This document shows positions 1 through 64,000 of a stretch of 64,000 nucleotides of DNA, piece by piece. Position 1 is the first letter of the stretch. Every line of letters starts with the position of its first letter. The stretch lies in assembly GCA_022821965.1 (NCBI GenBank), contig JAJECN010000022.1, forward strand, positions 310,001 through 374,000. The letters run 5' to 3'. This stretch comes from Candidatus Poribacteria bacterium. GTDB taxonomy: Bacteria; Poribacteria; WGA-4E; WGA-3G. Below the pieces are notes generated by a model. It worked only from the letters and a program-made list of their open reading frames with translations, ran no database searches and was not told the DNA's origin. Both the position numbers and the translations under genes were made by a program.

Positions 1-52
1 TGTATAATTGACATTAGATTCATCGGAGAAATATAGAACAGAACATCAAGGT

Positions 53-442
53 ATGAACACACCGATTGAGATATCCAGTTTAACAGAATATATCACCCAA
101 ATAGATGAAATAACTCGCCCTGAAACAAGTTATCTCTATCGCGGTCAAGAAAATGAGGTATGGCGCGTGACCAGCAGTGCTTACCGTCGTTTGGAAAAGC
201 AAGTTGACGCTGACCCCGATTTGTTAGACGACCTGTTTGTAGGCTATGTGAAACAAATTGTTGACGAAGTTCAACTAAAGTATCCCTCTATATACAGAGA
301 TTTGTTTCCGTTAGAGTGTATGGCACATTTGCAGCATAATAAAGTCTCAACAGGCCTGATTGATTTTACATTCAGTCCTTTGGTCGCACTTTGGTTTGCT
401 TGTGATAATAGAGAAGACGCAAATGGAAAAGTTCTTGTATAG
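53..442 (+). CDS. FRG-domain protein, possibly truncated
   Basis: A short protein (129 residues) with the FRG domain signature: a YLYRGQ motif near residue 28 and, near the end, a histidine-led stretch followed by TGLIDFTFSPLVALWFAC, the conserved second half of the domain. FRG domains are found in bacterial proteins of unclear function and often occur in defence-rich regions. I chose the internal ATG because the earlier TTG lies at the very start of the window inside a TATAAT-like sequence. The family normally continues past the GKVxV motif; here a stop follows at once and the reading passes to the TPR gene, whose start overlaps this one by 20 bases. It could be a complete short protein or the front half of a frameshifted FRG-TPR fusion. 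Confidence 0.7.
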   Translation: MNTPIEISSLTEYITQIDEITRPETSYLYRGQENEVWRVTSSAYRRLEKQVDADPDLLDDLFVGYVKQIVDEVQLKYPSIYRDLFPLECMAHLQHNKVSTGLIDFTFSPLVALWFACDNREDANGKVLV

Positions 443-1694
443 GCAGACTGAAGTGGAAAAGGTTTATCACAATTATTTTCAACGAGGTAATTTTCGATTA
501 GCTTCAAACAAGTACGATGAAGCAATTCAGGACTACAATGAAGCAATCATCCTAAACCCGGACTATGCCAAATCTTACAAAAATCGCGGTCTTGCTTACT
601 TCGCCAAAGGTGAACTTGACCGTGCCATCACGGACTATAACAGAGCAATAGAATTGGATCCAAATAATGCACACGCCTATAACAATCGTGGGACTGCTTA
701 CAGCACTAAAGGTGATTTTCACCTTGCCATCAAAGATTTCAATAAAGCAATACAGCTCAAATCAGATCTTGCTGAAGCATATAATGGACGAGGTTTAACA
801 TACCACGCCAAAGGTGAAATTGATCAAGCTATTGAAGATTATAATACGGCGACAAAACTGAGATACGACTATGCCAAAGCTTATAACAATCGTGGCATCA
901 CTTACCGTGATAAAGGCGATGTTGAGCAAGCTATTGAAGACATCAGTAAAGCAATAGAATTCCGCCCAACTTTTGCCGAAGCCTACAGCAACCGCGGCAA
1001 TGCTTATATGAGAAAAGGCTTAATAAACCTTGCTCTTAAAGACTATAACGAGGCAATACGCTTGAAGCCAAATCTTGCTGAAGCCTATTGCAATCGTGGT
1101 GTCGCTTACGAGCATACAGGTGAATTTGATCATGCTATCGAAGACCAGACCAAAGCGATAGAACTGCAACCTGATTATGCTGAAGCGTATAACAATCGGG
1201 GAGTGATTTACAATAAAAAGGGCGCGGCTGATCTCGCCATCAAAGACTTTAGCAAAGCGATAGAACTCAAGCCAGATTTTGCTGAGGCATACGGCGGTCG
1301 CGGTACCGCTTATTGCGCCAAAGGTGAACTGGAACGCGCTATTGAAGACTATGATAAGGCGATACAACTCAACCCAGACTTCGCTGAAGTATATAACAAT
1401 CGCGGTCTTGCTTACCTCGCCGAAGGTGAGCTGGAACTTGCCATGGAAGACATTGACAAAGCAATTGAATCTAATCCCAATTATGCCGAGGCATATTATA
1501 ATCGTGGCGTGGTATGGTCGCAGATGCAACGGTGGGAAGATGCGAGATTAGACCCAACTGTCGCTAAAATCATCGGAAAAGACAGTATTCGTTCATCCCA
1601 ACACATCAATAGAAGCATCATCAACTTCAAACAGCCCCCCGATGTTAAACTACCAGAAGATATCGCCGCAATGCTAACTCCGCTGCAAGGATAA
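423..1694 (+). CDS. TPR-repeat protein (about ten repeats)
   Basis: A 423-residue protein made almost wholly of 34-residue tetratricopeptide repeats, each with the pattern AYxNRGxAYxxKGxxxxAIxDxxKAIxLxPxxA. About ten repeats run from residue 20 to 370, followed by a 50-residue tail rich in charged and polar residues. TPR arrays form superhelical protein-binding scaffolds, so a role in protein-protein interaction is expected; the partner is unknown. No signal peptide is visible, so it is probably cytosolic. The ATG lies inside the end of the FRG gene and no good ribosome-binding site precedes it, which suggests translational coupling or a former fusion. The repeats are nearly identical at DNA level, so copy number may vary between strains or be misassembled. 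Confidence 0.85.
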   Translation: MEKFLYRQTEVEKVYHNYFQRGNFRLASNKYDEAIQDYNEAIILNPDYAKSYKNRGLAYFAKGELDRAITDYNRAIELDPNNAHAYNNRGTAYSTKGDFHLAIKDFNKAIQLKSDLAEAYNGRGLTYHAKGEIDQAIEDYNTATKLRYDYAKAYNNRGITYRDKGDVEQAIEDISKAIEFRPTFAEAYSNRGNAYMRKGLINLALKDYNEAIRLKPNLAEAYCNRGVAYEHTGEFDHAIEDQTKAIELQPDYAEAYNNRGVIYNKKGAADLAIKDFSKAIELKPDFAEAYGGRGTAYCAKGELERAIEDYDKAIQLNPDFAEVYNNRGLAYLAEGELELAMEDIDKAIESNPNYAEAYYNRGVVWSQMQRWEDARLDPTVAKIIGKDSIRSSQHINRSIINFKQPPDVKLPEDIAAMLTPLQG

Positions 1695-1718
1695 TATAAA
1701 CAAAAAACTGTCTCCTTA

Positions 1719-1790
1719 ACGGATTACCTGATGTTACAGATTATTGATCCGTGTCATCTGTGTAATCCGCGTAATCCGTGATTCAGAAAA
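1719..1790. repeat. Degenerate direct repeats of a GTAATCCG-type unit
   Basis: The gap between the TPR gene and the alcohol dehydrogenase holds several imperfect copies of a unit like ATCCGTGTAATC. Low-complexity repeats of this type are common between genes in environmental genomes. No gene is seen in this gap. Confidence 0.55.
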
Positions 1791-1861
1791 TTAACGCCAA
1801 TACCTCCCAACGACTCCTTCACCTCCATAGAACCTCACCGCTAAGACAACTCACCTTTCCC

Positions 1862-1891
1862 TTGACTTTGCTCTCCAGAATCTGGTATTCT
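1862..1891 (+). promoter_or_regulatory. Putative sigma-70 promoter for the alcohol dehydrogenase
   Basis: A TTGACT -35 box and a TATTCT -10 box are separated by 18 bases, about 120 bases ahead of the dehydrogenase ATG. The palindromic repeat lies inside the predicted leader. Confidence 0.45.
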
Positions 1892-1940
1892 GTTACAGGA
1901 ACTTATACAATATAACCTTTTGCCGGCACGCCTTGAAAAA

Positions 1941-1960
1941 GGCGAGGTTAACCCCTCGCC
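1941..1960. repeat. Palindromic repeat, family A (GGCGAGG...CCTCGCC)
   Basis: A perfect 7-bp inverted repeat with a 6-base loop. Related copies occur near 26.0 kb and 52.9 kb, and a partial copy near 41.7 kb. This is a REP-like dispersed hairpin. It lies upstream of the dehydrogenase ATG, so the longer reading frame that begins before it is not the true N-terminus. Confidence 0.7.
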
Positions 1961-2010
1961 TGCAAAGAACTAAAATTGACAAACGCGCCCTATTATTTCA
2001 CGTTTCATCT

Positions 2011-3132
2011 ATGGAAACTTTTGACTGTGAACTGAAACAACAGGTTATTTTCGGTGATAACACGATTGAGAGACTCGGTGAGTTGACGCGCTCGCTCAGC
2101 GGTAGCCGGGTTCTCGTTACAACAGACAAGGGTATTGAAAAGGCGGGCATCCTCGCGAGAGCCATTTCAGCCCTGCAAAGTGAAAGGATCACCGCTTACG
2201 TCTTTGCCGATGTCACGCCCAACCCGACGACAGAAGATGTTGACGCTGCGGTAGCGGTCGCGAAAACCAACGCGCCGATAGACCTGATCATCGGACTTGG
2301 TGGGGGCAGTTCAATGGATTGTGCAAAAGGGGCAAACTTCCTGCTCACAAACGGAGGCAAAATGGAGGACTACTGGGGCACCAACAAGGCAACCCAACCG
2401 ATGCTCCCTTCCATCGGCATTCCGACGACCATTGGCACCGGCAGCGAAGCGCAGTCCTTCGCGCTCATCGCACAAGCGGACACCCATATCAAAATGGCGT
2501 GTGGGGATAAAAAGGCACGATTCGGCACTGTCATCTTGGATGCAACGCTTACGAAAACCTTGCCGAGACCAATCGCAGCAATCACAGCCATAGATGCCGT
2601 CGCGCATGCTGTTGAAAGTTTCGTCTCAACCAGACACAATCCGATGTCACAAATGTTCTCACGACATGCCTGGGAGTTGTTAAACGCTCATTTTGAGGCT
2701 TGTCTTGAACCCCACAATGCCACAGCCCGATGTAAGATGTTATTCGGTGCGTATCTGGCGGGACTCGCAATCGAAAACTCGATGCTCGGTGCTGCACATG
2801 CCTGCGCTAACCCTTTGACGGCGAGATACGAGGTCATCCACGGCGTTGCTGTCGCGTTGATGCTACCACACGTTATCCGACTCAACAGCACTGTGTCAGG
2901 AGAAGCCTATCGTGAGTTATACCCAGACGGAGACTTAGCGGACAGAATCACAATATTAAAGCAGATCGGCAATTTACCGAACAGACTTCGGGATTACCCT
3001 GTCCAATACACGATAGGAATAGGGGATATACCAACACTGGCAAAGGAAGCGGCGACACAGTGGACAGCGCAGTTCAATCCGCGTCCTTTGAATATCAAAG
3101 ATCTTATGACCCTTTATGAACAGGTTTATTGA
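2011..3132 (+). CDS. Iron-containing (group III) alcohol dehydrogenase
   Basis: A 373-residue protein of the Fe-ADH family, which carries out NAD(P)-dependent oxidation of alcohols or reduction of aldehydes in the cytosol. The nucleotide-binding motif GLGGGSSMDCAKG lies at residues 95-107, and GIPTTIGTGSE at 136-146. The metal ligands of the family are present as Asp195, His199, His263 and His277 (in TAIDAVAHAVE, GAAHACANPL and IHGVAVALMLPH). Length and motif order match full-length members. The ATG chosen starts immediately before the first conserved strand; the open frame upstream contains a palindromic repeat and is spurious. The substrate cannot be told from sequence. The last bases overlap the next gene by 17. 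Confidence 0.92.
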   Translation: METFDCELKQQVIFGDNTIERLGELTRSLSGSRVLVTTDKGIEKAGILARAISALQSERITAYVFADVTPNPTTEDVDAAVAVAKTNAPIDLIIGLGGGSSMDCAKGANFLLTNGGKMEDYWGTNKATQPMLPSIGIPTTIGTGSEAQSFALIAQADTHIKMACGDKKARFGTVILDATLTKTLPRPIAAITAIDAVAHAVESFVSTRHNPMSQMFSRHAWELLNAHFEACLEPHNATARCKMLFGAYLAGLAIENSMLGAAHACANPLTARYEVIHGVAVALMLPHVIRLNSTVSGEAYRELYPDGDLADRITILKQIGNLPNRLRDYPVQYTIGIGDIPTLAKEAATQWTAQFNPRPLNIKDLMTLYEQVY

Positions 3133-4315
3133 AATACAAGTAGATCAGTGGAATAGTACATATTTTAAAAAGTCAGAGGCTACGGCACAACGGAGTGTGC
3201 CTGCTACCTTCCTCATTCTTGCGCTACTGCTCTTCGCTTCACAGGCAACCCTTGGTAACTGGACGAGTTTCCGCGGTAACGCACAGCTCACCGGTGTCGC
3301 CGATTCGCAACTCCCTGAAAATCCGCAATTGCTCTGGACTTTTCAGGCGGGAGATATGATTGAATCCACCGCCGCAGTCGTTGATGGCACAGTCTACATC
3401 GGCGCGTTAGATGGTATTTTCTACGCGATCGACGCACAAACGGGCGAAAAACAGTGGACGTATCAGACGAACAGTTCAATAAAAGCGTCTGTGGCTATCC
3501 ACGATGGAGTCGCCTATTTCGGTGACGGCGATGGTGTCTTCCACGCGGTGGACATCAACACACACGAAATGAAATGGCAATTTCGCACGGAGGGTGAAAT
3601 TATATCATCGGCGAATTTTGCTGGTGATCGCGTGCTATTCGGCTCGTATGACGGGTTTCTTTACTGCCTTAATCGCGAGAATGGAGAATTGATCTGGAAA
3701 TTTGAGACAGAAGGTTATGTCCACGGCACCCCCGGTGTCTGGACGCAGGTTGACAGCAATTCTGGGAAGGCAAAGAACTTCGTGATTGTCACCGGATGTG
3801 ATAGTTATCTTCGCGTCATCAACATCGACGACGGCACACAGACTCAGCAGGTAGAACTCGGCGCGTATGTCGGCGCGAGTGCTGCGATTTCACAAGACCA
3901 CGTCTACTGCGGCACGTATGGCACTGAAATATTGAGCGTCGCATTAGACACCGGGGAAATTAAATGGCGGTATCAGCATCCGAAACGCAGATTTCCTTTC
4001 TTCGCTTCAGCCGCCCTTACTGAAGATAGCGTTATTATTGGGGGACGCGATAAAATGGTACATGCGCTCTCACCAAAAACCGGCGAATCGCTATGGACGT
4101 ATACCACTAAATCTCGCATTGAGTCTTCCGCTGTCATCGCTGGTACGCGCGTTTTCCTTGGAACAACTCGCGGGTTATTTATTGCTTTAGATATTAAGAC
4201 TGGAGAATCGGTGTGGGAATTCGCAACAGGTTCTTCTATTGTTGCCTCACCCAGCGTCTCCGATGGTAGAATTTACATCGGAACTGAGGACGGGATCCTG
4301 TATTGTTTTGGATAG
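3116..4315 (+). CDS. Secreted PQQ-like beta-propeller repeat protein
   Basis: A 399-residue protein with seven or eight blades of the PQQ/BamB-like propeller type. Each blade carries the pattern VYIGxxDGxxYAxDxxTGExxWxxxT. A hydrophobic run (FLILALLLFASQATLG, near residues 30-45) looks like a signal peptide or anchor, placing the propeller outside the cytoplasm. The propeller could act as an assembly scaffold or a binding module; no quinoprotein catalytic residues are evident. The residues ahead of the signal segment are partly encoded by a dispersed palindromic repeat, so the true start may be the GTG at 3197 or another weak codon. The ATG overlaps the end of the dehydrogenase gene, so the two are probably cotranscribed. 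Confidence 0.85.
   Translation: MNRFIEIQVDQWNSTYFKKSEATAQRSVPATFLILALLLFASQATLGNWTSFRGNAQLTGVADSQLPENPQLLWTFQAGDMIESTAAVVDGTVYIGALDGIFYAIDAQTGEKQWTYQTNSSIKASVAIHDGVAYFGDGDGVFHAVDINTHEMKWQFRTEGEIISSANFAGDRVLFGSYDGFLYCLNRENGELIWKFETEGYVHGTPGVWTQVDSNSGKAKNFVIVTGCDSYLRVINIDDGTQTQQVELGAYVGASAAISQDHVYCGTYGTEILSVALDTGEIKWRYQHPKRRFPFFASAALTEDSVIIGGRDKMVHALSPKTGESLWTYTTKSRIESSAVIAGTRVFLGTTRGLFIALDIKTGESVWEFATGSSIVASPSVSDGRIYIGTEDGILYCFG
3181..3207. repeat. Palindromic repeat, family B (GGCACA...TGTGCC), inside a coding N-terminus
   Basis: One copy of a 26-27 base element with a GGCACA/TGTGCC inverted repeat. Other copies lie near 38.8, 41.8 and 43.3 kb. Here it falls inside the annotated N-terminus of the beta-propeller protein, where it encodes TAQRSVPAT. 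Confidence 0.8.
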
Positions 4316-4316
4316 A

Positions 4317-4940
4317 TTAGTCTTGAAGGGGGAATTCGTCAAGAGGGAACTTCTCAGTAATGAGCATCAGCGGATCTTTCTTCGCGACCACCCTATAGGT
4401 GCGGCTGAGAAACGACTTCGATTCGAGATGCCCGATGGCATCTGGCAGACTTACAGCTCGCTCAACACCCCACCACAATAAGTCGCGGCGCGTTTCCCAT
4501 ATAGTTTTTTGCAAAAGAGTGCCTAACCCGCCCGTTCTTGATTTCAATCCTTCCACAACGCTGCTGGGTAGACGTTCGTAGATAATATGAGACATTGCGT
4601 AGGCGTGGATTTTCGGTAGTTGTGTATCAGTGGTGGGTGTTTGCAGCACGACTTCTCGCGTAACAACCGGATCGCCTATCGGGAGTTCCAGCCAAGCGTG
4701 TTCAATACCCAAGGCTTGCTCCGTTTCTCGTAGGGGAACGACTTCTACCGGAGACAAGGTATATGCCTCAATAAGATGTGTAACAGTTCCATCAGTAACG
4801 AGCAGGGCGCGCTGAAATGGTGTTAACCGTGAGGGTCTGATATCGTCTAAAGTTGGCGGTCTGGCAGCTTGAGCAACAAACAACTTATTCAGCCGCTCGC
4901 TGATAATAGTATCTGAACCAGCAATCGTGCTTGTGTCCAT
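4317..4940 (-). CDS. DUF98 / chorismate-pyruvate-lyase-like protein
   Basis: A 207-residue protein with the conserved pattern of the DUF98 family, which is distantly related to UbiC chorismate lyase: LTPFQRALLVTDGTVTHLIEAY near residues 38-59, a central ETREVVLQ-like strand (here VVTREVVLQ), AxxxIxYERLP, and GLGTLLxxxxWETRRDLLWWG. Chorismate lyase cleaves chorismate to 4-hydroxybenzoate and pyruvate; whether this member does so is not proven. A strong Shine-Dalgarno GGAGG sits 8 bases before the ATG. It is transcribed divergently from the radical SAM gene, with both promoters packed in the same gap. The nearby CoA-ligase-like and halogenase-like genes would fit a phenolic-acid pathway, but that link is inference. 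Confidence 0.75.
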   Translation of the reverse strand: MDTSTIAGSDTIISERLNKLFVAQAARPPTLDDIRPSRLTPFQRALLVTDGTVTHLIEAYTLSPVEVVPLRETEQALGIEHAWLELPIGDPVVTREVVLQTPTTDTQLPKIHAYAMSHIIYERLPSSVVEGLKSRTGGLGTLLQKTIWETRRDLLWWGVERAVSLPDAIGHLESKSFLSRTYRVVAKKDPLMLITEKFPLDEFPLQD

Positions 4941-4976
4941 TGCACATGCCTCCGACGAGTTAATCCATTTGTATTA

Positions 4977-5006
4977 ATTATAACGTCCGCTAACACGCCC
5001 TGTCAA
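4977..5006 (-). promoter_or_regulatory. Strong sigma-70 promoter for the DUF98 gene
   Basis: On the minus strand there is a consensus TTGACA -35 box and a consensus TATAAT -10 box with an 18-base spacer. Confidence 0.7.
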
Positions 5007-5013
5007 CATAGAA

Positions 5014-5043
5014 TTGGCACGATCCATCGTTTCATGTTATAAT
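5014..5043 (+). promoter_or_regulatory. Sigma-70 promoter for the radical SAM operon
   Basis: A TTGGCA -35 box and a TATAAT -10 box are spaced by 18 bases. The -35 region lies only 8 bases from that of the divergent promoter, so the two may be co-regulated. Confidence 0.65.
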
Positions 5044-5135
5044 TAACGTGAACTTATACGAATGTTACACACCACATCTCGTGCCGCAGGATCGCGAAGA
5101 TGTCAATGCCCGCCCAAGGTAAAGGAGCACAAATA

Positions 5136-6476
5136 ATGCCTGAAACAAAACCGGAACCTGCAACAGCAGGCATAGATTCAAAGGACACAACCGTAGGGAG
5201 TGTATTCGTCTCCAACTACCCGCCGTATTCCGTATGGGGCGAGTCCGATGTACCAGCGGTGCACCAAGCACTGGTTGAACCACCGCGCCCAGATGCGACG
5301 TTGGGACTTTACCTCCACATCCCTTTCTGCCGTAAGCGGTGCAAGTTCTGCTATTTTCGCGTCTATACCGACAAGAACAGTTCGGAAATCGATACGTACC
5401 TGAATGCCCTCGCGAAAGAGGTCGAAATTTATAGTGCCCAACCCGCAATTTCGGGTAGACCTCTGAGATTCGTCTATTTCGGTGGTGGTACACCGTCCTA
5501 CATCAGCGTGAAACACCTAACGGCTCTCGTCGATAGAGTGAAACAGGTAATGCCGTGGGACACTGCTGAGGAGGTCGCTTTTGAATGCGAACCCGGCACC
5601 TTGACAGAAAAGAAAGTAGAGGCTATTAAAGGGATCGGTGTAACCCGATTGAGCCTCGGTGTTGAGAATCTGAACGATGAAATTCTTGCTGAAAACGGTA
5701 GGGCACACCTTTCTAAAGAGGTCTATCGCATCGTGCCGTGGATAAAGACTTTGGCGTTTGACCAAGTCAATATTGATCTGATCTCAGGCATGATAGGTGA
5801 AACATGGGAGAGTTGGCGAGACACCGTCGAAAAGACGATAGAACTCGATCCAGACAGCGTTACCGTCTATCAGCTTGAATTGCCGTTCAATACGGTCTAC
5901 TCTAAGGACATTCTGGGCGGCGATACACTTCCAGTAGCAGATTGGAAACTGAAACGCGAATGGCACCAATACGCCTTTGAGCAGTTTACAAAAGCCGGTT
6001 ACACACAATCCAGCGCGTATACGGTGCTTAAGAAAGATAAGAATTGCCAGTTTGTCTACCGCGACGCTGTTTGGCAGGGCAGCGACATGATAGGCACAGG
6101 CGTTGCCTCTTTTTCGCACCTCAGCGGAATCCACTTTCAGAACGCTCCGTCATGGGGAGATTACCTCGGCACCCTTGAAGAAGACAGACTCCCGATTTAC
6201 CGTGCGTTGAAACCGACAGAAGCAGAACGGTTGACGCGAGAGATGATACTGCAACTCAAACTCGGAAAAATCAACCCCTCCTATTTCCAAGCGAAGTTCA
6301 ACGCGGATATCCTTGATATTTTCGCTGAACCCTACGAAAAGCTGCAACACGACGGTATGTTGCGTATCAACGCGGCATCAGATGAGATTCAACTGACACA
6401 ACGTGGATTGCTCCAAGTCGATAGCCTACTCCCCGCGTTCTATGCCCCTGAATACCAGAACACGCGATATACCTAA
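5136..6476 (+). CDS. HemN/HemW-like radical SAM protein
   Basis: A 446-residue radical SAM protein of the coproporphyrinogen-III-oxidase-like family. The CxxxCxxC cluster motif is HIPFCRKRCKFCYF, with Cys65, Cys69 and Cys72 binding a 4Fe-4S cluster. It is followed by YFGGGTPS near residue 112 and a GVTRLSLGVENLND strand typical of HemN-like proteins. Members of this family serve as heme chaperones (HemW), oxidases, or C-methylating or cyclising enzymes, so the name should not be read as proof of heme synthesis. The ATG was chosen because AAAGGAG precedes it by 8 bases; an upstream ATG has no such site. The next gene starts 6 bases after the stop, so the two form an operon. Confidence 0.85.
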   Translation: MPETKPEPATAGIDSKDTTVGSVFVSNYPPYSVWGESDVPAVHQALVEPPRPDATLGLYLHIPFCRKRCKFCYFRVYTDKNSSEIDTYLNALAKEVEIYSAQPAISGRPLRFVYFGGGTPSYISVKHLTALVDRVKQVMPWDTAEEVAFECEPGTLTEKKVEAIKGIGVTRLSLGVENLNDEILAENGRAHLSKEVYRIVPWIKTLAFDQVNIDLISGMIGETWESWRDTVEKTIELDPDSVTVYQLELPFNTVYSKDILGGDTLPVADWKLKREWHQYAFEQFTKAGYTQSSAYTVLKKDKNCQFVYRDAVWQGSDMIGTGVASFSHLSGIHFQNAPSWGDYLGTLEEDRLPIYRALKPTEAERLTREMILQLKLGKINPSYFQAKFNADILDIFAEPYEKLQHDGMLRINAASDEIQLTQRGLLQVDSLLPAFYAPEYQNTRYT

Positions 6477-6482
6477 TAGTAT

Positions 6483-7736
6483 ATGGATATACAAACACAA
6501 TTACACCGCCTCCGTAGGATGCTTGCTCCGGTGTTAGAAACAAATGCCTTCTACAAACAAAAACTCACCGAAGCAGGAATTACGCATCCAAACGACATAC
6601 AAACGCTGGAGGATTATCGGAAGCTGCCCTTTACTACAAAGGAAGAACTCAGCGCGGATCAGGTGGCGCATCCACCCTACGGTACGAACCTGACCTTTCC
6701 GCTGGAACGATATACCTGCCTCCATCGCACCTCAGGTACGACAGGTGCGCCGTTGCGATGGTTGGACACAGCAGAATCGTGGGGTTGGTGGGGAAAATGT
6801 TGGGGAGAAATCTACCGCGCCGCAGGTGTGACCTCGGCAGACCGTCTCATGATCGCTTTTTCGTTCGGTCCGTTTATCGGTTTCTGGAGTGCTTATCACG
6901 GTGCCCAACAACTCGGTGCGCTCATAATCCCCAACGGCGGTATGACTTCCGATCAGCGGATACGCGCCATCCTCAGCAACGATGCGACAGTGCTTATAGC
7001 GACACCGACATACACATTGCGACTTGCCGAAGTCGCTGAGCAGGCCGGTATCGATCTGCGTGAAGAAGCCTCTATTCAGGTAACAATCCATGCCGGTGAG
7101 CCCGGGGCAAGCCTACCGGCAACGAAACAACGGATTGAAAGCCGTTGGGGCGCGCGTGCCTACGATCATGCTGGCGCGACAGAGGTCGGTGCGTGGGGTG
7201 TGATGTGCAAACCGCAGGCGGGAGTCCACCTCAACGAAAACGAGTTTATCTGTGAAGTGCTTGATCCCGAAACCGATAATCCGGCAGAAGAAGGCGAGTT
7301 AGTAATTACCAATTTAGGGCGTGTCGGTATGCCTGTTATCCGTTACCGGACAGGAGATCACGTCAAGCTCAAATCAGCACCGTGTGAATGCGGTTGGGAG
7401 AGTCGTGTTCTTGAGGGTGGTGTTATCGGACGATTAGATAACGCGCTTATCATCCGCGGTCTGAATGTATATCCTGCGACGCTTGAAAACATTATCCTTA
7501 GGTTCCCAAATGTCCAAGAGTTTGCTGGACGTGTTTACGGAACAGAGACATTCGATGAACTCGAAATCCAGATAGAATCTACGAACGCAAACCCTGCTGA
7601 CACCGCCACTGCTGTCGCCGCTGCGATTCGAGACGAGTTAGGCTTGCGTGCTACTGTGAAAGCGGTGCCACTCGGAACACTGCCGAGATATGAACTCAAG
7701 TCAAACAGATTCACCGATGAGCGATCCCAGCTATAG
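6483..7736 (+). CDS. Phenylacetate-CoA-ligase-like adenylate-forming enzyme
   Basis: A 417-residue member of the phenylacetate-CoA ligase / coenzyme F390 synthetase branch of the ANL superfamily. It activates a carboxylic acid as an acyl-adenylate, normally on the way to a CoA thioester. Motifs seen are the ATP P-loop RTSGTTGAPLRW near residues 81-92, YDHAGATEVG near 226, YRTGDHVKL near 289, and the C-terminal hinge with GLNVYP. The chain is slightly shorter than typical PaaK (about 430-450). Aromatic acids are the usual substrates of the branch, but the substrate here is unknown. It is cotranscribed with the radical SAM gene and lies near genes for a chorismate-lyase-like and a halogenase-like protein. 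Confidence 0.85.
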   Translation: MDIQTQLHRLRRMLAPVLETNAFYKQKLTEAGITHPNDIQTLEDYRKLPFTTKEELSADQVAHPPYGTNLTFPLERYTCLHRTSGTTGAPLRWLDTAESWGWWGKCWGEIYRAAGVTSADRLMIAFSFGPFIGFWSAYHGAQQLGALIIPNGGMTSDQRIRAILSNDATVLIATPTYTLRLAEVAEQAGIDLREEASIQVTIHAGEPGASLPATKQRIESRWGARAYDHAGATEVGAWGVMCKPQAGVHLNENEFICEVLDPETDNPAEEGELVITNLGRVGMPVIRYRTGDHVKLKSAPCECGWESRVLEGGVIGRLDNALIIRGLNVYPATLENIILRFPNVQEFAGRVYGTETFDELEIQIESTNANPADTATAVAAAIRDELGLRATVKAVPLGTLPRYELKSNRFTDERSQL

Positions 7737-7819
7737 GAGCAACCTCCCGGTCGCGATACTCACATAAAACTGACAAAAAAACCGAAAACTGAACACTTCT
7801 GATGTCAAATTGGTTCATC

Positions 7820-7848
7820 TTGACATTTAAATTTTTGGAGACTATAAT
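7820..7848 (+). promoter_or_regulatory. Perfect consensus promoter overlapping the start of the PIN gene
   Basis: A TTGACA box and a TATAAT box with a 17-base spacer match the sigma-70 consensus fully. The last T of the -10 box is the first base of the TTG start proposed for the next gene, so the promoter and that start cannot both be used on the same transcript. Confidence 0.6.
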
Positions 7849-8339
7849 TGTTAGATAACGAAAGACAACATCGCGTCTACATTGAAACGACAATTCCAAG
7901 TTTCTACTACACATTGCGCAGGGATCTTGAATCCCGTGCTAAGCAGAGTTGGACCCGGAAATGGTGGGAAGAATACGCGAATCAATTCACGCTTGTTTCA
8001 AGTGGTGCTGTTATTGACGAACTACGCAGCGGAAAAAGCGAAAAAACGCAAAAGCGTATTGACTTAATCAAAGACCTTGAAATGCTGCCAGTTCCTTCAC
8101 GGGTTAATCAAATAGCACAAACCTATATTAATAGATTGATAATGCCTAAAGATTTGTTTGGTGACGCACATCACTTAGCGCTTGCCTCGTTTCATAATAC
8201 AGACGCGCTTCTAACATGGAATTGCAAACATCTTGCAAATTTTAACAAGATCCATCTCATCCGGCAGATTAACCAAGAACTTGGCTTGCCAACGCCGGAG
8301 TTGGCAACACCTCTCAATTACTTAGGAGCTGATGACTAA
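7848..8339 (+). CDS. PIN-domain toxin-like nuclease (VapC type)
   Basis: A 163-residue protein with PIN-like features: an N-terminal VYIETTIPS strand holding the first acidic site, a mid-domain VIDELRSG segment, and the C-terminal GDAHHLALASFHNTDALLTWNCKHLAN motif with the second acidic cluster. PIN toxins cleave RNA with bound magnesium and are held in check by an antitoxin. No ATG is available near the front; a TTG preceded by GGAG at 7 bases is the best start, although it overlaps a promoter-like -10 box. The next small gene overlaps its end by 8 bases, which suggests a coupled toxin-partner pair. Confidence 0.8.
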   Translation: MLDNERQHRVYIETTIPSFYYTLRRDLESRAKQSWTRKWWEEYANQFTLVSSGAVIDELRSGKSEKTQKRIDLIKDLEMLPVPSRVNQIAQTYINRLIMPKDLFGDAHHLALASFHNTDALLTWNCKHLANFNKIHLIRQINQELGLPTPELATPLNYLGADD

Positions 8340-8538
8340 AATGGCAGACTACGAACTTGACGAAATTCACAGAATTCGGCGCGAAATCTCAGCGCGGTTT
8401 AACCACGATGCCGAAAAATTGGGAGCTTACTATCGAGCATTGGATGAAGAATTCCGGAAGGCGGGGTACAAATTTGCAGATTTACCGCCAGAGAAACCTG
8501 AAATCCCGAAACCGGCAGATAAAGAAGCTGCAGATTGA
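8332..8538 (+). CDS. Small charged partner protein of the PIN toxin (unnamed family)
   Basis: A 68-residue charged protein whose start overlaps the end of the PIN gene, with a second ATG three codons later. It contains RREISARFNHDAEKL followed by KAGYKFADLP. The same layout (RRVNARFNHDVHK, then KQGVKFSRL) occurs in a 65-residue protein at 54.1 kb, so both belong to one small family. Overlap with the toxin gene suggests an antitoxin or accessory role. I do not recognise a named DNA-binding fold in it. The C-terminal third is rich in proline, lysine and glutamate. Confidence 0.7.
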   Translation: MTKMADYELDEIHRIRREISARFNHDAEKLGAYYRALDEEFRKAGYKFADLPPEKPEIPKPADKEAAD

Positions 8539-8576
8539 CTTTGAATCCTTGGAAGGATGTGTATCAACACTCTATA

Positions 8577-8810
8577 ATGAAGCTTTCAAAAACACGGCTT
8601 TCTGAAATTGATAACCTTCCTGAGGACGCGATCGATACATCAGAGATCCCTGAGCTTGATGATGACTTCTGGGAAAATGCCCAGCGGATTGTTCCTGAAA
8701 ATTACCTCCAGATTGAACATGAAATCCTGGAATGGTTCAAAGGCCAGGGGCATGATTACCACGCGCGGATAAATAAAGTCCTTCGAGCGCACATAGAAAC
8801 TCATAGGTAA
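8577..8810 (+). CDS. BrnA-like antitoxin (orphan)
   Basis: A 77-residue protein resembling BrnA antitoxins: an acidic N-terminal segment with IPELDDDFWENAQ, then a ribbon-helix-helix-like part ending in ILEWFKGQGHDYHARINKVLRAHIE. BrnA represses its own operon and neutralises BrnT, but no BrnT gene lies upstream, which is the usual order. I preferred the internal ATG because it starts right at the conserved part; the longer frame from 8535 adds 14 unlikely residues. The stop abuts the start of the flavoenzyme gene with no gap. It may be a remnant antitoxin or may pair with the PIN protein. Confidence 0.7.
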   Translation: MKLSKTRLSEIDNLPEDAIDTSEIPELDDDFWENAQRIVPENYLQIEHEILEWFKGQGHDYHARINKVLRAHIETHR

Positions 8811-10073
8811 ATGAACAAAAACCATAACTACGACACCATTGTTATCGGAGGCGGGCCTGCGGGGAGTACCGTTGCGACACTTGTTGCCGAACAAGGTCAT
8901 CGCGTCCTGCTGCTTGAACGGGAAGCCGAACCGAAATTCAAAATCGGCGAATCGCTGATCCCTGCTACATACTGGACCTTCAAACGGCTCGGTATGCTGG
9001 AAAAACTACGATCAAGCCATTTCCCACAGAAATACAGTGTGCAGTTCTATTCACGCAGTGGCAAAGCCTCCAGTCCATTCTACTTCTTCCAAACCAATCC
9101 GCATGAAAGTGCTGTTACGTGGCAGGTCTTGCGGAGTGAGTTTGACGAGATGCTCTTGGACAACGCGGCAGAGAAAGGGGTAGAAGTTCGCCGAGGCACC
9201 AGTGTGCGAGAGGTACTTTTTGATGGGGACACAGCAACCGGTGTTGTGACACAAAACTCAAACGGCACGCGTGAAACACTTTACGCAACCGTCATCGTCG
9301 ATTCTACCGGACAGCGGTCTCTTATTGGAAGGCAGCTAAACCTCAATACAACGGAAGCAAACCTCAAAATGGCATCGCTCTTCACACACTATGAAGGTGG
9401 ACATAGAGACGAAGGCCTCGACGAGGGGGCGACACTCATCCTCCATACCGAAGAGAAAGACTCCTGGTTCTGGTCGATCCCGCTTCCGTATAATCGGACG
9501 AGTATCGGGGTTGTCGGTGCGTTAGACTATCTCCTTCAAAACCGAAGAGATGCTGATGGAAAACTCAATACTCAGAAAATCTTCACTGAAGAACTTGAGA
9601 AGTGCGCTCCATTGAAACAAAGACTCGAAGGTGCGAAGCAGCTTTTCCCAGTCCAGACCACAAAAGATTTTTCCTACCGTGCCAGCCGTATCGCAGGCGA
9701 TCATTGGGTATTGGTGGGCGATGCATTCGGATTCTTAGATCCCGTTTACTCGACCGGGCTGTTCTTGGCACTCAAATCCGGTGAGATGGCAGCAGATGTC
9801 ATCATCGAAGCCTTTGAAAAAAATGATTTTTCTGAAGCACAACTCGGGAGTTTCGGACCGGCGTTTGTGGAGGGGATGGAGGCATTTCGGAAACTTGTTT
9901 ACGCTTTTTACACAAAGGAATTTAGTTTCGCGCGGTTTCTTTCAGAATACCCAGAGCATCAGGGAGGTATCGTCGATATTTTGAGCGGGGATGTGTTTAG
10001 GAAAGATGTAACGCACATCTTCCCAGCGATGGCAAAAATGTGTCCACTTCCACCTGAGATGCCACTTAATTGA
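8811..10073 (+). CDS. FAD-dependent oxidoreductase with flavin-halogenase motifs
   Basis: A 420-residue flavoprotein. Near the N-terminus the dinucleotide fold has VIGGGPAGS (residues 11-19), followed by KIGESLIPATYWTFKRLG, the pattern shared by flavin-dependent halogenases. Residues 219-224 read WFWSIP, matching the WxWxIP motif that marks these halogenases and keeps them from acting as monooxygenases. Lys74, in FPQKYSVQF, sits where phenolic halogenases carry their catalytic lysine. A late GDAFGFLDPVYSTGLFLALKSG motif binds FAD. The protein is shorter than tryptophan halogenases (about 530), as expected for the phenolic or carrier-protein-linked type. The halogenase role is inference; a reductase or dehydrogenase of the geranylgeranyl-reductase family is the alternative. 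Confidence 0.75.
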   Translation: MNKNHNYDTIVIGGGPAGSTVATLVAEQGHRVLLLEREAEPKFKIGESLIPATYWTFKRLGMLEKLRSSHFPQKYSVQFYSRSGKASSPFYFFQTNPHESAVTWQVLRSEFDEMLLDNAAEKGVEVRRGTSVREVLFDGDTATGVVTQNSNGTRETLYATVIVDSTGQRSLIGRQLNLNTTEANLKMASLFTHYEGGHRDEGLDEGATLILHTEEKDSWFWSIPLPYNRTSIGVVGALDYLLQNRRDADGKLNTQKIFTEELEKCAPLKQRLEGAKQLFPVQTTKDFSYRASRIAGDHWVLVGDAFGFLDPVYSTGLFLALKSGEMAADVIIEAFEKNDFSEAQLGSFGPAFVEGMEAFRKLVYAFYTKEFSFARFLSEYPEHQGGIVDILSGDVFRKDVTHIFPAMAKMCPLPPEMPLN

Positions 10074-10112
10074 TACGGATCCGTGTCATATCTTAACAGA
10101 TAGGAGAACCTC

Positions 10113-11117
10113 ATGAAATCAATCTTGTTCTATTTATCAATCATCTGTGTCATATTTGCCGTAGGGTGTGATAGAAAACGCCATATCAGTATTGGGACTG
10201 CCCCTGCTGGAGGAGCATTTTTCGTTGTCGGCTCTGCAATCGCTGAAGTCGTTGACAATAACACCCCAGAAGAAGGCTGGGAATTGAGTGCTGAAAGCAC
10301 AGGAGGGACACAGGAAAACAACCTCCGCCCTGTGGAGGTAACCGCTGAAAGCACGAAAGGCACACAAGAAAATATTCGTCGTCTTATAAGTGGTGAACTG
10401 GAGTTTGCGCTTGCCAACGCTGCAATCTCCTATTTTGCTGTGCGCGGTGAGGGTGCGTGGGAAACGGAACACGCCATCCGCACCGTCATGACGCTTGCCC
10501 CGAATGTTGGTTTGTTTATTACATCAAAGTCTTCAGGTATCCGTACGATTCAAGACTTTGCTGGAAAACGGATTGTCGTAGGACCGGCGGGTGCTGGCTT
10601 TGAGTATTTCCTTAAACCGATATTAGCTGCACACGGTGTCACCTACGAAGACTTTGCCCCGCTCAATAACACCTACATCGGTGCTGTAGATCTATTAGCG
10701 GACGGTTCCGCTGCGGCGGCATTCATGGGAGGTGCGATCCCAACACCAGCCGTTACGCAAGCCAGTACATCTCAAGATGTCTTTTTCGTTCCGTTCGATG
10801 CAGCAGCGAAACAGTCTCTTTTTGAAGATTACCCGTTCTTCAACGCGATAACTATCCCTGCGAACACCTACAAAGGACAAACGGAGCCGTTCGCCAGTAT
10901 GAACGTAGGCGCAATGCATCTCATCACCGCTGAGAACGTAGATGAAAATATGGTTTACGAATTTACGAAAACTTTATATACACACCGGGCAGAAGTCGTC
11001 AAAAGACACGGTGCTGGCAAAGCGATTAATCCGAAAAACGTTGTCAAAGATACAGGCACGCCTTTCCACCCGGGTGCCATCCGTTTCTATCGCGAAATCG
11101 GTATTTGGAACGAATAA
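10113..11117 (+). CDS. TAXI-type TRAP transporter solute-binding lipoprotein
   Basis: A 334-residue periplasmic binding protein of the TAXI family. The N-terminus has a lipobox ending FAVGC, with Cys19 as the lipidation site. Family motifs include ISIGTAPAGGAFFVVG near residue 26, and GKRIVVGPAGAGFEY in the middle. TAXI proteins deliver substrates to a fused DctQM-like membrane subunit; none is present next to it, so it either works with a permease elsewhere or has another role. An internal duplication is visible: an AESTxGTQEN segment occurs twice, about 20 residues apart, where the family normally has one copy. AGGAG precedes the ATG. Confidence 0.85.
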   Translation: MKSILFYLSIICVIFAVGCDRKRHISIGTAPAGGAFFVVGSAIAEVVDNNTPEEGWELSAESTGGTQENNLRPVEVTAESTKGTQENIRRLISGELEFALANAAISYFAVRGEGAWETEHAIRTVMTLAPNVGLFITSKSSGIRTIQDFAGKRIVVGPAGAGFEYFLKPILAAHGVTYEDFAPLNNTYIGAVDLLADGSAAAAFMGGAIPTPAVTQASTSQDVFFVPFDAAAKQSLFEDYPFFNAITIPANTYKGQTEPFASMNVGAMHLITAENVDENMVYEFTKTLYTHRAEVVKRHGAGKAINPKNVVKDTGTPFHPGAIRFYREIGIWNE

Positions 11118-11170
11118 AAAAGTGCAACTTTTTTACGGCTTGTTTGTAGTTAAGAATACGCGCATAGAGG

Positions 11171-11276
11171 GACCGGAAATAGGGTCTTCTGAGTCAAGAA
11201 ATATGCTTGCCTGAGATGGCTCCTTTTCCGGTCGACTTTGGTCTGTGGGAGACTATTCTCCCTTCAGACCGAAGTC
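11171..11276 (+). other. Structured intergenic stretch with nested inverted repeats
   Basis: The 420-base gap before dnaN contains no gene. Its notable part has a GACCGGAAA arm pairing with TTTCCGGTC 45 bases later, directly followed by a long hairpin: GACTTTGGTCTG and GGGAGA pair with TCTCCC and CAGACCGAAGTC around a CTAT loop. A weaker AT-only hairpin lies just after the TAXI stop. It could be a terminator, a small RNA or a dispersed element; there is no clear T-run after the big hairpin. Confidence 0.5.
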
Positions 11277-11479
11277 TCATTCGCGTTCCAGAAACATGAA
11301 AAATTTGAACAACACGGTGAATCCAAAGCGGAGTCGCAACCACTATCCACGCCGCAAGACCTAACAGACGCTCAATTTCCATCCGTTAATCTGTATAACT
11401 TTCCAGTAACAGTTCGTCGGAATGCAATCAGGTGTTTAAATGATCCCCAAGTTTACTTAACATACAATTAAAAAAATAC

Positions 11480-11508
11480 TTGACTTTAAAATGCTTCTTT
11501 GTTATAAT
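11480..11508 (+). promoter_or_regulatory. Sigma-70 promoter for dnaN
   Basis: A TTGACT box and a perfect TATAAT box are spaced by exactly 17 bases and lie 30 bases upstream of the dnaN ATG. Confidence 0.8.
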
Positions 11509-11537
11509 TGTAGAAATGCTTATTAAGGAGACTGGAA

Positions 11538-12641
11538 ATGGAATTAACTTTTGAAAAAGATGACCTCCTATATTCCCTACAAGTTCTACAAGGTGTAGCG
11601 AGCGGGCGTACTACTTTACCAATTCTTTCAAATGTCCTCATCCAAGCCGCAGATGGGAAAATTGAGTGTGTCGCCACGGATTTAGAAGTCGGGATTAAGA
11701 TGAAGGTGGAAGGTGTCATTCAAGAAGACGGCGCAATCACTGTCTCCGCTAAGAAGCTGGCAGACATCGTCAAAGAGTTGCCCGTAGATAAAACAATACA
11801 CCTCGCAACAACAGCAAACGACCGCGTCGAGATTACGTGCGGCGATGGCGTTTACAAGATTATCGGACTCCCGGACGAAGAATTTCCGCAATTGCCTTCT
11901 GTTGATGGACATTCACTAACAATCGAGGGAGAGACGCTGCGCGCTGTCCTCCGCAGAACCGAATTCGCCGCTGCGACAGAGGATGTGCGCTACTTCCTAA
12001 ATGGTCTGTGTTTTAATTTCCTTCCTGACCGAACAGAAGTCGTCGCCACTGATGCGATAAGACTCGCACTCGCTTGCTGTGAACCGTTCGAGACCCCAGA
12101 GAATGTAGAGAGCTTCATCGTTCCGCTCAAAGCCGTTAAAGAGATTGAACGCACTTTTGCTGAATCTGATGAAGTGCAGGTCTCAATTTTTGAAAATCAG
12201 ATTCTTTTCGCTGATGAGAACGCGACCTTAACGACACGGCTCGTAGAAGGGGATTATCCGCCATATCAGAAACTTATCCCTGATTCGACAGTGGACAAAG
12301 CGGTCGTCCCTAAAGAACAGATTCTGCACGCGGCACGCCGAGTCGCATTGCTATCAAATCCAAAGACCTTTGCGGTCTGTTTGGAGATTGACACTGAACA
12401 GATTCAGATTTCAGCGAGGACCCCAGAATTAGGAGAGGCGCACGAGACGCTTCCTGTGGAGTCGAGCACTGGACGTGTCCGGTTGGGGATTGATGCTCGC
12501 TTACTGATAGAGACACTGGCACACATCGAAACGGAATCGATCGCCATAGAATTTACAGGCGCAGTGGCTCCTGTAGCCTTTAAACCGACCAATGAGGAAA
12601 GACACATTTGTCTGATAAATCCGATGCGCTTGGAATCTTAA
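11538..12641 (+). CDS. dnaN: DNA polymerase III beta sliding clamp
   Basis: A 367-residue protein matching the bacterial beta clamp, which forms a dimeric ring around DNA and tethers the replicative polymerase. It shows the three-fold clamp architecture: an N-terminal LxxxLQxVxxxVxxRTTLPILSNVLI motif, a central GLPDEEFPQLP segment, a mid-domain RTEFAAATEDVRYFLNGL motif, and a C-terminal FKPTNEERHICLINPMRL end close to the usual VMPMRL. Its own strong promoter and a downstream terminator show it is transcribed alone. No dnaA, recF or gyrB flanks it, so the standard origin operon is broken up here, as in some other phyla. Confidence 0.95.
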   Translation: MELTFEKDDLLYSLQVLQGVASGRTTLPILSNVLIQAADGKIECVATDLEVGIKMKVEGVIQEDGAITVSAKKLADIVKELPVDKTIHLATTANDRVEITCGDGVYKIIGLPDEEFPQLPSVDGHSLTIEGETLRAVLRRTEFAAATEDVRYFLNGLCFNFLPDRTEVVATDAIRLALACCEPFETPENVESFIVPLKAVKEIERTFAESDEVQVSIFENQILFADENATLTTRLVEGDYPPYQKLIPDSTVDKAVVPKEQILHAARRVALLSNPKTFAVCLEIDTEQIQISARTPELGEAHETLPVESSTGRVRLGIDARLLIETLAHIETESIAIEFTGAVAPVAFKPTNEERHICLINPMRLES

Positions 12642-12712
12642 AAGTGCTTTAGTCACCAAGCCCGAAAAATTGCGCTTCCACTATAAGGGTAGAGACATTC
12701 TCTTACAGTACA

Positions 12713-12749
12713 GTAAAGGGCACGCGAGATAGCGTGCCCTTTACTTTTT
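12713..12749 (+). terminator. Rho-independent terminator after dnaN
   Basis: A perfect 13-bp stem (GTAAAGGGCACGC with GCGTGCCCTTTAC) and a 6-base loop are followed directly by five T residues. Confidence 0.9.
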
Positions 12750-12772
12750 CACAGATATTTTTTCAGAAAAAC

Positions 12773-12801
12773 TTGACAACGTTTCTGTTTTATGGTATTA
12801 T
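12773..12801 (+). promoter_or_regulatory. Promoter of the tRNA pair
   Basis: TTGACA and TATTAT boxes are separated by 17 bases, ending 12 bases before the first tRNA. Confidence 0.75.
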
Positions 12802-12813
12802 TATATACCTGAT

Positions 12814-12886
<73 letters not shown>

Positions 12887-12913
12887 CTTCTCTTAATCAC
12901 AATAATATGCTAA

Positions 12914-12985
12914 GCCGGTGTAGCTCAGTGGAAGAGCAACTGATTCGTAATCAGTAGGTCGGAGGTTCAAATCCTCTCATCGGCT
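12914..12985 (+). tRNA. tRNA-Thr (anticodon CGT)
   Basis: Acceptor GCCGGTG pairs with CATCGGC (one G-T pair), the D-arm is GCTC/GAGC, the anticodon stem CTGAT/ATCAG encloses CGT at 12946-12948, and the T-arm is GAGG/CCTC with TTCAAAT. The discriminator is T and CCA is not encoded. It follows tRNA-Phe by 27 bases and is probably cotranscribed. Confidence 0.95.
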
Positions 12986-13012
12986 CTTTGTTTTTGTCTA
13001 CCGACTTTCCCA

Positions 13013-14113
13013 CTACTCTGCTTCAACGGCGATATCTTCTTCAAGCGACTTGATATTTGCTAAAACCGTCGGGTGGGGTTCAATTTCATAGACCTTCCGA
13101 TAGACTTCCAACGCAGCCTCTTTATCACCGAGGAAACTCGCATAAATTTCCCCCATCCGTTCCCACGCGCGAACCTCGTGAGGATCAAGTTCCACAATGC
13201 GTTCATAGACCTGTAGGGCATCCACATATTGACGCGTTTCGATATCCTCTCGCTCAAGGGCAGACGCGCGTGCAAAAAGTAGTCCGACGAGATCGGTAAT
13301 GACCTCATCCATCCCAGGACGCTTTTCAAGTGCTTGCTCCAGTAGGAGAATCGCCTCCGATTCAAGTCGGGTAACCTCGGTAAAATCTTCAATCGTGTAT
13401 TCTCGGTCTAAAAACCGGTATTTCTGAAGCATTTTGGAGTATGTCCTGGACAGTTGCAGACGTGCGAGGATACCGATGGGTGCTTTTTCGGACAGCACCA
13501 CTCGCAACTCTGGATCATTTTCAATCGCTTTTTTGTAGTGTTCCTCTGCTTGTTCAAACTGCTTGCTCCCCTGATAAAGGACACCAAGGAGATAGTGTGC
13601 TTCAGCATTGCTCGGATCTTTTTTAACGACTGCGAGGAACTCCTCTGCGGCTTCGCTGAGTAAATAGTCATCGCGGAGCAGTTTCCCACGTAAAAGACGG
13701 ACATCAGGATGGTCAGGTTGGACGCGTGATGCATGTTCCAAACGCGCCTTCGCATCTTTCAGCCAACCACTTTGTGAATAGATTGCAGCGATGCGAAGAT
13801 TGGCATGCAAACGGATTTCTGCTCCTGTTTTCGAGGCTCCATTTACCAAATGCTTTTGCGTTTCTGCCTCATTTTCTAATGCCTGCAATGCTTGCCAATA
13901 AAAAAGCGCGGCATCAACGAGATCCTGTTGTGCAAAGAGTGTATCTGCTTTCTCAACGAAGCCACCTACCTGCGACACCGGTGGTGATCCGGATTCCGCA
14001 CTGCCCCGCTGGATATAGAAAAACGCAAGCACAACAAAACCGATGACGACCAGTACTTCGGCATAAAAAAGCCAACTGCGTAAGGAAAATAGGGATTTCG
14101 TGTTAAATGACAT
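13013..14113 (-). CDS. Membrane-anchored TPR protein
   Basis: A 366-residue protein with one N-terminal membrane segment (WLFYAEVLVVIGFVVLAFFYI, residues 13-33, given here as a position guide) and a soluble part made of tetratricopeptide repeats. The clearest repeats are around the segments LLRGKLLRDDYLLSEAAE, AHYLLGVLYQGSKQFEQ and AWERMGEIYASFLGDKE. The ATG used has GGGAG in front; a frame extending 20 codons further upstream lacks that. It is downstream of dsbD with a 73-base gap and is likely in the same operon. The repeats probably face the periplasm and hold partner proteins; the partner is unknown. Confidence 0.85.
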   Translation of the reverse strand: MSFNTKSLFSLRSWLFYAEVLVVIGFVVLAFFYIQRGSAESGSPPVSQVGGFVEKADTLFAQQDLVDAALFYWQALQALENEAETQKHLVNGASKTGAEIRLHANLRIAAIYSQSGWLKDAKARLEHASRVQPDHPDVRLLRGKLLRDDYLLSEAAEEFLAVVKKDPSNAEAHYLLGVLYQGSKQFEQAEEHYKKAIENDPELRVVLSEKAPIGILARLQLSRTYSKMLQKYRFLDREYTIEDFTEVTRLESEAILLLEQALEKRPGMDEVITDLVGLLFARASALEREDIETRQYVDALQVYERIVELDPHEVRAWERMGEIYASFLGDKEAALEVYRKVYEIEPHPTVLANIKSLEEDIAVEAE

Positions 14114-14186
14114 GTTCACTCCCTTGTTTTGATGTCGTGCACAAAACGATGGAACATAAATTTTAACCCACAATCAAAACGACGCG

Positions 14187-16037
14187 CTACTGTGCGCGAC
14201 TCTCAATTTCGTCAAGAATACCAAGCATCTTCTCTGCATCGACAAATCCGGTAAATCGCTTGAGAACAGTCTCATCAGCATCTAAGAAAATAACAACTGG
14301 CAATCCGGGGATCTGGTATTTCTCGGTGAGTGCTTTCGTCGTTTCGGAGGTGCGGGTGAAATCGAGTTTGACATTGACATAATCAGCCAGTCTCGCGGCA
14401 ACAGCCGGATCTGCATAGGTCAGATGATCCAGTTCCTTACAAGCAGCACACCAAGAGGCATAAAAATCGAGCATTACGAGTTTGTCTTCCCGTTTGGCGA
14501 TTTCAAATCCCTCGGCTTCATCGTACACCCAATCAAGATGGGGTCCGGCAGGCTGCTGGATACCACCAACAAACATATAAGCACCAAGCACCGCTAACAA
14601 AAGACCGCACGCTTTTCGGAATTTCATCAATCGAGAGATGCCACTAAAACGTTCCGTCAACTTACCGAGCCACACTCCAATCAGGACTAAACCACCCGCA
14701 ATAGCGAAGAACGGTAGCGAATTTTGCAGGAAACTCTGCAACAGTGGAAACACATCTTTAAGAAAGTAAAGTGCCATCGTAATAATCGCAATACCGAAGA
14801 TGTTCTCCAAAACATACATCCATCCGCCTGAACGCGGCAGCGCAGAGAGTAACCCAGAGAACGTACCAATACCTATAAAGAGTAAACCCATTCCGAGGGC
14901 ATAAGTGAACATGAGCCAGAATCCGAGGAAGAGGCTGCCTGTCGTCGCGATATAAGTTAGGACGACGGCTAATGCTGGTCCTGTGCAAGGTGCTGCGATC
15001 ACGCCCGCGACCGTTCCCATAGCGAATGCCCCGGCAAATCCAGTACCGCCAACGGTGTTAAGACGATTCTGCACCGCATACGGCAATCGAATCTCAAAAA
15101 CGCCGAACATAGACAGTCCCAAACTCACAAGAATTAGGCTGATGAAACCGACAACCCACGGGTTCGCCATTATTTGACCGAAGACTGCCCCTGTCGATGC
15201 AACCGCCACACCTAAAATTGAATAGGTAACGACAATGCCGAGGACATACACAATAGAGAGCAGGAAAGATTTGAGAAAACCAGCAGATTCATTGGCACCA
15301 AAAACGGAAACAGTGATCGGTATGAGTGGATAAACACAGGGGGTTAAACTGGTCAAGATACCGCCAGCAAACACGAGCAAGAATGCGAGCCAAACCTGTC
15401 CGCCAGAGAGCGCACGTGCGAGGCTCCCTTCGTCGCTATCAGCACCGGGTAATGTCCCAAATTGAATATTGGCAAAAACAGCTTCATTAACTCGCTGAAC
15501 GGTGTCCTCTATACCAACAATTTCGATAGGAACCTCAAAAGCCAAAACTTCAGGTAACAGACACTGCTCCTCGTTACATGCTTGATATCTCAGCTCCAAA
15601 TCCACCGTGATGGGACCAATTGGCGCGTCTTGACTTAAATCGGCTTGGAGACCGATGGTGATGGTATCGTGATAGACTGGTGCCTCTCCAATGGAACCGA
15701 GTTCCAATACTTCGCCAACGGGATACACCATCTCACCGACAGTGAGATGCGGCGTATCGGGGAAGATGACCTTGGTCGCGATAAGCCCTTCGCCAGCGGG
15801 ATTCGCGTTGACATGCCACCCTTCGGCAATCTCAACGACGACAGCCATTTGAAATTGACTTCCGGGTTGCACTTTGTCGACTGAGAGGTATCCTTCTACA
15901 GTAAGTTTCTCAGTAGGCAGTTTTTCATCAAGCCCAAAATCTGCGAACTGTGCTTGGACATGAACTGGGAAAATCACTGTAACAAGCGTCAACACGCACC
16001 AGAACAGATATTTATGAAGTTTGCTGGTTCTCAACAT
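14187..16037 (-). CDS. dsbD: Thiol:disulfide interchange protein DsbD
   Basis: A 616-residue protein with all three DsbD parts. After a signal peptide (about residues 1-30) comes the periplasmic alpha domain with Cys154 and Cys159 (YQACNEEQCLLP). The central eight-helix membrane domain carries Cys234 in LTPCVYP and Cys351 in IAAPCTGP. The C-terminal thioredoxin-like gamma domain has the WCAAC active site with Cys530 and Cys533. DsbD moves electrons from cytosolic thioredoxin across the inner membrane to reduce periplasmic disulfides, for example in DsbC or the cytochrome c system. All six catalytic cysteines are present, so it should be active. It lies between a PorX-like gene and a TPR gene in the same direction. 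Confidence 0.95.
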   Translation of the reverse strand: MLRTSKLHKYLFWCVLTLVTVIFPVHVQAQFADFGLDEKLPTEKLTVEGYLSVDKVQPGSQFQMAVVVEIAEGWHVNANPAGEGLIATKVIFPDTPHLTVGEMVYPVGEVLELGSIGEAPVYHDTITIGLQADLSQDAPIGPITVDLELRYQACNEEQCLLPEVLAFEVPIEIVGIEDTVQRVNEAVFANIQFGTLPGADSDEGSLARALSGGQVWLAFLLVFAGGILTSLTPCVYPLIPITVSVFGANESAGFLKSFLLSIVYVLGIVVTYSILGVAVASTGAVFGQIMANPWVVGFISLILVSLGLSMFGVFEIRLPYAVQNRLNTVGGTGFAGAFAMGTVAGVIAAPCTGPALAVVLTYIATTGSLFLGFWLMFTYALGMGLLFIGIGTFSGLLSALPRSGGWMYVLENIFGIAIITMALYFLKDVFPLLQSFLQNSLPFFAIAGGLVLIGVWLGKLTERFSGISRLMKFRKACGLLLAVLGAYMFVGGIQQPAGPHLDWVYDEAEGFEIAKREDKLVMLDFYASWCAACKELDHLTYADPAVAARLADYVNVKLDFTRTSETTKALTEKYQIPGLPVVIFLDADETVLKRFTGFVDAEKMLGILDEIESRAQ

Positions 16038-16054
16038 ACATTAGTTCTCCTCAA

Positions 16055-17710
16055 CTACCTCGGTTCAAGCACCACGCAGGGTAGGATCATCTCTTCAAGT
16101 GAAATGCCGCCGTGTTGGAAACTGCCTTGAAATATTTCCTTATACATATTGAACTGCCTGTCATAAACGAAATAGTAATCCTCTTTGGCGAGAATATAAT
16201 TTTTGCCAGCTTCTTCACCGGGTAAACGGTATGCGACAGGATCCTTTATGAGCCATCCGGCTTCAGGTGCGCATGAAATGCCTTTCCCCTCTTTAAACCG
16301 AAGCCCCGTGGTGAGTTCAGCTTGGCTCGAAACTTTCGCTGCATTTTGACAGAGCAGCGAACCGTGGTCAGATGTTAAGATGACGGTCATACCGCGGTCG
16401 GCAGCGATTCTGAATACCTTATACAGATGCGAATGCTGAAACCACGCCTGTACGAGTGCCCGGAATGCGGTTTCATCTGGAACAAGCTGTTGAAGTAAAT
16501 CGACCTCATGCCGTGTGTGTGTCAACATATCAAGAAAATCAACAACGAGTGCTGTCAAACTAATTCGATCTGTGACACTTAACCAATGTAGGTATTGCAT
16601 CTCCCCTCGTGTATCAAAAATTTTGAAGTAATGCAGGGGTGGCTTCAGAGGTATCCCATGCCGTTCAAATTGCAAGCGCATGAGTGCTTTCTCATAGCGG
16701 TTGATGCTCGTGTGTGCTTGATCGGGTTCCGCGTATAGATCCGGATGCCTTTCAGCGAATTCAAGCGGAAACAACCCACTAAAAATAGCGTTCCGGGCAT
16801 AACGGGTCGCTGTGGGTAAGATAGAATAGTAGTAATCAGTTGTCATGTTAAAAAGTGGGTAGAGCAACGGCTCAATTTTTAGCCAATGATCCAACCGCAT
16901 ACAATCCATAACAACAAACAGTACCTGTTTTCCTGCCTGAATTTCAGGAATGACATATTTGTAAACAACATCTACAGATAAAGTCGGGGACGCTTCACCT
17001 ATAAGCCAACTGTGATAGTTGTCTTCGATATAATTAGCGAAGGCGGCATTTGCCTCTCGCTTCTCTATTTCATGGATAGACTTAAGTTCGTCAACGTTAT
17101 CAAGTGTATCGAGCCGCAGATCCCATTCGACAAGACGCATATAGGTATCAATCCATGTTTCCCAATCATTGGCAGCATCCCAGTCTTGCGTCGTTTCACC
17201 TAAAATTTGTGTTTTACTAAAGTTCTGAATGTATGCTTGTGGCGTATATGCTTCACGGATTGCTCGCTTCTCAAGCAAGAAGGTAAGTGATGTTGATAAC
17301 TGCTTGTGCGAAGTTTCCTCCTGATCACTTGTTGAGATTACGAAAATATCGTCAACATCGTAAAGGCTTCCTTGCTCCATTACCTCCTGCCCACTCTCGT
17401 GCGTTAGAAGAATAACAGGGATATGCGCGCTCACACTCCGAACACGCGAAAGCAGATTCTCCTCTTGCGTCGGTGCATCATAATTTAATAAAACTGCGTG
17501 ATATGTCTCTTCTTGGAGTAAAGAAACGCCTTCAGCACCAGTGTCCACTAAGGAAACATTGTACCCTTCAAACTCCAAGAAGCGAATGTAGGGTTTGGGT
17601 GTTATATACGTCTGTTGCTCGTTATATGCGTTTTCAAGCTGAGCGTTAGATTGCTCTACATCAACTGTCTGATTGTCAATCCACAGAATCCTCCATTTTT
17701 TCTCTTGCAT
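16055..17710 (-). CDS. PorX-like protein: degenerate receiver plus PglZ-type phosphatase domain
   Basis: A 551-residue two-domain protein. Residues 1-130 resemble a response-regulator receiver (WRILWIDN, GYNVSLVDTGAEGVSLL, HAVLLNYDAP). Residues 240-551 form a PglZ / alkaline-phosphatase-like domain with VVMDCMRLDHW (Asp269), SILPTATRYARNAIFSGLFP (Thr300/Thr302 at the nucleophile site) and TSDHGS. This order is that of PorX, known from type IX secretion control in Bacteroidota. The phospho-acceptor aspartate is replaced by Asn76, and the conserved lysine near the end of the receiver is not seen, so phosphorylation control is probably lost. AAAGGGGG precedes the chosen ATG. No por secretion gene is seen nearby. 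Confidence 0.85.
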   Translation of the reverse strand: MQEKKWRILWIDNQTVDVEQSNAQLENAYNEQQTYITPKPYIRFLEFEGYNVSLVDTGAEGVSLLQEETYHAVLLNYDAPTQEENLLSRVRSVSAHIPVILLTHESGQEVMEQGSLYDVDDIFVISTSDQEETSHKQLSTSLTFLLEKRAIREAYTPQAYIQNFSKTQILGETTQDWDAANDWETWIDTYMRLVEWDLRLDTLDNVDELKSIHEIEKREANAAFANYIEDNYHSWLIGEASPTLSVDVVYKYVIPEIQAGKQVLFVVMDCMRLDHWLKIEPLLYPLFNMTTDYYYSILPTATRYARNAIFSGLFPLEFAERHPDLYAEPDQAHTSINRYEKALMRLQFERHGIPLKPPLHYFKIFDTRGEMQYLHWLSVTDRISLTALVVDFLDMLTHTRHEVDLLQQLVPDETAFRALVQAWFQHSHLYKVFRIAADRGMTVILTSDHGSLLCQNAAKVSSQAELTTGLRFKEGKGISCAPEAGWLIKDPVAYRLPGEEAGKNYILAKEDYYFVYDRQFNMYKEIFQGSFQHGGISLEEMILPCVVLEPR

Positions 17711-17797
17711 GTTATACCCCCTTTTTGGTGCAGCTCGCAAGCCAAAACTTGCTTGACAACAACGCAACATAGGTTCACAAAGTGTATCCTACATGTT

Positions 17798-17826
17798 AAT
17801 AAAACGGGCAATTCATCAGTTGCCCG
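17798..17826 (-). terminator. Terminator for the glcD-glcE operon
   Basis: Read on the minus strand, CGGGCAA pairs with TTGCCCG across an 8-base loop and is followed by TTTTATT. It lies 70 bases past the glcE-like stop. Confidence 0.65.
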
Positions 17827-17896
17827 ATGTTTCGGGGTGAGCATTTTCAATAAAAAGCAGAAAACACGACGTGCTGCTCTGCTCAACAGAACAAAA

Positions 17897-19231
17897 CTAA
17901 ATACTCGAAATAAAACGTCCTGGATTTAACAAACCATCCGGATCGAATTTGGCTTTAACCTGTTTCATTAAACTGAGCGTGCCTCCGACGGAACCCCAAA
18001 CGTCAATATATCGTTTGAGTTCAGACGGTGCGGTTTCTATTATAAGGTTTCCCTGCGCCTTCATTGCCGATTGACGCAGTTGCGTGAGCGCATCCGCAAG
18101 TTGTTGAAGATCTGTGTCGGCCGTTACAGGAACGGTGAGATATAACACACCACTCCCAAGCAACGCCATCATCTGAACATCACGCGTCCAATCTGTGTCT
18201 CTAACTTGCGCAACAAATTCGGCGATGTCGGTACGTTTCAGATTCAACTTGGCAATCACTACCTCAATATTTCTGCTGTCCGCCGGGAATTCCTGAATAG
18301 CCTCTTGAAGATGTTGTTGCGATTCGTCATCTACAATAGTCACACCGATCGCGCCATTTTGTTCCATAACTTCTTGGCAGTGTGTCAATTGCCACGCCAC
18401 GGTTTCGGTGTCACCACCGAACCCAACCGTCAGCACCGGTTCATTTTTAGCTGCAGTGGCATCGCTAAGCCTTGGATCTGCGTTAATAAATAGATTTACA
18501 AACAGCGGTAATGTTTGCGAACCTACAATGCTTAAGCCCGTGTCAGCAGCGTCTTTTACACTTTGAAAGTCTGCTGTGAGGATCGCTTGTCGTGCGGGTA
18601 TCGGGGACAATTTGAGAGCCACTTCGGTAACGATACCGAGCGTTCCAAAAGCACCGATATAAAGTTTATTGAGATCGTAACCTGCGACATTTTTTACCAC
18701 TTTTCCGCCGCTTTTGGCAACGGTGCCGTTTGCGTGAACAACCTGCAATCCTAAGACTTGATTTCGGGCGGTCCCATGTCGTAAACGGAAAGAACCGCTC
18801 ACATTTGTTGCAACAATTCCACCAATGGTGCTTCGGGCTGCATAAGGTGGATTCAATGAGAGAAACTGCCGATATTTTGCTAATTCAGTTTGAAGAACGG
18901 CTAAAGGAATACCTGCCTCCACAGTTACAGTTAAATCCGCCGGTTCATATTCGATGACGCTATTGAGTCGTGTTGTCGCGAGTACCACATCTACCTTTTG
19001 TGGTAGATTCCCGATGCCAAGTTTCGTGCCAGCACCTGCAGGCATAACCGATAAGTCCTGTTTTGCCGCAAATCGGAGAACATCTTGTATCTCTCGAACA
19101 GATCCCGGCAAGACGACTGCTTTCGGAATGTATCCATCAAAAGCATAGGATTCAACCTGTTCCTTCGGAAGAACCCCTGATTCTCCAACAATATGTTTAA
19201 GTTCATCGTGCAGTGCACGTGAATTATCCAT
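17897..19231 (-). CDS. glcE: FAD-binding oxidase, GlcE-like glycolate oxidase subunit
   Basis: A 444-residue protein of the FAD_binding_4 / vanillyl-alcohol-oxidase fold. The FAD-binding region has MPAGAGTKLGIGN near residue 58, AARSTIGGIVATNVSG near 130, and GGKVVKNVAGYDLNKLYIGAFGTLGIVTE near 175-203, the last being typical of GlcE. GlcE is the second FAD subunit of glycolate oxidase, which converts glycolate to glyoxylate with GlcD and the iron-sulfur subunit GlcF. It follows glcD by about 110 bases in the same direction. No glcF is visible in the window, so the third subunit must be elsewhere or absent. It is somewhat longer than the E. coli subunit (about 350). Confidence 0.85.
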   Translation of the reverse strand: MDNSRALHDELKHIVGESGVLPKEQVESYAFDGYIPKAVVLPGSVREIQDVLRFAAKQDLSVMPAGAGTKLGIGNLPQKVDVVLATTRLNSVIEYEPADLTVTVEAGIPLAVLQTELAKYRQFLSLNPPYAARSTIGGIVATNVSGSFRLRHGTARNQVLGLQVVHANGTVAKSGGKVVKNVAGYDLNKLYIGAFGTLGIVTEVALKLSPIPARQAILTADFQSVKDAADTGLSIVGSQTLPLFVNLFINADPRLSDATAAKNEPVLTVGFGGDTETVAWQLTHCQEVMEQNGAIGVTIVDDESQQHLQEAIQEFPADSRNIEVVIAKLNLKRTDIAEFVAQVRDTDWTRDVQMMALLGSGVLYLTVPVTADTDLQQLADALTQLRQSAMKAQGNLIIETAPSELKRYIDVWGSVGGTLSLMKQVKAKFDPDGLLNPGRFISSI

Positions 19232-19341
19232 GTGCTATGCTTTCTCCATCACCATTGTAAAATAATTCTCTATAGGACGGTTCAAAACCGTGCCCAAAAA
19301 CATGTGTGAGATTAAGAATGATTCGCCAAAATAGGTTGTAT

Positions 19342-20775
19342 TTAAGGCACCGTCATTGCGTCATGTTGCAAGCCCAGTTTCGCGTAAGATTCAGCAGTCG
19401 GAAAAATTTTTCCGGGATTGCAGAGTCCTGTGGGATTAAAAATATCTTTGACTGTCGCCATCACTTGTAAATCCGCAGGACTGAAAATAAGCGGCATGTA
19501 ATCCATCTTTTCAACACCGATTCCGTGCTCTCCCGTGATTGTGCCACCAACCTCAGCACATACAGATAGAATCTCCATGTTCACATGCTCCACTCGTTCA
19601 CACTGATCCGCGTCGCGCTCGTTAAACAGAACAATGGGATGGATATTACCATCACCGGCGTGAAACACATTTGCGATCGGGATCTGATATTTTTCGGAGA
19701 TTTCAGAGATGCGCCGTAAAACCTTCGGTAGTGTCGTCCTTGGGACAACACCATCTTGCGTGATATAGTTCGGTGCGAGTCGTCCAAATGAACCAAACGC
19801 GCTTTTCCGCGCTTTCCAGAGTTGCTGTCGCTCCGCCTCATCTTTGGCGTAATCGACCTTCCGTGCGTTGTGCTGTTTGAAGATTTCCAGAATTTGATCT
19901 GTTTGGTTCTGCATCCCTGCTTCAATACCGTCAAGTTCCACGATCAAGATAGCTTCAGCATCAAGCGGGAAACCGAATTGAAAGGCTTCCTCCAAAGCAC
20001 GGATAACAAGGCTGTCCATCATTTCGAGTGCAGCCGGAATAATACCTTCACCGATAATCGTTGAAACAGCACTTGAAGCGTCATCCATCGTTTCAAAGAC
20101 GGCAAGTGCGGTCTGGTATGCTTGCGGATTTCGAGTAAGACGGACAACTGCCTTTGTCACTATTCCAAATGTGCCTTCGGAACCGATCAACACGCCGCGC
20201 AAATCGTAGCCGGGTGTTTCTTCAACAGTTCCCCCGAATTCTATGATTTCACCATCCGGCAGAACAACTTCTAATCCAAGTACGTGGTCAGACGTAACAC
20301 CGTATTTTAGGGTATGTGGTCCCCCCGAATTTTCGGCGATATTTCCACCTATCGTGCATGCCTTCTGGCTTGAGGGATCCGGGGCGTAGTGATAACCTCG
20401 GCTTTGCACCGCCTGCGTCAATAACAGATTAACAACACCCGGTTCAACCACTGCGCGTTCGTTTTCAAGATCTATTTCTAAGATACGATCCATCCGATTA
20501 AGAGCGATGATAATCCCGCCTTGAACAGAGAGCATACCACCACTTAAGCCGGTGCCGCCGCCGCGTGCAATAAACGGTGTCTCGTATTTATTCGCTAACT
20601 TTACGATATCCGACACCTGTTGCGCCGTATCTGCGAAGACGACAACATCTGGCATCGCCTTAAAAGAGGGTGCAGCATCACATTCGTATACCGAGAGTGC
20701 AGTTGCATCCGTTAGAACATTTCGTGCACCAAGGAGCGCAGTAAGATCAGCAACGAGTTGTTCTTTTTGGTCCAT
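19342..20775 (-). CDS. glcD: Glycolate oxidase FAD subunit GlcD
   Basis: A 477-residue flavoprotein with strong GlcD features: FIARGGGTGLSGG near residue 68, a DPSSQKACTIGGNIAENSGG motif near 133 that holds the FAD pyrophosphate, the YGVTSDHVLGLEVVLPDG stretch, and the C-terminal catalytic segments NVFHAGDGNIHP and GGTITGEHGIGVEK with the active-site histidines. The length matches the family (about 490). It oxidises glycolate, or a related 2-hydroxy acid such as D-lactate, and passes electrons on through GlcE and GlcF. D-lactate dehydrogenase activity is the main alternative. It is the first gene of a two-gene unit with the glcE-like gene. Confidence 0.9.
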   Translation of the reverse strand: MDQKEQLVADLTALLGARNVLTDATALSVYECDAAPSFKAMPDVVVFADTAQQVSDIVKLANKYETPFIARGGGTGLSGGMLSVQGGIIIALNRMDRILEIDLENERAVVEPGVVNLLLTQAVQSRGYHYAPDPSSQKACTIGGNIAENSGGPHTLKYGVTSDHVLGLEVVLPDGEIIEFGGTVEETPGYDLRGVLIGSEGTFGIVTKAVVRLTRNPQAYQTALAVFETMDDASSAVSTIIGEGIIPAALEMMDSLVIRALEEAFQFGFPLDAEAILIVELDGIEAGMQNQTDQILEIFKQHNARKVDYAKDEAERQQLWKARKSAFGSFGRLAPNYITQDGVVPRTTLPKVLRRISEISEKYQIPIANVFHAGDGNIHPIVLFNERDADQCERVEHVNMEILSVCAEVGGTITGEHGIGVEKMDYMPLIFSPADLQVMATVKDIFNPTGLCNPGKIFPTAESYAKLGLQHDAMTVP

Positions 20776-20883
20776 AGTCTATTCCTTCTGCATGGCAATT
20801 TTTGATTACTCTTGTACTTAGTGTATCACAATTCTGGTTGAATGTCCAATTAGAAATTGAGCGAATGTTTCCAGATTTTTTAT

Positions 20884-20913
20884 TTGTTATAGCCGCGTGC
20901 AGCGTGTTATAAT
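20884..20913 (+). promoter_or_regulatory. Putative promoter for the LamG-like gene
   Basis: A TTGTTA -35-like box and a perfect TATAAT -10 box with an 18-base spacer lie about 80 bases upstream of the LamG-like ATG. Confidence 0.5.
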
Positions 20914-20990
20914 TATGAGATTGAATACAACGTACCAAAGTTTGACTATCGAGGAACTTTTCAAAGATACTATGAGTGCAGGAGACAAAA

Positions 20991-21770
20991 ATGCGAAAAT
21001 CGATATTGATTTTAGGAATTGCTTGTTTGATCGCTTGGACATTACCACAGATCTGTTCTGCGGAAATCGACCCCGAAACAGCCGTTGGTGTGTGGCTCTT
21101 TGATGAAGGCGCGGGTAAAACAACCAAAGACACTTCAGGAAAGGGGCATGATGGCACAATCAACGGTGCCAAGTGGAAAGATGGAAAAATCGGGAAAGCA
21201 CTTGAGTTTGATGGCGCGCAGTGGGTGTCCATCGACTCGACACCGGAACTACAACTCGGTGAAGAACTCACTATGATGGCGTGGTTTTATGCCACGGATA
21301 TTTCCACTTGGAGGCAACTGATTGCTAAGAGCAACGAATATCTCTTACGCATCGATCCACCACAGGAAGGGAATAAAATGTCAGCGTTTGTCAAACCGGG
21401 TGGAGGTTGGGAACCGAGAGCCTCCGCACACGTTCCTGATGAAAAAAAATGGATCCATTTCGCAGCGACTTACGACATCAATGAGAAGGCTGAGCAACTC
21501 GTCGTGTACGTAAATGGTAAGAAAGCAGGTGTAAGCACACGCCCGGGAAAAACCGCTGTCACTGGCAACCCTGTTGAAATTGGTAAATGGGGTGGCGGTT
21601 CGTACTTCGTCGGCATTATCGACGAGGCTGCCATTTTCAACACTGTTCTCAGTGAAGATGATCTGACAACCATCGTGGAACACGGATTAGCAAAAGCACT
21701 TGGTGGGTTAGCGGTTGAACCAACAAACAAATTGGCAACAACATGGGCAATCCTTAAAGCAAACCGATAA
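20991..21770 (+). CDS. Secreted LamG / concanavalin-like domain protein
   Basis: A 259-residue protein with a signal peptide (SILILGIACLIAWTLPQICSA, positions 4-24 given as a guide) and one LamG-like jelly-roll domain. Domain signs are AVGVWLFDEGAGKTTKDTSGKGHDG near the start, FDGAQWVSIDSTPEL, WFYATDI and IGKWGGGSYFVGIIDEAAIF. Such domains bind sugars or proteins outside the cell. The last 20 residues contain GLAVEPTNKLATTWAILK, nearly matching the end of the next secreted protein. AGGAG sits 6 bases before the ATG chosen. No catalytic domain is attached. Confidence 0.85.
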   Translation: MRKSILILGIACLIAWTLPQICSAEIDPETAVGVWLFDEGAGKTTKDTSGKGHDGTINGAKWKDGKIGKALEFDGAQWVSIDSTPELQLGEELTMMAWFYATDISTWRQLIAKSNEYLLRIDPPQEGNKMSAFVKPGGGWEPRASAHVPDEKKWIHFAATYDINEKAEQLVVYVNGKKAGVSTRPGKTAVTGNPVEIGKWGGGSYFVGIIDEAAIFNTVLSEDDLTTIVEHGLAKALGGLAVEPTNKLATTWAILKANR

Positions 21771-21865
21771 TTTACAATAATGCTTCTATTGCGTTTTTCT
21801 TATTTTTTGTTAACGATAACATTACGTTACATGCTATAATGACTTAAACCAAAAGGAGGATTGCT

Positions 21866-22603
21866 ATGCGAATTACGATTCTTGTATGCGGAATTTTGTT
21901 GTGCTTCACTGTCGGAACTGTCTCCGCTGGTGTATGGACGGATCCGTTTGATGGCAACGAACTCGTTGAAGGATGGGAATTCCGCGATTATCGCGACAAG
22001 GTTACAACGTTTGAAGTCAAAGATGGTTTCCTACAGATGACCAATCCGAAGGGCGGATGGGGACATACCACGCCTGACAAACCGATGGTTGAACGGGAAA
22101 TCCCGAAAAGCGCAGCGAAAGACCTAACGGTGAGCGGGATTTTTACCACCGAACCAGAGAAACCAGCGGATTCATGGATTGGCATTTTCCTTTACAGCGA
22201 TGACGACTTGAACTACGCCTGTTTGCTATTTGGCGGCGAAGCAAATCAACCGCAAAAAACACTCATCGGTAGTATGGTTGAAGCCAATTGGCAAGACAAG
22301 GGACACTTCCAAACCGGCTTTGATGTTCCCATTCACCTCAAGATTGTCAAAGAGGGCGATTTGTTCTCTGGCTACTACCGCGAAAGTGAAAAAGATGACT
22401 GGACGCTGTCTGGTAACAAGACGTGGAACCACAAGTTTGACGTAGAGCGTGTCGGTGTCGGTTTCATGAACAGTTGGGGCGGTCAAACAGTTACATTTAT
22501 GGTCGATACACTCTCCATTGAAGGCGAAGGGATTGAACCCTTGTCAGTTGAGCCACAAGGTAAATTAGCGACAACATGGGGGACACTCAAAGCGAGTCAA
22601 TAA
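21866..22603 (+). CDS. Secreted concanavalin-like protein of unknown function
   Basis: A 245-residue protein with a clear signal peptide cut after TVSA near residue 21 and a beta-rich body beginning VWTDPFDGNELVEGWEFRD. It resembles DUF1080/DUF1349-type concanavalin-like folds, with short hydrophobic and aromatic strands such as WIGIFLYSDDDLNYACLLFGG and FSGYYRESEKDDW. The C-terminus reads PLSVEPQGKLATTWGTLK, sharing the (G/N)KLATTWxxLK motif with the LamG protein just upstream. A perfect AGGAGG lies 6 bases before the ATG. It is probably extracellular or on the outer surface, perhaps binding polysaccharide; no enzyme residues are recognised. Confidence 0.8.
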   Translation: MRITILVCGILLCFTVGTVSAGVWTDPFDGNELVEGWEFRDYRDKVTTFEVKDGFLQMTNPKGGWGHTTPDKPMVEREIPKSAAKDLTVSGIFTTEPEKPADSWIGIFLYSDDDLNYACLLFGGEANQPQKTLIGSMVEANWQDKGHFQTGFDVPIHLKIVKEGDLFSGYYRESEKDDWTLSGNKTWNHKFDVERVGVGFMNSWGGQTVTFMVDTLSIEGEGIEPLSVEPQGKLATTWGTLKASQ

Positions 22604-22770
22604 CCTTCAGCAAATGTGTTTTCCATCAGAAAGAGAAGGAAGTCTACCCAGAATATTCAAACGGGGTGGTGCAAGCACTGCCCCTATAGCACTTAAGCAA
22701 GACTAAACAGTACTAAAAGACAACCGCTTAGACGACAAGAGATTAAAGAACAAGGAGAAACGCCACCGCC

Positions 22771-25700
22771 ATGTCTATCCCCAAAACATCCGTAAATAAC
22801 CCGGTCTTAGCAAACATGTTAATGATCATAATCATCGCATTCGGGTTGTATGCATGGATAAACCTACCACGAGAACTCACACCAGAAATCGCCTTACAGA
22901 GCGTAACCGTGACAACCCTATATCCGGGTGCCTCTCCAGAAGAAGTTGAAAAACTCATATCTGCCCCCATTGAAGACGCAATCGAGGAAAATGTTAACAA
23001 AATTAATCTGCTGCTCTCCAACTCTTCGGAAGGTAGATCTATCATCTCTGTCGATTTTGAAGAGATGAGCGATCGGGACTTTGACAAGGAACTTGAGAAT
23101 CTCCGTACTGCCGTAGAGCAGGTGAATGACCTGCCAGAAGAGATTTTAGATGATCCAAAGGTCCAAGAACTTGATGTCTCATCCGGTTTCCCTATGTTGA
23201 CGATCGTTATCGGAGGGACCATTTCAGAAAAGCAGATGCGGGACATTGCTGAAAACCTCAAAGACGAAATCTTGGACATCAAAAATATTGCGTCTGTTCA
23301 GATAGCAGGTTTCCGTGAAAGAGAGATATGGGTTGAAGTGGACCCGGATCGCCTGCGGGCATATCAACTGCCCATCTCAGCAGTCATCACAGCCCTTAGC
23401 GCAAGTAACTTAAACCTCCCTGCTGGCACGATGGAACTCGGCAACGCAGAGTTCATGGTCCGCACAATGGGTGAATTCGCGAATCCAGACACTATCAGAG
23501 ATACGATCATTGCCGTTCAACCGACTGGTACCCCGCTGCGCCTCAGTGATGTCGCCACCGTTTCAGACACTTACGAGGATGCCAGAACCCTGTCCCGGAT
23601 CAATGGGAAACCCTCCATCAGCCTGAGTGTCCAAAAAAAGTCGGAAGGAAACACGATTGCATTAGTCGCCGAACTTCGGGAACTGGTTGAAAAACGGAGA
23701 GGCGATCTTCCGGAGGGTGCTGAATTGACAGCTGTCAACGACTATTCTGTTATCCTCAAAGAGCGGTTGGGTATTCTTGAAACAAATGCCTTCTTCGGTT
23801 TGGTGCTGGTTGTGTTAATGCTCCTTCTTTTTATCGGCTGGCGGAATGCTGTGTTCGCTGCGCTCGGTATACCGGTTGCGTTTATGGCGACCTTCTGGTT
23901 TATGTCTATGACAGGTTACACGCTCAGCGGTGTTTCTCTGTTCGGACTCATCTTAGTCGTCGGTATTGTCGTAGACGACGCTATCGTCGTGATAGAAAAC
24001 ATTTATCGACACATTGAGAGAGGCGAGTCCCCAAAAGTTGCCGCCATTCGCGGGGCAGAAGAGGTCGGCTGGCCCGTTTTAGCCGCCAGTTTAACGACAA
24101 TTTGCGCATTCGGTCCGTTGATGTTTATGTCGGGCGTTTCCGGTCAGTTTATGCGGGTTGTGCCGATTATGGCGATTTTGGTGTTGATTGCTTCTCTCTT
24201 TGAAGTCTTCGTAATTTTACCAGCGCACGTCTCTGAGTGGGGGAGACCGAGAAATCAGACAGGACGCAGCAGGCTTGATAACCTTCGCACCCGATCTCAA
24301 GGGGCTTTCACCACAAGTGTACGTATCGTTGGTTTCTTGGTGTGGTTCGGCACGTTTTTTGACTTAATCCGGAACCGATATGTTAGAATCCTGAAAACAA
24401 CCATCCGCTATCGGTATGCCTTTGTAGGGAGCGTTCTCTTCATCGGTTTGATTGCATGCGTCGGTGCGTTTTTCGTTCTTGACAAGGAACTCTTCCCCGG
24501 TGAAGATTTCCCGCAATTCTACGTCAAAGCCGAAATGCCGCCTTCCTATGGAATGCAAGAAACAACAGCAGTGGTCGCACAGATCGAAGAAGCTGCGAAA
24601 AAACTTCCATCAAGCGAAATCGCTGCAATTGTCAGTAATGTCGGTGTACACACACCTACTTCGGGTTTGTTGGAAGGTGTTACCTACGGTTCAAATTTTG
24701 GTGAAGTGATCATTGAACTCACCCCTAAGCAGGAACGTACGCGCGGTGTAGATGACATCATCGCCTCAATGCGGAAAGAAACGGAAACAATTAGTGGAAT
24801 TGAGCAGCTGAATTTCATCACGCAGGAAGGCGGTCCTCCCTCAGGGCAAGATGTGGAAGTCAAGGTAAAGGGACCGAGGTTTGCGGAGCTCTCGAAACTC
24901 ACCGATGTCCTTAAAGGGACACTCCATCAGATGGATGGTGTTTACGACATCCGAGATGATTTTCGGACAGGTAAATCTGAAGTCCGTATCTACTTGAAGC
25001 CAGAGAAAGCACATCAATACGGGTTAACCACATTCCAAATCGCCCAAACCGTTCGGACGGCTATTGAGGGTGCCAAAGCGACAACCTACCGAGAAGCAGA
25101 TGAGGCGATTGATGTCATCGTCAAATATGAGGAAGATATGCTCGGAAACCTTATGGAACTTAACAATTTACTGATTGCAACTCCCATCGGAGCGATTGTC
25201 CCGCTTAAGGATGTCGCAGATATAATAGAAGAAACGGGATATTCGGATATCCGCCGCTTTGATGGAGAACGGGCGATCACGGTTTCCGCATCCGTAGATA
25301 GGCAGAAAACAACGCCTTTCAAGGTAAATCAGGCGTTAATTAGCACATTCGCCAATATGGAAACTTTATATCCGGGATACCAACTCGACTTCCGAGGGCT
25401 TTTCGATGAGATTAGAAACTCCTTTACAGAATTGTGGAAACTGTTCCTCGTTGGGTTGGTGTTAATCTATATGGTATTGGGTGCGCAATTCAAATCGTTT
25501 ATACAACCGATTATTATTATGTTCGCTGTTCCATTCGGAATGATAGGTGCGATGGTCGGATTGCTTCTTTCCAATGCAACGCTCAGTATCGTCGCCATGT
25601 TCGGTATCGTCGCGCTCTCAGGAATTGTGGTCAACGATTCGATTGTTCTTATTGATTTCATCAACAAGTACCGAGAAAACGGTTATAACAAATGGTATGC

Positions 25701-25998
25701 GATTCTGAAAGGTGGGAGTGTTCGATTACGTCCCATTATTCTCACCTCATTGACGACAATTATCGGACTCATTCCGATGGCAGTCGGATTAGGCGGAAAA
25801 TCGCCTATCTGGATGCCGATGGCGTATACAATTATCTTCGGGCTTGCGCTCGCAACCACAATGACGCTATTTGTGATGCCTGCGCTTTATGCCATCACAA
25901 CAGACTTACGAGGTCTCGTCCTGAGAAACCCAGAAGCCCGATTCCGTCCCGTTTCAGATGAAGAACTGTTGGGTGTTGCGGTCCCGGCTGATGACTAA
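22771..25998 (+). CDS. RND-family efflux permease (first of tandem pair)
   Basis: A 1075-residue inner-membrane transporter of the AcrB/HAE type. It has one N-terminal membrane segment, a large periplasmic loop, a bundle of segments near residues 340-480, a second loop and a C-terminal bundle. The proton-relay motif VGIVVDDAIVVIEN is intact with two aspartates. In the later half the AcrB lysine position reads GIVVNDSIVLIDF, as in the group that carries Asn-Asp here. Such pumps export drugs, lipids or metals with a periplasmic adaptor and an outer-membrane channel. No adaptor or TolC-like gene is next to it. A short GC hairpin with GGGG/CCCC arms lies in the 170-base gap before it. Confidence 0.92.
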   Translation: MSIPKTSVNNPVLANMLMIIIIAFGLYAWINLPRELTPEIALQSVTVTTLYPGASPEEVEKLISAPIEDAIEENVNKINLLLSNSSEGRSIISVDFEEMSDRDFDKELENLRTAVEQVNDLPEEILDDPKVQELDVSSGFPMLTIVIGGTISEKQMRDIAENLKDEILDIKNIASVQIAGFREREIWVEVDPDRLRAYQLPISAVITALSASNLNLPAGTMELGNAEFMVRTMGEFANPDTIRDTIIAVQPTGTPLRLSDVATVSDTYEDARTLSRINGKPSISLSVQKKSEGNTIALVAELRELVEKRRGDLPEGAELTAVNDYSVILKERLGILETNAFFGLVLVVLMLLLFIGWRNAVFAALGIPVAFMATFWFMSMTGYTLSGVSLFGLILVVGIVVDDAIVVIENIYRHIERGESPKVAAIRGAEEVGWPVLAASLTTICAFGPLMFMSGVSGQFMRVVPIMAILVLIASLFEVFVILPAHVSEWGRPRNQTGRSRLDNLRTRSQGAFTTSVRIVGFLVWFGTFFDLIRNRYVRILKTTIRYRYAFVGSVLFIGLIACVGAFFVLDKELFPGEDFPQFYVKAEMPPSYGMQETTAVVAQIEEAAKKLPSSEIAAIVSNVGVHTPTSGLLEGVTYGSNFGEVIIELTPKQERTRGVDDIIASMRKETETISGIEQLNFITQEGGPPSGQDVEVKVKGPRFAELSKLTDVLKGTLHQMDGVYDIRDDFRTGKSEVRIYLKPEKAHQYGLTTFQIAQTVRTAIEGAKATTYREADEAIDVIVKYEEDMLGNLMELNNLLIATPIGAIVPLKDVADIIEETGYSDIRRFDGERAITVSASVDRQKTTPFKVNQALISTFANMETLYPGYQLDFRGLFDEIRNSFTELWKLFLVGLVLIYMVLGAQFKSFIQPIIIMFAVPFGMIGAMVGLLLSNATLSIVAMFGIVALSGIVVNDSIVLIDFINKYRENGYNKWYAILKGGSVRLRPIILTSLTTIIGLIPMAVGLGGKSPIWMPMAYTIIFGLALATTMTLFVMPALYAITTDLRGLVLRNPEARFRPVSDEELLGVAVPADD

Positions 25999-26008
25999 AT
26001 AGAATGGC

Positions 26009-26034
26009 AAGGCGAGGTTTCCTGACCTCGCCTT
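26009..26034. repeat. Palindromic repeat, family A; may terminate the first RND gene
   Basis: A perfect 10-bp stem (AAGGCGAGGT with ACCTCGCCTT) and 6-base loop start 10 bases past the RND stop. A T-run (ATACAATTTTT) follows shortly after, so it could act as a weak terminator as well as being a family A repeat. Confidence 0.75.
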
Positions 26035-26116
26035 ATACAATTTTTGTCCTTGTGAGTCGAAATGTCTACAGGTAAACGCTAAGTCCCCAAATCCCACACA
26101 GTAAAATTCGATCACT

Positions 26117-29100
26117 ATGTCCATCCCCAAAATATCTGTAAACAACCCTGTTTTAGCGAATCTCCTGATGATTATAATCATCGTTTTTGGGTTATACGCA
26201 TGGATGAACCTACCGCGGGAACTCACCCCTGAAGTCTCAGTACAGAGCGCAGTTGTGACAACGTTATATCCGGGAGCATCCCCAGAAGAAGTTGAAAAGC
26301 TTGTCACTGCTCCTATTGAAGATGCTATTGAGGAAAACGTCAACAAAGTTGAATTATTGTTTTCTACCTCTTCAGAGGGACGTTCTGTTATCTTTGTCGA
26401 TTTTGAGGAGATAAGCGACCGGGATTTTGACCAGGAACTTGAAAACCTACGTACCGCTGTTGAGCAGGTAAATGAGTTGCCAGAGGAGATTTTAGATGAT
26501 CCGCGGGTCAAAGAATTTGATATCTCATTTGGTTTTCCTATTTTGACGATTGTTGTAGGTGGAAATATTGCGGAAACGCAGATGCGGGATATTGCTGAAA
26601 ATCTCAAAGATGAAATCTCGGACATTAAAAACATCGCCTCTGTCCGAATGGCAGGTCTCCGTGAAAGGGAAATATGGATTGAGGTGAACCCGGATCGATT
26701 GAAGGCATATCAACTCCCAATTTCAGCGGTCATTACCGCGCTGGGAACAAACAACTTGAATCTCCCAGCCGGCACAATGGAACTGGGAGGCACAGAATTC
26801 ATGATCCGAACGATGGGAGAATTCACCGATTTGGACACTATTGGCGAAACTCTCATCACTGTTCAGTCGATAGGTACGCTTCTCCGTCTGAAAGATGTTG
26901 CAACGATTTCTGACACCTACGAGGAGGTGCGAACGCTATCGCGAATTGATGGACAACCTTCGATTAGCCTGAGTGTGCAAAAGAAGACTGAGGGGAACAC
27001 ACTTGCATTAGTTACTAAACTTCGAGAATTAGTCAACAATCGGAGAACGGATCTCCCTGAAGGTGCTGAGTTGACGGTTGTTAATGACTATTCTGTTGTT
27101 CTCAAAGAACGATTGGGAATTCTTGAAACAAATGCCTTTTTCGGTTTGGTGCTTGTTATGCTAATGCTTCTTCTCTTTATTGGATGGCGGAATGCCCTAT
27201 TTGCGGCACTCGGCATACCGGTGGCGTTCATGGCAACGTTTTGGTTTATGTCCATCTCTGGTTATACACTCAGCGGGGTCTCCTTGTTTGGGCTTATCTT
27301 AGTCGTTGGAATCGTTGTTGACGATGCTATCGTTGTCATAGAGAACATCTACCGGCATATTGAGGCAGGTGAATCACCGAAAGTTGCCGCCATTCGTGGT
27401 GCGGAAGAGGTCGGTTGGCCCGTTGTAGCGGCAAGCTTGACGACAATCTGTGCTTTTGGACCGTTGATGTTTATGTCTGGTGTTACTGGACAGTTTATGC
27501 GGATCGTGCCGGTTATGGCGATTCTGGTGTTGATAGCATCTCTTTTTGAAGTCTTCGTAATTTTACCAGCGCACGTCGCTGAATGGGGAAGAACCAAAAT
27601 TCGCACAGGACGCAGCAAGCTTGAAAACCTCCGAACCGAGTCTCCGAGCGGTTTCACCCTCGGTGTCCGCATTGTCGGCTTTTTCGTGTGGTTTGCCATG
27701 CTTTTTGAATTAATTCGGAACCGATATGTTAGAATCCTGAAAATAACCATTCGACACCGATATGTGTTTGTAGGTAGTGTCCTCTTCTTCGGATTGGTTG
27801 CATGCATCGGGGCATTCTTTGTTCTTGACAGGGAACTCTTCCCCGGTGAAGAGTTCCCACAATTTTATGTCCAAGCCGAGATGCCTCCTTCCTACGGAAT
27901 ACAGGAAACAACAGAAGTAATTGTCCAAATTGAAGAGATGGCTAAAAGACTTCCATCAACTGAAGTTGATGCGGTCGTCAGCAATGTCGGTTTACACACA
28001 TTTATGTCAGGTTTGATAAGAAGAAGTGTTACCTACGGCTCAAATTTAGGAGAGGTAATCGTTGAGCTCACACCAAAGCAAGAACGCACCCGAGGTGTGG
28101 ATGAGATCATCGCAGAACTACGGACGAAAACCACAACCATTAGTGGAATTGAGAGGCTGAGTTTCGTCACACAAGACGGGGGGGCACCACAAGTAGCAGA
28201 TGTGAGAGTGAAAGTAAAAGGACCGAGATTTGAGAATCTGACTGAACTCGCTGGCGTTCTTAAGACAGCCCTATCTCAGATAGATGGCGTTTACGATATC
28301 CGAGATGACTTCAGCATCGGAAAATCTGAACTGCATATCTACTTGAATCAGGAGAAAGCATATCAATATGGATTAACCACATTTCAGGTTGCACAAACCA
28401 CTCGGACAGCGATTGACGGGGCTAAAGCCACAACCTATCGTGAAGCAGACGAGGCGATTAATGTCATCGTCAAATATGAGGAGGACACACTTACAAATCT
28501 TGCTGAACTTAATAACCTCTTGATTACAACATCCACCGGTGCTATTGTTCCACTCAAGGATGTTGCGGACATCGTGGTGGAAGAGGGATACGCAGATGTC
28601 CATCGATTCGATGGAGAACGGGCAATTACGGTTTATGCCTCGGTAGATAGAGAAAAGACGACTGCCTTTAAAGTGAATCAATCCCTCATCAGCGCATTCG
28701 CTGATATAGAATCTTTGTATCCGGGATACCAACTCGATTTTCGAGGGGTTTTGGATGAAATTACAGAATCCTTTTCGGAGTTGTGGAAGTTGTTCATTGT
28801 TGGGCTGTTGCTCATCTATGTTGTATTGGGTGCACAATTCAGGTCGTTTATACAACCGATTATCATTATGTTTGCTGTTCCATTTGGTATGATCGGTGCG
28901 ATGGTAGGACTCCTCCTTTCCAATGCGACACTTAGTATCGTCGCAATGTTTGGCATTGTTGCACTCGCGGGGATTGTGGTGAACGATTCAATTGTTCTTA
29001 TCGACTTCATTAACAAGTATCGAGAAAAGGGGTATAATAAGTGGTATGCTATTCTGAAAGGCAGTAGTCTCCGATTGCGTCCAATTGTTCTCACCACGGT

Positions 29101-29347
29101 GACGACGATTTTCGGACTCATTCCGATGGCAATCGGGTTAGGTGGAAAGTCGCCTATATGGATGCCGATGGCGTATACGATAATTTTCGGACTCGCCGTT
29201 GCAACATTGATGACGCTGTTCGTGATGCCGGGATTATATGCCATCACAACGGACCTTCGTAGACTCGTCTTGAAAGACCCGGAAGGACGTTTTCGATCCG
29301 TTTCGGACCAAGAACTGCTGGATGCTGCAGTCCCAGCGGATGATTAG
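26117..29347 (+). CDS. RND-family efflux permease (second of tandem pair)
   Basis: A 1076-residue paralogue of the preceding pump; most residues are identical by eye across the whole length, including the first 40 residues and the VGIVVDDAIVVIEN relay motif. They differ most in the second periplasmic loop, where this copy has SGLIRRSVTYGSN in place of SGLLEGVTYGSN. It starts 118 bases after the first gene, past a family A hairpin. Tandem pairs like MdtB-MdtC work as mixed trimers, so these two may do the same, but they may equally be independent pumps. No adaptor or channel gene follows; the next gene is an unrelated ATPase. Confidence 0.92.
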   Translation: MSIPKISVNNPVLANLLMIIIIVFGLYAWMNLPRELTPEVSVQSAVVTTLYPGASPEEVEKLVTAPIEDAIEENVNKVELLFSTSSEGRSVIFVDFEEISDRDFDQELENLRTAVEQVNELPEEILDDPRVKEFDISFGFPILTIVVGGNIAETQMRDIAENLKDEISDIKNIASVRMAGLREREIWIEVNPDRLKAYQLPISAVITALGTNNLNLPAGTMELGGTEFMIRTMGEFTDLDTIGETLITVQSIGTLLRLKDVATISDTYEEVRTLSRIDGQPSISLSVQKKTEGNTLALVTKLRELVNNRRTDLPEGAELTVVNDYSVVLKERLGILETNAFFGLVLVMLMLLLFIGWRNALFAALGIPVAFMATFWFMSISGYTLSGVSLFGLILVVGIVVDDAIVVIENIYRHIEAGESPKVAAIRGAEEVGWPVVAASLTTICAFGPLMFMSGVTGQFMRIVPVMAILVLIASLFEVFVILPAHVAEWGRTKIRTGRSKLENLRTESPSGFTLGVRIVGFFVWFAMLFELIRNRYVRILKITIRHRYVFVGSVLFFGLVACIGAFFVLDRELFPGEEFPQFYVQAEMPPSYGIQETTEVIVQIEEMAKRLPSTEVDAVVSNVGLHTFMSGLIRRSVTYGSNLGEVIVELTPKQERTRGVDEIIAELRTKTTTISGIERLSFVTQDGGAPQVADVRVKVKGPRFENLTELAGVLKTALSQIDGVYDIRDDFSIGKSELHIYLNQEKAYQYGLTTFQVAQTTRTAIDGAKATTYREADEAINVIVKYEEDTLTNLAELNNLLITTSTGAIVPLKDVADIVVEEGYADVHRFDGERAITVYASVDREKTTAFKVNQSLISAFADIESLYPGYQLDFRGVLDEITESFSELWKLFIVGLLLIYVVLGAQFRSFIQPIIIMFAVPFGMIGAMVGLLLSNATLSIVAMFGIVALAGIVVNDSIVLIDFINKYREKGYNKWYAILKGSSLRLRPIVLTTVTTIFGLIPMAIGLGGKSPIWMPMAYTIIFGLAVATLMTLFVMPGLYAITTDLRRLVLKDPEGRFRSVSDQELLDAAVPADD

Positions 29348-29455
29348 AACCCAAACCACAACTGAAAAATTTCCACTTTCAAAATAGTACAAGAGGTGCT
29401 ATAATAAAGAGCGAGTTGTTTTGATACTCGCAGAAATGAAAATGGAGATCGCAAA

Positions 29456-30742
29456 ATGGCAACATTAGAAGGCTTCAGAGTGAGAAATTTCGGGGTCCTC
29501 AAAGATGTAACACTCGGTCGCCTATGGGACAGAAGAAAAAAAGAAGCACTCACGCCAATGACAGCGGTAATTGGGAAAAATGGGGTCGGCAAGAGTGCAT
29601 TATTCGATGCTTTCGGTTTTCTTGCTGATGCTCTCAAATTTAATAATGTTGAGGAAGCTTGCGATGCCCGCGGGCGCGGCGGTTTCGAGAAAATGCGGAC
29701 TCAAGGAGCAACAGATCCAATTGAATTTGACGTGTACTATAGAGAACACGGAAACGCCAGACCCATTACATATCAAGTTGCTATTGAGATAGATGAATTC
29801 GGACGCCCTTATGTTCTTCGGGAACGTCTCCGACAAAGACGAAAAGGGCAGAGGCGAGGGCAGCCATTTTCCTTCCTAATGCTCAATAACGGAAGCGGGG
29901 TTGCATGGAAAGGAGAACAAGCAGGACACCAAATTAATGAGGAAACCGAGGACTTAGACCTTTTCGAGTTCTTCATGAAATCCATAAAAGCAAAGGAATC
30001 TGGGGAAACAGAAGCTATCGAATTAAGCGATCCGCGTAAACTGGGTATCGCCACAATTGGAGCATTGAAACAACACCCAAGAATTTCCGCTTTTCGCCAG
30101 TTCATTGAGGGATGGTATCTTAGTTATTTCACACCTGATGCTGCGCGTAGCCTACCACTTGCTGGTCCCCAAGAACACCTCAATATCCACGGTGACAATC
30201 TCGGGAATGTCGTGCAATTCATGGAACGTGAACATAAGCAGCGTTTCAAAACAATCTTGAAAAAAATCGCCGATAAGATCCCAGGTATAGACCAAATTGA
30301 TACGGAAAAAACCAGTGACGGCAGACTGCTACTCAGATTCAACGACAAAGGCTTTGAAGATCCTTTTTACGCGCAGCAGATGTCCGATGGAACACTCAAA
30401 GTGTTCGCCTATCTACTACTGCTCGAAGATCCAACCCCGCCTCCGTTTCTTTGTATTGAAGAACCAGAAAATGGTCTGTATCATAAACTTTTAGAGACAT
30501 TAGCTGACGAATTCCGCGAACACGCTACTGGACACAAAGGTGGATCGCAGGTTTTTATTACGACGCACCAACCGTACTTTGTTAACGCCTTAGAACCAAA
30601 AGAGGTTTGGATTTTGGAAAAAGGTGAAGACGGGTTTTCCCAGATTCGTCGAGCAAGTGAGGATCCGCTTGTAAATAATCTTGTTGAAGAGGGTTTACCC
30701 TTGGGTGGACTTTGGTACAGCGACTATCTTGACTCGAGGTAA
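29456..30742 (+). CDS. AAA_21/OLD-type ATPase of a two-gene module
   Basis: A 428-residue ABC/SMC-like ATPase of the AAA_21 group. Walker A is GKNGVGKS at residues 40-47. The late half has MSDGTLKVFAYLLLL (signature-like), FLCIEEPENGLY (Walker B with the two acidic residues) and VFITTHQPYFVNAL with the switch histidine. The chain carries no nuclease domain. The next gene starts 4 bases after the stop and encodes a TOPRIM-like protein, a pairing that resembles split OLD-family systems such as PARIS, AbiL and RloA-RloB. A TATAAT box lies 50-60 bases upstream, with only a weak -35 box. A phage-defence role is inference. Confidence 0.85.
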   Translation: MATLEGFRVRNFGVLKDVTLGRLWDRRKKEALTPMTAVIGKNGVGKSALFDAFGFLADALKFNNVEEACDARGRGGFEKMRTQGATDPIEFDVYYREHGNARPITYQVAIEIDEFGRPYVLRERLRQRRKGQRRGQPFSFLMLNNGSGVAWKGEQAGHQINEETEDLDLFEFFMKSIKAKESGETEAIELSDPRKLGIATIGALKQHPRISAFRQFIEGWYLSYFTPDAARSLPLAGPQEHLNIHGDNLGNVVQFMEREHKQRFKTILKKIADKIPGIDQIDTEKTSDGRLLLRFNDKGFEDPFYAQQMSDGTLKVFAYLLLLEDPTPPPFLCIEEPENGLYHKLLETLADEFREHATGHKGGSQVFITTHQPYFVNALEPKEVWILEKGEDGFSQIRRASEDPLVNNLVEEGLPLGGLWYSDYLDSR

Positions 30743-30746
30743 TGGA

Positions 30747-31388
30747 ATGCATTTTGAGATACTTGTTGAAGACCAATCTGGAAAGAAAGTTCTTGATATT
30801 CTGATACCAAAGATTATCAGTAATCAACACAATTTCAAGATCCGTCCCTATCAAGGCGTTGGCCACATCCCTAAAAACCTCACCAATCCTACCAATGTGA
30901 ATACAAACCTTTTACTCAATCAACTCCCGATGCAGCTCAGGGCGTACGGAAAAAGTTATGCCAATGATCCTACTAAGGTTGTTATTGTGGTTTGCGATTT
31001 GGATAATAACTGCTTGAAAACGTTTCGTCAAGAACTCTTCAGAGTCCTGAATTCTTGTAACCCCAAACCAGAGACCAGGTTTTGTATTGCGATAGAAGAA
31101 GGTGAAGCTTGGCTGTTGGGTGATATTCCGGCAATTAAGGCAGCTTATCCGAAAGCGAAGGATAATATCCTGAATGGTTATCAAAATGACTCCATTTGCG
31201 GCACATGGGAACTTCTGGCTGATGCAGTATTTAGAGGTGGCTCAAGCAGATTAAAAAAGAGAGGTTGGCAGACAGTCGGCAGGGAGAAATCAGCATGGGC
31301 ACAGAAAATTGCCCCAGAGATGGATATAAACAAAAATGCGTCACCCAGCTTCTGTTATTTTCGAGATAAGATTCGGGAACTTATCTGA
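30747..31388 (+). CDS. DUF4276-like TOPRIM-type partner of the ATPase
   Basis: A 213-residue protein beginning HFEILVEDQSGKKVLDILIP, which resembles the DUF4276 family; the N-terminal E-x-x-x-E/D region fits the TOPRIM glutamate. A later VVIVVCDLDNN segment gives the DxD pair near residue 89, and FCIAIEEGEAWLLGD supplies further acidic residues. TOPRIM proteins of this type cleave nucleic acids with bound magnesium. The gene starts 4 bases after the ATPase stop, so the two are surely co-translated. The C-terminal half (ILNGYQNDSICGTWELLADA onward) is less conserved. It could be the toxic effector of the pair. The ATG used is the second of two close ATGs, in the correct frame. Confidence 0.75.
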   Translation: MHFEILVEDQSGKKVLDILIPKIISNQHNFKIRPYQGVGHIPKNLTNPTNVNTNLLLNQLPMQLRAYGKSYANDPTKVVIVVCDLDNNCLKTFRQELFRVLNSCNPKPETRFCIAIEEGEAWLLGDIPAIKAAYPKAKDNILNGYQNDSICGTWELLADAVFRGGSSRLKKRGWQTVGREKSAWAQKIAPEMDINKNASPSFCYFRDKIRELI

Positions 31389-31427
31389 GTATTTACCAAT
31401 TGATTGGAAATCAAAGAGGAGAATAGC

Positions 31428-32402
31428 GTGAATCAACAGAATTTGAAAATTACATTTATTGGTGTTGGCGGCATCACTGGAAGTTACCGCCAAAGCCTAA
31501 AACAACTCGAACGCCCCATTGCAGCGGTCTGTGATATAAATGCTGAACGCGTTGCAGCTATCGCCACGGAAGAGAACGCGGCTGCATACACTGAGCACAG
31601 CGAAATGCTTCAGAAAGAAAAGCCAGATGTTGTATTCATCTGTATCCCACCCGGGGCACATACGACACAGGTTGCTGATGCAGCAGCATCAGGTGCAGCA
31701 GTCTTTGTTGCCAAACCCGTTGCACAAGACTTAGAAACAGCGCAATATGCTCGTGATGCGATTGCTGCCGCCGGTGTCATTAACCAAGTCGGTTACATGG
31801 CACGGTATAGCGACATTACAGCGAAAGCGAAGGCGTTAGTCGAAGGTCAGAAACTCACAATGGGGATTGGACGGTTTCTCACGAGGATGGGTGCGAACCA
31901 CCCGTGGTGGGGAAAATATGATGTCTCGCGCGGACAGATGGTCGAGCAGACGACCCACGTTTTTGACCTCATCCGCTACTTCCTTGGTGATGTGGTAAGT
32001 GTTCACGCCTACGGTATCAAAGGCGTTTCTGAGGGGATTGCCGATTTTGAGGAGTGCACGGTCTGTAACATGCAGTTTGAAAGCGGTGCGGTAGGCAGTA
32101 TCACCAGCACGTGTGTCGCCCGCGCTCACGACAATTTTGCAACGGAATTGGTAGGTGATGACCTCTATCTCAAACTCACGCATGACCTCGGATTGCGCGG
32201 TCAGATTAGCGGTGAGGCAATCGACTACACCGGCACGGAAGCGGGTTACTTCCGACAGGTTGAGCAGTTCATCAATGCGGTTGACGCAAACGATCAAAGA
32301 TTGGTGCTCTCACCCTATGCTGATGCTGCGAAGAGCCTTGCTGTCACACTCGCTGCGAACCGTTCATTGGAGACAGGACAGGTTGAACAGGTTGCTGAGT
32401 GA
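31428..32402 (+). CDS. Gfo/Idh/MocA-family oxidoreductase
   Basis: A 324-residue NAD(P)-dependent oxidoreductase. The Rossmann fold starts at KITFIGVGGITGSYRQSL, with an acidic residue after the second strand (AVCDINAER). The segment VFVAKPVAQD keeps the family lysine of the E/A-K-P motif, and the later VEQTTHVFDLIRYFLGDVVSV segment carries the C-terminal domain histidine and aspartate. Such enzymes act on sugars, inositols or related polyols. A GTG start preceded by AAAGAGGAG is chosen; a TTG eight codons earlier has no such site. It lies between two ATPase-nuclease pairs but its function has no evident link to them. Confidence 0.9.
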   Translation: MNQQNLKITFIGVGGITGSYRQSLKQLERPIAAVCDINAERVAAIATEENAAAYTEHSEMLQKEKPDVVFICIPPGAHTTQVADAAASGAAVFVAKPVAQDLETAQYARDAIAAAGVINQVGYMARYSDITAKAKALVEGQKLTMGIGRFLTRMGANHPWWGKYDVSRGQMVEQTTHVFDLIRYFLGDVVSVHAYGIKGVSEGIADFEECTVCNMQFESGAVGSITSTCVARAHDNFATELVGDDLYLKLTHDLGLRGQISGEAIDYTGTEAGYFRQVEQFINAVDANDQRLVLSPYADAAKSLAVTLAANRSLETGQVEQVAE

Positions 32403-32415
32403 TTGAGAAAAGAAG

Positions 32416-32925
32416 TCAACGCTTACTTGACTTTGCCAAAGCCTGTGCTAAGTTTCCTGGGTGACCGCATCGCGCAGTATTAATCGGAAATTCTTCACCT
32501 CGGAATCTGATCCTAGCTCTTCTAAGCCGTTCATATTGCGCTTTGTGCATCCCTTCAGCATGAACCAAAACAAGTACCAAGTTAATTTCAACATTTCGAG
32601 GTGCGAAATTATCAACAATGCGGGCACCTTCTCGCAACTGTACAATCACTTCTGACGCATCAACACCGCCCCCTTTCAGTTCCATTGGAATACCAACAAG
32701 GCCGTTTTGAACATCATCAATATGAAAAAGAATGAGATCACATTGGTTTGTTTTTGCTCTGTCTGTTGGAAACGCGTGGTCTACATCCAACACAACACGG
32801 TTTGCTGGTTTGGATCGTAGGTTAGCCATAGAGACACTGCATCCGCTTCGGGTATACGATTTAGTTGCATTCCGACCTACCCGTTGACGAATCTCCTCAA
32901 GAGCCTCATGAAGATTCACGTTCAT
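32416..32925 (-). CDS. Candidate PD-(D/E)XK nuclease, partner of the ATPase
   Basis: A 169-residue protein of unknown family. The middle contains CDLILFHI followed, 16 residues on, by GIPMELKGGGVDASEVIVQL. An acidic residue ahead of an E-x-K on an adjacent strand is the hallmark of the PD-(D/E)XK restriction-endonuclease fold, and the LKGG plus QL continuation is common in such nucleases. The start is the ATG giving MNVNLHEAL; another ATG 7 codons upstream is possible. It overlaps the end of the ATPase gene by 20 bases, so the two are translationally coupled. The pair looks like an ATPase with its nuclease effector, but the nuclease call rests on one motif. Confidence 0.6.
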   Translation of the reverse strand: MNVNLHEALEEIRQRVGRNATKSYTRSGCSVSMANLRSKPANRVVLDVDHAFPTDRAKTNQCDLILFHIDDVQNGLVGIPMELKGGGVDASEVIVQLREGARIVDNFAPRNVEINLVLVLVHAEGMHKAQYERLRRARIRFRGEEFPINTARCGHPGNLAQALAKSSKR

Positions 32926-34381
32926 CTTCACCTTTCTTTTTCTCAAATCTCTGTTGGAGATTTACCGAGCGGTTATAAAGTCCTTCAGCAACGTCTTCGT
33001 AATCTTCTGGAGAGAGCCCCTCTCTGGATTTAAAAGGAATTTCCTTCACAGGTTCGTCCCTTTGGAAATGCCATACGCCGACCTCCTCGGGCAACAGCCA
33101 ACTCGGAGGTTGATCCGTTTTGTCTTCTAACAATCCTTCAAGCACCAGATTTCCAATTTCCTGAAGCAACCAATCACTGTGTGTTGTTATGATTACTCTT
33201 ACCCCCACACGAACTAAGCGAGCGAGGATGACTGCCATATCCGCTTGGGCACCAGGATGGAGGTGTGCTTCCGGTTCCTCAATGATAAGCGTATCGCCGG
33301 GTTGTACGAGACTTCGGAGATATAAAACTAAAGGGGCGAGTTCAGATACCATTGACGAAGTTTGGCTTAAACGTATATCCTCTTCTATACCTTGTGGACG
33401 GTAGTAAAAATCTGGATACCCACTTGGTGTGGGTTTCAGGAGTATTTGTCCAGCAAGCACATCTGATTCCAATATTTCTGAAAGGTGCTTCATTTCTTCA
33501 TTAGAGTCTTTGCCTTCTTCATAAAGAATTATTCTCTCTATAAAGTCCGCTGTAACTCCTGACATAGTGGGAACCTCGGGGAAACTTTCCAAACCTACTC
33601 GAGTTGTACGCTTCACAAGCGAACTTACGATGATGCGATGGCTTTGCATGATTCCATTCCGAGCAGCGGGTAAGTAATACGTTTTCTTAGTATGAGGATA
33701 ACTATCACTTCCTATACGAACTCTATTCTCCTCGAAGGATACTCCCACGAAAACCGACCACTCCTTGGGAAGAAGAACCATGTTCTCATTAGCAGGAGTA
33801 TCTAATGAAATTAAATTATCCAGATTAACCTCTGATGTAGAAATTCTCATCCTGATGTTCCAATATTCTTGATCTCTTTCACTGATCCTTAGTAAAACGG
33901 ATGTCTCATTACGCTGCTCACCAGTCAAATGCATTAATTCTGAAATGGAATTCAGATCAAAGCAATTTTTGAGCTCATTCTGTAATTCTTTTGCAAAAAA
34001 ATCTGTATCATTAATAACAATTTCCAATCTTTGGCGAACTTCTTTGGACAGATCCGATAATTTAAAAGGCTCCTCATCCAGAACTAATTTCTTGAGTATC
34101 TCCGCAATTTCTTCTTTTAACGTAGCAGGACTGGATAAAAGCTCACTTAGTATACTCATAGCTTTCCCAGGCTCGAAACGAGATAGAAGACTTGAACCCG
34201 ATAAATCGTTAAAAACCCCGTGTAAGACATACATCAGCGTAGCAAAATAGGTCTTTCCTGTGTTACTGGGACCCACAAGGACTGTCAACGGACGCAAATC
34301 AATGTTTGCTTCGGCGATAGGACCGAAATTCTCAACAGCAATCTCGACTTTCGGCTGATGCGTGTCTTTGGCTTCGCTCAT
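32906..34381 (-). CDS. AAA_21-type ATPase of a second two-gene module
   Basis: A 491-residue ATPase. Walker A is GPSNTGKT at residues 37-44, unusual in having SN in place of the common NG. Later motifs are SSMVSELAPLVLYLR (signature), DTLIIEEPEAHLHP (Walker B) and VIITTHSDWLLQEIGN with the switch histidine. The N-terminal segment EIAVENFGPIAEANIDLRPLTVLVG is typical of OLD-like ATPases. There is no TOPRIM domain; the coupled downstream gene supplies a possible nuclease. The chosen ATG follows GAGGAAATAACA. A frame that extends upstream runs through a dispersed repeat and is not real. Defence is the likely role by analogy, not proven. Confidence 0.85.
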   Translation of the reverse strand: MSEAKDTHQPKVEIAVENFGPIAEANIDLRPLTVLVGPSNTGKTYFATLMYVLHGVFNDLSGSSLLSRFEPGKAMSILSELLSSPATLKEEIAEILKKLVLDEEPFKLSDLSKEVRQRLEIVINDTDFFAKELQNELKNCFDLNSISELMHLTGEQRNETSVLLRISERDQEYWNIRMRISTSEVNLDNLISLDTPANENMVLLPKEWSVFVGVSFEENRVRIGSDSYPHTKKTYYLPAARNGIMQSHRIIVSSLVKRTTRVGLESFPEVPTMSGVTADFIERIILYEEGKDSNEEMKHLSEILESDVLAGQILLKPTPSGYPDFYYRPQGIEEDIRLSQTSSMVSELAPLVLYLRSLVQPGDTLIIEEPEAHLHPGAQADMAVILARLVRVGVRVIITTHSDWLLQEIGNLVLEGLLEDKTDQPPSWLLPEEVGVWHFQRDEPVKEIPFKSREGLSPEDYEDVAEGLYNRSVNLQQRFEKKKGEDERESS

Positions 34382-34424
34382 TGTTATTTCCTCTAATCTG
34401 ATTTGCTCAAGTAGCAGCGTCTCT

Positions 34425-34500
34425 ATAAATGCCGCCCCTACGGGGCTTGTTTTTTTTGCCATATGCTGCTATAAACATGCCATCCCTACGGGATTCAAGA
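34425..34500. repeat. CCCTACGGG-type palindromic repeats (family D), two copies
   Basis: Two short palindromes of the form CCCTACGGG lie 45 bases apart, each after ATAAA(C/T). The first (GCCCCTACGGGGC) is followed by a T-run and could terminate transcription on the plus strand. A similar pair is seen near 52.7 kb. No gene lies in this 290-base gap. Confidence 0.65.
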
Positions 34501-34536
34501 GGTTTTTGAAGTCTTCAAGGTTTCTGTGTAAAATTC

Positions 34537-34573
34537 GGTGCGGTTGGGAAACCGCACTTACCGGACCTGGGGA
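34537..34573. repeat. Palindromic repeat, family C, copy 1
   Basis: The pattern is GGTGCGGTT, four bases, AAACCGCAC, then TTACCGGACCTGGGGA. A second copy begins 72 bases later and a third lies at 52.9 kb. Confidence 0.75.
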
Positions 34574-34608
34574 TCAATGCTATCGTTTTTTTAAAATTGA
34601 CACCTATG

Positions 34609-34644
34609 GGTGCGGTAAGAAACCGTACCTACCGGACCTGGGGA
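34609..34644. repeat. Palindromic repeat, family C, copy 2
   Basis: Same pattern as copy 1 with compensating base changes: GGTGCGGT with AAACCGTACC, followed by TACCGGACCTGGGGA. The tandem arrangement spans less than 110 bases. Confidence 0.75.
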
Positions 34645-34671
34645 CTACCGAGATTATTGATTTAACAAAGA

Positions 34672-36042
34672 TTAGAAAAACGTTAGATACGGCTTTTCGT
34701 TTATTTCCCGCCATAACAGGACTGCGAGTTCGCGGGCGTGGTAATCGCCCCACATCGAAGCCTCGCCGCACGGAATTTTCCTGCCCTCTGGCACATAATC
34801 CCATCCATTCGGACGGTGATATACCGAATGCAACATCAACCCTTGATGCGTATCGGATTCCGAGAGATAAGGTTCGGCGAAGAGCGTTTTGGCGACTGTT
34901 AAGCCTGCTTGGTAATAGGAATCGCCTGCCTCAGACTCACCGTGTTTTCTAAGGTAGTTACCGAGTCGGATTAACCCTTGTGCCGCAATCGCCGCGGCGG
35001 AACTATCTACAGGTTCGAGATCGTTGAATGGGTCGGCAGGTGCTGACCAATAATCGCGGAGTTCTGCTAAGCCGGGTGCGCCTGTATCCCAGTACGGAAT
35101 ACCGTCTTGTGCTGTGTTTTCAATATAGAAATCGGCGGTGGCTTCTGCAGCCTTACGCATGTGCGCTGTCGCCAAGTCATATCCGCCATAAGGTTCAAGT
35201 TCCTCGGCAGATAACGTATCAAAAAACTCAAGTTGCTCAGCGTAACCTGTAACAATCCATGCAAGCCCGCGCGTCCACGTCGTAAACGGCGAATAGCCTT
35301 GCTGTGTGCTCGGACAGCGGTAGTTCCCATCGTTCGTATTGAAGATAGATTCATGCACCACGCGTCCACGTATATCGAACGCATCACGCCCTTCGCCGTA
35401 GTAGACGTTATAGTTCGCTGTCGTCTGTGAATGTTGAAGCAGACGTTCCAATAGAGGAATAGCAACATCGCCTTCACCCATCAGGACTGCGCCGAGTGTA
35501 TGTCCAAGCCCTAAAACGCGTAGCGAACGAATAGTGTCCGAAAAGAGTGAATGCGGTCCATTAAAGGAAGCAATGTATCCCGTGCCGTCCTTAATTCGGG
35601 TCCAACGACTCGCTTGCACAGCAGCGGAGGCTTTCAGTGCGAGCTCATAGAAATGCATTTCGTTATCGTCCTGCGGAATTACACCCTCACGCATCAATCG
35701 ACGGAGGTTCCCATAAGTCGAGACGTTATTAAACCCGTGGTCATGCACGCCGATGTGTGTGACATGCGGTGCCATCTTTTCAATGGTATTCTGCCTACCG
35801 ATTTCAAGGAATTGCTCATCACCAGTAGCATCAAATTGGAGGATCGCAGAGCCGAATTGAAACCCCTGCGTCCACTCCGTCCAGCCGCGCGTTGTGTAGG
35901 TGCCAGCAACAGTGAAGACTGGCGTGCCTTTTTCAGGGGGCCACGTATCCTCAATGGCTAAAATTTTTTGACCTGAGTACTCAAAAAGCCTCTCAATCTG
36001 GGGCTTCAGGTCACCAACACATAATGAATCATTTATCTGCAT
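34672..36042 (-). CDS. GH88-type unsaturated glucuronyl hydrolase
   Basis: A 456-residue protein of glycoside hydrolase family 88, (alpha/alpha)6 barrel. Family segments are GWTEWTQGFQFGSAILQF near residue 53, HIGVHDHGFNNVSTYGNLRRL near 95, WTRIKDGTGYIASFNGPHSLFSD, TTWTRGLAWIVTGYAEQ, DSSAAAIAAQGLIRLG, and GEASMWGDYHARELAVLLWREI at the end. These enzymes cut the unsaturated uronic acid off oligosaccharides made by polysaccharide lyases. There is no signal peptide, so it acts in the cytosol on imported oligosaccharides. The catalytic aspartate of the HDxGF motif is present. It suggests use of uronic-acid polysaccharides from sponge or algal sources. Confidence 0.88.
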   Translation of the reverse strand: MQINDSLCVGDLKPQIERLFEYSGQKILAIEDTWPPEKGTPVFTVAGTYTTRGWTEWTQGFQFGSAILQFDATGDEQFLEIGRQNTIEKMAPHVTHIGVHDHGFNNVSTYGNLRRLMREGVIPQDDNEMHFYELALKASAAVQASRWTRIKDGTGYIASFNGPHSLFSDTIRSLRVLGLGHTLGAVLMGEGDVAIPLLERLLQHSQTTANYNVYYGEGRDAFDIRGRVVHESIFNTNDGNYRCPSTQQGYSPFTTWTRGLAWIVTGYAEQLEFFDTLSAEELEPYGGYDLATAHMRKAAEATADFYIENTAQDGIPYWDTGAPGLAELRDYWSAPADPFNDLEPVDSSAAAIAAQGLIRLGNYLRKHGESEAGDSYYQAGLTVAKTLFAEPYLSESDTHQGLMLHSVYHRPNGWDYVPEGRKIPCGEASMWGDYHARELAVLLWREINEKPYLTFF

Positions 36043-36170
36043 TGTTCTATAATTGCCTCCTCAGTTAGATTGTTGGGTTTCGCTATATCTATTTCTATGA
36101 ATAGATCATTGAAAAGCGGTATTTTCTTGATAGATTTGAAGTTTCTTTATCATTTACCGCTCTACCCAAC

Positions 36171-36671
36171 CTACGACGGTGACTGTGTGTCTTTATACCT
36201 TTCACATATCACTTCAATGAGATTCGTTGTGGACTTACCCGGGACGTTCAAACCAACAACAACCTTACCGCCGTTTGCCTCAACCACTTCCTTTTCAACG
36301 AGTTGTTCCAACTTGTAGTCGCCACCTTTAACGTGAATGTTGGGCTTGAGTTCAGAAAGCAGGGAGATCGGTGTTGACTCAGGAAAGACGACAACATAAT
36401 CGACGCATTCCAACCCAGCGAGCATCTCTGCGCGCTCCGCCTCTGGGACAAGTGGGCGATTTTCACCCTTGAGCTGCCGGACTGAACTATCGCTGTTAAC
36501 CGCCACCACAAGCATATCCCCGAGTTGACGCGCCGCCTGAAGATACCGGAGATGCCCCAAATGTAGTACATCAAAACAACCGTTGGTTGTTACAACAACA
36601 GCACCGTCGGTCTTTGATTGATTAAGGATGGATGCGAGCTCACTGCGATGATAAATCTTTTGGTTTAGCAT
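36171..36671 (-). CDS. rfaE2: D-beta-D-heptose 1-phosphate adenylyltransferase (RfaE2)
   Basis: A 166-residue nucleotidyltransferase. TNGCFDVLHLGHLRYLQAARQLGD carries the HxGH motif (as HLGH) that binds the nucleotide. NSDSSVRQLKGENRPLVPEAERAEMLAGLECVDYVV and HVKGGDYK follow, as in the C-terminal domain of HldE. It adds AMP to heptose-1-phosphate on the way to ADP-heptose for the lipopolysaccharide core, so an outer membrane with LPS is implied. The kinase half of HldE is not fused and not seen nearby. Two ATGs are possible, 13 codons apart; the second matches the usual N-terminus. Confidence 0.88.
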   Translation of the reverse strand: MLNQKIYHRSELASILNQSKTDGAVVVTTNGCFDVLHLGHLRYLQAARQLGDMLVVAVNSDSSVRQLKGENRPLVPEAERAEMLAGLECVDYVVVFPESTPISLLSELKPNIHVKGGDYKLEQLVEKEVVEANGGKVVVGLNVPGKSTTNLIEVICERYKDTQSPS

Positions 36672-36771
36672 TTTTTTACTTTTGATAAGCGTCGTCTCGT
36701 GCTTTCTCATCGTAGACTTTAAAACGTTAATAGTCTATCACGCATTGGACTGTTTGGCAAGTTTTTCCACA

Positions 36772-36800
36772 TTGCGCAATTCCGAACTGTGTGCTACAAT
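36772..36800 (+). promoter_or_regulatory. Putative promoter for the EF-Tu-like gene
   Basis: A TTGCGC box and a TACAAT box are separated by 17 bases, 48 bases before the ATG of the EF-Tu-like gene. Confidence 0.5.
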
Positions 36801-36847
36801 GAAGCGGAAACTGTAGTAAAGAAATTATGCTCATCAGGAGAAAAAAA

Positions 36848-38008
36848 ATGACGGAGAAAAAAGAAAATACGCACCGGGGGCTGCCTATCTGCACGCTCGG
36901 TGCGGACGGTCACGGCAAAACAACGTTGACAGCGGCGATAGCGAAAGTCGTCGCGAGAATTGGGGCGATTCATACAAACGGAAACAGTGATTTTGAAGCA
37001 CAACCCCCAATCAGTCACCCAATCCGAGAAGGCGTTGGCATCGCCTACCGCACAATCATTTATGAAACCAGTGGCAAACTTTACACACAAATCGATTGCG
37101 AAACACATCTTGATGTCGTCAAAATGCTTGTCAGTGGTTCACCGCCAATTCAGGGCGGGATTTGGGTCGTGAATGCGGTTGAAGGGGTCACATCCGACGC
37201 TGAGGCACATCTCCGTCTCGCGAGCCAAATGCATTTTCCAACAGTGCTTTCCTTTCTTAACACAGATGATGTTTCAAAAGACGATGAACTTTTAGATATC
37301 TGCCAAGAGGAAATGAACGAACTGCTGAGCGAATGTGGATGGAATGAAGAGACCGCGCCGATAATCGTTGGTGATGCCCGCAAGGCGTTAGAATACAAGG
37401 GTGCCAAAATCACCTCCACACAATGGCAACCGATTGTTGATCTGATCTTCGCGATGAATCGGGCAATGCCCACACCCGCGGACACCGCACGTTTACCGCT
37501 CATCATGCCGATTTACGAAATCACTGAAGAAACGAATGAGAGTGTATCCGTGCGTGGTGATATTGTACAGGGACAACTTGCTGTTGGGCAAGCAGTAGAT
37601 ATTGTAGGTAAGGGCGACAGGATCAAGACGCGGGTTCTCAGCACAAAAGAGGATGAAGTATGTGTCGAATCTGAACCGGACTGGTTGTCCGTTGGGCAGG
37701 TGCTTTGCACACCGAAGACGATTAAATCGCATTCCGAATTCGCTGCGCTTATTTATCTGCTCACACACGAAGAAAGTGGTACACACATCCCACTTATCGA
37801 AAATGACAGACCTGACATCTACCTATGGGGTATTGATATGCCAGCACATCTAAAACTCCCAGAGGATCTTTCGCTTATTACACCGGGGGATTACACACAC
37901 GTCAATCTTACACTTGATTTTCCGTTAGCAATAGAGGTCGGCACCCGATTTGAGGTGAAGAAGATGGGAACACGGATCGGATTCGGAGTTGTGACAGGTA
38001 TGGCGTGA
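36848..38008 (+). CDS. Degenerate EF-Tu paralogue (GTPase-like)
   Basis: A 386-residue protein that aligns over its whole length with elongation factor Tu. The P-loop GADGHGKTTLTAAI is close to GHVDHGKTTLTAAI. Beyond that the GTPase core is damaged: the DCPGH switch II motif reads DCETH, and the NKxD guanine-specificity motif reads NTDD. Domain 2 (LPLIMPIYEITEETNESVSVRGDIVQGQLAVGQAVDIVG) and domain 3 (FAALIYLLTHEESGTHIPLIENDRPDIYLWGID) are kept. It is therefore unlikely to work as a normal elongation factor; it may bind another nucleotide or serve as a binding protein. AGGAG precedes the chosen ATG, 7 codons after an earlier one. Confidence 0.85.
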   Translation: MTEKKENTHRGLPICTLGADGHGKTTLTAAIAKVVARIGAIHTNGNSDFEAQPPISHPIREGVGIAYRTIIYETSGKLYTQIDCETHLDVVKMLVSGSPPIQGGIWVVNAVEGVTSDAEAHLRLASQMHFPTVLSFLNTDDVSKDDELLDICQEEMNELLSECGWNEETAPIIVGDARKALEYKGAKITSTQWQPIVDLIFAMNRAMPTPADTARLPLIMPIYEITEETNESVSVRGDIVQGQLAVGQAVDIVGKGDRIKTRVLSTKEDEVCVESEPDWLSVGQVLCTPKTIKSHSEFAALIYLLTHEESGTHIPLIENDRPDIYLWGIDMPAHLKLPEDLSLITPGDYTHVNLTLDFPLAIEVGTRFEVKKMGTRIGFGVVTGMA

Positions 38009-38026
38009 TTTCTATCATATCTATTT

Positions 38027-38734
38027 CTAACGGGTGGCAACGATTGCGTCCGACAGTGTGAGGTCACCGGTATAGAGTGCCCGCCCAATAATCGCACCGC
38101 TGGCACCGATGTGTTTCAAAGCCGTTACATCAGCAAGTGATGTAACACCGCCCGAAGCAATCACATCTGCGGGGACAGCATTGATAATATCAGCAGTTGC
38201 GTCAACATTCGGTCCCTTGAGCATCCCATCGCTCTTGATGTCGGTGTAAATAAGCGTTTGCACTTCCGCCATTTCTACAGCAAATTCAACAGCAGACTTT
38301 TGAGAGACCTCCAACCACCCCTCTGTCGCGACCATTCCGTCTTTGGCATCAATGCCGACAGCAATACGGTCGCCGTATTGGGCACATGCTTGTTTCACCA
38401 AATCCGGCTGTTTGAGTGCAACCGTGCCTAAAATGGCGCGGTCTACGCCTAATGCTAAAACTGCTTCCAAGCGTTCTATACTGCGGATACCACCACCCAG
38501 CTGGACAGGAATATCAAGTGCGGAGACAATTTCGCCGACGATGTGGAGGTTCGCCGATTCATTTTGAAACGCGCCATCCAGATCCACGAGGTGCAAGTAT
38601 TCCGCACCTTCGGCTTGCCATTGCAACGCTATTTCTATAGGTGCGTCCGAGAAGACTGTCTCCTGTGAGGCGATACCCTGTACCAAATTTACACATTTTC
38701 CACCCCGAAGATCTATTGCGGGTAATATTAGCAA
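38027..38734 (-). CDS. hisA: HisA, phosphoribosylformimino-AICAR ribotide isomerase
   Basis: A 235-residue (beta/alpha)8-barrel isomerase of histidine biosynthesis. Motifs are LLILPAIDLRGGKCVNLVQG at the start (with the catalytic Asp in AIDLRGG), LVDLDGAF, VQLGGGIRS for one phosphate, YTDIKSDGMLKGPN with the second catalytic Asp, and IASGGVTSLADV for the other phosphate. The length matches the family. The start is a TTG preceded by AAAGGAAATAC; an ATG 18 codons upstream would place a family B repeat in the protein and is rejected. No other his gene is in the window. Confidence 0.92.
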   Translation of the reverse strand: MLILPAIDLRGGKCVNLVQGIASQETVFSDAPIEIALQWQAEGAEYLHLVDLDGAFQNESANLHIVGEIVSALDIPVQLGGGIRSIERLEAVLALGVDRAILGTVALKQPDLVKQACAQYGDRIAVGIDAKDGMVATEGWLEVSQKSAVEFAVEMAEVQTLIYTDIKSDGMLKGPNVDATADIINAVPADVIASGGVTSLADVTALKHIGASGAIIGRALYTGDLTLSDAIVATR

Positions 38735-38756
38735 AGTATTTCCTTTCCGTAGTTGA

Positions 38757-38782
38757 CGGCACAACGGAGTGTGCCTACTACT
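38757..38782. repeat. Palindromic repeat, family B
   Basis: The pattern is ACGGCACAACGGAGTG followed by TGCCTACTAC. It lies between hisA and the ABC permease gene and overlaps the permease stop by two bases. Confidence 0.85.
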
Positions 38783-39680
38783 ATTCATCTCGGAAAATGC
38801 CGAGCAATTTTAATTGGACGATTGAGATAACTGCAATAATGAAAAAGAGCACCCAGCCGATTGTCGCTGCATAGCCGAGGCGCATGAACTGAAATCCGTT
38901 TTTGTAGAGATACATGACGATCGTCGAGCCTGCATCCGCGGGTTCACCACCGTTTGTCAAAATGAAAGGTAGATCAAAGAGCTGGAGCGAACCGATCATC
39001 GAAACGACGAAGACGAAGGCAATCACCGGTCGCAATGAAGGAAGCGTGACGTGGATAAACGCCTGCCACCAGTTGGCTCCGTCAACGGCTGCTGCTTCAT
39101 ACAACTCCTGCCGGATGCCTTGTAATCCCGCTAAAAAATAGATCATATTGAACCCCGCCCACTGCCAAACGCCTGTCAAAATGACCGCTGGCATTACATA
39201 TTTTTCCTCGTTCAGCCAACCGATCTCCTTGCCAAAGAGGACAAATTCTTGGTTCACTAAGCCTGCACGCTGATCGTAGACGAGGTTGAAGATAATCGCA
39301 ACGAAGACACCAGCGACCAGAACGGGTGCGAAAAAGGCGAGACGTAGGAAATTTTTCCCTTTAACGAACTTGGAATTGAGCAAAATCGCTAATAGTAAGG
39401 CGATCGGCAATTGGAGGGTGAGCGTGCCCACTGCAAAATAGGCGGTGTTCCGAAGTGATTTCCAAAAGATTGGGTCGCGAAACAGGTCCGTGAAGTTACC
39501 AATGCCAACGAATATTCGACTCTGGAAACCGCGCATCTCGTACAGACTCATAACGAGCGACGAAACGAGCGGATACCCCATAAAGATGACAAAAAGCAGA
39601 TAGAACGGAGCAATAAAAAGATAGGGAGCAATTTTCTGTTGTTGATTCCAAAACAGGTTGGTTGTACGTTTTTTGCTCAT
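38781..39680 (-). CDS. Sugar ABC transporter permease (MalF type)
   Basis: A 299-residue inner-membrane permease with six segments, the first near YLFIAPFYLLFVIFMGYPLV. The EAA loop LYEAAAVDGANWWQAFIHVTLPSLRP, which docks to the ATPase, is complete. It belongs to the carbohydrate uptake (CUT1) group that usually pairs with a second MalG-type permease; none follows, and hisA comes next after a repeat. The start is an ATG giving MSKKRTTNL, with AAAGAAAG upstream. The upstream gene encodes a matching binding protein, ending 23 bases ahead. Confidence 0.9.
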   Translation of the reverse strand: MSKKRTTNLFWNQQQKIAPYLFIAPFYLLFVIFMGYPLVSSLVMSLYEMRGFQSRIFVGIGNFTDLFRDPIFWKSLRNTAYFAVGTLTLQLPIALLLAILLNSKFVKGKNFLRLAFFAPVLVAGVFVAIIFNLVYDQRAGLVNQEFVLFGKEIGWLNEEKYVMPAVILTGVWQWAGFNMIYFLAGLQGIRQELYEAAAVDGANWWQAFIHVTLPSLRPVIAFVFVVSMIGSLQLFDLPFILTNGGEPADAGSTIVMYLYKNGFQFMRLGYAATIGWVLFFIIAVISIVQLKLLGIFRDE

Positions 39681-39703
39681 AAAAACTTTCTTTGGTGAGA
39701 AAA

Positions 39704-41062
39704 TTACATTTCTCCCCATCTACCTACATCCTTGGCAATAAGTGCTCGCACCTTCTCTGCCAAGTCAGTCAAGGCTTCTCTCGGTGTCTGCTTCCCTGTA
39801 ACAGCCGCAAAGATAGCATCGTTGAGTAGATCCGCTCCTTCCGACCAATACGGATTCTGATAGCGTGGTGGTAAATCGGGTGCCAACCGAATAAACAACT
39901 CCCCAAGCGGTTGCCCACCCAAATAGACATCGGGCTCCTTGAAGATAGGGGCATCCCATGCTGATTTGAGAGGTGGAATAATCCGTGTCGTCTCGTACCG
40001 ATTGACGAGACCCGGTCTATCAAAATAGGTAAATTTGAGGACTTCCCACGCGAGATCCGGGTTTTCACACTGCTTTGTCATTCCGATCATCGTGCCGCCG
40101 CGCGTTGTGGTTCGTCTGCCGCCGGGGTGCCACGCGGGCATACCGATCGCCTTCCATTTACCGGACATTTGCGGGACTTGACTTTTGAGAATGCCGACGT
40201 ACCAATCAGGGGCGAGAATAGAGAGGATCTTGCCATCCTGCATCGCGGCGAAATTACTGGGGTCTCCATGCCACGTCCCATATACCGGAGTGGCGATTTT
40301 ATGTTCGTTGAACAACGCCGTAAAAAACTCCAATGTCTCAATTGCGAGTTCGCTGTCAATAATGACGTTGCCCTCTTCGTCGAAAAATCCGCCGCCTTGT
40401 TGAAGGAGTAGACTGAAATAGTCGCTCTCTGTGCGCCGATCTAATACGATTGCATACTGGTCAACTTCGCCATCACCATCAAGATCGCGTGTCGCTTTTT
40501 TTCCAGCAGCGATGAAGTCATTCCACGTTTCAACCTCCGTCATTTCAACGCCTGCAGCTTTAAAGAGGTCATCTCGATACAGCAGCACAACAGGGTGCAA
40601 GTCGTGTGGAATGCCGTAAATTCGTCCGCGGTAGGACCAAGGGGTAAATCGACTAACGACTAATTTCTCCATCCAGCCTTCGCTTTCCAGACGCGGACGG
40701 AGATCGACAAAACCGACTTCGTCAATTGCCCCTTTGAGAAATCGACCGATGGATGTAATCTCCACCTCAACGAGATCGGGTGCGCCGAAATTGGACAGCA
40801 TGGCGGCGAGGAGTTTATCGTGCATTGTGCCGCCGAAATTGATGAGTTGGACGTTAACGCCTGGGTTCTGTGCCTCAAAAATAGGGACGCGTGCTTGGTA
40901 TTCCTCATAATGGGTGTTCGCAAAAATCCAAAATTCGAGATTTTCACCCTTTTCCTCGGAACGTCCGAAGATGAAAAGGGTAGAGATAAGAAATAGAATT
41001 AGCATTACCATCGGTCCCTTGCCGAGTGGAAAGCTTTCAGAATCAATAGGCAGACGAAACAT
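39704..41062 (-). CDS. Extracellular sugar-binding protein (family 1)
   Basis: A 452-residue substrate-binding protein of the CUT1 sugar group. It has an N-terminal hydrophobic segment (MVMLILFLISTLFIFG near residues 18-33) and the usual LEFWIFANTHYEEYQARVPIFEAQNPGVNVQLI start of the mature part. GAPDLVEVEITSIGRFL, WSYRGRIYGIPHDL and ETWNDFIAAGKKAT are family segments. An insert DLDGDGEVDQYAI looks like a calcium-binding loop. No lipobox cysteine is seen, so it is probably anchored by its N-terminus or secreted. It lies upstream of one permease; neither the ATPase nor the second permease is in the window. Confidence 0.9.
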   Translation of the reverse strand: MFRLPIDSESFPLGKGPMVMLILFLISTLFIFGRSEEKGENLEFWIFANTHYEEYQARVPIFEAQNPGVNVQLINFGGTMHDKLLAAMLSNFGAPDLVEVEITSIGRFLKGAIDEVGFVDLRPRLESEGWMEKLVVSRFTPWSYRGRIYGIPHDLHPVVLLYRDDLFKAAGVEMTEVETWNDFIAAGKKATRDLDGDGEVDQYAIVLDRRTESDYFSLLLQQGGGFFDEEGNVIIDSELAIETLEFFTALFNEHKIATPVYGTWHGDPSNFAAMQDGKILSILAPDWYVGILKSQVPQMSGKWKAIGMPAWHPGGRRTTTRGGTMIGMTKQCENPDLAWEVLKFTYFDRPGLVNRYETTRIIPPLKSAWDAPIFKEPDVYLGGQPLGELFIRLAPDLPPRYQNPYWSEGADLLNDAIFAAVTGKQTPREALTDLAEKVRALIAKDVGRWGEM

Positions 41063-41087
41063 AAAAACTCCGATTACACAGAAGTAC

Positions 41088-41140
41088 TCAGTTTTCAGTT
41101 ATCGGTCGTCAGTAATCAGTAGTCAGCAGTTAGCGATTCG
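41088..41140. repeat. Degenerate CAGTAATCAGT-type repeat
   Basis: Imperfect copies of a CAGT(T/A)ATC unit occupy part of the 320-base gap before fmdB. Apart from this and a promoter, the gap holds no gene. Confidence 0.6.
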
Positions 41141-41232
41141 TAAAGTAGTAGCCATACACGGTAAACCTAATTGCAAAGACCGAAAGAAATTAAAAAATGA
41201 AAACCAAATGGTTCTGCCAATTACAAAATTAC

Positions 41233-41261
41233 TTGACTTTTGCACAGGTAACGATTAAAAT
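41233..41261 (+). promoter_or_regulatory. Promoter for the fmdB-like gene
   Basis: A TTGACT box and a TAAAAT box have a 17-base spacer. The predicted leader to the ATG is about 115 bases. Confidence 0.6.
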
Positions 41262-41384
41262 TTATCAGAACACGCTCTTTTTATCAACAAACTTTTTATT
41301 CCGACAGCGTAAGAGGTCGCGAGTAAAACTCGATCCTACAAGGGTTCTGTCTGCAAAACATGTTGAAATGGAGGATAATTTTAC

Positions 41385-41696
41385 ATGCCCACATACGAGT
41401 ATAAATGTCTCGCATGCGACAACCGATTTGAGCAGTTTCAGGGCATTACCGCTCCCGCAATTGAGGAGTGTCCAGAGTGTAACGGCAAAGTGAAAAGGCT
41501 CATCGGCGCAGGCGCAGGCTTGATTTTCAAAGGCTCCGGGTTCTACACCACAGACTATCGAAGTGAAGGCTACAAAGAATCGGCGAAGAAGGATAAAAAC
41601 GAGTCATCAGACAAAAGCACTTCATCCGATAAAGGCGAGAAAAAAGAAAAGAAGACCGATACGAGTAGCGAATCGAAGAGCAAATCTACCGATTAG
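41385..41696 (+). CDS. FmdB-family zinc-ribbon protein
   Basis: A 103-residue protein starting PTYEYKCLACDNRFEQFQ, with a second CPEC knuckle, giving the CxxC...CxxC zinc ribbon of the FmdB/putative regulatory protein family. A GSGFYTTDY segment follows, and the last 40 residues are low-complexity lysine, serine and aspartate. FmdB was named for a link to formamidase regulation; the general role is unknown, probably a small nucleic-acid or protein binder. The region between its stop and the next gene is taken up by repeats. Confidence 0.9.
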   Translation: MPTYEYKCLACDNRFEQFQGITAPAIEECPECNGKVKRLIGAGAGLIFKGSGFYTTDYRSEGYKESAKKDKNESSDKSTSSDKGEKKEKKTDTSSESKSKSTD

Positions 41697-41718
41697 AACC
41701 GAGCGAACCAGCATTATA

Positions 41719-41784
41719 GGGCGAGGTTTCACGCCTCAGTTCGGTTACATTTTTAGTTTCGGCACAACGGCGTGTGCCTACTAC
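41719..41784. repeat. Partial family A repeat followed by a family B repeat
   Basis: GGGCGAGGTTTCACGCCTC is an incomplete family A copy. Twenty bases later comes CGGCACAACGGCGTG followed by TGCCTACTAC, a full family B copy. Confidence 0.7.
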
Positions 41785-41801
41785 TTTTAAAGGGAGACGC
41801 T

Positions 41802-42749
41802 GTGCACAATCACAGTCACGACCATCACCACCATCACGATGATGGGCACGGGCATAGCCATCAAACACATCTCCAGAAGAAATTCAAGTTTGCTGTCCTT
41901 GTCACATTCTGCGTTTTCCTCGGTGAACTCATCGGCGGTATCTGGTCAGGCAGCCTTGCCCTGCTCAGCGATGCGGCACACGTCATGTCGGATGTTTTCT
42001 CGCTGCTGATTAGCTGGTTCGCAATTTATCTCTCAACACGTCCCGCCACCTCGTCTCGGACGTACGGGTATCACCGCGCAGAGGTCTTCGCTGCGTTCGT
42101 CAATGGCTTAACGCTCATCGGCATCTCCGGTTGGATTTTCTATGAAGCATACCAACGTTACACATCACCGACAGAGATAAAAGTGACAGGGATGTTTGTT
42201 GTGGCGTGTCTCGGTTTCTTGGGGAACCTCCTCATCTTATGGAAGTTGCACGGTGAAAGCCATGACAACCTCAATGTTCGGAGCGCAATGCTTCACGTCA
42301 TAGGGGATACGCTCTCCTCTGTCGCTGTTGTCATCGGGGGTGCGATTATCTTCTGGACAGGATGGTACCCGATTGACGCGTTGCTTAGCTTCCTGATTGG
42401 TGGGATTATTCTTTTCGGTGCGGTGAATGTGACGAGAGAAGCGGTGCATATCCTGCTTGAAAACTCGCCGAGGAATGCAGACGCACACACCGTTGCGACC
42501 CACATTTGCAGTTTAGATGCAGTCAAAGATGTCCACGACATGCACATCTGGTCATTGTGTTCTAACTATTCAGCACTGAGCGCGCATGTTGTCATCGATG
42601 AAAATACAACCTTAGCTCCTGACCGGATCCTTGAACAGATCAACGCCGAATTGCAAACACACTTCGGCATCAGCCATACCACCTTACAGTTAGAGCAGGT
42701 CGCGTGCGCACAAGCAGGAAATCTCCTGTGCAACGCCCAACACTCGTAG
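41802..42749 (+). CDS. Cation diffusion facilitator (CzcD/ZitB type)
   Basis: A 315-residue zinc-type efflux protein. It begins with a histidine-rich metal-binding stretch, followed by six membrane segments. The metal site is formed by SDAAHVMSD in the second segment and HVIGD in the fifth, giving the HxxxD pairs of the family. The cytosolic C-terminal part has VHDMHIWSL and LSAHVVID, the usual ferredoxin-like end. The GTG start is preceded by GGGAGA; the frame upstream of it passes through a repeat and is not used. It exports Zn2+ or a similar ion from the cytosol in exchange for protons. Confidence 0.9.
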   Translation: MHNHSHDHHHHHDDGHGHSHQTHLQKKFKFAVLVTFCVFLGELIGGIWSGSLALLSDAAHVMSDVFSLLISWFAIYLSTRPATSSRTYGYHRAEVFAAFVNGLTLIGISGWIFYEAYQRYTSPTEIKVTGMFVVACLGFLGNLLILWKLHGESHDNLNVRSAMLHVIGDTLSSVAVVIGGAIIFWTGWYPIDALLSFLIGGIILFGAVNVTREAVHILLENSPRNADAHTVATHICSLDAVKDVHDMHIWSLCSNYSALSAHVVIDENTTLAPDRILEQINAELQTHFGISHTTLQLEQVACAQAGNLLCNAQHS

Positions 42750-42754
42750 CTTCG

Positions 42755-43297
42755 CTAACTGTGCTCCGCCTTTAAACGATGTGCCTTCCGAATCAGGTTG
42801 GCATCTCTCGCAAACTTTTGTGTCGCCTTAACCAACCCATCTACGTGCGACACCATATCCTTCTCCACCTGCACAATCCGATCCATTAGATACGGTTGAT
42901 CGCTCTGCTCAATCGCTTTTCTCATGATAGAGAGCAGATACATATAGATCGCATCTGCCTCGCTTCCCTCAATTGCGATTGCAATATCGAAGGCTTCATC
43001 GAGTGAAATGTCGCCACTGTCAACCTTCCGTTCGTGTGCATCCAGTGCGTCCGTAATTTGTTGAACGGGAACATCCGATAACTCCGTCACAGGCGAATCA
43101 ATTCCGAAGGTATCAACGCACAAAGACCGCCCGAAATCCACGAGAATGTAGTGTTGCCACTCCTCCGTACTCATCTGTTCCCAAAACCGCGCGATCCGTT
43201 CATCAACACTCCCCAAACGCAACGAGAGGGATGCATAGAGTTTTGCCTGCCGCAGTTCAATATCTTGACAAAGATTAAAAAGCTCTCCGAGTGTCAA
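42755..43297 (-). CDS. Ferritin-like (rubrerythrin-type) diiron protein
   Basis: A 180-residue helical protein. The first helix has DIELRQAKLYASLS, the second MSTEEWQHYILVDFG with an E-x-x-H pair, and the fourth region AIEGSEADAIYMYLL plus a later MVSHVDGLV. This spacing of Glu and His ligands across four helices fits a ferritin-like diiron centre of the rubrerythrin kind. No rubredoxin tail is present. Roles in the family include peroxide reduction and iron binding; this member is not more closely placed. It stops only 6 bases from the convergent transporter gene. Confidence 0.7.
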   Translation of the reverse strand: MTLGELFNLCQDIELRQAKLYASLSLRLGSVDERIARFWEQMSTEEWQHYILVDFGRSLCVDTFGIDSPVTELSDVPVQQITDALDAHERKVDSGDISLDEAFDIAIAIEGSEADAIYMYLLSIMRKAIEQSDQPYLMDRIVQVEKDMVSHVDGLVKATQKFARDANLIRKAHRLKAEHS

Positions 43298-43314
43298 GTG
43301 TCTCTCCTTTCAAG

Positions 43315-43342
43315 GTAGTAGGCACACGCCGCTGTGCCGTAA
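43315..43342. repeat. Palindromic repeat, family B (reverse orientation)
   Basis: It reads GTAGTAGGCACACG, then CCGCTGTGCCGTAA, which is the reverse complement of the other copies. It ends directly at the stop of the oxidoreductase gene. Confidence 0.85.
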
Positions 43343-44380
43343 CTAAATTTGCAACGGCAGTGTAATCGCTGTTCCCGATTGCATACTCCGCGTGACTGCT
43401 TCCGTAAATTCCATGTACTTCACACCGGTCTCAAAGTCGGTGTGCGTGATAACCTCTCCGCCACGGATAGCGTTTACAAACTCTTCCTCGACTCGCCACG
43501 CACCAGCCTCTGACTCAGGAATGTCGATCTCCGTCAATTCAGTGTCGCCTTTCTGACCACCGTAGAGTTTATTCCCTGAAAAACGCAAAGTTCCATCACT
43601 TCCGAAGACATAAACCTCCGGTGCACCTGCCAACCCCGCAACGTTAGAAACCTGTATATGGAGTTGTGCGCCGCACGCCAGATCCCCAACGACATCAATG
43701 TGTTCAGGAATCCGTACCGAACGCATTACACCGTCGGCATCCGGACGCATTTTGACGAAGGTCTTACCCATCGCCATAATCCGTGTTGCCTCTCCGATCC
43801 AACGTATTAACGCCTCGTACCAGATTCCCATGCTCATAATATTCAGACCGCTGAGGTCAAAATCTTGTCGCCACTGGAGGGGTGCTTCGCTGTCCAGAAA
43901 CGCGCCACCTGCACGTGCTTCCACGGCAAGCACATCCCCAATATAGCCTTCAGCGATGAGGCGTTTTATGGTGTTATCTACCCGCAGCGTCATTGGCGAT
44001 GGAACGATTTGCGCGATGAGATGTGTTTTCTGACGCGATGCGTCTCGCATGATATGCGCTTCTCTGGCATTCATCGCCATCCGTGCCTCGCACATTACAT
44101 GCTTATTTGCTTGGAGTGCTGCCACCGTCGCGCGGCAGTGCATATAGGGCCATGTCCCGATGACAATCGCATTGGTATCAGGATCAGCGATGGCATCCTG
44201 CCAATTGCCGTAGGTCTTAGGAATGCCGAACTGGTCTGCTACGCGTTGCGAAGATTCCTGACTCCGATTGCAGACACCTACGATCTCAACGCCTTCGATT
44301 GCCTGTAATCCAGGAATATGCTTTGATGTTGTGTTGCCACCTGCGCCGATAATACCGACTCGAATTGTGTCTTGTGCCAC
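43343..44380 (-). CDS. Gfo/Idh/MocA-family oxidoreductase
   Basis: A 345-residue NAD(P)-dependent enzyme. The Rossmann motif is VGIIGAGGNTTSKHIPGLQAI, followed by VCNRSQES and an IADPDTNAIVIGTWPYMHCRATVAALQANKHVMCEARMA stretch where the usual EKP reads EAR. The catalytic lysine of the family is thus replaced by arginine, so a normal dehydrogenase role is uncertain. The C-terminal domain contains GLNIMSMGIWYEALIRWIGE. It is unrelated in detail to the other such gene in this window, beyond sharing the fold. Confidence 0.85.
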   Translation of the reverse strand: MAQDTIRVGIIGAGGNTTSKHIPGLQAIEGVEIVGVCNRSQESSQRVADQFGIPKTYGNWQDAIADPDTNAIVIGTWPYMHCRATVAALQANKHVMCEARMAMNAREAHIMRDASRQKTHLIAQIVPSPMTLRVDNTIKRLIAEGYIGDVLAVEARAGGAFLDSEAPLQWRQDFDLSGLNIMSMGIWYEALIRWIGEATRIMAMGKTFVKMRPDADGVMRSVRIPEHIDVVGDLACGAQLHIQVSNVAGLAGAPEVYVFGSDGTLRFSGNKLYGGQKGDTELTEIDIPESEAGAWRVEEEFVNAIRGGEVITHTDFETGVKYMEFTEAVTRSMQSGTAITLPLQI

Positions 44381-44484
44381 TTATTTTGCTCCTTCCATTT
44401 TTTGTGTCGCACTACCCATCTTAGCAGAAATCGAGGAAAATGTCAAGAAATTTTCAGTTTTCCTTCACCCCCCTCACTCTTCAT

Positions 44485-44514
44485 TTGACATTCATAAGAG
44501 AGATATAGTAGAAT
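44485..44514 (+). promoter_or_regulatory. Promoter for the DUF433 gene
   Basis: A TTGACA box and a TAGAAT box with an 18-base spacer lie 48 bases before the ATG. Confidence 0.6.
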
Positions 44515-44562
44515 AGAAATATCTATTGATCCGGTAGAAGTGGAACAAAGGCAGCAAACGTT

Positions 44563-44787
44563 ATGCAAGGTTACATCCCTCGGACATTAGCAGAACGAAT
44601 CGTCTGTGACGAGAATATTCTCACAGGAAAACCTGTAATTAAAGGCACACGATTAGCCGTTGAATTCATCGTCGGCTTATTAGGACACGGTTGGACTGAG
44701 GCAGAGATTCTTGAGAATTATCCTCATATCGTGCAAGAGGATATTCGCGCCTGTCTTGCGTACGTCAGCAAGCTGTGCAGACGTTAA
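44563..44787 (+). CDS. DUF433 antitoxin-like protein
   Basis: A 74-residue protein of the DUF433 family: RIVCDENILTGKPVIKGTRLAVEFIVGLLGHGWTEAEILENYPHIVQEDIRACLAYVS. This family has a winged or helix-turn-helix type fold and usually sits just upstream of a DUF5615 PIN-like toxin. Here no intact toxin follows. A short frame starting at 44821 reads MRILLIEGR, somewhat like the start of such toxins, but stops after 25 residues inside a repeat. Confidence 0.88.
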   Translation: MQGYIPRTLAERIVCDENILTGKPVIKGTRLAVEFIVGLLGHGWTEAEILENYPHIVQEDIRACLAYVSKLCRR

Positions 44788-44820
44788 AACTCGCAAGGGA
44801 GGTACTCCACACACAGACTT

Positions 44821-44898
44821 ATGCGAATTCTTCTCATTGAAGGCAGATTTTGTAAGGTGGAATATACTTATCGTCTGAATCAGGGTTTACAAGATTAG
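44821..44898 (+). pseudogene. Possible remnant of a DUF5615-type toxin
   Basis: The frame gives MRILLIEGRFCKVEYTYRLN and five more residues, then a stop. The first residues resemble the MRILLDEN-type start of the usual DUF433 partner. From base 44874 the sequence is a dispersed repeat, which may have disrupted the gene. The likeness is short and weak. Confidence 0.3.
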
Positions 44899-44912
44899 AG
44901 GATTTTAGGATG
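44874..44912. repeat. Dispersed repeat (CTGAATC...TTTACAAGATTAGAGGATT)
   Basis: This type of sequence, CTGAATCAGG followed by TTTACAAGATTAGAGG and ATTTTAGGATG, resembles interspersed repeats common in environmental genomes. It lies in the 200-base gap before the next gene. Confidence 0.45.
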
Positions 44913-44997
44913 AAAGGTACTATACAGAATATTGTGTTCCGCAGCCAAAGATCCGCAGATCGGGAATTTCTATTGATTCAACCTTACAAGAAGCACC

Positions 44998-46782
44998 TCA
45001 AAACGCATCCTTAATTTTGTCAAAAAACTCTTCTGTAAAAAATTGAATGATTTTCTGAGATTGAGGATCAGCAAGTGATCTCAATACAAACGACTTGAAT
45101 TTCGCTTCCCACCGTTCTATTCGCTCTTTACTTGGTTTTACACCAACTGATTTAAGTTCGCTATATTCCTCAAGGACTTCGACTAAGGTTTTGAATTCCT
45201 CTATTTCAAGTCGGAGAGGTCTTATGTTTCCATCCACTTTGGGCACACCACATTTTTTGATGAATTCCTCCGCGCCATCTAATTGCAAAAACGCTTCAAG
45301 AATTTCCAAAGGTTTTTCCCATTTTTCAGCATCGACGAAATCCTGGAAACTAACGCGACATCGACTGGACAAAATTCTAATATGTTGATTACTTTTTTGT
45401 TCATTTAGTGCCTCTTCAAGGGACTGCACCGACATTTGAAATTGCCTCGCCTCATCCGAATTATCAAAAACCTCATACGCTCTGATGAATTGATTGGCAA
45501 CATCTTTCAAATCTGATGACTGAAGGACCATTTTTACTGCGGAGTCTTGAAAAGGTTTTTCTTGACTGGAGCGTTTTTGACGGCTTTCCCAATTGAGCAT
45601 TTCTTCCAGAACCCCGATCGCATTAGATATGGCTTCATGTATACCATCATCAATATCTATGGCATTAAGTAGGTTCCTATCAATGTCAATGAACCTCTCC
45701 AAATCATGCGCAGAAAAGGTGAAATCAACACCAATGTGAAGAAATCGATCCGATCTTTCAATGCGAGAGTCGCAATCCCGCTGAATGGTACTAAGTATAT
45801 CTCTCCGCAATTCGCGATCGCTGTTTTCTAAAGCAGCAAGATAGCTAATATAGATACTGCGAAAACTTTTCAACATATAAGTTTTATTTTTTTGGGGCAG
45901 TATTTGGGACAAATTTTTTCCGAGAGTACGGTGATGCTCCAATATTTCGGCAATCATGTCCAAGGATGCAATGTTAACATCCAGCTTGATAGGAGTAAGA
46001 GAATTCGCAATCAATTCTCCAAGTTCTTCCATTTCAAAATCAACGCAATCCTCAATAACCATCGTTATCTCGGTGATATTTGAATTCCGATCAAGATTCC
46101 GATGAAGACATTGCGTAAGCATCTCCACGGGAGACGATCCATCTCCAATGCATGCTAAAAAGACACGCTGAGGATCTAATGTTGCGAACTTTCGTTTTTG
46201 GAATTCAAAGTGTTCTAAAAAGTCATTGAAGTAGTCAATCCAGTGGGAATTCCCTTTAGGCAGAAGCGGCCAGTCACGCTGTCTCAAGTGTTGCGTCCGG
46301 ATAATGATTTTGATAAAGTCTTCAACCCATTTGGAAAACGTTTTCCAATGCACGCGCGGAGCATTTTCCCAGACACTGTCTGGGAACTGAGGATAAAAGT
46401 GACTGTCAGTGTGGCGGACCTCCATCATTAGACCTGAGGCATCGCCGTATGCCCCTCCTGTCTCTGGGTTAATCTTATAGAGCGAAAAATCTGTTCTGTC
46501 TGCTGGCCAGGGTACCCAAAGTAGGAGTTCTAGGGAATGATTGTCCAATGGCACATCAGGGGGTAGTAAGCCTGTTTCAACAAAGGCTTGTAACATATCT
46601 GGATTTTGAAGTTCTACACCAGGGGCCCCTAACCGCAATAGTGTTTTGTAGTATTGTGTAGAAGACACTGTTTCCCCATCATTGTGCTTACCGAGCACAA
46701 CCTTCTCTACTGCCCGTTTAACTTGGCTTTTGGTGAGTTTCCCTCGTTTCGGAGTATCTTTGATGATTCTTTCTCTTGCCAT
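44998..46782 (-). CDS. Unrecognised 594-residue protein in the defence region
   Basis: I do not recognise this protein. It has an N-terminal basic part (RERIIKDTPKRGKLTKSQVKRAVEKVV), a region with SLELLLWVPWPADRTDFSLYK and MMEVRHTDSHFYPQFPDSVWENAPRVHWKTF, then a long mainly helical charged part to the end. No Walker motif, nuclease motif or membrane segment was seen. An AAGGAGG ribosome-binding site lies 7 bases ahead of the ATG used, and a longer frame nine codons upstream is less likely. It sits next to a MITE and a two-TM protein, ahead of restriction and OLD genes. A role in defence is possible only by position. Confidence 0.7.
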   Translation of the reverse strand: MARERIIKDTPKRGKLTKSQVKRAVEKVVLGKHNDGETVSSTQYYKTLLRLGAPGVELQNPDMLQAFVETGLLPPDVPLDNHSLELLLWVPWPADRTDFSLYKINPETGGAYGDASGLMMEVRHTDSHFYPQFPDSVWENAPRVHWKTFSKWVEDFIKIIIRTQHLRQRDWPLLPKGNSHWIDYFNDFLEHFEFQKRKFATLDPQRVFLACIGDGSSPVEMLTQCLHRNLDRNSNITEITMVIEDCVDFEMEELGELIANSLTPIKLDVNIASLDMIAEILEHHRTLGKNLSQILPQKNKTYMLKSFRSIYISYLAALENSDRELRRDILSTIQRDCDSRIERSDRFLHIGVDFTFSAHDLERFIDIDRNLLNAIDIDDGIHEAISNAIGVLEEMLNWESRQKRSSQEKPFQDSAVKMVLQSSDLKDVANQFIRAYEVFDNSDEARQFQMSVQSLEEALNEQKSNQHIRILSSRCRVSFQDFVDAEKWEKPLEILEAFLQLDGAEEFIKKCGVPKVDGNIRPLRLEIEEFKTLVEVLEEYSELKSVGVKPSKERIERWEAKFKSFVLRSLADPQSQKIIQFFTEEFFDKIKDAF

Positions 46783-46829
46783 TCTAAGCACCTCCTTGAA
46801 GTATACCACAATCAGGGATTTGTTTTAAT

Positions 46830-46951
46830 TAGGACTTACGCAATTTTGACCGTGGCACGCGTCGTGAGATACGGATCATATAAAAAACACAAGCGTTGTG
46901 TGGCACAACCTAACATGTTATGCTACAAAAGAGAACTCTGCGTAAGTCCTA
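46830..46951. mobile_element. MITE-like element, 122 bp, with perfect terminal inverted repeats
   Basis: The ends are TAGGACTTACGCA on the left and TGCGTAAGTCCTA on the right, perfect over 13 bases. Both sides are flanked by TTAAT, a likely 5-bp target duplication. The inside has no open frame. Ends of the form GGACTTACGCA occur in several bacterial insertion-sequence groups, so a full element elsewhere in the genome may mobilise it. Confidence 0.85.
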
Positions 46952-47021
46952 TTAATTTTTATTTTTAGCACCAGAAATCCGCGGATCTTATCTATTGCCC
47001 AAAATATTAACAAACCTTCGT

Positions 47022-47609
47022 TCAACGAAAATATATATCACTATCCTCCCTTAAACGTATTTGATGTGGAATATATTTATCACGTACAGTTCTATAGGGA
47101 CCTTTGTTTATATCCAACTGATCATAATTAATGAGCCAAACCAGTACACGAATCCGCCTTTCCATGGCCGCTTCGTGTGTTTCATCGGCACTTTCGAGGA
47201 AATTATTCGCAATCTTTTGCAGCTTTTGAGCCCTACTTATCTCATTTCCATCAAGAAGTTGCATCCAAACTGTCTTTCTTTCCTTTTGCTTTTTTTCTAT
47301 CTTGCGCTGGCAATCCATCATTTTAGAACAAGCTTCTCGCATTCTCTTAGCCCATAATTTCTCTCGCTTCGCAAATCTATTCTGCCGCCACGTGAGAAAA
47401 ACATACTTATTCACTTTCATAAAACGAAAAAACCATCTAATGACCCAAAAGAGAAGGAACACAATCGCACCAATACCTAAATAAAAAGCCCACTTAGTGC
47501 TGCGATTTTCCCATGTCAGGAACCATAGACCTAGCCCAATAACACCTATAATAAGACTGCTAATCCCAACATGCGGCTCATATTTTTCCCACCAAGACTT
47601 AAGCGACAT
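47022..47609 (-). CDS. Two-TM protein with coiled-coil, unknown function
   Basis: A 195-residue protein. It has two membrane segments near residues 16-31 (ISSLIIGVIGLGLWFL) and 40-62 (AFYLGIGAIVFLLFWVI and on). A strongly charged helical part follows (KREKLWAKRMREACSKMMDCQRKIEKKQKERK), then a soluble C-terminal domain with RRIRVLVWLINYDQLD. I do not recognise a family. The N-terminus has no signal peptide, so the tail faces the cytosol. Defence regions often include small membrane effectors, but nothing here proves that role. The AT-rich sequence suggests recent acquisition. Confidence 0.65.
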   Translation of the reverse strand: MSLKSWWEKYEPHVGISSLIIGVIGLGLWFLTWENRSTKWAFYLGIGAIVFLLFWVIRWFFRFMKVNKYVFLTWRQNRFAKREKLWAKRMREACSKMMDCQRKIEKKQKERKTVWMQLLDGNEISRAQKLQKIANNFLESADETHEAAMERRIRVLVWLINYDQLDINKGPYRTVRDKYIPHQIRLREDSDIYFR

Positions 47610-47745
47610 CTATTTCTCCTCTCTTTAAAACACAAATACGTTATACTCACATTCTATTTTTTTACTTTTTACATTAGAACAAAATATAAAAGAACGAAAG
47701 TCAAACCGTCTTTACGCGTGTCATAAACTTTTCGGCCTTACAAGA

Positions 47746-50652
47746 TTAAGAAGCATCTAATTCAACCTTCGATTTCTTGTCCCCTTGGATACTCGGCTCC
47801 TTGCACAACATCTCCCGAAGCAGTGTAAGCCCCTCATGTACATCCGGACGCTCTTCCTCCGTAATGCCTAATATCTCTGATAACAATAATCGATCGAGTT
47901 CATGACGCACCGGATCGGCATTCATCTGATTAAACGGCAGCATTTTCTGATGTTTCAGTTTATTGAAAATCCGCTCCGCATTCGCGAGTGCTTCATCGGA
48001 GAGTTGACGGACATCCAGTGTAGGCATCGCTTTAAAGGTAGCTCTACTCAAGACTCCTCTACCCTCCTGTTGTTTACCACCCTGATACCAATGACAAAGC
48101 AAACCAAGCGTTGAATTGCACCACAAAGTCCACGCATACTCATGCATTTTGTTATCAAAGACAACATTCGGAAGTTTGTTTACGCCGATAGCATCTCGCT
48201 CAGTAAACATCACCGCTAACGAATTGGCATTAAACTGTAATTCCATGTTGTAATGCACACTCCCGTTCAATTTCATAATTTTTTGAACTTTCTCAGCAGA
48301 ATTTGGACGCGGATGCCCGTGTGAATCCGGAGGAATAAGTATTGATCGCTGAGTATCGGAATCTAAATGCCACAGGCACGGATATGCTGCGGTATCAGGA
48401 CATCCCTTTTCTATATCAAATGCGCCTCTACCACCGCCGCCTCTTATATCTTTGGTTCCAATTCCGAGCGTCGCAACTTCTGAAACTGGACACATCGCGA
48501 GTTGAATATTTGAGGTTTGTCGAGGAATATGTACCAGTCCATGCGCCAGTTGGTGTGCTGATTGAACAACACTCATGTTTTTAACACGGGAAAGCGGCCA
48601 TCCTGCTTCGCTTTGAATAATAGGTGCGGAGATGATATGTCCAATAACCTCATCTCCGATTTGGAGTGGTTCACCACCACTAAGCGTATCATCATCCAAT
48701 CGATGGATATTTTTGAACGTATGGATCCTTTTCGCTATTTCTAATGCTTCTAATTCTCCATGTGGGCACCGCTTGAGACAGACAAACGTCCCGCGTCCCA
48801 TATTTTTCCGTTTTCCCTTTTTCGCAATAACAAGGCACTCTGCCATGCCGGTATCCGCCGAGAAGGCACACTTTTCAATATCTTCATGTGCGATAGTGAT
48901 AACAAGAATATCGTGATACTCTTCTACCCACATCTTTCGCACCTTTTGCCAACTACTGCCAGTGATCACTGTAACAGGTAGCACAAACGCCATTATGCCG
49001 TTGCGTTTTAACATCCTATCTGCAAGATCAATAAAGTCGGGACCTTCCCCAGGATTGTTACCGGTAAGTCGACGCCCTTGTGCCTTCCGCGCTGCTCGCA
49101 TCGCCGCTGCTTCCTTTTTATCGGCGAAAATACTCTTGGGGACGTTTGAATTTCCATCAGCACCGCTACGGGTATAGGGTGGATTTTGGATAACAATGTC
49201 GAATTCACCATGTCTGAACGCATTTCGGAGATCGGTGGTTTCTGTGCCTTGTCCTGTGGTGGTTTCTGTTGTACCGAAGTTCAACGGGAGTGTCCCCGCT
49301 GGATCGCTGAGTAGGTTGAGAGCACCGATGGCGTAAAGTCCATCGGCGCGCGGCGTGCCGTAAGGCATTGTGTGGATGCGTGTGCCACCGATGCGGACAT
49401 CAGGATAAGTACTGGCAATGATAGAGGCGGTCAGATGTGCTGCATTCGGTAGGATATCACATCCAACGAGATTATTTTCCATCATGTACTGATGGATGGT
49501 TTCCGCTTTACCGCCTGCTTGCTCGTAGAGCATGAGGAGCCGTTGATAAACGCCATTGAGGAGTGAACCGGTGCCGCAGGCGAAATCTGCGATCTTCAGT
49601 TTCTTTGGATCGCCTTTGAATTCTGGTAACGCGAGGGCGCACAGGAGTGCCGAGGATTCAGGACGAGTATAGTTCGCTTTGAGGATTTCCCGATTGACGA
49701 TGACTTTCTGGAACACAATACCTGCAAGTTCATGTTCTTGGGCAAGTCCCATCTTCTCTAACTCGCGGGCAGTATCCCGCAACACACTCAAAATCTCACC
49801 GACAAGTTTATCGTCAGCCACAAGCACTTCGACGAGATTGTAGGCGACGTTGAAAATCGGGGCATAGTTTACCTTTTGGATTTCTCGCCATGCGCGGAGG
49901 ATTTCGTCTGAATCGAGTTGCCCATAATCAGCAGTGAGTTCACTGAGCGATGGAACGGTTTCCAAGTCCGGCTTACGCGCGAGGGAACTTTGGAACACAA
50001 GAGCGTTGCTAATAATAAGCATCGCCATTTGTGTTGTTTGTTCGCCGGGTTCCTGGACAAGGAGTTCTCCTATTCTTTCGCCGATATGCGGTCGGTCTTG
50101 AATCGCGCGATTGACAATGACAGCGGCACGGTGAATGCCGTTTTCCAATACCTCGGCGGCTTGCTCAATCTTCGTGATAGGTGTTGCCCCGATACGGATA
50201 GCAGTTGCGATGTCGGCAATGCTGCCGTGAAGCCATCCTTTTTTTGGAAATCTGTGGGGTTCGTCAACGCTAAGCAGTGTATATGCGAAATCATCGGACG
50301 CTTCTAAATTTTCTCGGATTTCGTCGCGTGGCATTGTGCGGAATCTGTACGGAAGACGGATCGCTATTGCACTGGTAATTGTTTCACCTGTCGTGCGGAG
50401 GGTCTTACCCAAGTAATGTTCGCGTGCCTGTTTTTCGCCGGTTTCATTGGGACCGCGTTTGTAGTCAATTTTCACCTCAACTGCCATTGGATATCGTTCA
50501 ACTGTACGGATGATGACATCTGGTTTTCTCTGATTCTCAACGAGTGGTTTCGTGGTTTGCTCGTAGATATCCCATGTGGCACTCATCGGCATTAGAATTT
50601 CGACGAATAGGGTGGTGATGGTGTCTTCGCTGTTAGTGTGTTGGTGGTTCAT
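47746..50652 (-). CDS. Fused restriction-modification enzyme (nuclease plus N6-adenine methyltransferase)
   Basis: A 968-residue protein. The N-terminal 100 residues contain RKPDVIIRTVERYPMAVEVKI, a PD...ExK pattern of restriction nucleases (Asp and E-x-K). The centre holds the methyltransferase motif I IADFACGTGSLLNG and motif IV IVIQNPPYTR. The C-terminal part probably recognises the target. The layout suits a type IIG or similar single-chain restriction-modification enzyme. The next gene upstream on the minus strand, 36 bases away, encodes an OLD-type nuclease and is likely in the same operon. The recognition site cannot be read from sequence. Confidence 0.85.
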   Translation of the reverse strand: MNHQHTNSEDTITTLFVEILMPMSATWDIYEQTTKPLVENQRKPDVIIRTVERYPMAVEVKIDYKRGPNETGEKQAREHYLGKTLRTTGETITSAIAIRLPYRFRTMPRDEIRENLEASDDFAYTLLSVDEPHRFPKKGWLHGSIADIATAIRIGATPITKIEQAAEVLENGIHRAAVIVNRAIQDRPHIGERIGELLVQEPGEQTTQMAMLIISNALVFQSSLARKPDLETVPSLSELTADYGQLDSDEILRAWREIQKVNYAPIFNVAYNLVEVLVADDKLVGEILSVLRDTARELEKMGLAQEHELAGIVFQKVIVNREILKANYTRPESSALLCALALPEFKGDPKKLKIADFACGTGSLLNGVYQRLLMLYEQAGGKAETIHQYMMENNLVGCDILPNAAHLTASIIASTYPDVRIGGTRIHTMPYGTPRADGLYAIGALNLLSDPAGTLPLNFGTTETTTGQGTETTDLRNAFRHGEFDIVIQNPPYTRSGADGNSNVPKSIFADKKEAAAMRAARKAQGRRLTGNNPGEGPDFIDLADRMLKRNGIMAFVLPVTVITGSSWQKVRKMWVEEYHDILVITIAHEDIEKCAFSADTGMAECLVIAKKGKRKNMGRGTFVCLKRCPHGELEALEIAKRIHTFKNIHRLDDDTLSGGEPLQIGDEVIGHIISAPIIQSEAGWPLSRVKNMSVVQSAHQLAHGLVHIPRQTSNIQLAMCPVSEVATLGIGTKDIRGGGGRGAFDIEKGCPDTAAYPCLWHLDSDTQRSILIPPDSHGHPRPNSAEKVQKIMKLNGSVHYNMELQFNANSLAVMFTERDAIGVNKLPNVVFDNKMHEYAWTLWCNSTLGLLCHWYQGGKQQEGRGVLSRATFKAMPTLDVRQLSDEALANAERIFNKLKHQKMLPFNQMNADPVRHELDRLLLSEILGITEEERPDVHEGLTLLREMLCKEPSIQGDKKSKVELDAS

Positions 50653-50688
50653 AGGTTTCTATTTCCGTTTGGCGATATATAGCGTCTG

Positions 50689-52599
50689 CTATTCGGAGGC
50701 TGGCTGTTGACCAGAAGGAGGCTGATACGTATTCTTAAACTGCTTGAGAATTTCCACTACCTTCTTAAATTCCTCAAAGTCAGCAGGATCTTTCCGCTCT
50801 TCACAAATCCATTGACAGAATTCCACTTTTTTGAACTTAGGATCAACCTTGTTCCTACCATGAATACCTTTTTTGATTTTGTTATCATAGAAACGATCCT
50901 CAAAAAGGTCCGTAGGAAGAAGGTTCTCAATGCCCTCCTTGTCATCATCAGGATTTTTTGGAATAGATCTTACCCAAAGTTTTTCAATTTGTTCATCTGG
51001 CTTACCCGAATCCCAATCATAAAGCAGCAACATTGGTTGATTTATCAACGAGGAATCCTTCTTATGAAAGTTTAGGACACGATTTAATCCATCCTTTCCT
51101 CCATCCTCATCACCCTTTTTCCCCATTTTACCAATAGGTCTAATTTCCAGCGAATTCAAGAGTTCTTCCTCTCCAAGCATCTCCAATGCTGCTCGAATGT
51201 AGCGAACATCTAACTTTCCTTCGGTCATTACAACAGGTTTGGTTATCTTTGCAATAAGTTGTTTTATCTCGCTTTCAAAGCGTTCTGTGTTCTGGTAGTA
51301 TTCAAAGGCTTTTCCGAATTCAGAAAACCGTTCACTAGTAATTCTGTCTCCATCCGGTAATTCAAGAATGTCAAGTCCATCTGGACCAAACTCCTTTTCC
51401 ATACCAAGCAGAAACAATGGAGAGTGGGACGATACGATGAATTGAACCTTCGGAAACATTTTTATGAGTTGAGGGAGGACATCGTGTTGAAGAGTTGGAT
51501 GCAAATGAGAGGCAATTTCATCTATGACGACAATCCCCGTAATATCAGCAAGGCGAACGCTCATGACCAGATTATCTCGTTCACCATATCGAATAATTGT
51601 AGTGAATAGGTGGAACAATTGAGATTGACCTTCCGATAAAGATTGTAGGTTAGGAATCCTCTGTCCATCCGCTAACTGTATGACGAGTCTATGCTCTGGA
51701 TTGTTCCGAAGCCTTGGCTCTAATTTAGCCCGTTCATCTTGAACTACCTTTCGTAATATGTATTCAATATTCTCCCGAGATACCTGAAGAGCAGCCCAAC
51801 CGTTCCATTTTCTTTTCACCTCCTCACTTAAGAAAAGTGAGTCGTCCGATCCCCTTTGAAGTCTCTGTATTATATCAAAATCAACTGCTGCGTCAAACAA
51901 AACATCTAATATCCAACCAATATTTCTTTCCGCACAAGTTTCAACTCTAAGAGGTTTGTCAAGCTCAGTACTAAATCGAGGATTCACAGGAACACCCATA
52001 TTAACTTCCAAACTTCTAGGGTTCAGCCAAACAGGATCCTCATGTCGACTTGCGGGAAAAAAGGCATACGCTCCATTTCTCATTTCAGTTTTAATAATCT
52101 CTCCAACAGGTGATATATCCACGTCAATTTCGCCCGCTAACCAGTCGTTCATTAAATCATCCTCTTTGCCAGTCAATACGCGTTTGTAATTTCCCTCTGT
52201 TGACCAGTTCCACAACGGCATAAATACAGATTTCACACTGGGAGAATAAGTTTCTGGATCAAGTACTCCAGCCTTTTCGCAGTAGTACAAACTGTCATTA
52301 TTCGCTTTGAAATGAAGAAGGCTTAGACTAAATGGTTCTCCACTTTTGATTGCCGCTGGACGAATAATTCGGAAATATGGTTTTTGCCCTGAACTATCCA
52401 AGGACACAATGTCTCGGAAGGCCTCCTTCGCGAACTCCATAAGTGCATCAACGATGTAGGAGAGAAAAACGCTCTTTCCAGATCCGTTGGGACCGACAAT
52501 TACAATAGGTAAAGGGTTTTCGTTATTATCAAAAGAAGGCTTGACATGGCATTTTGAAATGGGTCCGGTGTTTTCCAGATATATTTCTTCGAGATACAT
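50689..52599 (-). CDS. OLD-family nuclease: AAA ATPase with C-terminal TOPRIM
   Basis: A 636-residue single-chain OLD-type enzyme. Walker A is GPNGSGKS at residues 36-43; the signature-like LSEGQSQLFHLFTTI and Walker B GIVVIDEIASHLHP follow. The TOPRIM part starts at KPVVMTEGKLD, with Glu460, and has the DxD pair at Asp528 and Asp530 (LLLYDWDSG). OLD proteins cut DNA with metal ions and act in phage defence in several known systems. It is the first gene of a two-gene unit with the fused restriction-modification gene. The Walker B and TOPRIM acidic residues are all present, so it should be active. Confidence 0.9.
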   Translation of the reverse strand: MYLEEIYLENTGPISKCHVKPSFDNNENPLPIVIVGPNGSGKSVFLSYIVDALMEFAKEAFRDIVSLDSSGQKPYFRIIRPAAIKSGEPFSLSLLHFKANNDSLYYCEKAGVLDPETYSPSVKSVFMPLWNWSTEGNYKRVLTGKEDDLMNDWLAGEIDVDISPVGEIIKTEMRNGAYAFFPASRHEDPVWLNPRSLEVNMGVPVNPRFSTELDKPLRVETCAERNIGWILDVLFDAAVDFDIIQRLQRGSDDSLFLSEEVKRKWNGWAALQVSRENIEYILRKVVQDERAKLEPRLRNNPEHRLVIQLADGQRIPNLQSLSEGQSQLFHLFTTIIRYGERDNLVMSVRLADITGIVVIDEIASHLHPTLQHDVLPQLIKMFPKVQFIVSSHSPLFLLGMEKEFGPDGLDILELPDGDRITSERFSEFGKAFEYYQNTERFESEIKQLIAKITKPVVMTEGKLDVRYIRAALEMLGEEELLNSLEIRPIGKMGKKGDEDGGKDGLNRVLNFHKKDSSLINQPMLLLYDWDSGKPDEQIEKLWVRSIPKNPDDDKEGIENLLPTDLFEDRFYDNKIKKGIHGRNKVDPKFKKVEFCQWICEERKDPADFEEFKKVVEILKQFKNTYQPPSGQQPASE

Positions 52600-52705
52600 A
52601 TAATTCCTTTCATTTTCAAATCAATGGCTTCGGTTATAATATAAATTTGCTTAACATCATTATAGCATATTCGGCAGACAGATGTCAATTGAATCGCTGG
52701 GATCC

Positions 52706-52936
52706 ATGAACATGCCGCCCCGCTGGGGCTAAAACGTAGGAAGAAGCGCGTCTTCCCAAATATGCTGAAAAATATCCACACAAATAAACCCTATGGGACT
52801 AAAGAGGAAACGGAAGCGTTTTCGGATGTATTGTATAGGATGGGATGAAGATAAGGCGAGGTTGGAAACCTCGCCAGCGCGGAAGCAGTAGAGGATTTTT
52901 AACATCGCTCCGATGCGGTTAGGAAACCGCACCTAC
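52706..52936. repeat. Cluster of three repeat families (D, A and C)
   Basis: Within 230 bases there are two family D palindromes (CCGCCCCGCTGGGGC and CCCTATGGG), one family A hairpin at 52855-52875 (GGCGAGGTT with AACCTCGCC), and one family C copy at 52912-52936 (GATGCGGTT, AGG, AAACCGCACCTACC). No gene lies in the 360-base gap. Confidence 0.8.
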
Positions 52937-52959
52937 CTTGTTTGGAGAGAGATTTCTTA

Positions 52960-53790
52960 CTACCACATCACCGTCCCACCGGTGTTGATGTCCTGTCCCG
53001 TCATGTTGGCGGAATCATCTGACGCGAGGAAGACCGCTAACGCCGCTGCATCCTCCGATCCCGAACCTTTATCACTGTAACCTTCATCGGAACACCACCT
53101 ACCGGCGATAACACTCTTCGGGTTTGTCTGCCCGTATCGCTCGCGTAATGCGTCTTCATCAAAGGGTTTGTTCATGTATTCAGCCCTGCCTCTGGCGAGT
53201 TCAAGGCTTCGCTCCATGTGCCAACCCGGACAGATGGCGTTGACGTTGATATTGTAACGTCCGACATCCGCAGCGAGTGTGCGCGTGAAACCGATAACTC
53301 CCATCTTAGAAGTCGCATAGGGTGCCCTGTGCGAAAGCGGCTGTTTGCCTGTGCCAGAACTGAAGTTTATGATTTTTCCGTATTCTTTGCGAATCATTTC
53401 CGGTAGAACGGCTTTAGAACAGATAAACAGCGAATCGAGATTGACCTCAAGCGTGCGCCGCCATTCTTCCAACGTCATATCCCAGACATCCTTCGTCGGT
53501 CCCGCGATGCCGACGACGTTGGCGAGGATATCAACAGTGCCGAATTTTTCGATGGTAGCAGCGACCATCTCATCAACGGGTGCCTCTTGCGAAACATCGG
53601 TCTCAAAACAGATGACATCTCCACCGGCGGCTCTAATCTCTGAACCTACCTTTGCCTCTAACGCTTGCACAGGAATAACATCACAGATGGAAACCGCTGC
53701 GCCCTCTTTTGCGAATCTCCGTGCGACTGCCTCGGCATGCCCTCTGGCGGCACCCGTTACGATTGCGACTTTACCCTCTAATCTGTCCAT
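52960..53790 (-). CDS. Short-chain dehydrogenase/reductase (SDR)
   Basis: A 276-residue SDR. The cofactor motif reads TGAARGHAEAVARRF near residue 13. FSSGTG holds the catalytic serine and YATSK the Tyr/Lys pair. The NAG position reads NVVG, and an ICPGW segment is found after the active site. The chain has an unusually long insert near residue 205 (RGRAEYMNKPFDEDALRERYGQTNPKS). The substrate is unknown; family members act on sugars, sterols or hydroxy acids. The ATG follows AAGGGGAAG; a frame 26 codons longer is rejected. Confidence 0.88.
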   Translation of the reverse strand: MDRLEGKVAIVTGAARGHAEAVARRFAKEGAAVSICDVIPVQALEAKVGSEIRAAGGDVICFETDVSQEAPVDEMVAATIEKFGTVDILANVVGIAGPTKDVWDMTLEEWRRTLEVNLDSLFICSKAVLPEMIRKEYGKIINFSSGTGKQPLSHRAPYATSKMGVIGFTRTLAADVGRYNINVNAICPGWHMERSLELARGRAEYMNKPFDEDALRERYGQTNPKSVIAGRWCSDEGYSDKGSGSEDAAALAVFLASDDSANMTGQDINTGGTVMW

Positions 53791-53951
53791 GAAAAATCTT
53801 CCCCTTGTTTGTGAATCAAAATAGATGGAATGGATTAACAGCATAGCAGAGGCAGTTGCTGGTGTCAATCGAAATTGGGATGGGAAGCGCGGTCAGGAGA
53901 TCGACCTTACAGAAGAAAGAATCGGGATATTGAATGCCCCTGCGATTTTTC

Positions 53952-53980
53952 TTGAATGTTATAGAGAAATGTTTTATAAT
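53952..53980 (+). promoter_or_regulatory. Promoter for the helicase-methyltransferase operon
   Basis: A TTGAAT box and a perfect TATAAT box are exactly 17 bases apart. The first gene downstream is a 65-residue protein, about 135 bases on. Confidence 0.7.
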
Positions 53981-54115
53981 GCAAATAGGGCGGACGGGTT
54001 GATTTCAACTGGATCGTTAGAGGAATCGATTAATTCAGTTTAATCGGGTTTGTAGAGTAGCAGGTTATTTTCCGGTCAAAATTCTAACACCAAAGCAATT
54101 ACCGGAGATTGAAAC

Positions 54116-54313
54116 ATGAACGAGATTCTGGAGGAAGTCCGCGAAGCGAAGCGACGAGTTAACGCTCGCTTCAATCATGACGTTCATAAGTATTGTGCCG
54201 ATGTAATGCGTAGACAGGAAGAACTCAAGAAGCAAGGTGTGAAATTTTCACGCCTGAACGATACACAGAAGTTAAATTCGGATTGTCCGAAAACTAATGA
54301 CACGGATGCATAA
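54116..54313 (+). CDS. Small charged protein, paralogue of the PIN partner
   Basis: A 65-residue protein with KRRVNARFNHDVHK followed by KKQGVKFSRLN, matching the small protein that overlaps the PIN gene at 8.3 kb (RREISARFNHD, then KAGYKFADL). GGAG sits 9 bases before the ATG. No PIN toxin is adjacent here; it leads the helicase-methyltransferase operon by 67 bases. It could be a regulator of that operon, a stray antitoxin-like protein, or unrelated. Confidence 0.65.
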   Translation: MNEILEEVREAKRRVNARFNHDVHKYCADVMRRQEELKKQGVKFSRLNDTQKLNSDCPKTNDTDA

Positions 54314-54380
54314 ATATCGCGTTGAACATCACACGGCAACATCATTTGATCTGTGATGCGGTGTTCGTCCACAAAACACA

Positions 54381-57300
54381 ATGTTAAAAACCTCCCGAAT
54401 TCGAGACAACAATATATACGGCACCGTTGCCAATTTTCTAAAGGATAAAATCCAAGACGGTGCGTCCCTTTCCTTCGTCTCCGCCTATTTTACAATTAAT
54501 GCCTTCAATGCCCTCAGAGATTCACTGACTGGCATTGATAACCTCCGTTTTCTCTTCGGTGAACCGGATGTTATCGGTGGAATGGATCCCTCAAAAACAG
54601 AGAGTAAAGCGTTTCGTCTCACCGAAAATGGGTTGGAACTTGGGAATCAACTCTCCCAAAGTGAGATTGCCAAGGCGTGTGCTGATTGGATTAAGAAGAA
54701 GGTTAAAATCAAATCGGTACGCAAAACAAATTTTCTGCACGGCAAGATGTATTATATTGAGAACGGTAATAGCACAGATGCAATCATCGGCAGCTCAAAT
54801 TTTACCGTGCGCGGTTTGGGATTAAGCGGCAAAGCAAGCAACATTGAACTTAACCTTGAAGTTGACAGCAAGAGCGATTGCGCCGATCTGAAGACATGGT
54901 TTGATAGCCTCTGGGAGTCGGACCAGGTAGTGGATGTCACTGCCGAGGTATTACAGAATCTGGCGAATGCTTATCAGGACAAAGACCCTGAATTCATCTA
55001 CTACAAAACCCTCTACCACCTCTTTGAAGACTTTTTGACAGACGCAAGCGATATGCAGTTTGCCGAAGCGAATCCTTCATTCTTGCAGACAGAAATCTGG
55101 CAGACGCTTTACGCTTTTCAGAAGCACGGTGTGCAGGCGTGCATCCAGAAACTCAAGGCATATAATGGGTGTATTATCGCTGATAGCGTCGGATTGGGCA
55201 AAACCTACGAGGCACTCGCGATTATCAAATACTTTGAATTGCGAAATGCAAATGTCTTGGTGCTGTGTCCGAAAAAATTAGAAAAGAACTGGACGCTTTA
55301 TCCAGTACACTTTCGCAGAAGACGCAATCCATTGAAAGCCGATAGGTTCCGTTACAACGTGCTGGCGCATACGGATCTGAGCAGAGACCATGGGGAATCC
55401 AACGGCATTGACCTTGCACAGCACGAATGGGATGGATACGATCTCGTGGTCATTGATGAATCCCACAACTTCCGAAATCGATCCACCAACACACTTGATC
55501 AGAACGGTAACCTTGTCCGTAAAAGCCGCTATAATAAGTTATTAGAGGATGTCATCCAGAGTGGCGGCAAAACTCAGGTTCTCATGCTTTCCGCCACACC
55601 GGTCAACAATCGACTCACTGACCTTGCGAATCAGATCTGTTTAATCACTGAAGATGAGGACGACGCTTTTAGACAGACTGGTATTCCAAGCATTAGAGGG
55701 ACGCTCAACGCTGCACAAAGTCGTTTTGATACGTGGACAGCAGAAGCTGAACAGATGCACGAAAAGTCTCAAAAACAGGAAAGTCTTTCGGAAAGCCTGA
55801 ACGCTGATTTTTTTGCCCTGTTAGATCGACTCACGATCGCCCGTTCCCGCACACATGTCATAAACTTCTATGACAATCCCATTGAGGAGGTTGGTCAGTT
55901 TCCAGATCGCGAACCTCCGAAATCTATCTTTCCTGAAATTGATCTGCAAGGTAAATTTCCGACCTACCAAGCGATTAGCCACCAAATTGATGGCTATAAA
56001 CTCGCACGCTTTATTCCATCAAATTATATCCGTAAAGAATGCCGCCATCATTATGGCGAGAGGCTTCTCCGGCAACGCGAATTCAACCTTATCGGCATGA
56101 TGAAAGTGAACTTCCTCAAACGGCTTGAGAGTAGTGTTCACTCCTTCACAACTACATTGGAACGCACCGTTAAAGAAATTTCCAAACTTGAATCCGATAT
56201 TGAAGACTTTTTAAATGGGAAAATGAAAAAAGAAGCTGGCTTTGATCCGTTGGCTGAGGCAGAGGAAGAATATGCGGAAGATGAAGATCATGAACTACAG
56301 GATGGCATAGAAGCAGGAAAAAACCAGTTCTATCCATTTGAACATCTCGACCTTGACGCTTGGCTTGCCGATCTTCGGGACGATAGAATGCAATTGGATA
56401 AAATTTACCAAATCGGGAACAACATCACACCCGCGCGCGATGCCAAATTGGAGCAACTCAAGCAGCTGATTGCCACCAAGGTGCAGAACCCCGAAAAAAA
56501 TAGAAATGGGAAAGAGAATCGCAAAGTCCTTGTCTTTACCGCCTTCGCCGATACTGCTAACTACCTTTACGATAATCTGCACGAATGGGCAACCGAGACG
56601 CTTAATATCGAGAGTGCTGTCGTTACCGGTGGTGCAAGCAGAAGCGATCTCGTCCGAAATGACTTTGACGAAATTCTCACCAATTTCTCGCCGATCTCCA
56701 AAGAGCGGGAGGATGCTGAAAACGAAGGAGAAGATACTACTCCCGAAATTGATCTTCTCATTGCTACCGATTGTATCTCTGAAGGGCAAAACCTACAGGA
56801 CTGCGACTATCTCATCAATTACGACATCCACTGGAACCCTGTCCGTATTATTCAACGTTTCGGACGAATTGACCGTATTGGTAGCAAAAACAAGAAGATT
56901 TATCTCGTCAACTTCTGGCCCACGCCTGAACTCGACGAATACATCAATCTCAAACCTCGCGTTGAGGCACGCATGGCACTCGTCAATCTCACTGCTACAG
57001 GCGACGATGATCTGCTCTCATTGAAGGAAAAAGAGAGCATGGAACAGGTCTGGACACACCGCGACGAACAGATCCGTCGCATGAAAACCGAAATCCTTGA
57101 TTTTGAAGATATTGAGGAGCAGTTGAATCTCAACCAATTCACACTTGACGATTTCCGGGCGCAGCTGCTCGACTACCTCCGTCAAAATGAAGCGAAACTC
57201 AGAGATGCTCCGCTTGGCTTATACGCCGTCACCGCACCGCTCACACACGAGGGGATTCCTGTGAATATCAAACCGGGGGTTATCTTCTGTCTAAAGCAGA

Positions 57301-57692
57301 CCGGTGAGGGAGAGGATAGTGAAGAAGGTGAAAAACTCAACCCGATTCATCCTTACTACCTCGTACATATCAGTGAAGATGGCGGGGTTTCTATTGGATT
57401 CACCAATCCGAAGAGCGTCTTAGAACGCTTCAGTCGGCTTTGTGTGGGGAAAACATCTCATGATCAAGATCTCTGCAACTGGTTTAACGAGGAAACTGAC
57501 AATGGCAACGATATGACGATCTATGAGATGCTACTTGATACCGCACTGAATTCAATTCGTGAGGAATACAATCGGAAGGTCAACGATCAACTTGACGCGA
57601 GTGCCGATGCGCTGCTGCCGACTGCTGATAGTCAGATTACGGAAAAGACTGAATTTGAACTCGTTACGTGGCTCGTGATTCATCCTTCTTAA
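54381..57692 (+). CDS. PLD nuclease-like domain fused to SNF2-type helicase
   Basis: An 1103-residue protein. Residues 1-190 form a phospholipase-D-like domain with one HxK motif (FLHGKMYYIENG, His120, Lys122) and SSNFTVRGLG. The SNF2/DEAD helicase follows: ADSVGLGKT (267-275), VIDESHNFRN (359-368), MLSATPVNN, VFTAFADTANYL, and the late DCISEGQNLQDCDYLINYDIHWNPVRIIQRFGRIDRIGS, with the arginine fingers. An acidic patch (EEEYAEDEDHE) sits between the lobes. The two next genes encode an Eco57I-type methyltransferase and an OLD-type nuclease with 20 and 5 base gaps. The methyltransferase pairing recalls DISARM drmD-drmMI, but drmA/B/C are missing. Confidence 0.88.
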   Translation: MLKTSRIRDNNIYGTVANFLKDKIQDGASLSFVSAYFTINAFNALRDSLTGIDNLRFLFGEPDVIGGMDPSKTESKAFRLTENGLELGNQLSQSEIAKACADWIKKKVKIKSVRKTNFLHGKMYYIENGNSTDAIIGSSNFTVRGLGLSGKASNIELNLEVDSKSDCADLKTWFDSLWESDQVVDVTAEVLQNLANAYQDKDPEFIYYKTLYHLFEDFLTDASDMQFAEANPSFLQTEIWQTLYAFQKHGVQACIQKLKAYNGCIIADSVGLGKTYEALAIIKYFELRNANVLVLCPKKLEKNWTLYPVHFRRRRNPLKADRFRYNVLAHTDLSRDHGESNGIDLAQHEWDGYDLVVIDESHNFRNRSTNTLDQNGNLVRKSRYNKLLEDVIQSGGKTQVLMLSATPVNNRLTDLANQICLITEDEDDAFRQTGIPSIRGTLNAAQSRFDTWTAEAEQMHEKSQKQESLSESLNADFFALLDRLTIARSRTHVINFYDNPIEEVGQFPDREPPKSIFPEIDLQGKFPTYQAISHQIDGYKLARFIPSNYIRKECRHHYGERLLRQREFNLIGMMKVNFLKRLESSVHSFTTTLERTVKEISKLESDIEDFLNGKMKKEAGFDPLAEAEEEYAEDEDHELQDGIEAGKNQFYPFEHLDLDAWLADLRDDRMQLDKIYQIGNNITPARDAKLEQLKQLIATKVQNPEKNRNGKENRKVLVFTAFADTANYLYDNLHEWATETLNIESAVVTGGASRSDLVRNDFDEILTNFSPISKEREDAENEGEDTTPEIDLLIATDCISEGQNLQDCDYLINYDIHWNPVRIIQRFGRIDRIGSKNKKIYLVNFWPTPELDEYINLKPRVEARMALVNLTATGDDDLLSLKEKESMEQVWTHRDEQIRRMKTEILDFEDIEEQLNLNQFTLDDFRAQLLDYLRQNEAKLRDAPLGLYAVTAPLTHEGIPVNIKPGVIFCLKQTGEGEDSEEGEKLNPIHPYYLVHISEDGGVSIGFTNPKSVLERFSRLCVGKTSHDQDLCNWFNEETDNGNDMTIYEMLLDTALNSIREEYNRKVNDQLDASADALLPTADSQITEKTEFELVTWLVIHPS

Positions 57693-57712
57693 AGTGAAAA
57701 GGCAGGACCTAT

Positions 57713-60700
57713 ATGAATTCAGAAATAACAATCAGACAAAACATTGAAAACGTCCTAAAGAATTTCGATCAACAACCGCTAAGAGAAGCCTCCATAACCC
57801 TCCTGAACACCCTCGGCTACTACAGCAAGCGAGTTGGAAACGACGATATAGATAGCGATAGATTCGATCGTCTTACTGCAGCCGCATTAGAAACTGCTAA
57901 CCCAACCGATAAACTCTGCATTGACGATTGGCAATTCTTTTTTCAGATCATGCAAGTAGCGGATAGTGAAATTAACCAACAGATAGCCCCAGCACAAGGG
58001 ACGTTGTTTGAAAGCACCCAGATAGAAGACACGCTCAGAACCTCTTATATGTTTGTCACGGTTCAACTGACCAAAAACACCTACACACGCACACAACTTG
58101 CTAACATCACCCGTTTTATCAATAAAGCACTTGAAAAAGCGATCATGGTGATATTCCGATACGGTGCTGTGCTCTCCCTCGCCATCATTAACCGTAGACC
58201 TAACCTGAGCAACGATACAAAGCAGGTTTTGGAAAAAGTGACGCTTATCAAGGATATTAACCTGGATTCCCCGAAACGTGCACATATTGATATTATATCG
58301 GAACTCTACCTTCGCCACCTCATTGAAAATGAAAATGTTCGTAACTTTGATACACTCCACAATGCGTGGGAAGGTATCCTCAATACAGAGGCACTCAATA
58401 AACGTTTCTATCGTGATCTTGAAGAGTGGTATGAATGGGCAGCATCAGCAGAAACGTGCAAATTTCCTGATAAGAAAAACAAAACACAAGTTATCCGAAT
58501 GGTCACGCGGCTGCTCTTCATCTGGTTTCTTAAAGAAAAAGAACTCGTGCCATCAGACCTATTTGACGAAGAAGGGACGCGAGGATACCTGAACGATTTT
58601 GATTTAGAGACATCCGATTACTACCAAGCTGTCCTGCAAAATCTCTTCTTCGCGACGCTAAACACACCGCTAAATAACCGCGCCTTCAGTAGACGGAATA
58701 ACGACGATAATCGGAACGCAAATAAATATCGTTATGAAGACTTCCTCCAAAACCCTGATGGATTTCTGGAGCACCTTAAGCAGGTACCATTCGTTAACGG
58801 TGGTTTGTTCGATTCTCTTGATTCGTTTAAGGGACAACGCGTCGGTGGTGTCCGTGTTGATTGCTTCACGGACAATGAAAACCACAGACAGAAACTACAC
58901 GTCCCAGCAAAACTCTTTTTTGAAAAAGATAACGGCATCTTTGAGATTTTCTCGCGCTACAAGTTTACCGTCGAAGAGAACACACCCGTAGAGCAGGAAG
59001 TCGCGTTAGACCCGGAACTGCTCGGACAGGTATTTGAGAATCTGCTTGGGGTATATAATCCCGAATCGGAAGCCGCCGCCCGCAAAACGACTGGGTCCTA
59101 CTACACGCCGCGTCAGATCGTTGACTATATGGTAGACGAGGCATTGATCGCTTATTTCCTTGAGAAAGTTGAACCTTATGACGGTGGACAGGAGTGGTTG
59201 GAAGAGCGGCTCCGAGAGGATCTCCTTGCATACAACCGACTTGGCGAAAAGGATAAACCGAACGATCACCTCATCCATGAAGCAGAAATCGATCCGTTGA
59301 TCAATGTGATAGATGAACTTGAAATTCTTGACCCCGCCGTTGGATCTGGTGCTTTCCCGATGGGAATTCTTAATAAACTCGTCTTGATCCTGAAAAAATT
59401 GGACCCGGAGAATGAGCGTTGGAAACAGCGACAAATCGAGCAGGCGGAAAAGATTCCTGACCCGCAAAGCCGAGAAGTCGCGCTTGCCGGTATTACTGAA
59501 GCCTTTTCGGAGGCGAACCAATACAACAATTACGGACGTAAACTTTACTTGATTCAGAACTGTATCTATGGTGTAGATATCCAACCTATTGCTGTGACGA
59601 TTGCCAAATTACGTTTTTTCATTTCGCTCATTATAGAACAAGAATCAAATGATAACCGAGACGCGAACTATGGCATCCGTCCACTCCCCAATCTGGAGAC
59701 GAAGTTGGTCGCCGCCAATACGCTCATCGGGGTAAACAAAGAGGCACAGCAGCTCCTATTTGAAACTGATCCTATCAAGGAGAAAAGGATAGAGATTGAA
59801 CGCATCCGTTATAAATACTTCAGTGAAAACCTACGCTCAAAGAAACTGAGGTATATCAAAGAAGAAAAAGCATGCCGTGAAGAATTGACTAAGTTGCTGA
59901 TAGGTGAGCAGGAACGCTGGATGACAGATGCACAAAACAAAATATCTGAACAGGTTAGTAAATTTCAGACAGAGCAGGCGCGCATGGAAGTTCGTGAAAA
60001 ACTCGAAAAGACGTATGTAGTTCAGAAATCAAAACTGTCTGCACACTTCAAAGAGGCAAACCGAATTGCTCACTGGGATCCGTATGACCAAAATGCTGTT
60101 GCTGATTTCTTTGATCCTGAGTGGATGTTCGGTATCACGGATGGATTTGATATTACCATCGGCAATCCGCCTTATGTCAGAGCAGATGCTGGCGCGGATG
60201 ATCCGATACTGCGAGAAAAGATTAGAGTAATGCGTCAGGAGATTAAAGACAGTAAACAGTATAAAACACTTTTTAAAAAGTGGGATCTGTTTATCCCGTT
60301 TATTGAACGGAGTTATAAACTTCTCACACCAAGCGGTTTTACAACACTCATCGTTTCTGATGCTTACTGTAACGCGCCATATGCTCTGAAATCACAAGAG
60401 TGGTTTCTGGAAAACAGCAAAATCTTACGACTTGATTTCCTTAGCAAAGTTCAGATTTTTGATGCCTCTGTAAAAAATGTTATCTATCTCTTTCAACACG
60501 CGGATGGAAGCAATCACAAACCTGAACGCCGCGAACATTACCCAGAATTTGGCAAAGTCCATCTCCTATCAACCGACAAACAGCAAAATCTTACGTACCG
60601 GACATTTTTCCCAGAAGATACTGCTGCGCAGCAATTCACAGTCCCAACAATAACGCTTGATAACATCTGCTATATAACAACTGGAATGGAGGTTCAAGCA

Positions 60701-61393
60701 GATGAAAAAAGAGCACAAGGTGCATTTAAGTTGGAAAATTTGGTTTCAGACGTAAAAGATGACATTCATCCAAAACCTTTTGTTGAGGGAAAACATCTTG
60801 ACAGATGGCTTCCTGCTACACATAAATGGCTGGAGTGGGAAACAGAGCGGGCACCTGCTTTATTTAGAAGTGCGAAATTTCCTGAGATTTGGGATGTGGG
60901 GGCGAAGATATTAATTATGCGAATTACAGGCGGAGAAGTACAGGCAGTTTTAGATGAATCACGGTTGCTTTGCAACCATACTGTAGTAGTGTCTGTACCA
61001 TGGCATAGTTTCACTGGTATACGTAATAGATCAATAAAAATATCAACTCGTTACCGTGATGAAAAACCTCAACGCCCGGATTTGCCTCAAAGGGAAGCAC
61101 TTGAAGAGACAAGCCGCCGAATTGCGATTAAGTTTTTGATTGGCGTAATGAATTCTGCTGTCGCTTATGATTTTCTGCAATCGAATCGGCGGAGTAATAC
61201 AGATCTCTATCCTAATGACTGGAAAAAACTACCGATTCCGGATGTGTCGCCTGAACAACAGGCTCCGATTGTTGAATTGGTTGATAAGATTCTCGATGCC
61301 AAGCGGAAAGGGCTTGAGAGAAAAGTAGTTCGCCTTGAAAAGAAATTGGATAAATTAGTGTCCGCACTTTATGGAGTTGAAAATGAGGAGTGA
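57713..61393 (+). CDS. Eco57I/PglX-type adenine DNA methyltransferase
   Basis: A 1226-residue protein. The N-terminal 500 residues are of the type found in BREX PglX and DISARM MI-like enzymes, ending with RKTTGSYYTPRQIVDYMV. Motif I is LDPAVGSGAFPMGIL (near residue 539) and motif IV is IGNPPYVRADA (near 818), as in N6-adenine methylases of the Eco57I kind. The C-terminal part (after residue 960) resembles TaqI-type target recognition, ending with a helical tail. It probably marks host DNA so that the helicase and nuclease spare it. The 20-base gap to the helicase suggests cotranscription. The nuclease residues of true Eco57I were not recognised. Confidence 0.9.
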   Translation: MNSEITIRQNIENVLKNFDQQPLREASITLLNTLGYYSKRVGNDDIDSDRFDRLTAAALETANPTDKLCIDDWQFFFQIMQVADSEINQQIAPAQGTLFESTQIEDTLRTSYMFVTVQLTKNTYTRTQLANITRFINKALEKAIMVIFRYGAVLSLAIINRRPNLSNDTKQVLEKVTLIKDINLDSPKRAHIDIISELYLRHLIENENVRNFDTLHNAWEGILNTEALNKRFYRDLEEWYEWAASAETCKFPDKKNKTQVIRMVTRLLFIWFLKEKELVPSDLFDEEGTRGYLNDFDLETSDYYQAVLQNLFFATLNTPLNNRAFSRRNNDDNRNANKYRYEDFLQNPDGFLEHLKQVPFVNGGLFDSLDSFKGQRVGGVRVDCFTDNENHRQKLHVPAKLFFEKDNGIFEIFSRYKFTVEENTPVEQEVALDPELLGQVFENLLGVYNPESEAAARKTTGSYYTPRQIVDYMVDEALIAYFLEKVEPYDGGQEWLEERLREDLLAYNRLGEKDKPNDHLIHEAEIDPLINVIDELEILDPAVGSGAFPMGILNKLVLILKKLDPENERWKQRQIEQAEKIPDPQSREVALAGITEAFSEANQYNNYGRKLYLIQNCIYGVDIQPIAVTIAKLRFFISLIIEQESNDNRDANYGIRPLPNLETKLVAANTLIGVNKEAQQLLFETDPIKEKRIEIERIRYKYFSENLRSKKLRYIKEEKACREELTKLLIGEQERWMTDAQNKISEQVSKFQTEQARMEVREKLEKTYVVQKSKLSAHFKEANRIAHWDPYDQNAVADFFDPEWMFGITDGFDITIGNPPYVRADAGADDPILREKIRVMRQEIKDSKQYKTLFKKWDLFIPFIERSYKLLTPSGFTTLIVSDAYCNAPYALKSQEWFLENSKILRLDFLSKVQIFDASVKNVIYLFQHADGSNHKPERREHYPEFGKVHLLSTDKQQNLTYRTFFPEDTAAQQFTVPTITLDNICYITTGMEVQADEKRAQGAFKLENLVSDVKDDIHPKPFVEGKHLDRWLPATHKWLEWETERAPALFRSAKFPEIWDVGAKILIMRITGGEVQAVLDESRLLCNHTVVVSVPWHSFTGIRNRSIKISTRYRDEKPQRPDLPQREALEETSRRIAIKFLIGVMNSAVAYDFLQSNRRSNTDLYPNDWKKLPIPDVSPEQQAPIVELVDKILDAKRKGLERKVVRLEKKLDKLVSALYGVENEE

Positions 61394-61398
61394 GATAC

Positions 61399-63087
61399 AT
61401 GAAGATAAAATCGATTAAACTAAAAGATTTCAAACGTTTCACAGATTTGAGTATTGAAGGTTTACCTGAAACGGCAAAACTCGTGGTGATGATCGGTCCG
61501 AATGGATGTGGGAAGTCCTCGGTGTTTGATGCTCTGAATACTTATCCCTATAAATTAGGAATGGCGGCGGATGATGTTGAATATTTGGAAAAATATTATC
61601 AAGATATGGATTATTATACTAAATCTAATGAACCCAGGTACAGTATATCTTACTACAAGAGTTTGCAACAGACTCAAGAACAAAGAATGATTTCTTACGA
61701 ATGGGACATAGCAAATTCGTATTCACCTGATCGTACTTGGCATGATGTAACGGTTGAGTTTGACAAAGATATAGGATTTCCAGGATCATATATATTCGAC
61801 AAAAGTATCCGTGTGCGTACCGCTTATAGGAACAGTTCAACACTACCATATACCATCAATAGGATTGATCTTACGAAAGAACGTAGGCGCGGCAGCCTGA
61901 TAGAAAACGACGAGGTGTTTGCATCAAATTATTGGAAGTTAGCACTTCAATGGTTAGAACGTAGTTCCGAAGTTGGAGGAAACACACAAAACTTGGTCGA
62001 TTTTCAAAATGAAACTCTTGATGAACTCCGTGGCGCGTTGGGTAATTTATTCAACGACCCACCATTGATATTAAAAAATTTAGGAAATCCTTTAGATGGA
62101 AACCTATTCCAATTTGACAAAGGAACAAGCGAAAGGTTTTCATTTCAGAATCTGGCAAGCGGCGAAAAAGCTGCTCTTGACCTACTACTTGATGTCATTG
62201 TAACAAAGGCAGAGTACAACGAAACCATAATTTGTATTGACGAACCAGAAGCTCATATCCACACGAAACTGCAGGGACAACTTCTGGAGGAACTCTACAA
62301 CCTTATTTCTCCTAAATCGCAACTTTGGATTGCCACACATTCCATCGGCATGGTACGCAAGGCACAAGAACTTTGGGAGGAAGATCGAGAATCAGTCGTG
62401 TTTCTTGATTTCGGTAAGGATAATTTTGATAAGCAAGTAACGCTCAAACCCATTACACCGGATCCAGACTTCTGGGCGCGTACCTATGAAGTTGCTCTGG
62501 GAGACCTCGCTGAATTGGTGGTAACCGGGCGGACTGTGTTCTGTGAGGGTGAAGAGTTTGACGCTGAGTGTTATAAGAACATTTTTAAGAATCGTTACCC
62601 AGAAATTGATTTTGTTTCTTTGGGTGCGAGAGGAAACGTCGAAAAGTCTGTAACGGCAGCGAATCTTGCTATCGAGAAGATTGCGAAGAGTGCAAAAGTT
62701 ATCGGAATTGTAGACAGGGATAAAGCAACGTGTGGGGAAATAAAGCGGAACGCCAAAAAAGGCATCCGCACTCTATCGCGGAAAACCATCGAAAGTTATC
62801 TCCTTGACGACGAGGTGCTAACTAAACTATGTGAAGACTATGGCGCGCCCGATAAGATTAATGATTTACTTACAGCGAAACAAGATGCCCTCGACAAACA
62901 TGGATTAAAATCGTCGGATAACCTGAAGTCTATTGTTCAGGAGGTACATGGCGCTGCTCAAAAGGTTTTAAAATCAGCTTACTTGGGAAATGACAAGGGA
63001 AGTTTCATGATGGATGTGCTTGCCTCGCGCATTCAACCCGGTATGAAGGTCTATGAGCAGCTACACAAGGACATCTTCGGAGGGTGA
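61399..63087 (+). CDS. OLD-family nuclease: AAA ATPase with C-terminal TOPRIM
   Basis: A 562-residue ATPase-TOPRIM protein. Walker A is GPNGCGKS (33-40), with LASGEKAALDLLLDV and TIICIDEPEAHIH as signature and Walker B, and ATHSIGM carrying the switch histidine. The TOPRIM part has RTVFCEGEEFDAE (Glu383) and VIGIVDRDKA with the DxD at 439/441. The ATG follows GAGGAG; a GTG three codons earlier would overlap the methyltransferase stop. It is probably the nuclease or a signalling ATPase for the PLD-SNF2 and methyltransferase genes. It differs clearly from the OLD at 50.7 kb in sequence. Confidence 0.9.
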   Translation: MKIKSIKLKDFKRFTDLSIEGLPETAKLVVMIGPNGCGKSSVFDALNTYPYKLGMAADDVEYLEKYYQDMDYYTKSNEPRYSISYYKSLQQTQEQRMISYEWDIANSYSPDRTWHDVTVEFDKDIGFPGSYIFDKSIRVRTAYRNSSTLPYTINRIDLTKERRRGSLIENDEVFASNYWKLALQWLERSSEVGGNTQNLVDFQNETLDELRGALGNLFNDPPLILKNLGNPLDGNLFQFDKGTSERFSFQNLASGEKAALDLLLDVIVTKAEYNETIICIDEPEAHIHTKLQGQLLEELYNLISPKSQLWIATHSIGMVRKAQELWEEDRESVVFLDFGKDNFDKQVTLKPITPDPDFWARTYEVALGDLAELVVTGRTVFCEGEEFDAECYKNIFKNRYPEIDFVSLGARGNVEKSVTAANLAIEKIAKSAKVIGIVDRDKATCGEIKRNAKKGIRTLSRKTIESYLLDDEVLTKLCEDYGAPDKINDLLTAKQDALDKHGLKSSDNLKSIVQEVHGAAQKVLKSAYLGNDKGSFMMDVLASRIQPGMKVYEQLHKDIFGG

Positions 63088-63170
63088 TTCGTAAGCCACA
63101 TTGATAAAACAGATTTGCTTTAAGAGGTAAAATCGGTGCGAATTCCATTTATGGTAAACCTTAGAATTAA

Positions 63171-64000
63171 TTAGACATTTTCATATTCTTGAATAATATC
63201 CTCAAGTGTCAAGTCAGGATAATATTCACGTTTTCGTTTGATATTGGCAAAATCGTGTTCAATCGGATTGTAATCCGGGGAATAAGGCGGCAGAAATAAT
63301 AGGCTCGCTCCTGTCCCCTCTATGAGTTGGCGCGTCTGAGACGTCTTGTGAAGCATCGCATTATCCAAGATCAGAACGTGATTTGCGGTCAAACGCGGAC
63401 AGACCATCTCGGCTAACCACTCATTGAAATCTGCGGATTTACATCCACCCTGAAGCAGACGCGCAGCGCTGAAAGTCCCTTGAAAACGCGCAGCAAGCAA
63501 GGTCCGAGTCCGAGTGCGTTGACTTGAGATAAGCCCATAGACGGCTTCTCCTTTCGGGGCATACCCGTAACGTCTATGACTTTCGTCTCGGAACCCACTC
63601 TCATCGGCATAAACCACGCATTTGCCAGCCTGCTGGAGTGCCGCGAGGTCTTGGCGATAGGCAGATCGTTTTTTCGGACATCGCTCCTTATACCCGAGTG
63701 TTTTTTTTTCGCGTGATACCGAGAGTTTTCAAGGCGTAGTAAATGCAAAACTCCGAGACACCAAAATGGCTCGCACGCTCTGCCTGAGTTTCATCTGGGA
63801 AGTCAGCGACATGTTTTTCAAGCGCATGGAGGTCAAGGGTTCTCGGACCCCGAGGACCCGGTTTCTTACGCACCAATGGATCCTCGGCATTCAACCACGT
63901 ATACAGAGTTGCGCGTGCGATGGAAAACTGCCGGCAGGCTTCGGTCTTTTTACCGCCAGCTTCAATGAACGCTAAAACGCGTTTGCGTAAATCTGATGAA
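63171..64000 (-). mobile_element. IS630-family transposase in two frames (runs off the right edge)
   Basis: The catalytic half (to 63617 and beyond) has YADESGF, VLILDNAMLH and LFLPPYSPDYNPIEHDFANIKR, the DDE core of IS630. The N-terminal half is in another frame, from about 63688 to the edge, with LRKRVLAFIEAGGKKTEACRQF and TLYTWL, the helix-turn-helix part. The frames meet at a run of nine A residues (minus strand). One A fewer would join them. IS630 members may use frameshifting at A-runs, so it may be active, or it may be a pseudogene or a homopolymer error. Terminal repeats could not be set because the other end is outside the window. Confidence 0.88.

Follow-up and report, generated by a model that had tools for sequence, protein, structure and literature searches.

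A helicase-methyltransferase restriction core with an attached PARIS-like ATPase-Toprim gene in Poribacteria

Introduction

In PARIS defence, AriA detects anti-restriction proteins made by phages and in response frees AriB, a nuclease that cuts tRNAs (PMC9122126, PMC12409363). Salmonella BREX has ariAB embedded in it (PMC11341690), and PARIS-like modules have been recruited to BREX systems (PMC12839542), so that PARIS-type recruitment by BREX is already published and is not new as a general idea. Embedding does not prove coupling, because Ocr has so far not triggered the BREX-embedded PARIS of Salmonella (PMC11341690). BREX-related systems are defined by DUF499, and their type-2 form needs DUF499 together with DUF3780 (PMC12839542).

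Here we describe an operon from a Candidatus Poribacteria genome (assembly GCA_022821965.1), found in a window of 64,000 nucleotides on contig JAJECN010000022.1 (positions 310,001 to 374,000). A sequence-only reading of this DNA had proposed a hybrid between DISARM or BREX and OLD-type defence. Our analysis instead points to a small restriction-modification (RM) core with a PARIS-like gene behind it.

Results

Four co-directional open reading frames are present (Table 1), and the three large ones constitute a real, conserved defence operon. The 65-residue protein reported ahead of the three large genes has its reading frame, and the reported spacings of 67, 20 and 5 bases hold exactly, given a third large gene that starts at ATG 61399. 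This is most likely its start, judging from relatives that begin at the same MKI residues; the codon is preceded by AGGAG, and the alternative GTG would give a 4-base overlap with the methyltransferase gene. A good promoter had also been claimed. The promoter-like site is there, but that kilobase holds three sites of this type against 1.7 expected by chance, and since the count is not above chance for the region the site is weak evidence. Homologues of the 65-residue protein (80-88% identity) occur only before the helicase genes, or helicase remnants, of three relatives (L138, L167 and L171); it was rejected as a core component because the closest intact relatives do not have it.

Table 1. Features of the operon and its surroundings, in window coordinates
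Feature	Position	Strand	Basis
Promoter-like site TTGAAT-17-TATAAT	53952..53980	+	10/12 consensus matches
65-aa ORF, optional leader ORF of unassigned role	54116..54313	+	homologues upstream of helicase genes or remnants
Gene 1 (P0001, 1103 aa): HKD (PLD) nuclease + SNF2 helicase, putative restriction motor	54381..57692	+	PADLOC C3a139, conserved motifs
Gene 2, N6-methyltransferase: N-terminal and catalytic part up to motif IV NPPY	57713..60175	+	motifs; conserved among relatives
Gene 2, C-terminal target-recognition half, exchanged between relatives	60176..61393	+	DNA homology end, C-terminal classes
Gene 3 (P0003): single-chain OLD-type ATPase + Toprim, PARIS AriAB-like	61399..63087 (alternative GTG 61390)	+	profile, motifs, fold
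Gene 3, hypervariable segment (residues 61-140) between Walker A and remaining ATPase	61570..61809	+	candidate sensor
Gene 3, Toprim-like catalytic region (residues 385-468)	62542..62793	+	DUF4435 20.4 bits, alignment, model
IS630-type transposase remnant; parts operon from syntenic 311-aa / HD-domain / 190-aa block past window end	63171..63999	-	

The domains ascribed to the three large genes were confirmed: HKD/PLD with SNF2/Helicase_C, an Eco57I methyltransferase, and an ATPase with a Toprim-like C-terminus. For gene 1, the best PADLOC profile is C3a139 (HKD+Snf2), matched over nearly the full length at 408.8 bits. To our knowledge, C3a139 exists only as a library entry, with no mechanism known. 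The motifs HxK...GSxN, GLGKT, DESH, SATP and QRxGRxxR are kept in 72-74 of the 74 members of the helicase family. Three relatives on plasmids (L280, L281 and L282) are accompanied by DUF4391 and a Mod-type methyltransferase, and in two of these loci a DEAD/DEAH helicase gene follows, which represents another combination of modules.

Gene 2 encodes an Eco57I-class methyltransferase of 1226 residues, with DPAVGSG at residue 540 and NPPY at 818, and scores 202.9 bits against the PADLOC type IIG profile. The solved fold nearest to its model is BREX PglX, a weakly supported likeness in a model of low pTM (0.39). A PD-(D/E)XK nuclease was sought in residues 1-210, and no acidic/ExK set is invariant there across 16 relatives, the model being of modest confidence. 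The 5.7-Mb genome to which the window belongs is rich in RM genes, with about 40 over-cut-off matches to two DNA methyltransferase families. A second pair of ATPase and methyltransferase genes lies next door on the reverse strand (47746-52599): an OLD/PtuA-type ATPase (50689-52599), which matches the retron Ec67 fusion effector at its C-terminus, is followed after 36 bases by another Eco57I-type methyltransferase (47746-50652).

To place genes 1 and 2 among other genomes, 84,980 species genomes were scanned, yielding more than 580 helicase relatives, of which 80 were kept. A methyltransferase gene comes next on the same strand in 63 of the 68 HKD-SNF2 loci that have at least 1.5 kb downstream, in 37 of them within 150 bases. 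The HKD-SNF2 helicase and its methyltransferase are thus a widespread two-gene restriction core, and the window holds this core, an HKD-SNF2 protein and then a large Eco57I-type methyltransferase, with motifs intact. Behind the methyltransferase lies a slot with interchangeable contents, occupied by AriAB-like, TIR-TPR, SMC/OLD-type ATPase, GmrSD, Fic or DUF1016/YhcG genes. SMC/OLD-type ATPases fill it in about 12 loci from several phyla, usually with a 4-base overlap and in some cases with DUF3800 or TIR; the Poribacteria loci carry a TIR-TPR or an AriAB-like gene. None of the 34 other HKD-SNF2 genomes outside Poribacteria has a close relative of gene 3, so the AriAB-like version is seen here only in Poribacteria.

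Gene 3 had been called an OLD nuclease. This holds in the broad sense, as an ABC ATPase is followed by a Toprim domain in one chain and the whole length of the model can be aligned with other ATPase-Toprim proteins (the retron Eco8 effector, GajA and OLD), but the closest match is PARIS AriAB. AriAB is its best PADLOC profile (131.7 bits), matched by 18 of 18 family members, and the AAA_15 (63.3 bits; threshold 32) and AAA_21 (64.7 bits; threshold 27) scores exceed the published thresholds for PARIS detection. Walker A, SGE, IDEPE, CEG (E386) and DxD (D442, D444) motifs are all present; of the Toprim acids, E386 and D442 are invariant among the 18 members and D444 is kept in at least 90%. The Pfam domain DUF4435 reaches only 20.4 bits, under its cut-off of 27. 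On these profile scores we file gene 3 as PARIS-like rather than as a strict PARIS member. This affinity points to anti-anti-restriction, and not to a stand-in for drmABC. The same genome has a paralogue of gene 3 beside an ApeA HEPN gene (L114 8577-11773, contig C2).

One segment of the ATPase departs from this conservation. Among seven close relatives, residues 61-140 share 14-34% pairwise identity, compared with 74-83% immediately before the segment and 85-91% around Walker B; the segment was modelled with low confidence, while the Toprim region is conserved. Residues 61-140 may form a trigger-sensing surface.

The three-gene order was sought in other genomes, and the genes do keep together in relatives. 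In 85 genomes of the phylum, searched for the AriAB version with their neighbourhoods read, helicase, methyltransferase and AriAB genes occur in this order in six poribacterial loci (the window, L115, L117, L118, L120 and L121), the helicase gene being split at a contig end in L117 and ending at a contig edge in L121. L138 and L139 share a deletion scar that corresponds to window positions 54686 to 62904 and joins helicase residue ~102 to AriAB residue ~505. Because the scar leaves the beginning of gene 1 fused to the tail of gene 3, the whole operon was once present there.

The gene 3 family also keeps other company. At eight loci it lies directly behind type III Mod genes (Res + Mod) with a 4-base overlap. 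In L125 (8871-12548, reverse strand), Mod and AriAB share one frame of 1225 residues, which might reflect a real fusion or else an assembly indel where the two genes overlap in ATGA. Of the 23 informative family members, about 19 adjoin a DNA methyltransferase gene, against some 40 such genes in a 5.7-Mb genome, although the members are related and the counts therefore not independent. The family does not need a methyltransferase, since its relatives elsewhere (a Zymomonas plasmid, viral contigs, cyanobacteria) are mostly solitary genes. A single-sequence search of viral contigs with the gene 3 protein gave no match, whereas a profile search with the family found relatives, mostly without a methyltransferase beside them. 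In Trichormus variabilis plasmid C (L273, NC_007412.1 257154-263162), a DISARM locus harbours AriA and DUF4435 genes after its methyltransferase gene, which they overlap by 4 bases, and ahead of drmA. Nostoc plasmids carry close copies of this AriA.

Comparison within the helicase clade revealed how the operon varies. The helicase tree broadly tracks host groups, whereas by their methyltransferases five of the six AriAB loci group in a clade of their own. Across 14 helicase-clade loci, AriAB carriers share methyltransferases (mean identity 0.641 versus 0.538; rank 5 of 2002 labelings) but do not share helicases (0.770 versus 0.773; rank 853 of 2002). The N-terminal 700 residues of the methyltransferase are mostly well conserved, and its C-terminal half falls into discrete classes, one of which contains five of the six AriAB loci. 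Homology of the window DNA to L151, L152 and L120 stops at 60174-60183. With L151, the closest helicase relative, the alignment is unbroken through gene 1 and the catalytic part of the methyltransferase, ends at 60175, exactly on the NPPY codons, and picks up again at 65006, inside an HD-domain gene past the window end. The replaced segment therefore runs from the recognition half through AriAB and takes in one more gene. Its right-hand flank is this HD-domain gene (~460 aa, PF19276/PF01966) with a partner of ~190 aa, a block that stands beside the operons in L117, L118, L120, L151, L152 and L161 and also beyond the window (L283 71-3013; contig positions 374071-377013). Overall, the helicase stays, while between conserved flanks the recognition half tends to be replaced along with AriAB. 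The link is strong and not absolute, because L120 has AriAB with a different recognition half.

Discussion

We lean, with only slightly more confidence than doubt, towards an RM system with an attached guard of the PARIS type, that is, an anti-anti-restriction module. The PglX-like methyltransferase would mark self DNA, and the HKD-nuclease/SNF2 motor would cut DNA that lacks the mark. The ATPase-Toprim protein would be kept inactive in the resting state, until a phage protein that disables the restriction machinery, such as an Ocr-like DNA mimic, frees a Toprim RNase activity and growth stops. By analogy with PARIS, we infer the guard role of gene 3, including its trigger and the cleavage of tRNA as its target, and the system would have a methylated site of its own. 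In favour of this reading are the core pair, the AriAB likeness of gene 3, the kept gene order with the shared scar, the recurrence of the family beside methyltransferase genes, its joint exchange with the recognition half, and the precedents in BREX and DISARM; the low DUF4435 score, the stand-alone relatives, L120 and the Salmonella result with Ocr speak against it.

The hybrid proposed at the outset, in which an OLD nuclease replaces drmABC, now appears highly improbable. The SNF2 helicase and Eco57I-type methyltransferase do recall DrmD and DrmMI, as had been noted, at the superfamily level, and PglX is the nearest (weakly supported) methyltransferase fold. Gene 1, however, reaches 155.9 bits where the DrmD equivalog cut-off is 610, and belongs to an HKD-SNF2 family of its own, with hundreds of loci and its own methyltransferase. 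Neither Pfam, PADLOC nor NCBIfam profiles found PglZ or BrxC among the three operon proteins, and DUF499 (PF04465) has no match in the whole genome. The reported absence of drmA extends to the whole genome, where the DrmA profile gave only weak matches, all to SNF2 helicases themselves; for drmB and drmC, it extends to the list of open reading frames in the next 20 kb, which contains no candidate. Those 20 kb, on the same list, hold the HD-domain block and housekeeping-like genes, none of drmABC size. The DrmD score and the lack of DrmA and DUF499 rule out membership of either system.

Two further explanations concern gene 3 itself. It might be an independent abortive-infection gene that hitchhikes on the exchange of recognition halves at a defence hotspot, which we regard as unlikely but worth serious weight. 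The unrelated effectors found in the slot at other loci, the stand-alone relatives of gene 3 and the NPPY breakpoint, which leaves the recognition half and AriAB physically adjacent, would all fit such a gene, and given that adjacency the joint exchange could be simple linkage. Mere hitchhiking sits less well with the independent, fixed 4-base attachment of the family behind type III Mod genes, or with a two-gene PARIS right behind the methyltransferase in DISARM. Alternatively, the ATPase-Toprim protein might be an integral effector, a second nuclease activated by the methyltransferase or helicase at unmodified sites, rather than a guard. Its translational coupling to the methyltransferase gene and its co-exchange with the recognition half are in keeping with this idea, but helicase and methyltransferase are paired in 63 of 68 relatives even though the third gene varies or is missing, indicating a core that works without gene 3, and AriA in the literature senses phage proteins rather than DNA sites (PMC9122126, PMC12409363). 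We judge an integral effector improbable.

If gene 3 is a guard, the recognition half and AriAB might further constitute a matched cassette, in which the hypervariable ATPase segment adapts the guard either to its partner methyltransferase or to whatever inhibits methyltransferases of that class. We think this refinement improbable; were it true, switching restriction specificity would also switch the guard. The Poribacteria set, in which the same helicase is found with different recognition halves and effectors, offers a natural experiment on guard-defence matching. More generally, the operon extends the notion of restriction plus suicide backup from BREX to small two-gene RM systems and type III Mod genes, with a modular backup slot right behind the methyltransferase. 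Within the literature searched, three things appear to be new: the small RM core with its slot, the family's parallel occurrence behind type III Mod genes, and the joint exchange of AriAB with the recognition half, although the ABC-ATPase survey of Krishnan 2020 may describe some of these operons.

Compared with known systems, gene 1 is closest to PADLOC C3a139, by the match described above. Gene 3 has in common with the fused AriAB of PARIS (PMC9122126, PMC12409363) a single-chain OLD-type ATPase and Toprim with the same catalytic motifs, and differs in its sub-threshold DUF4435, its hypervariable segment and its place as the last gene of an RM operon. CglI and NgoAVII (PMC4267653, PMC5737866) have separate R and helicase proteins, in contrast to the fusion seen here, and a very different methyltransferase. 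Type-2 BREX-related systems (PMC12839542) share the N6-methyltransferase and the SNF2 helicase with an HKD nuclease fused to its N-terminus, but require DUF499 and DUF3780, and the window's genome is without DUF499. PARIS in Salmonella BREX (PMC11341690) and PARIS-like modules in BREX and BREX-related loci (PMC12839542) likewise place an AriAB-type module in a modification-based defence locus, whereas the core here consists of two genes, HKD-SNF2 and methyltransferase, with no PglZ, BrxC or DUF499. The DISARM class with DrmD and DrmMI shares an SNF2 helicase and a large N6-methyltransferase, from which the window is set apart by its missing drmA and below-cut-off scores; yet the true DISARM of Trichormus plasmid C nests AriA and DUF4435 in the corresponding place, behind its methyltransferase.
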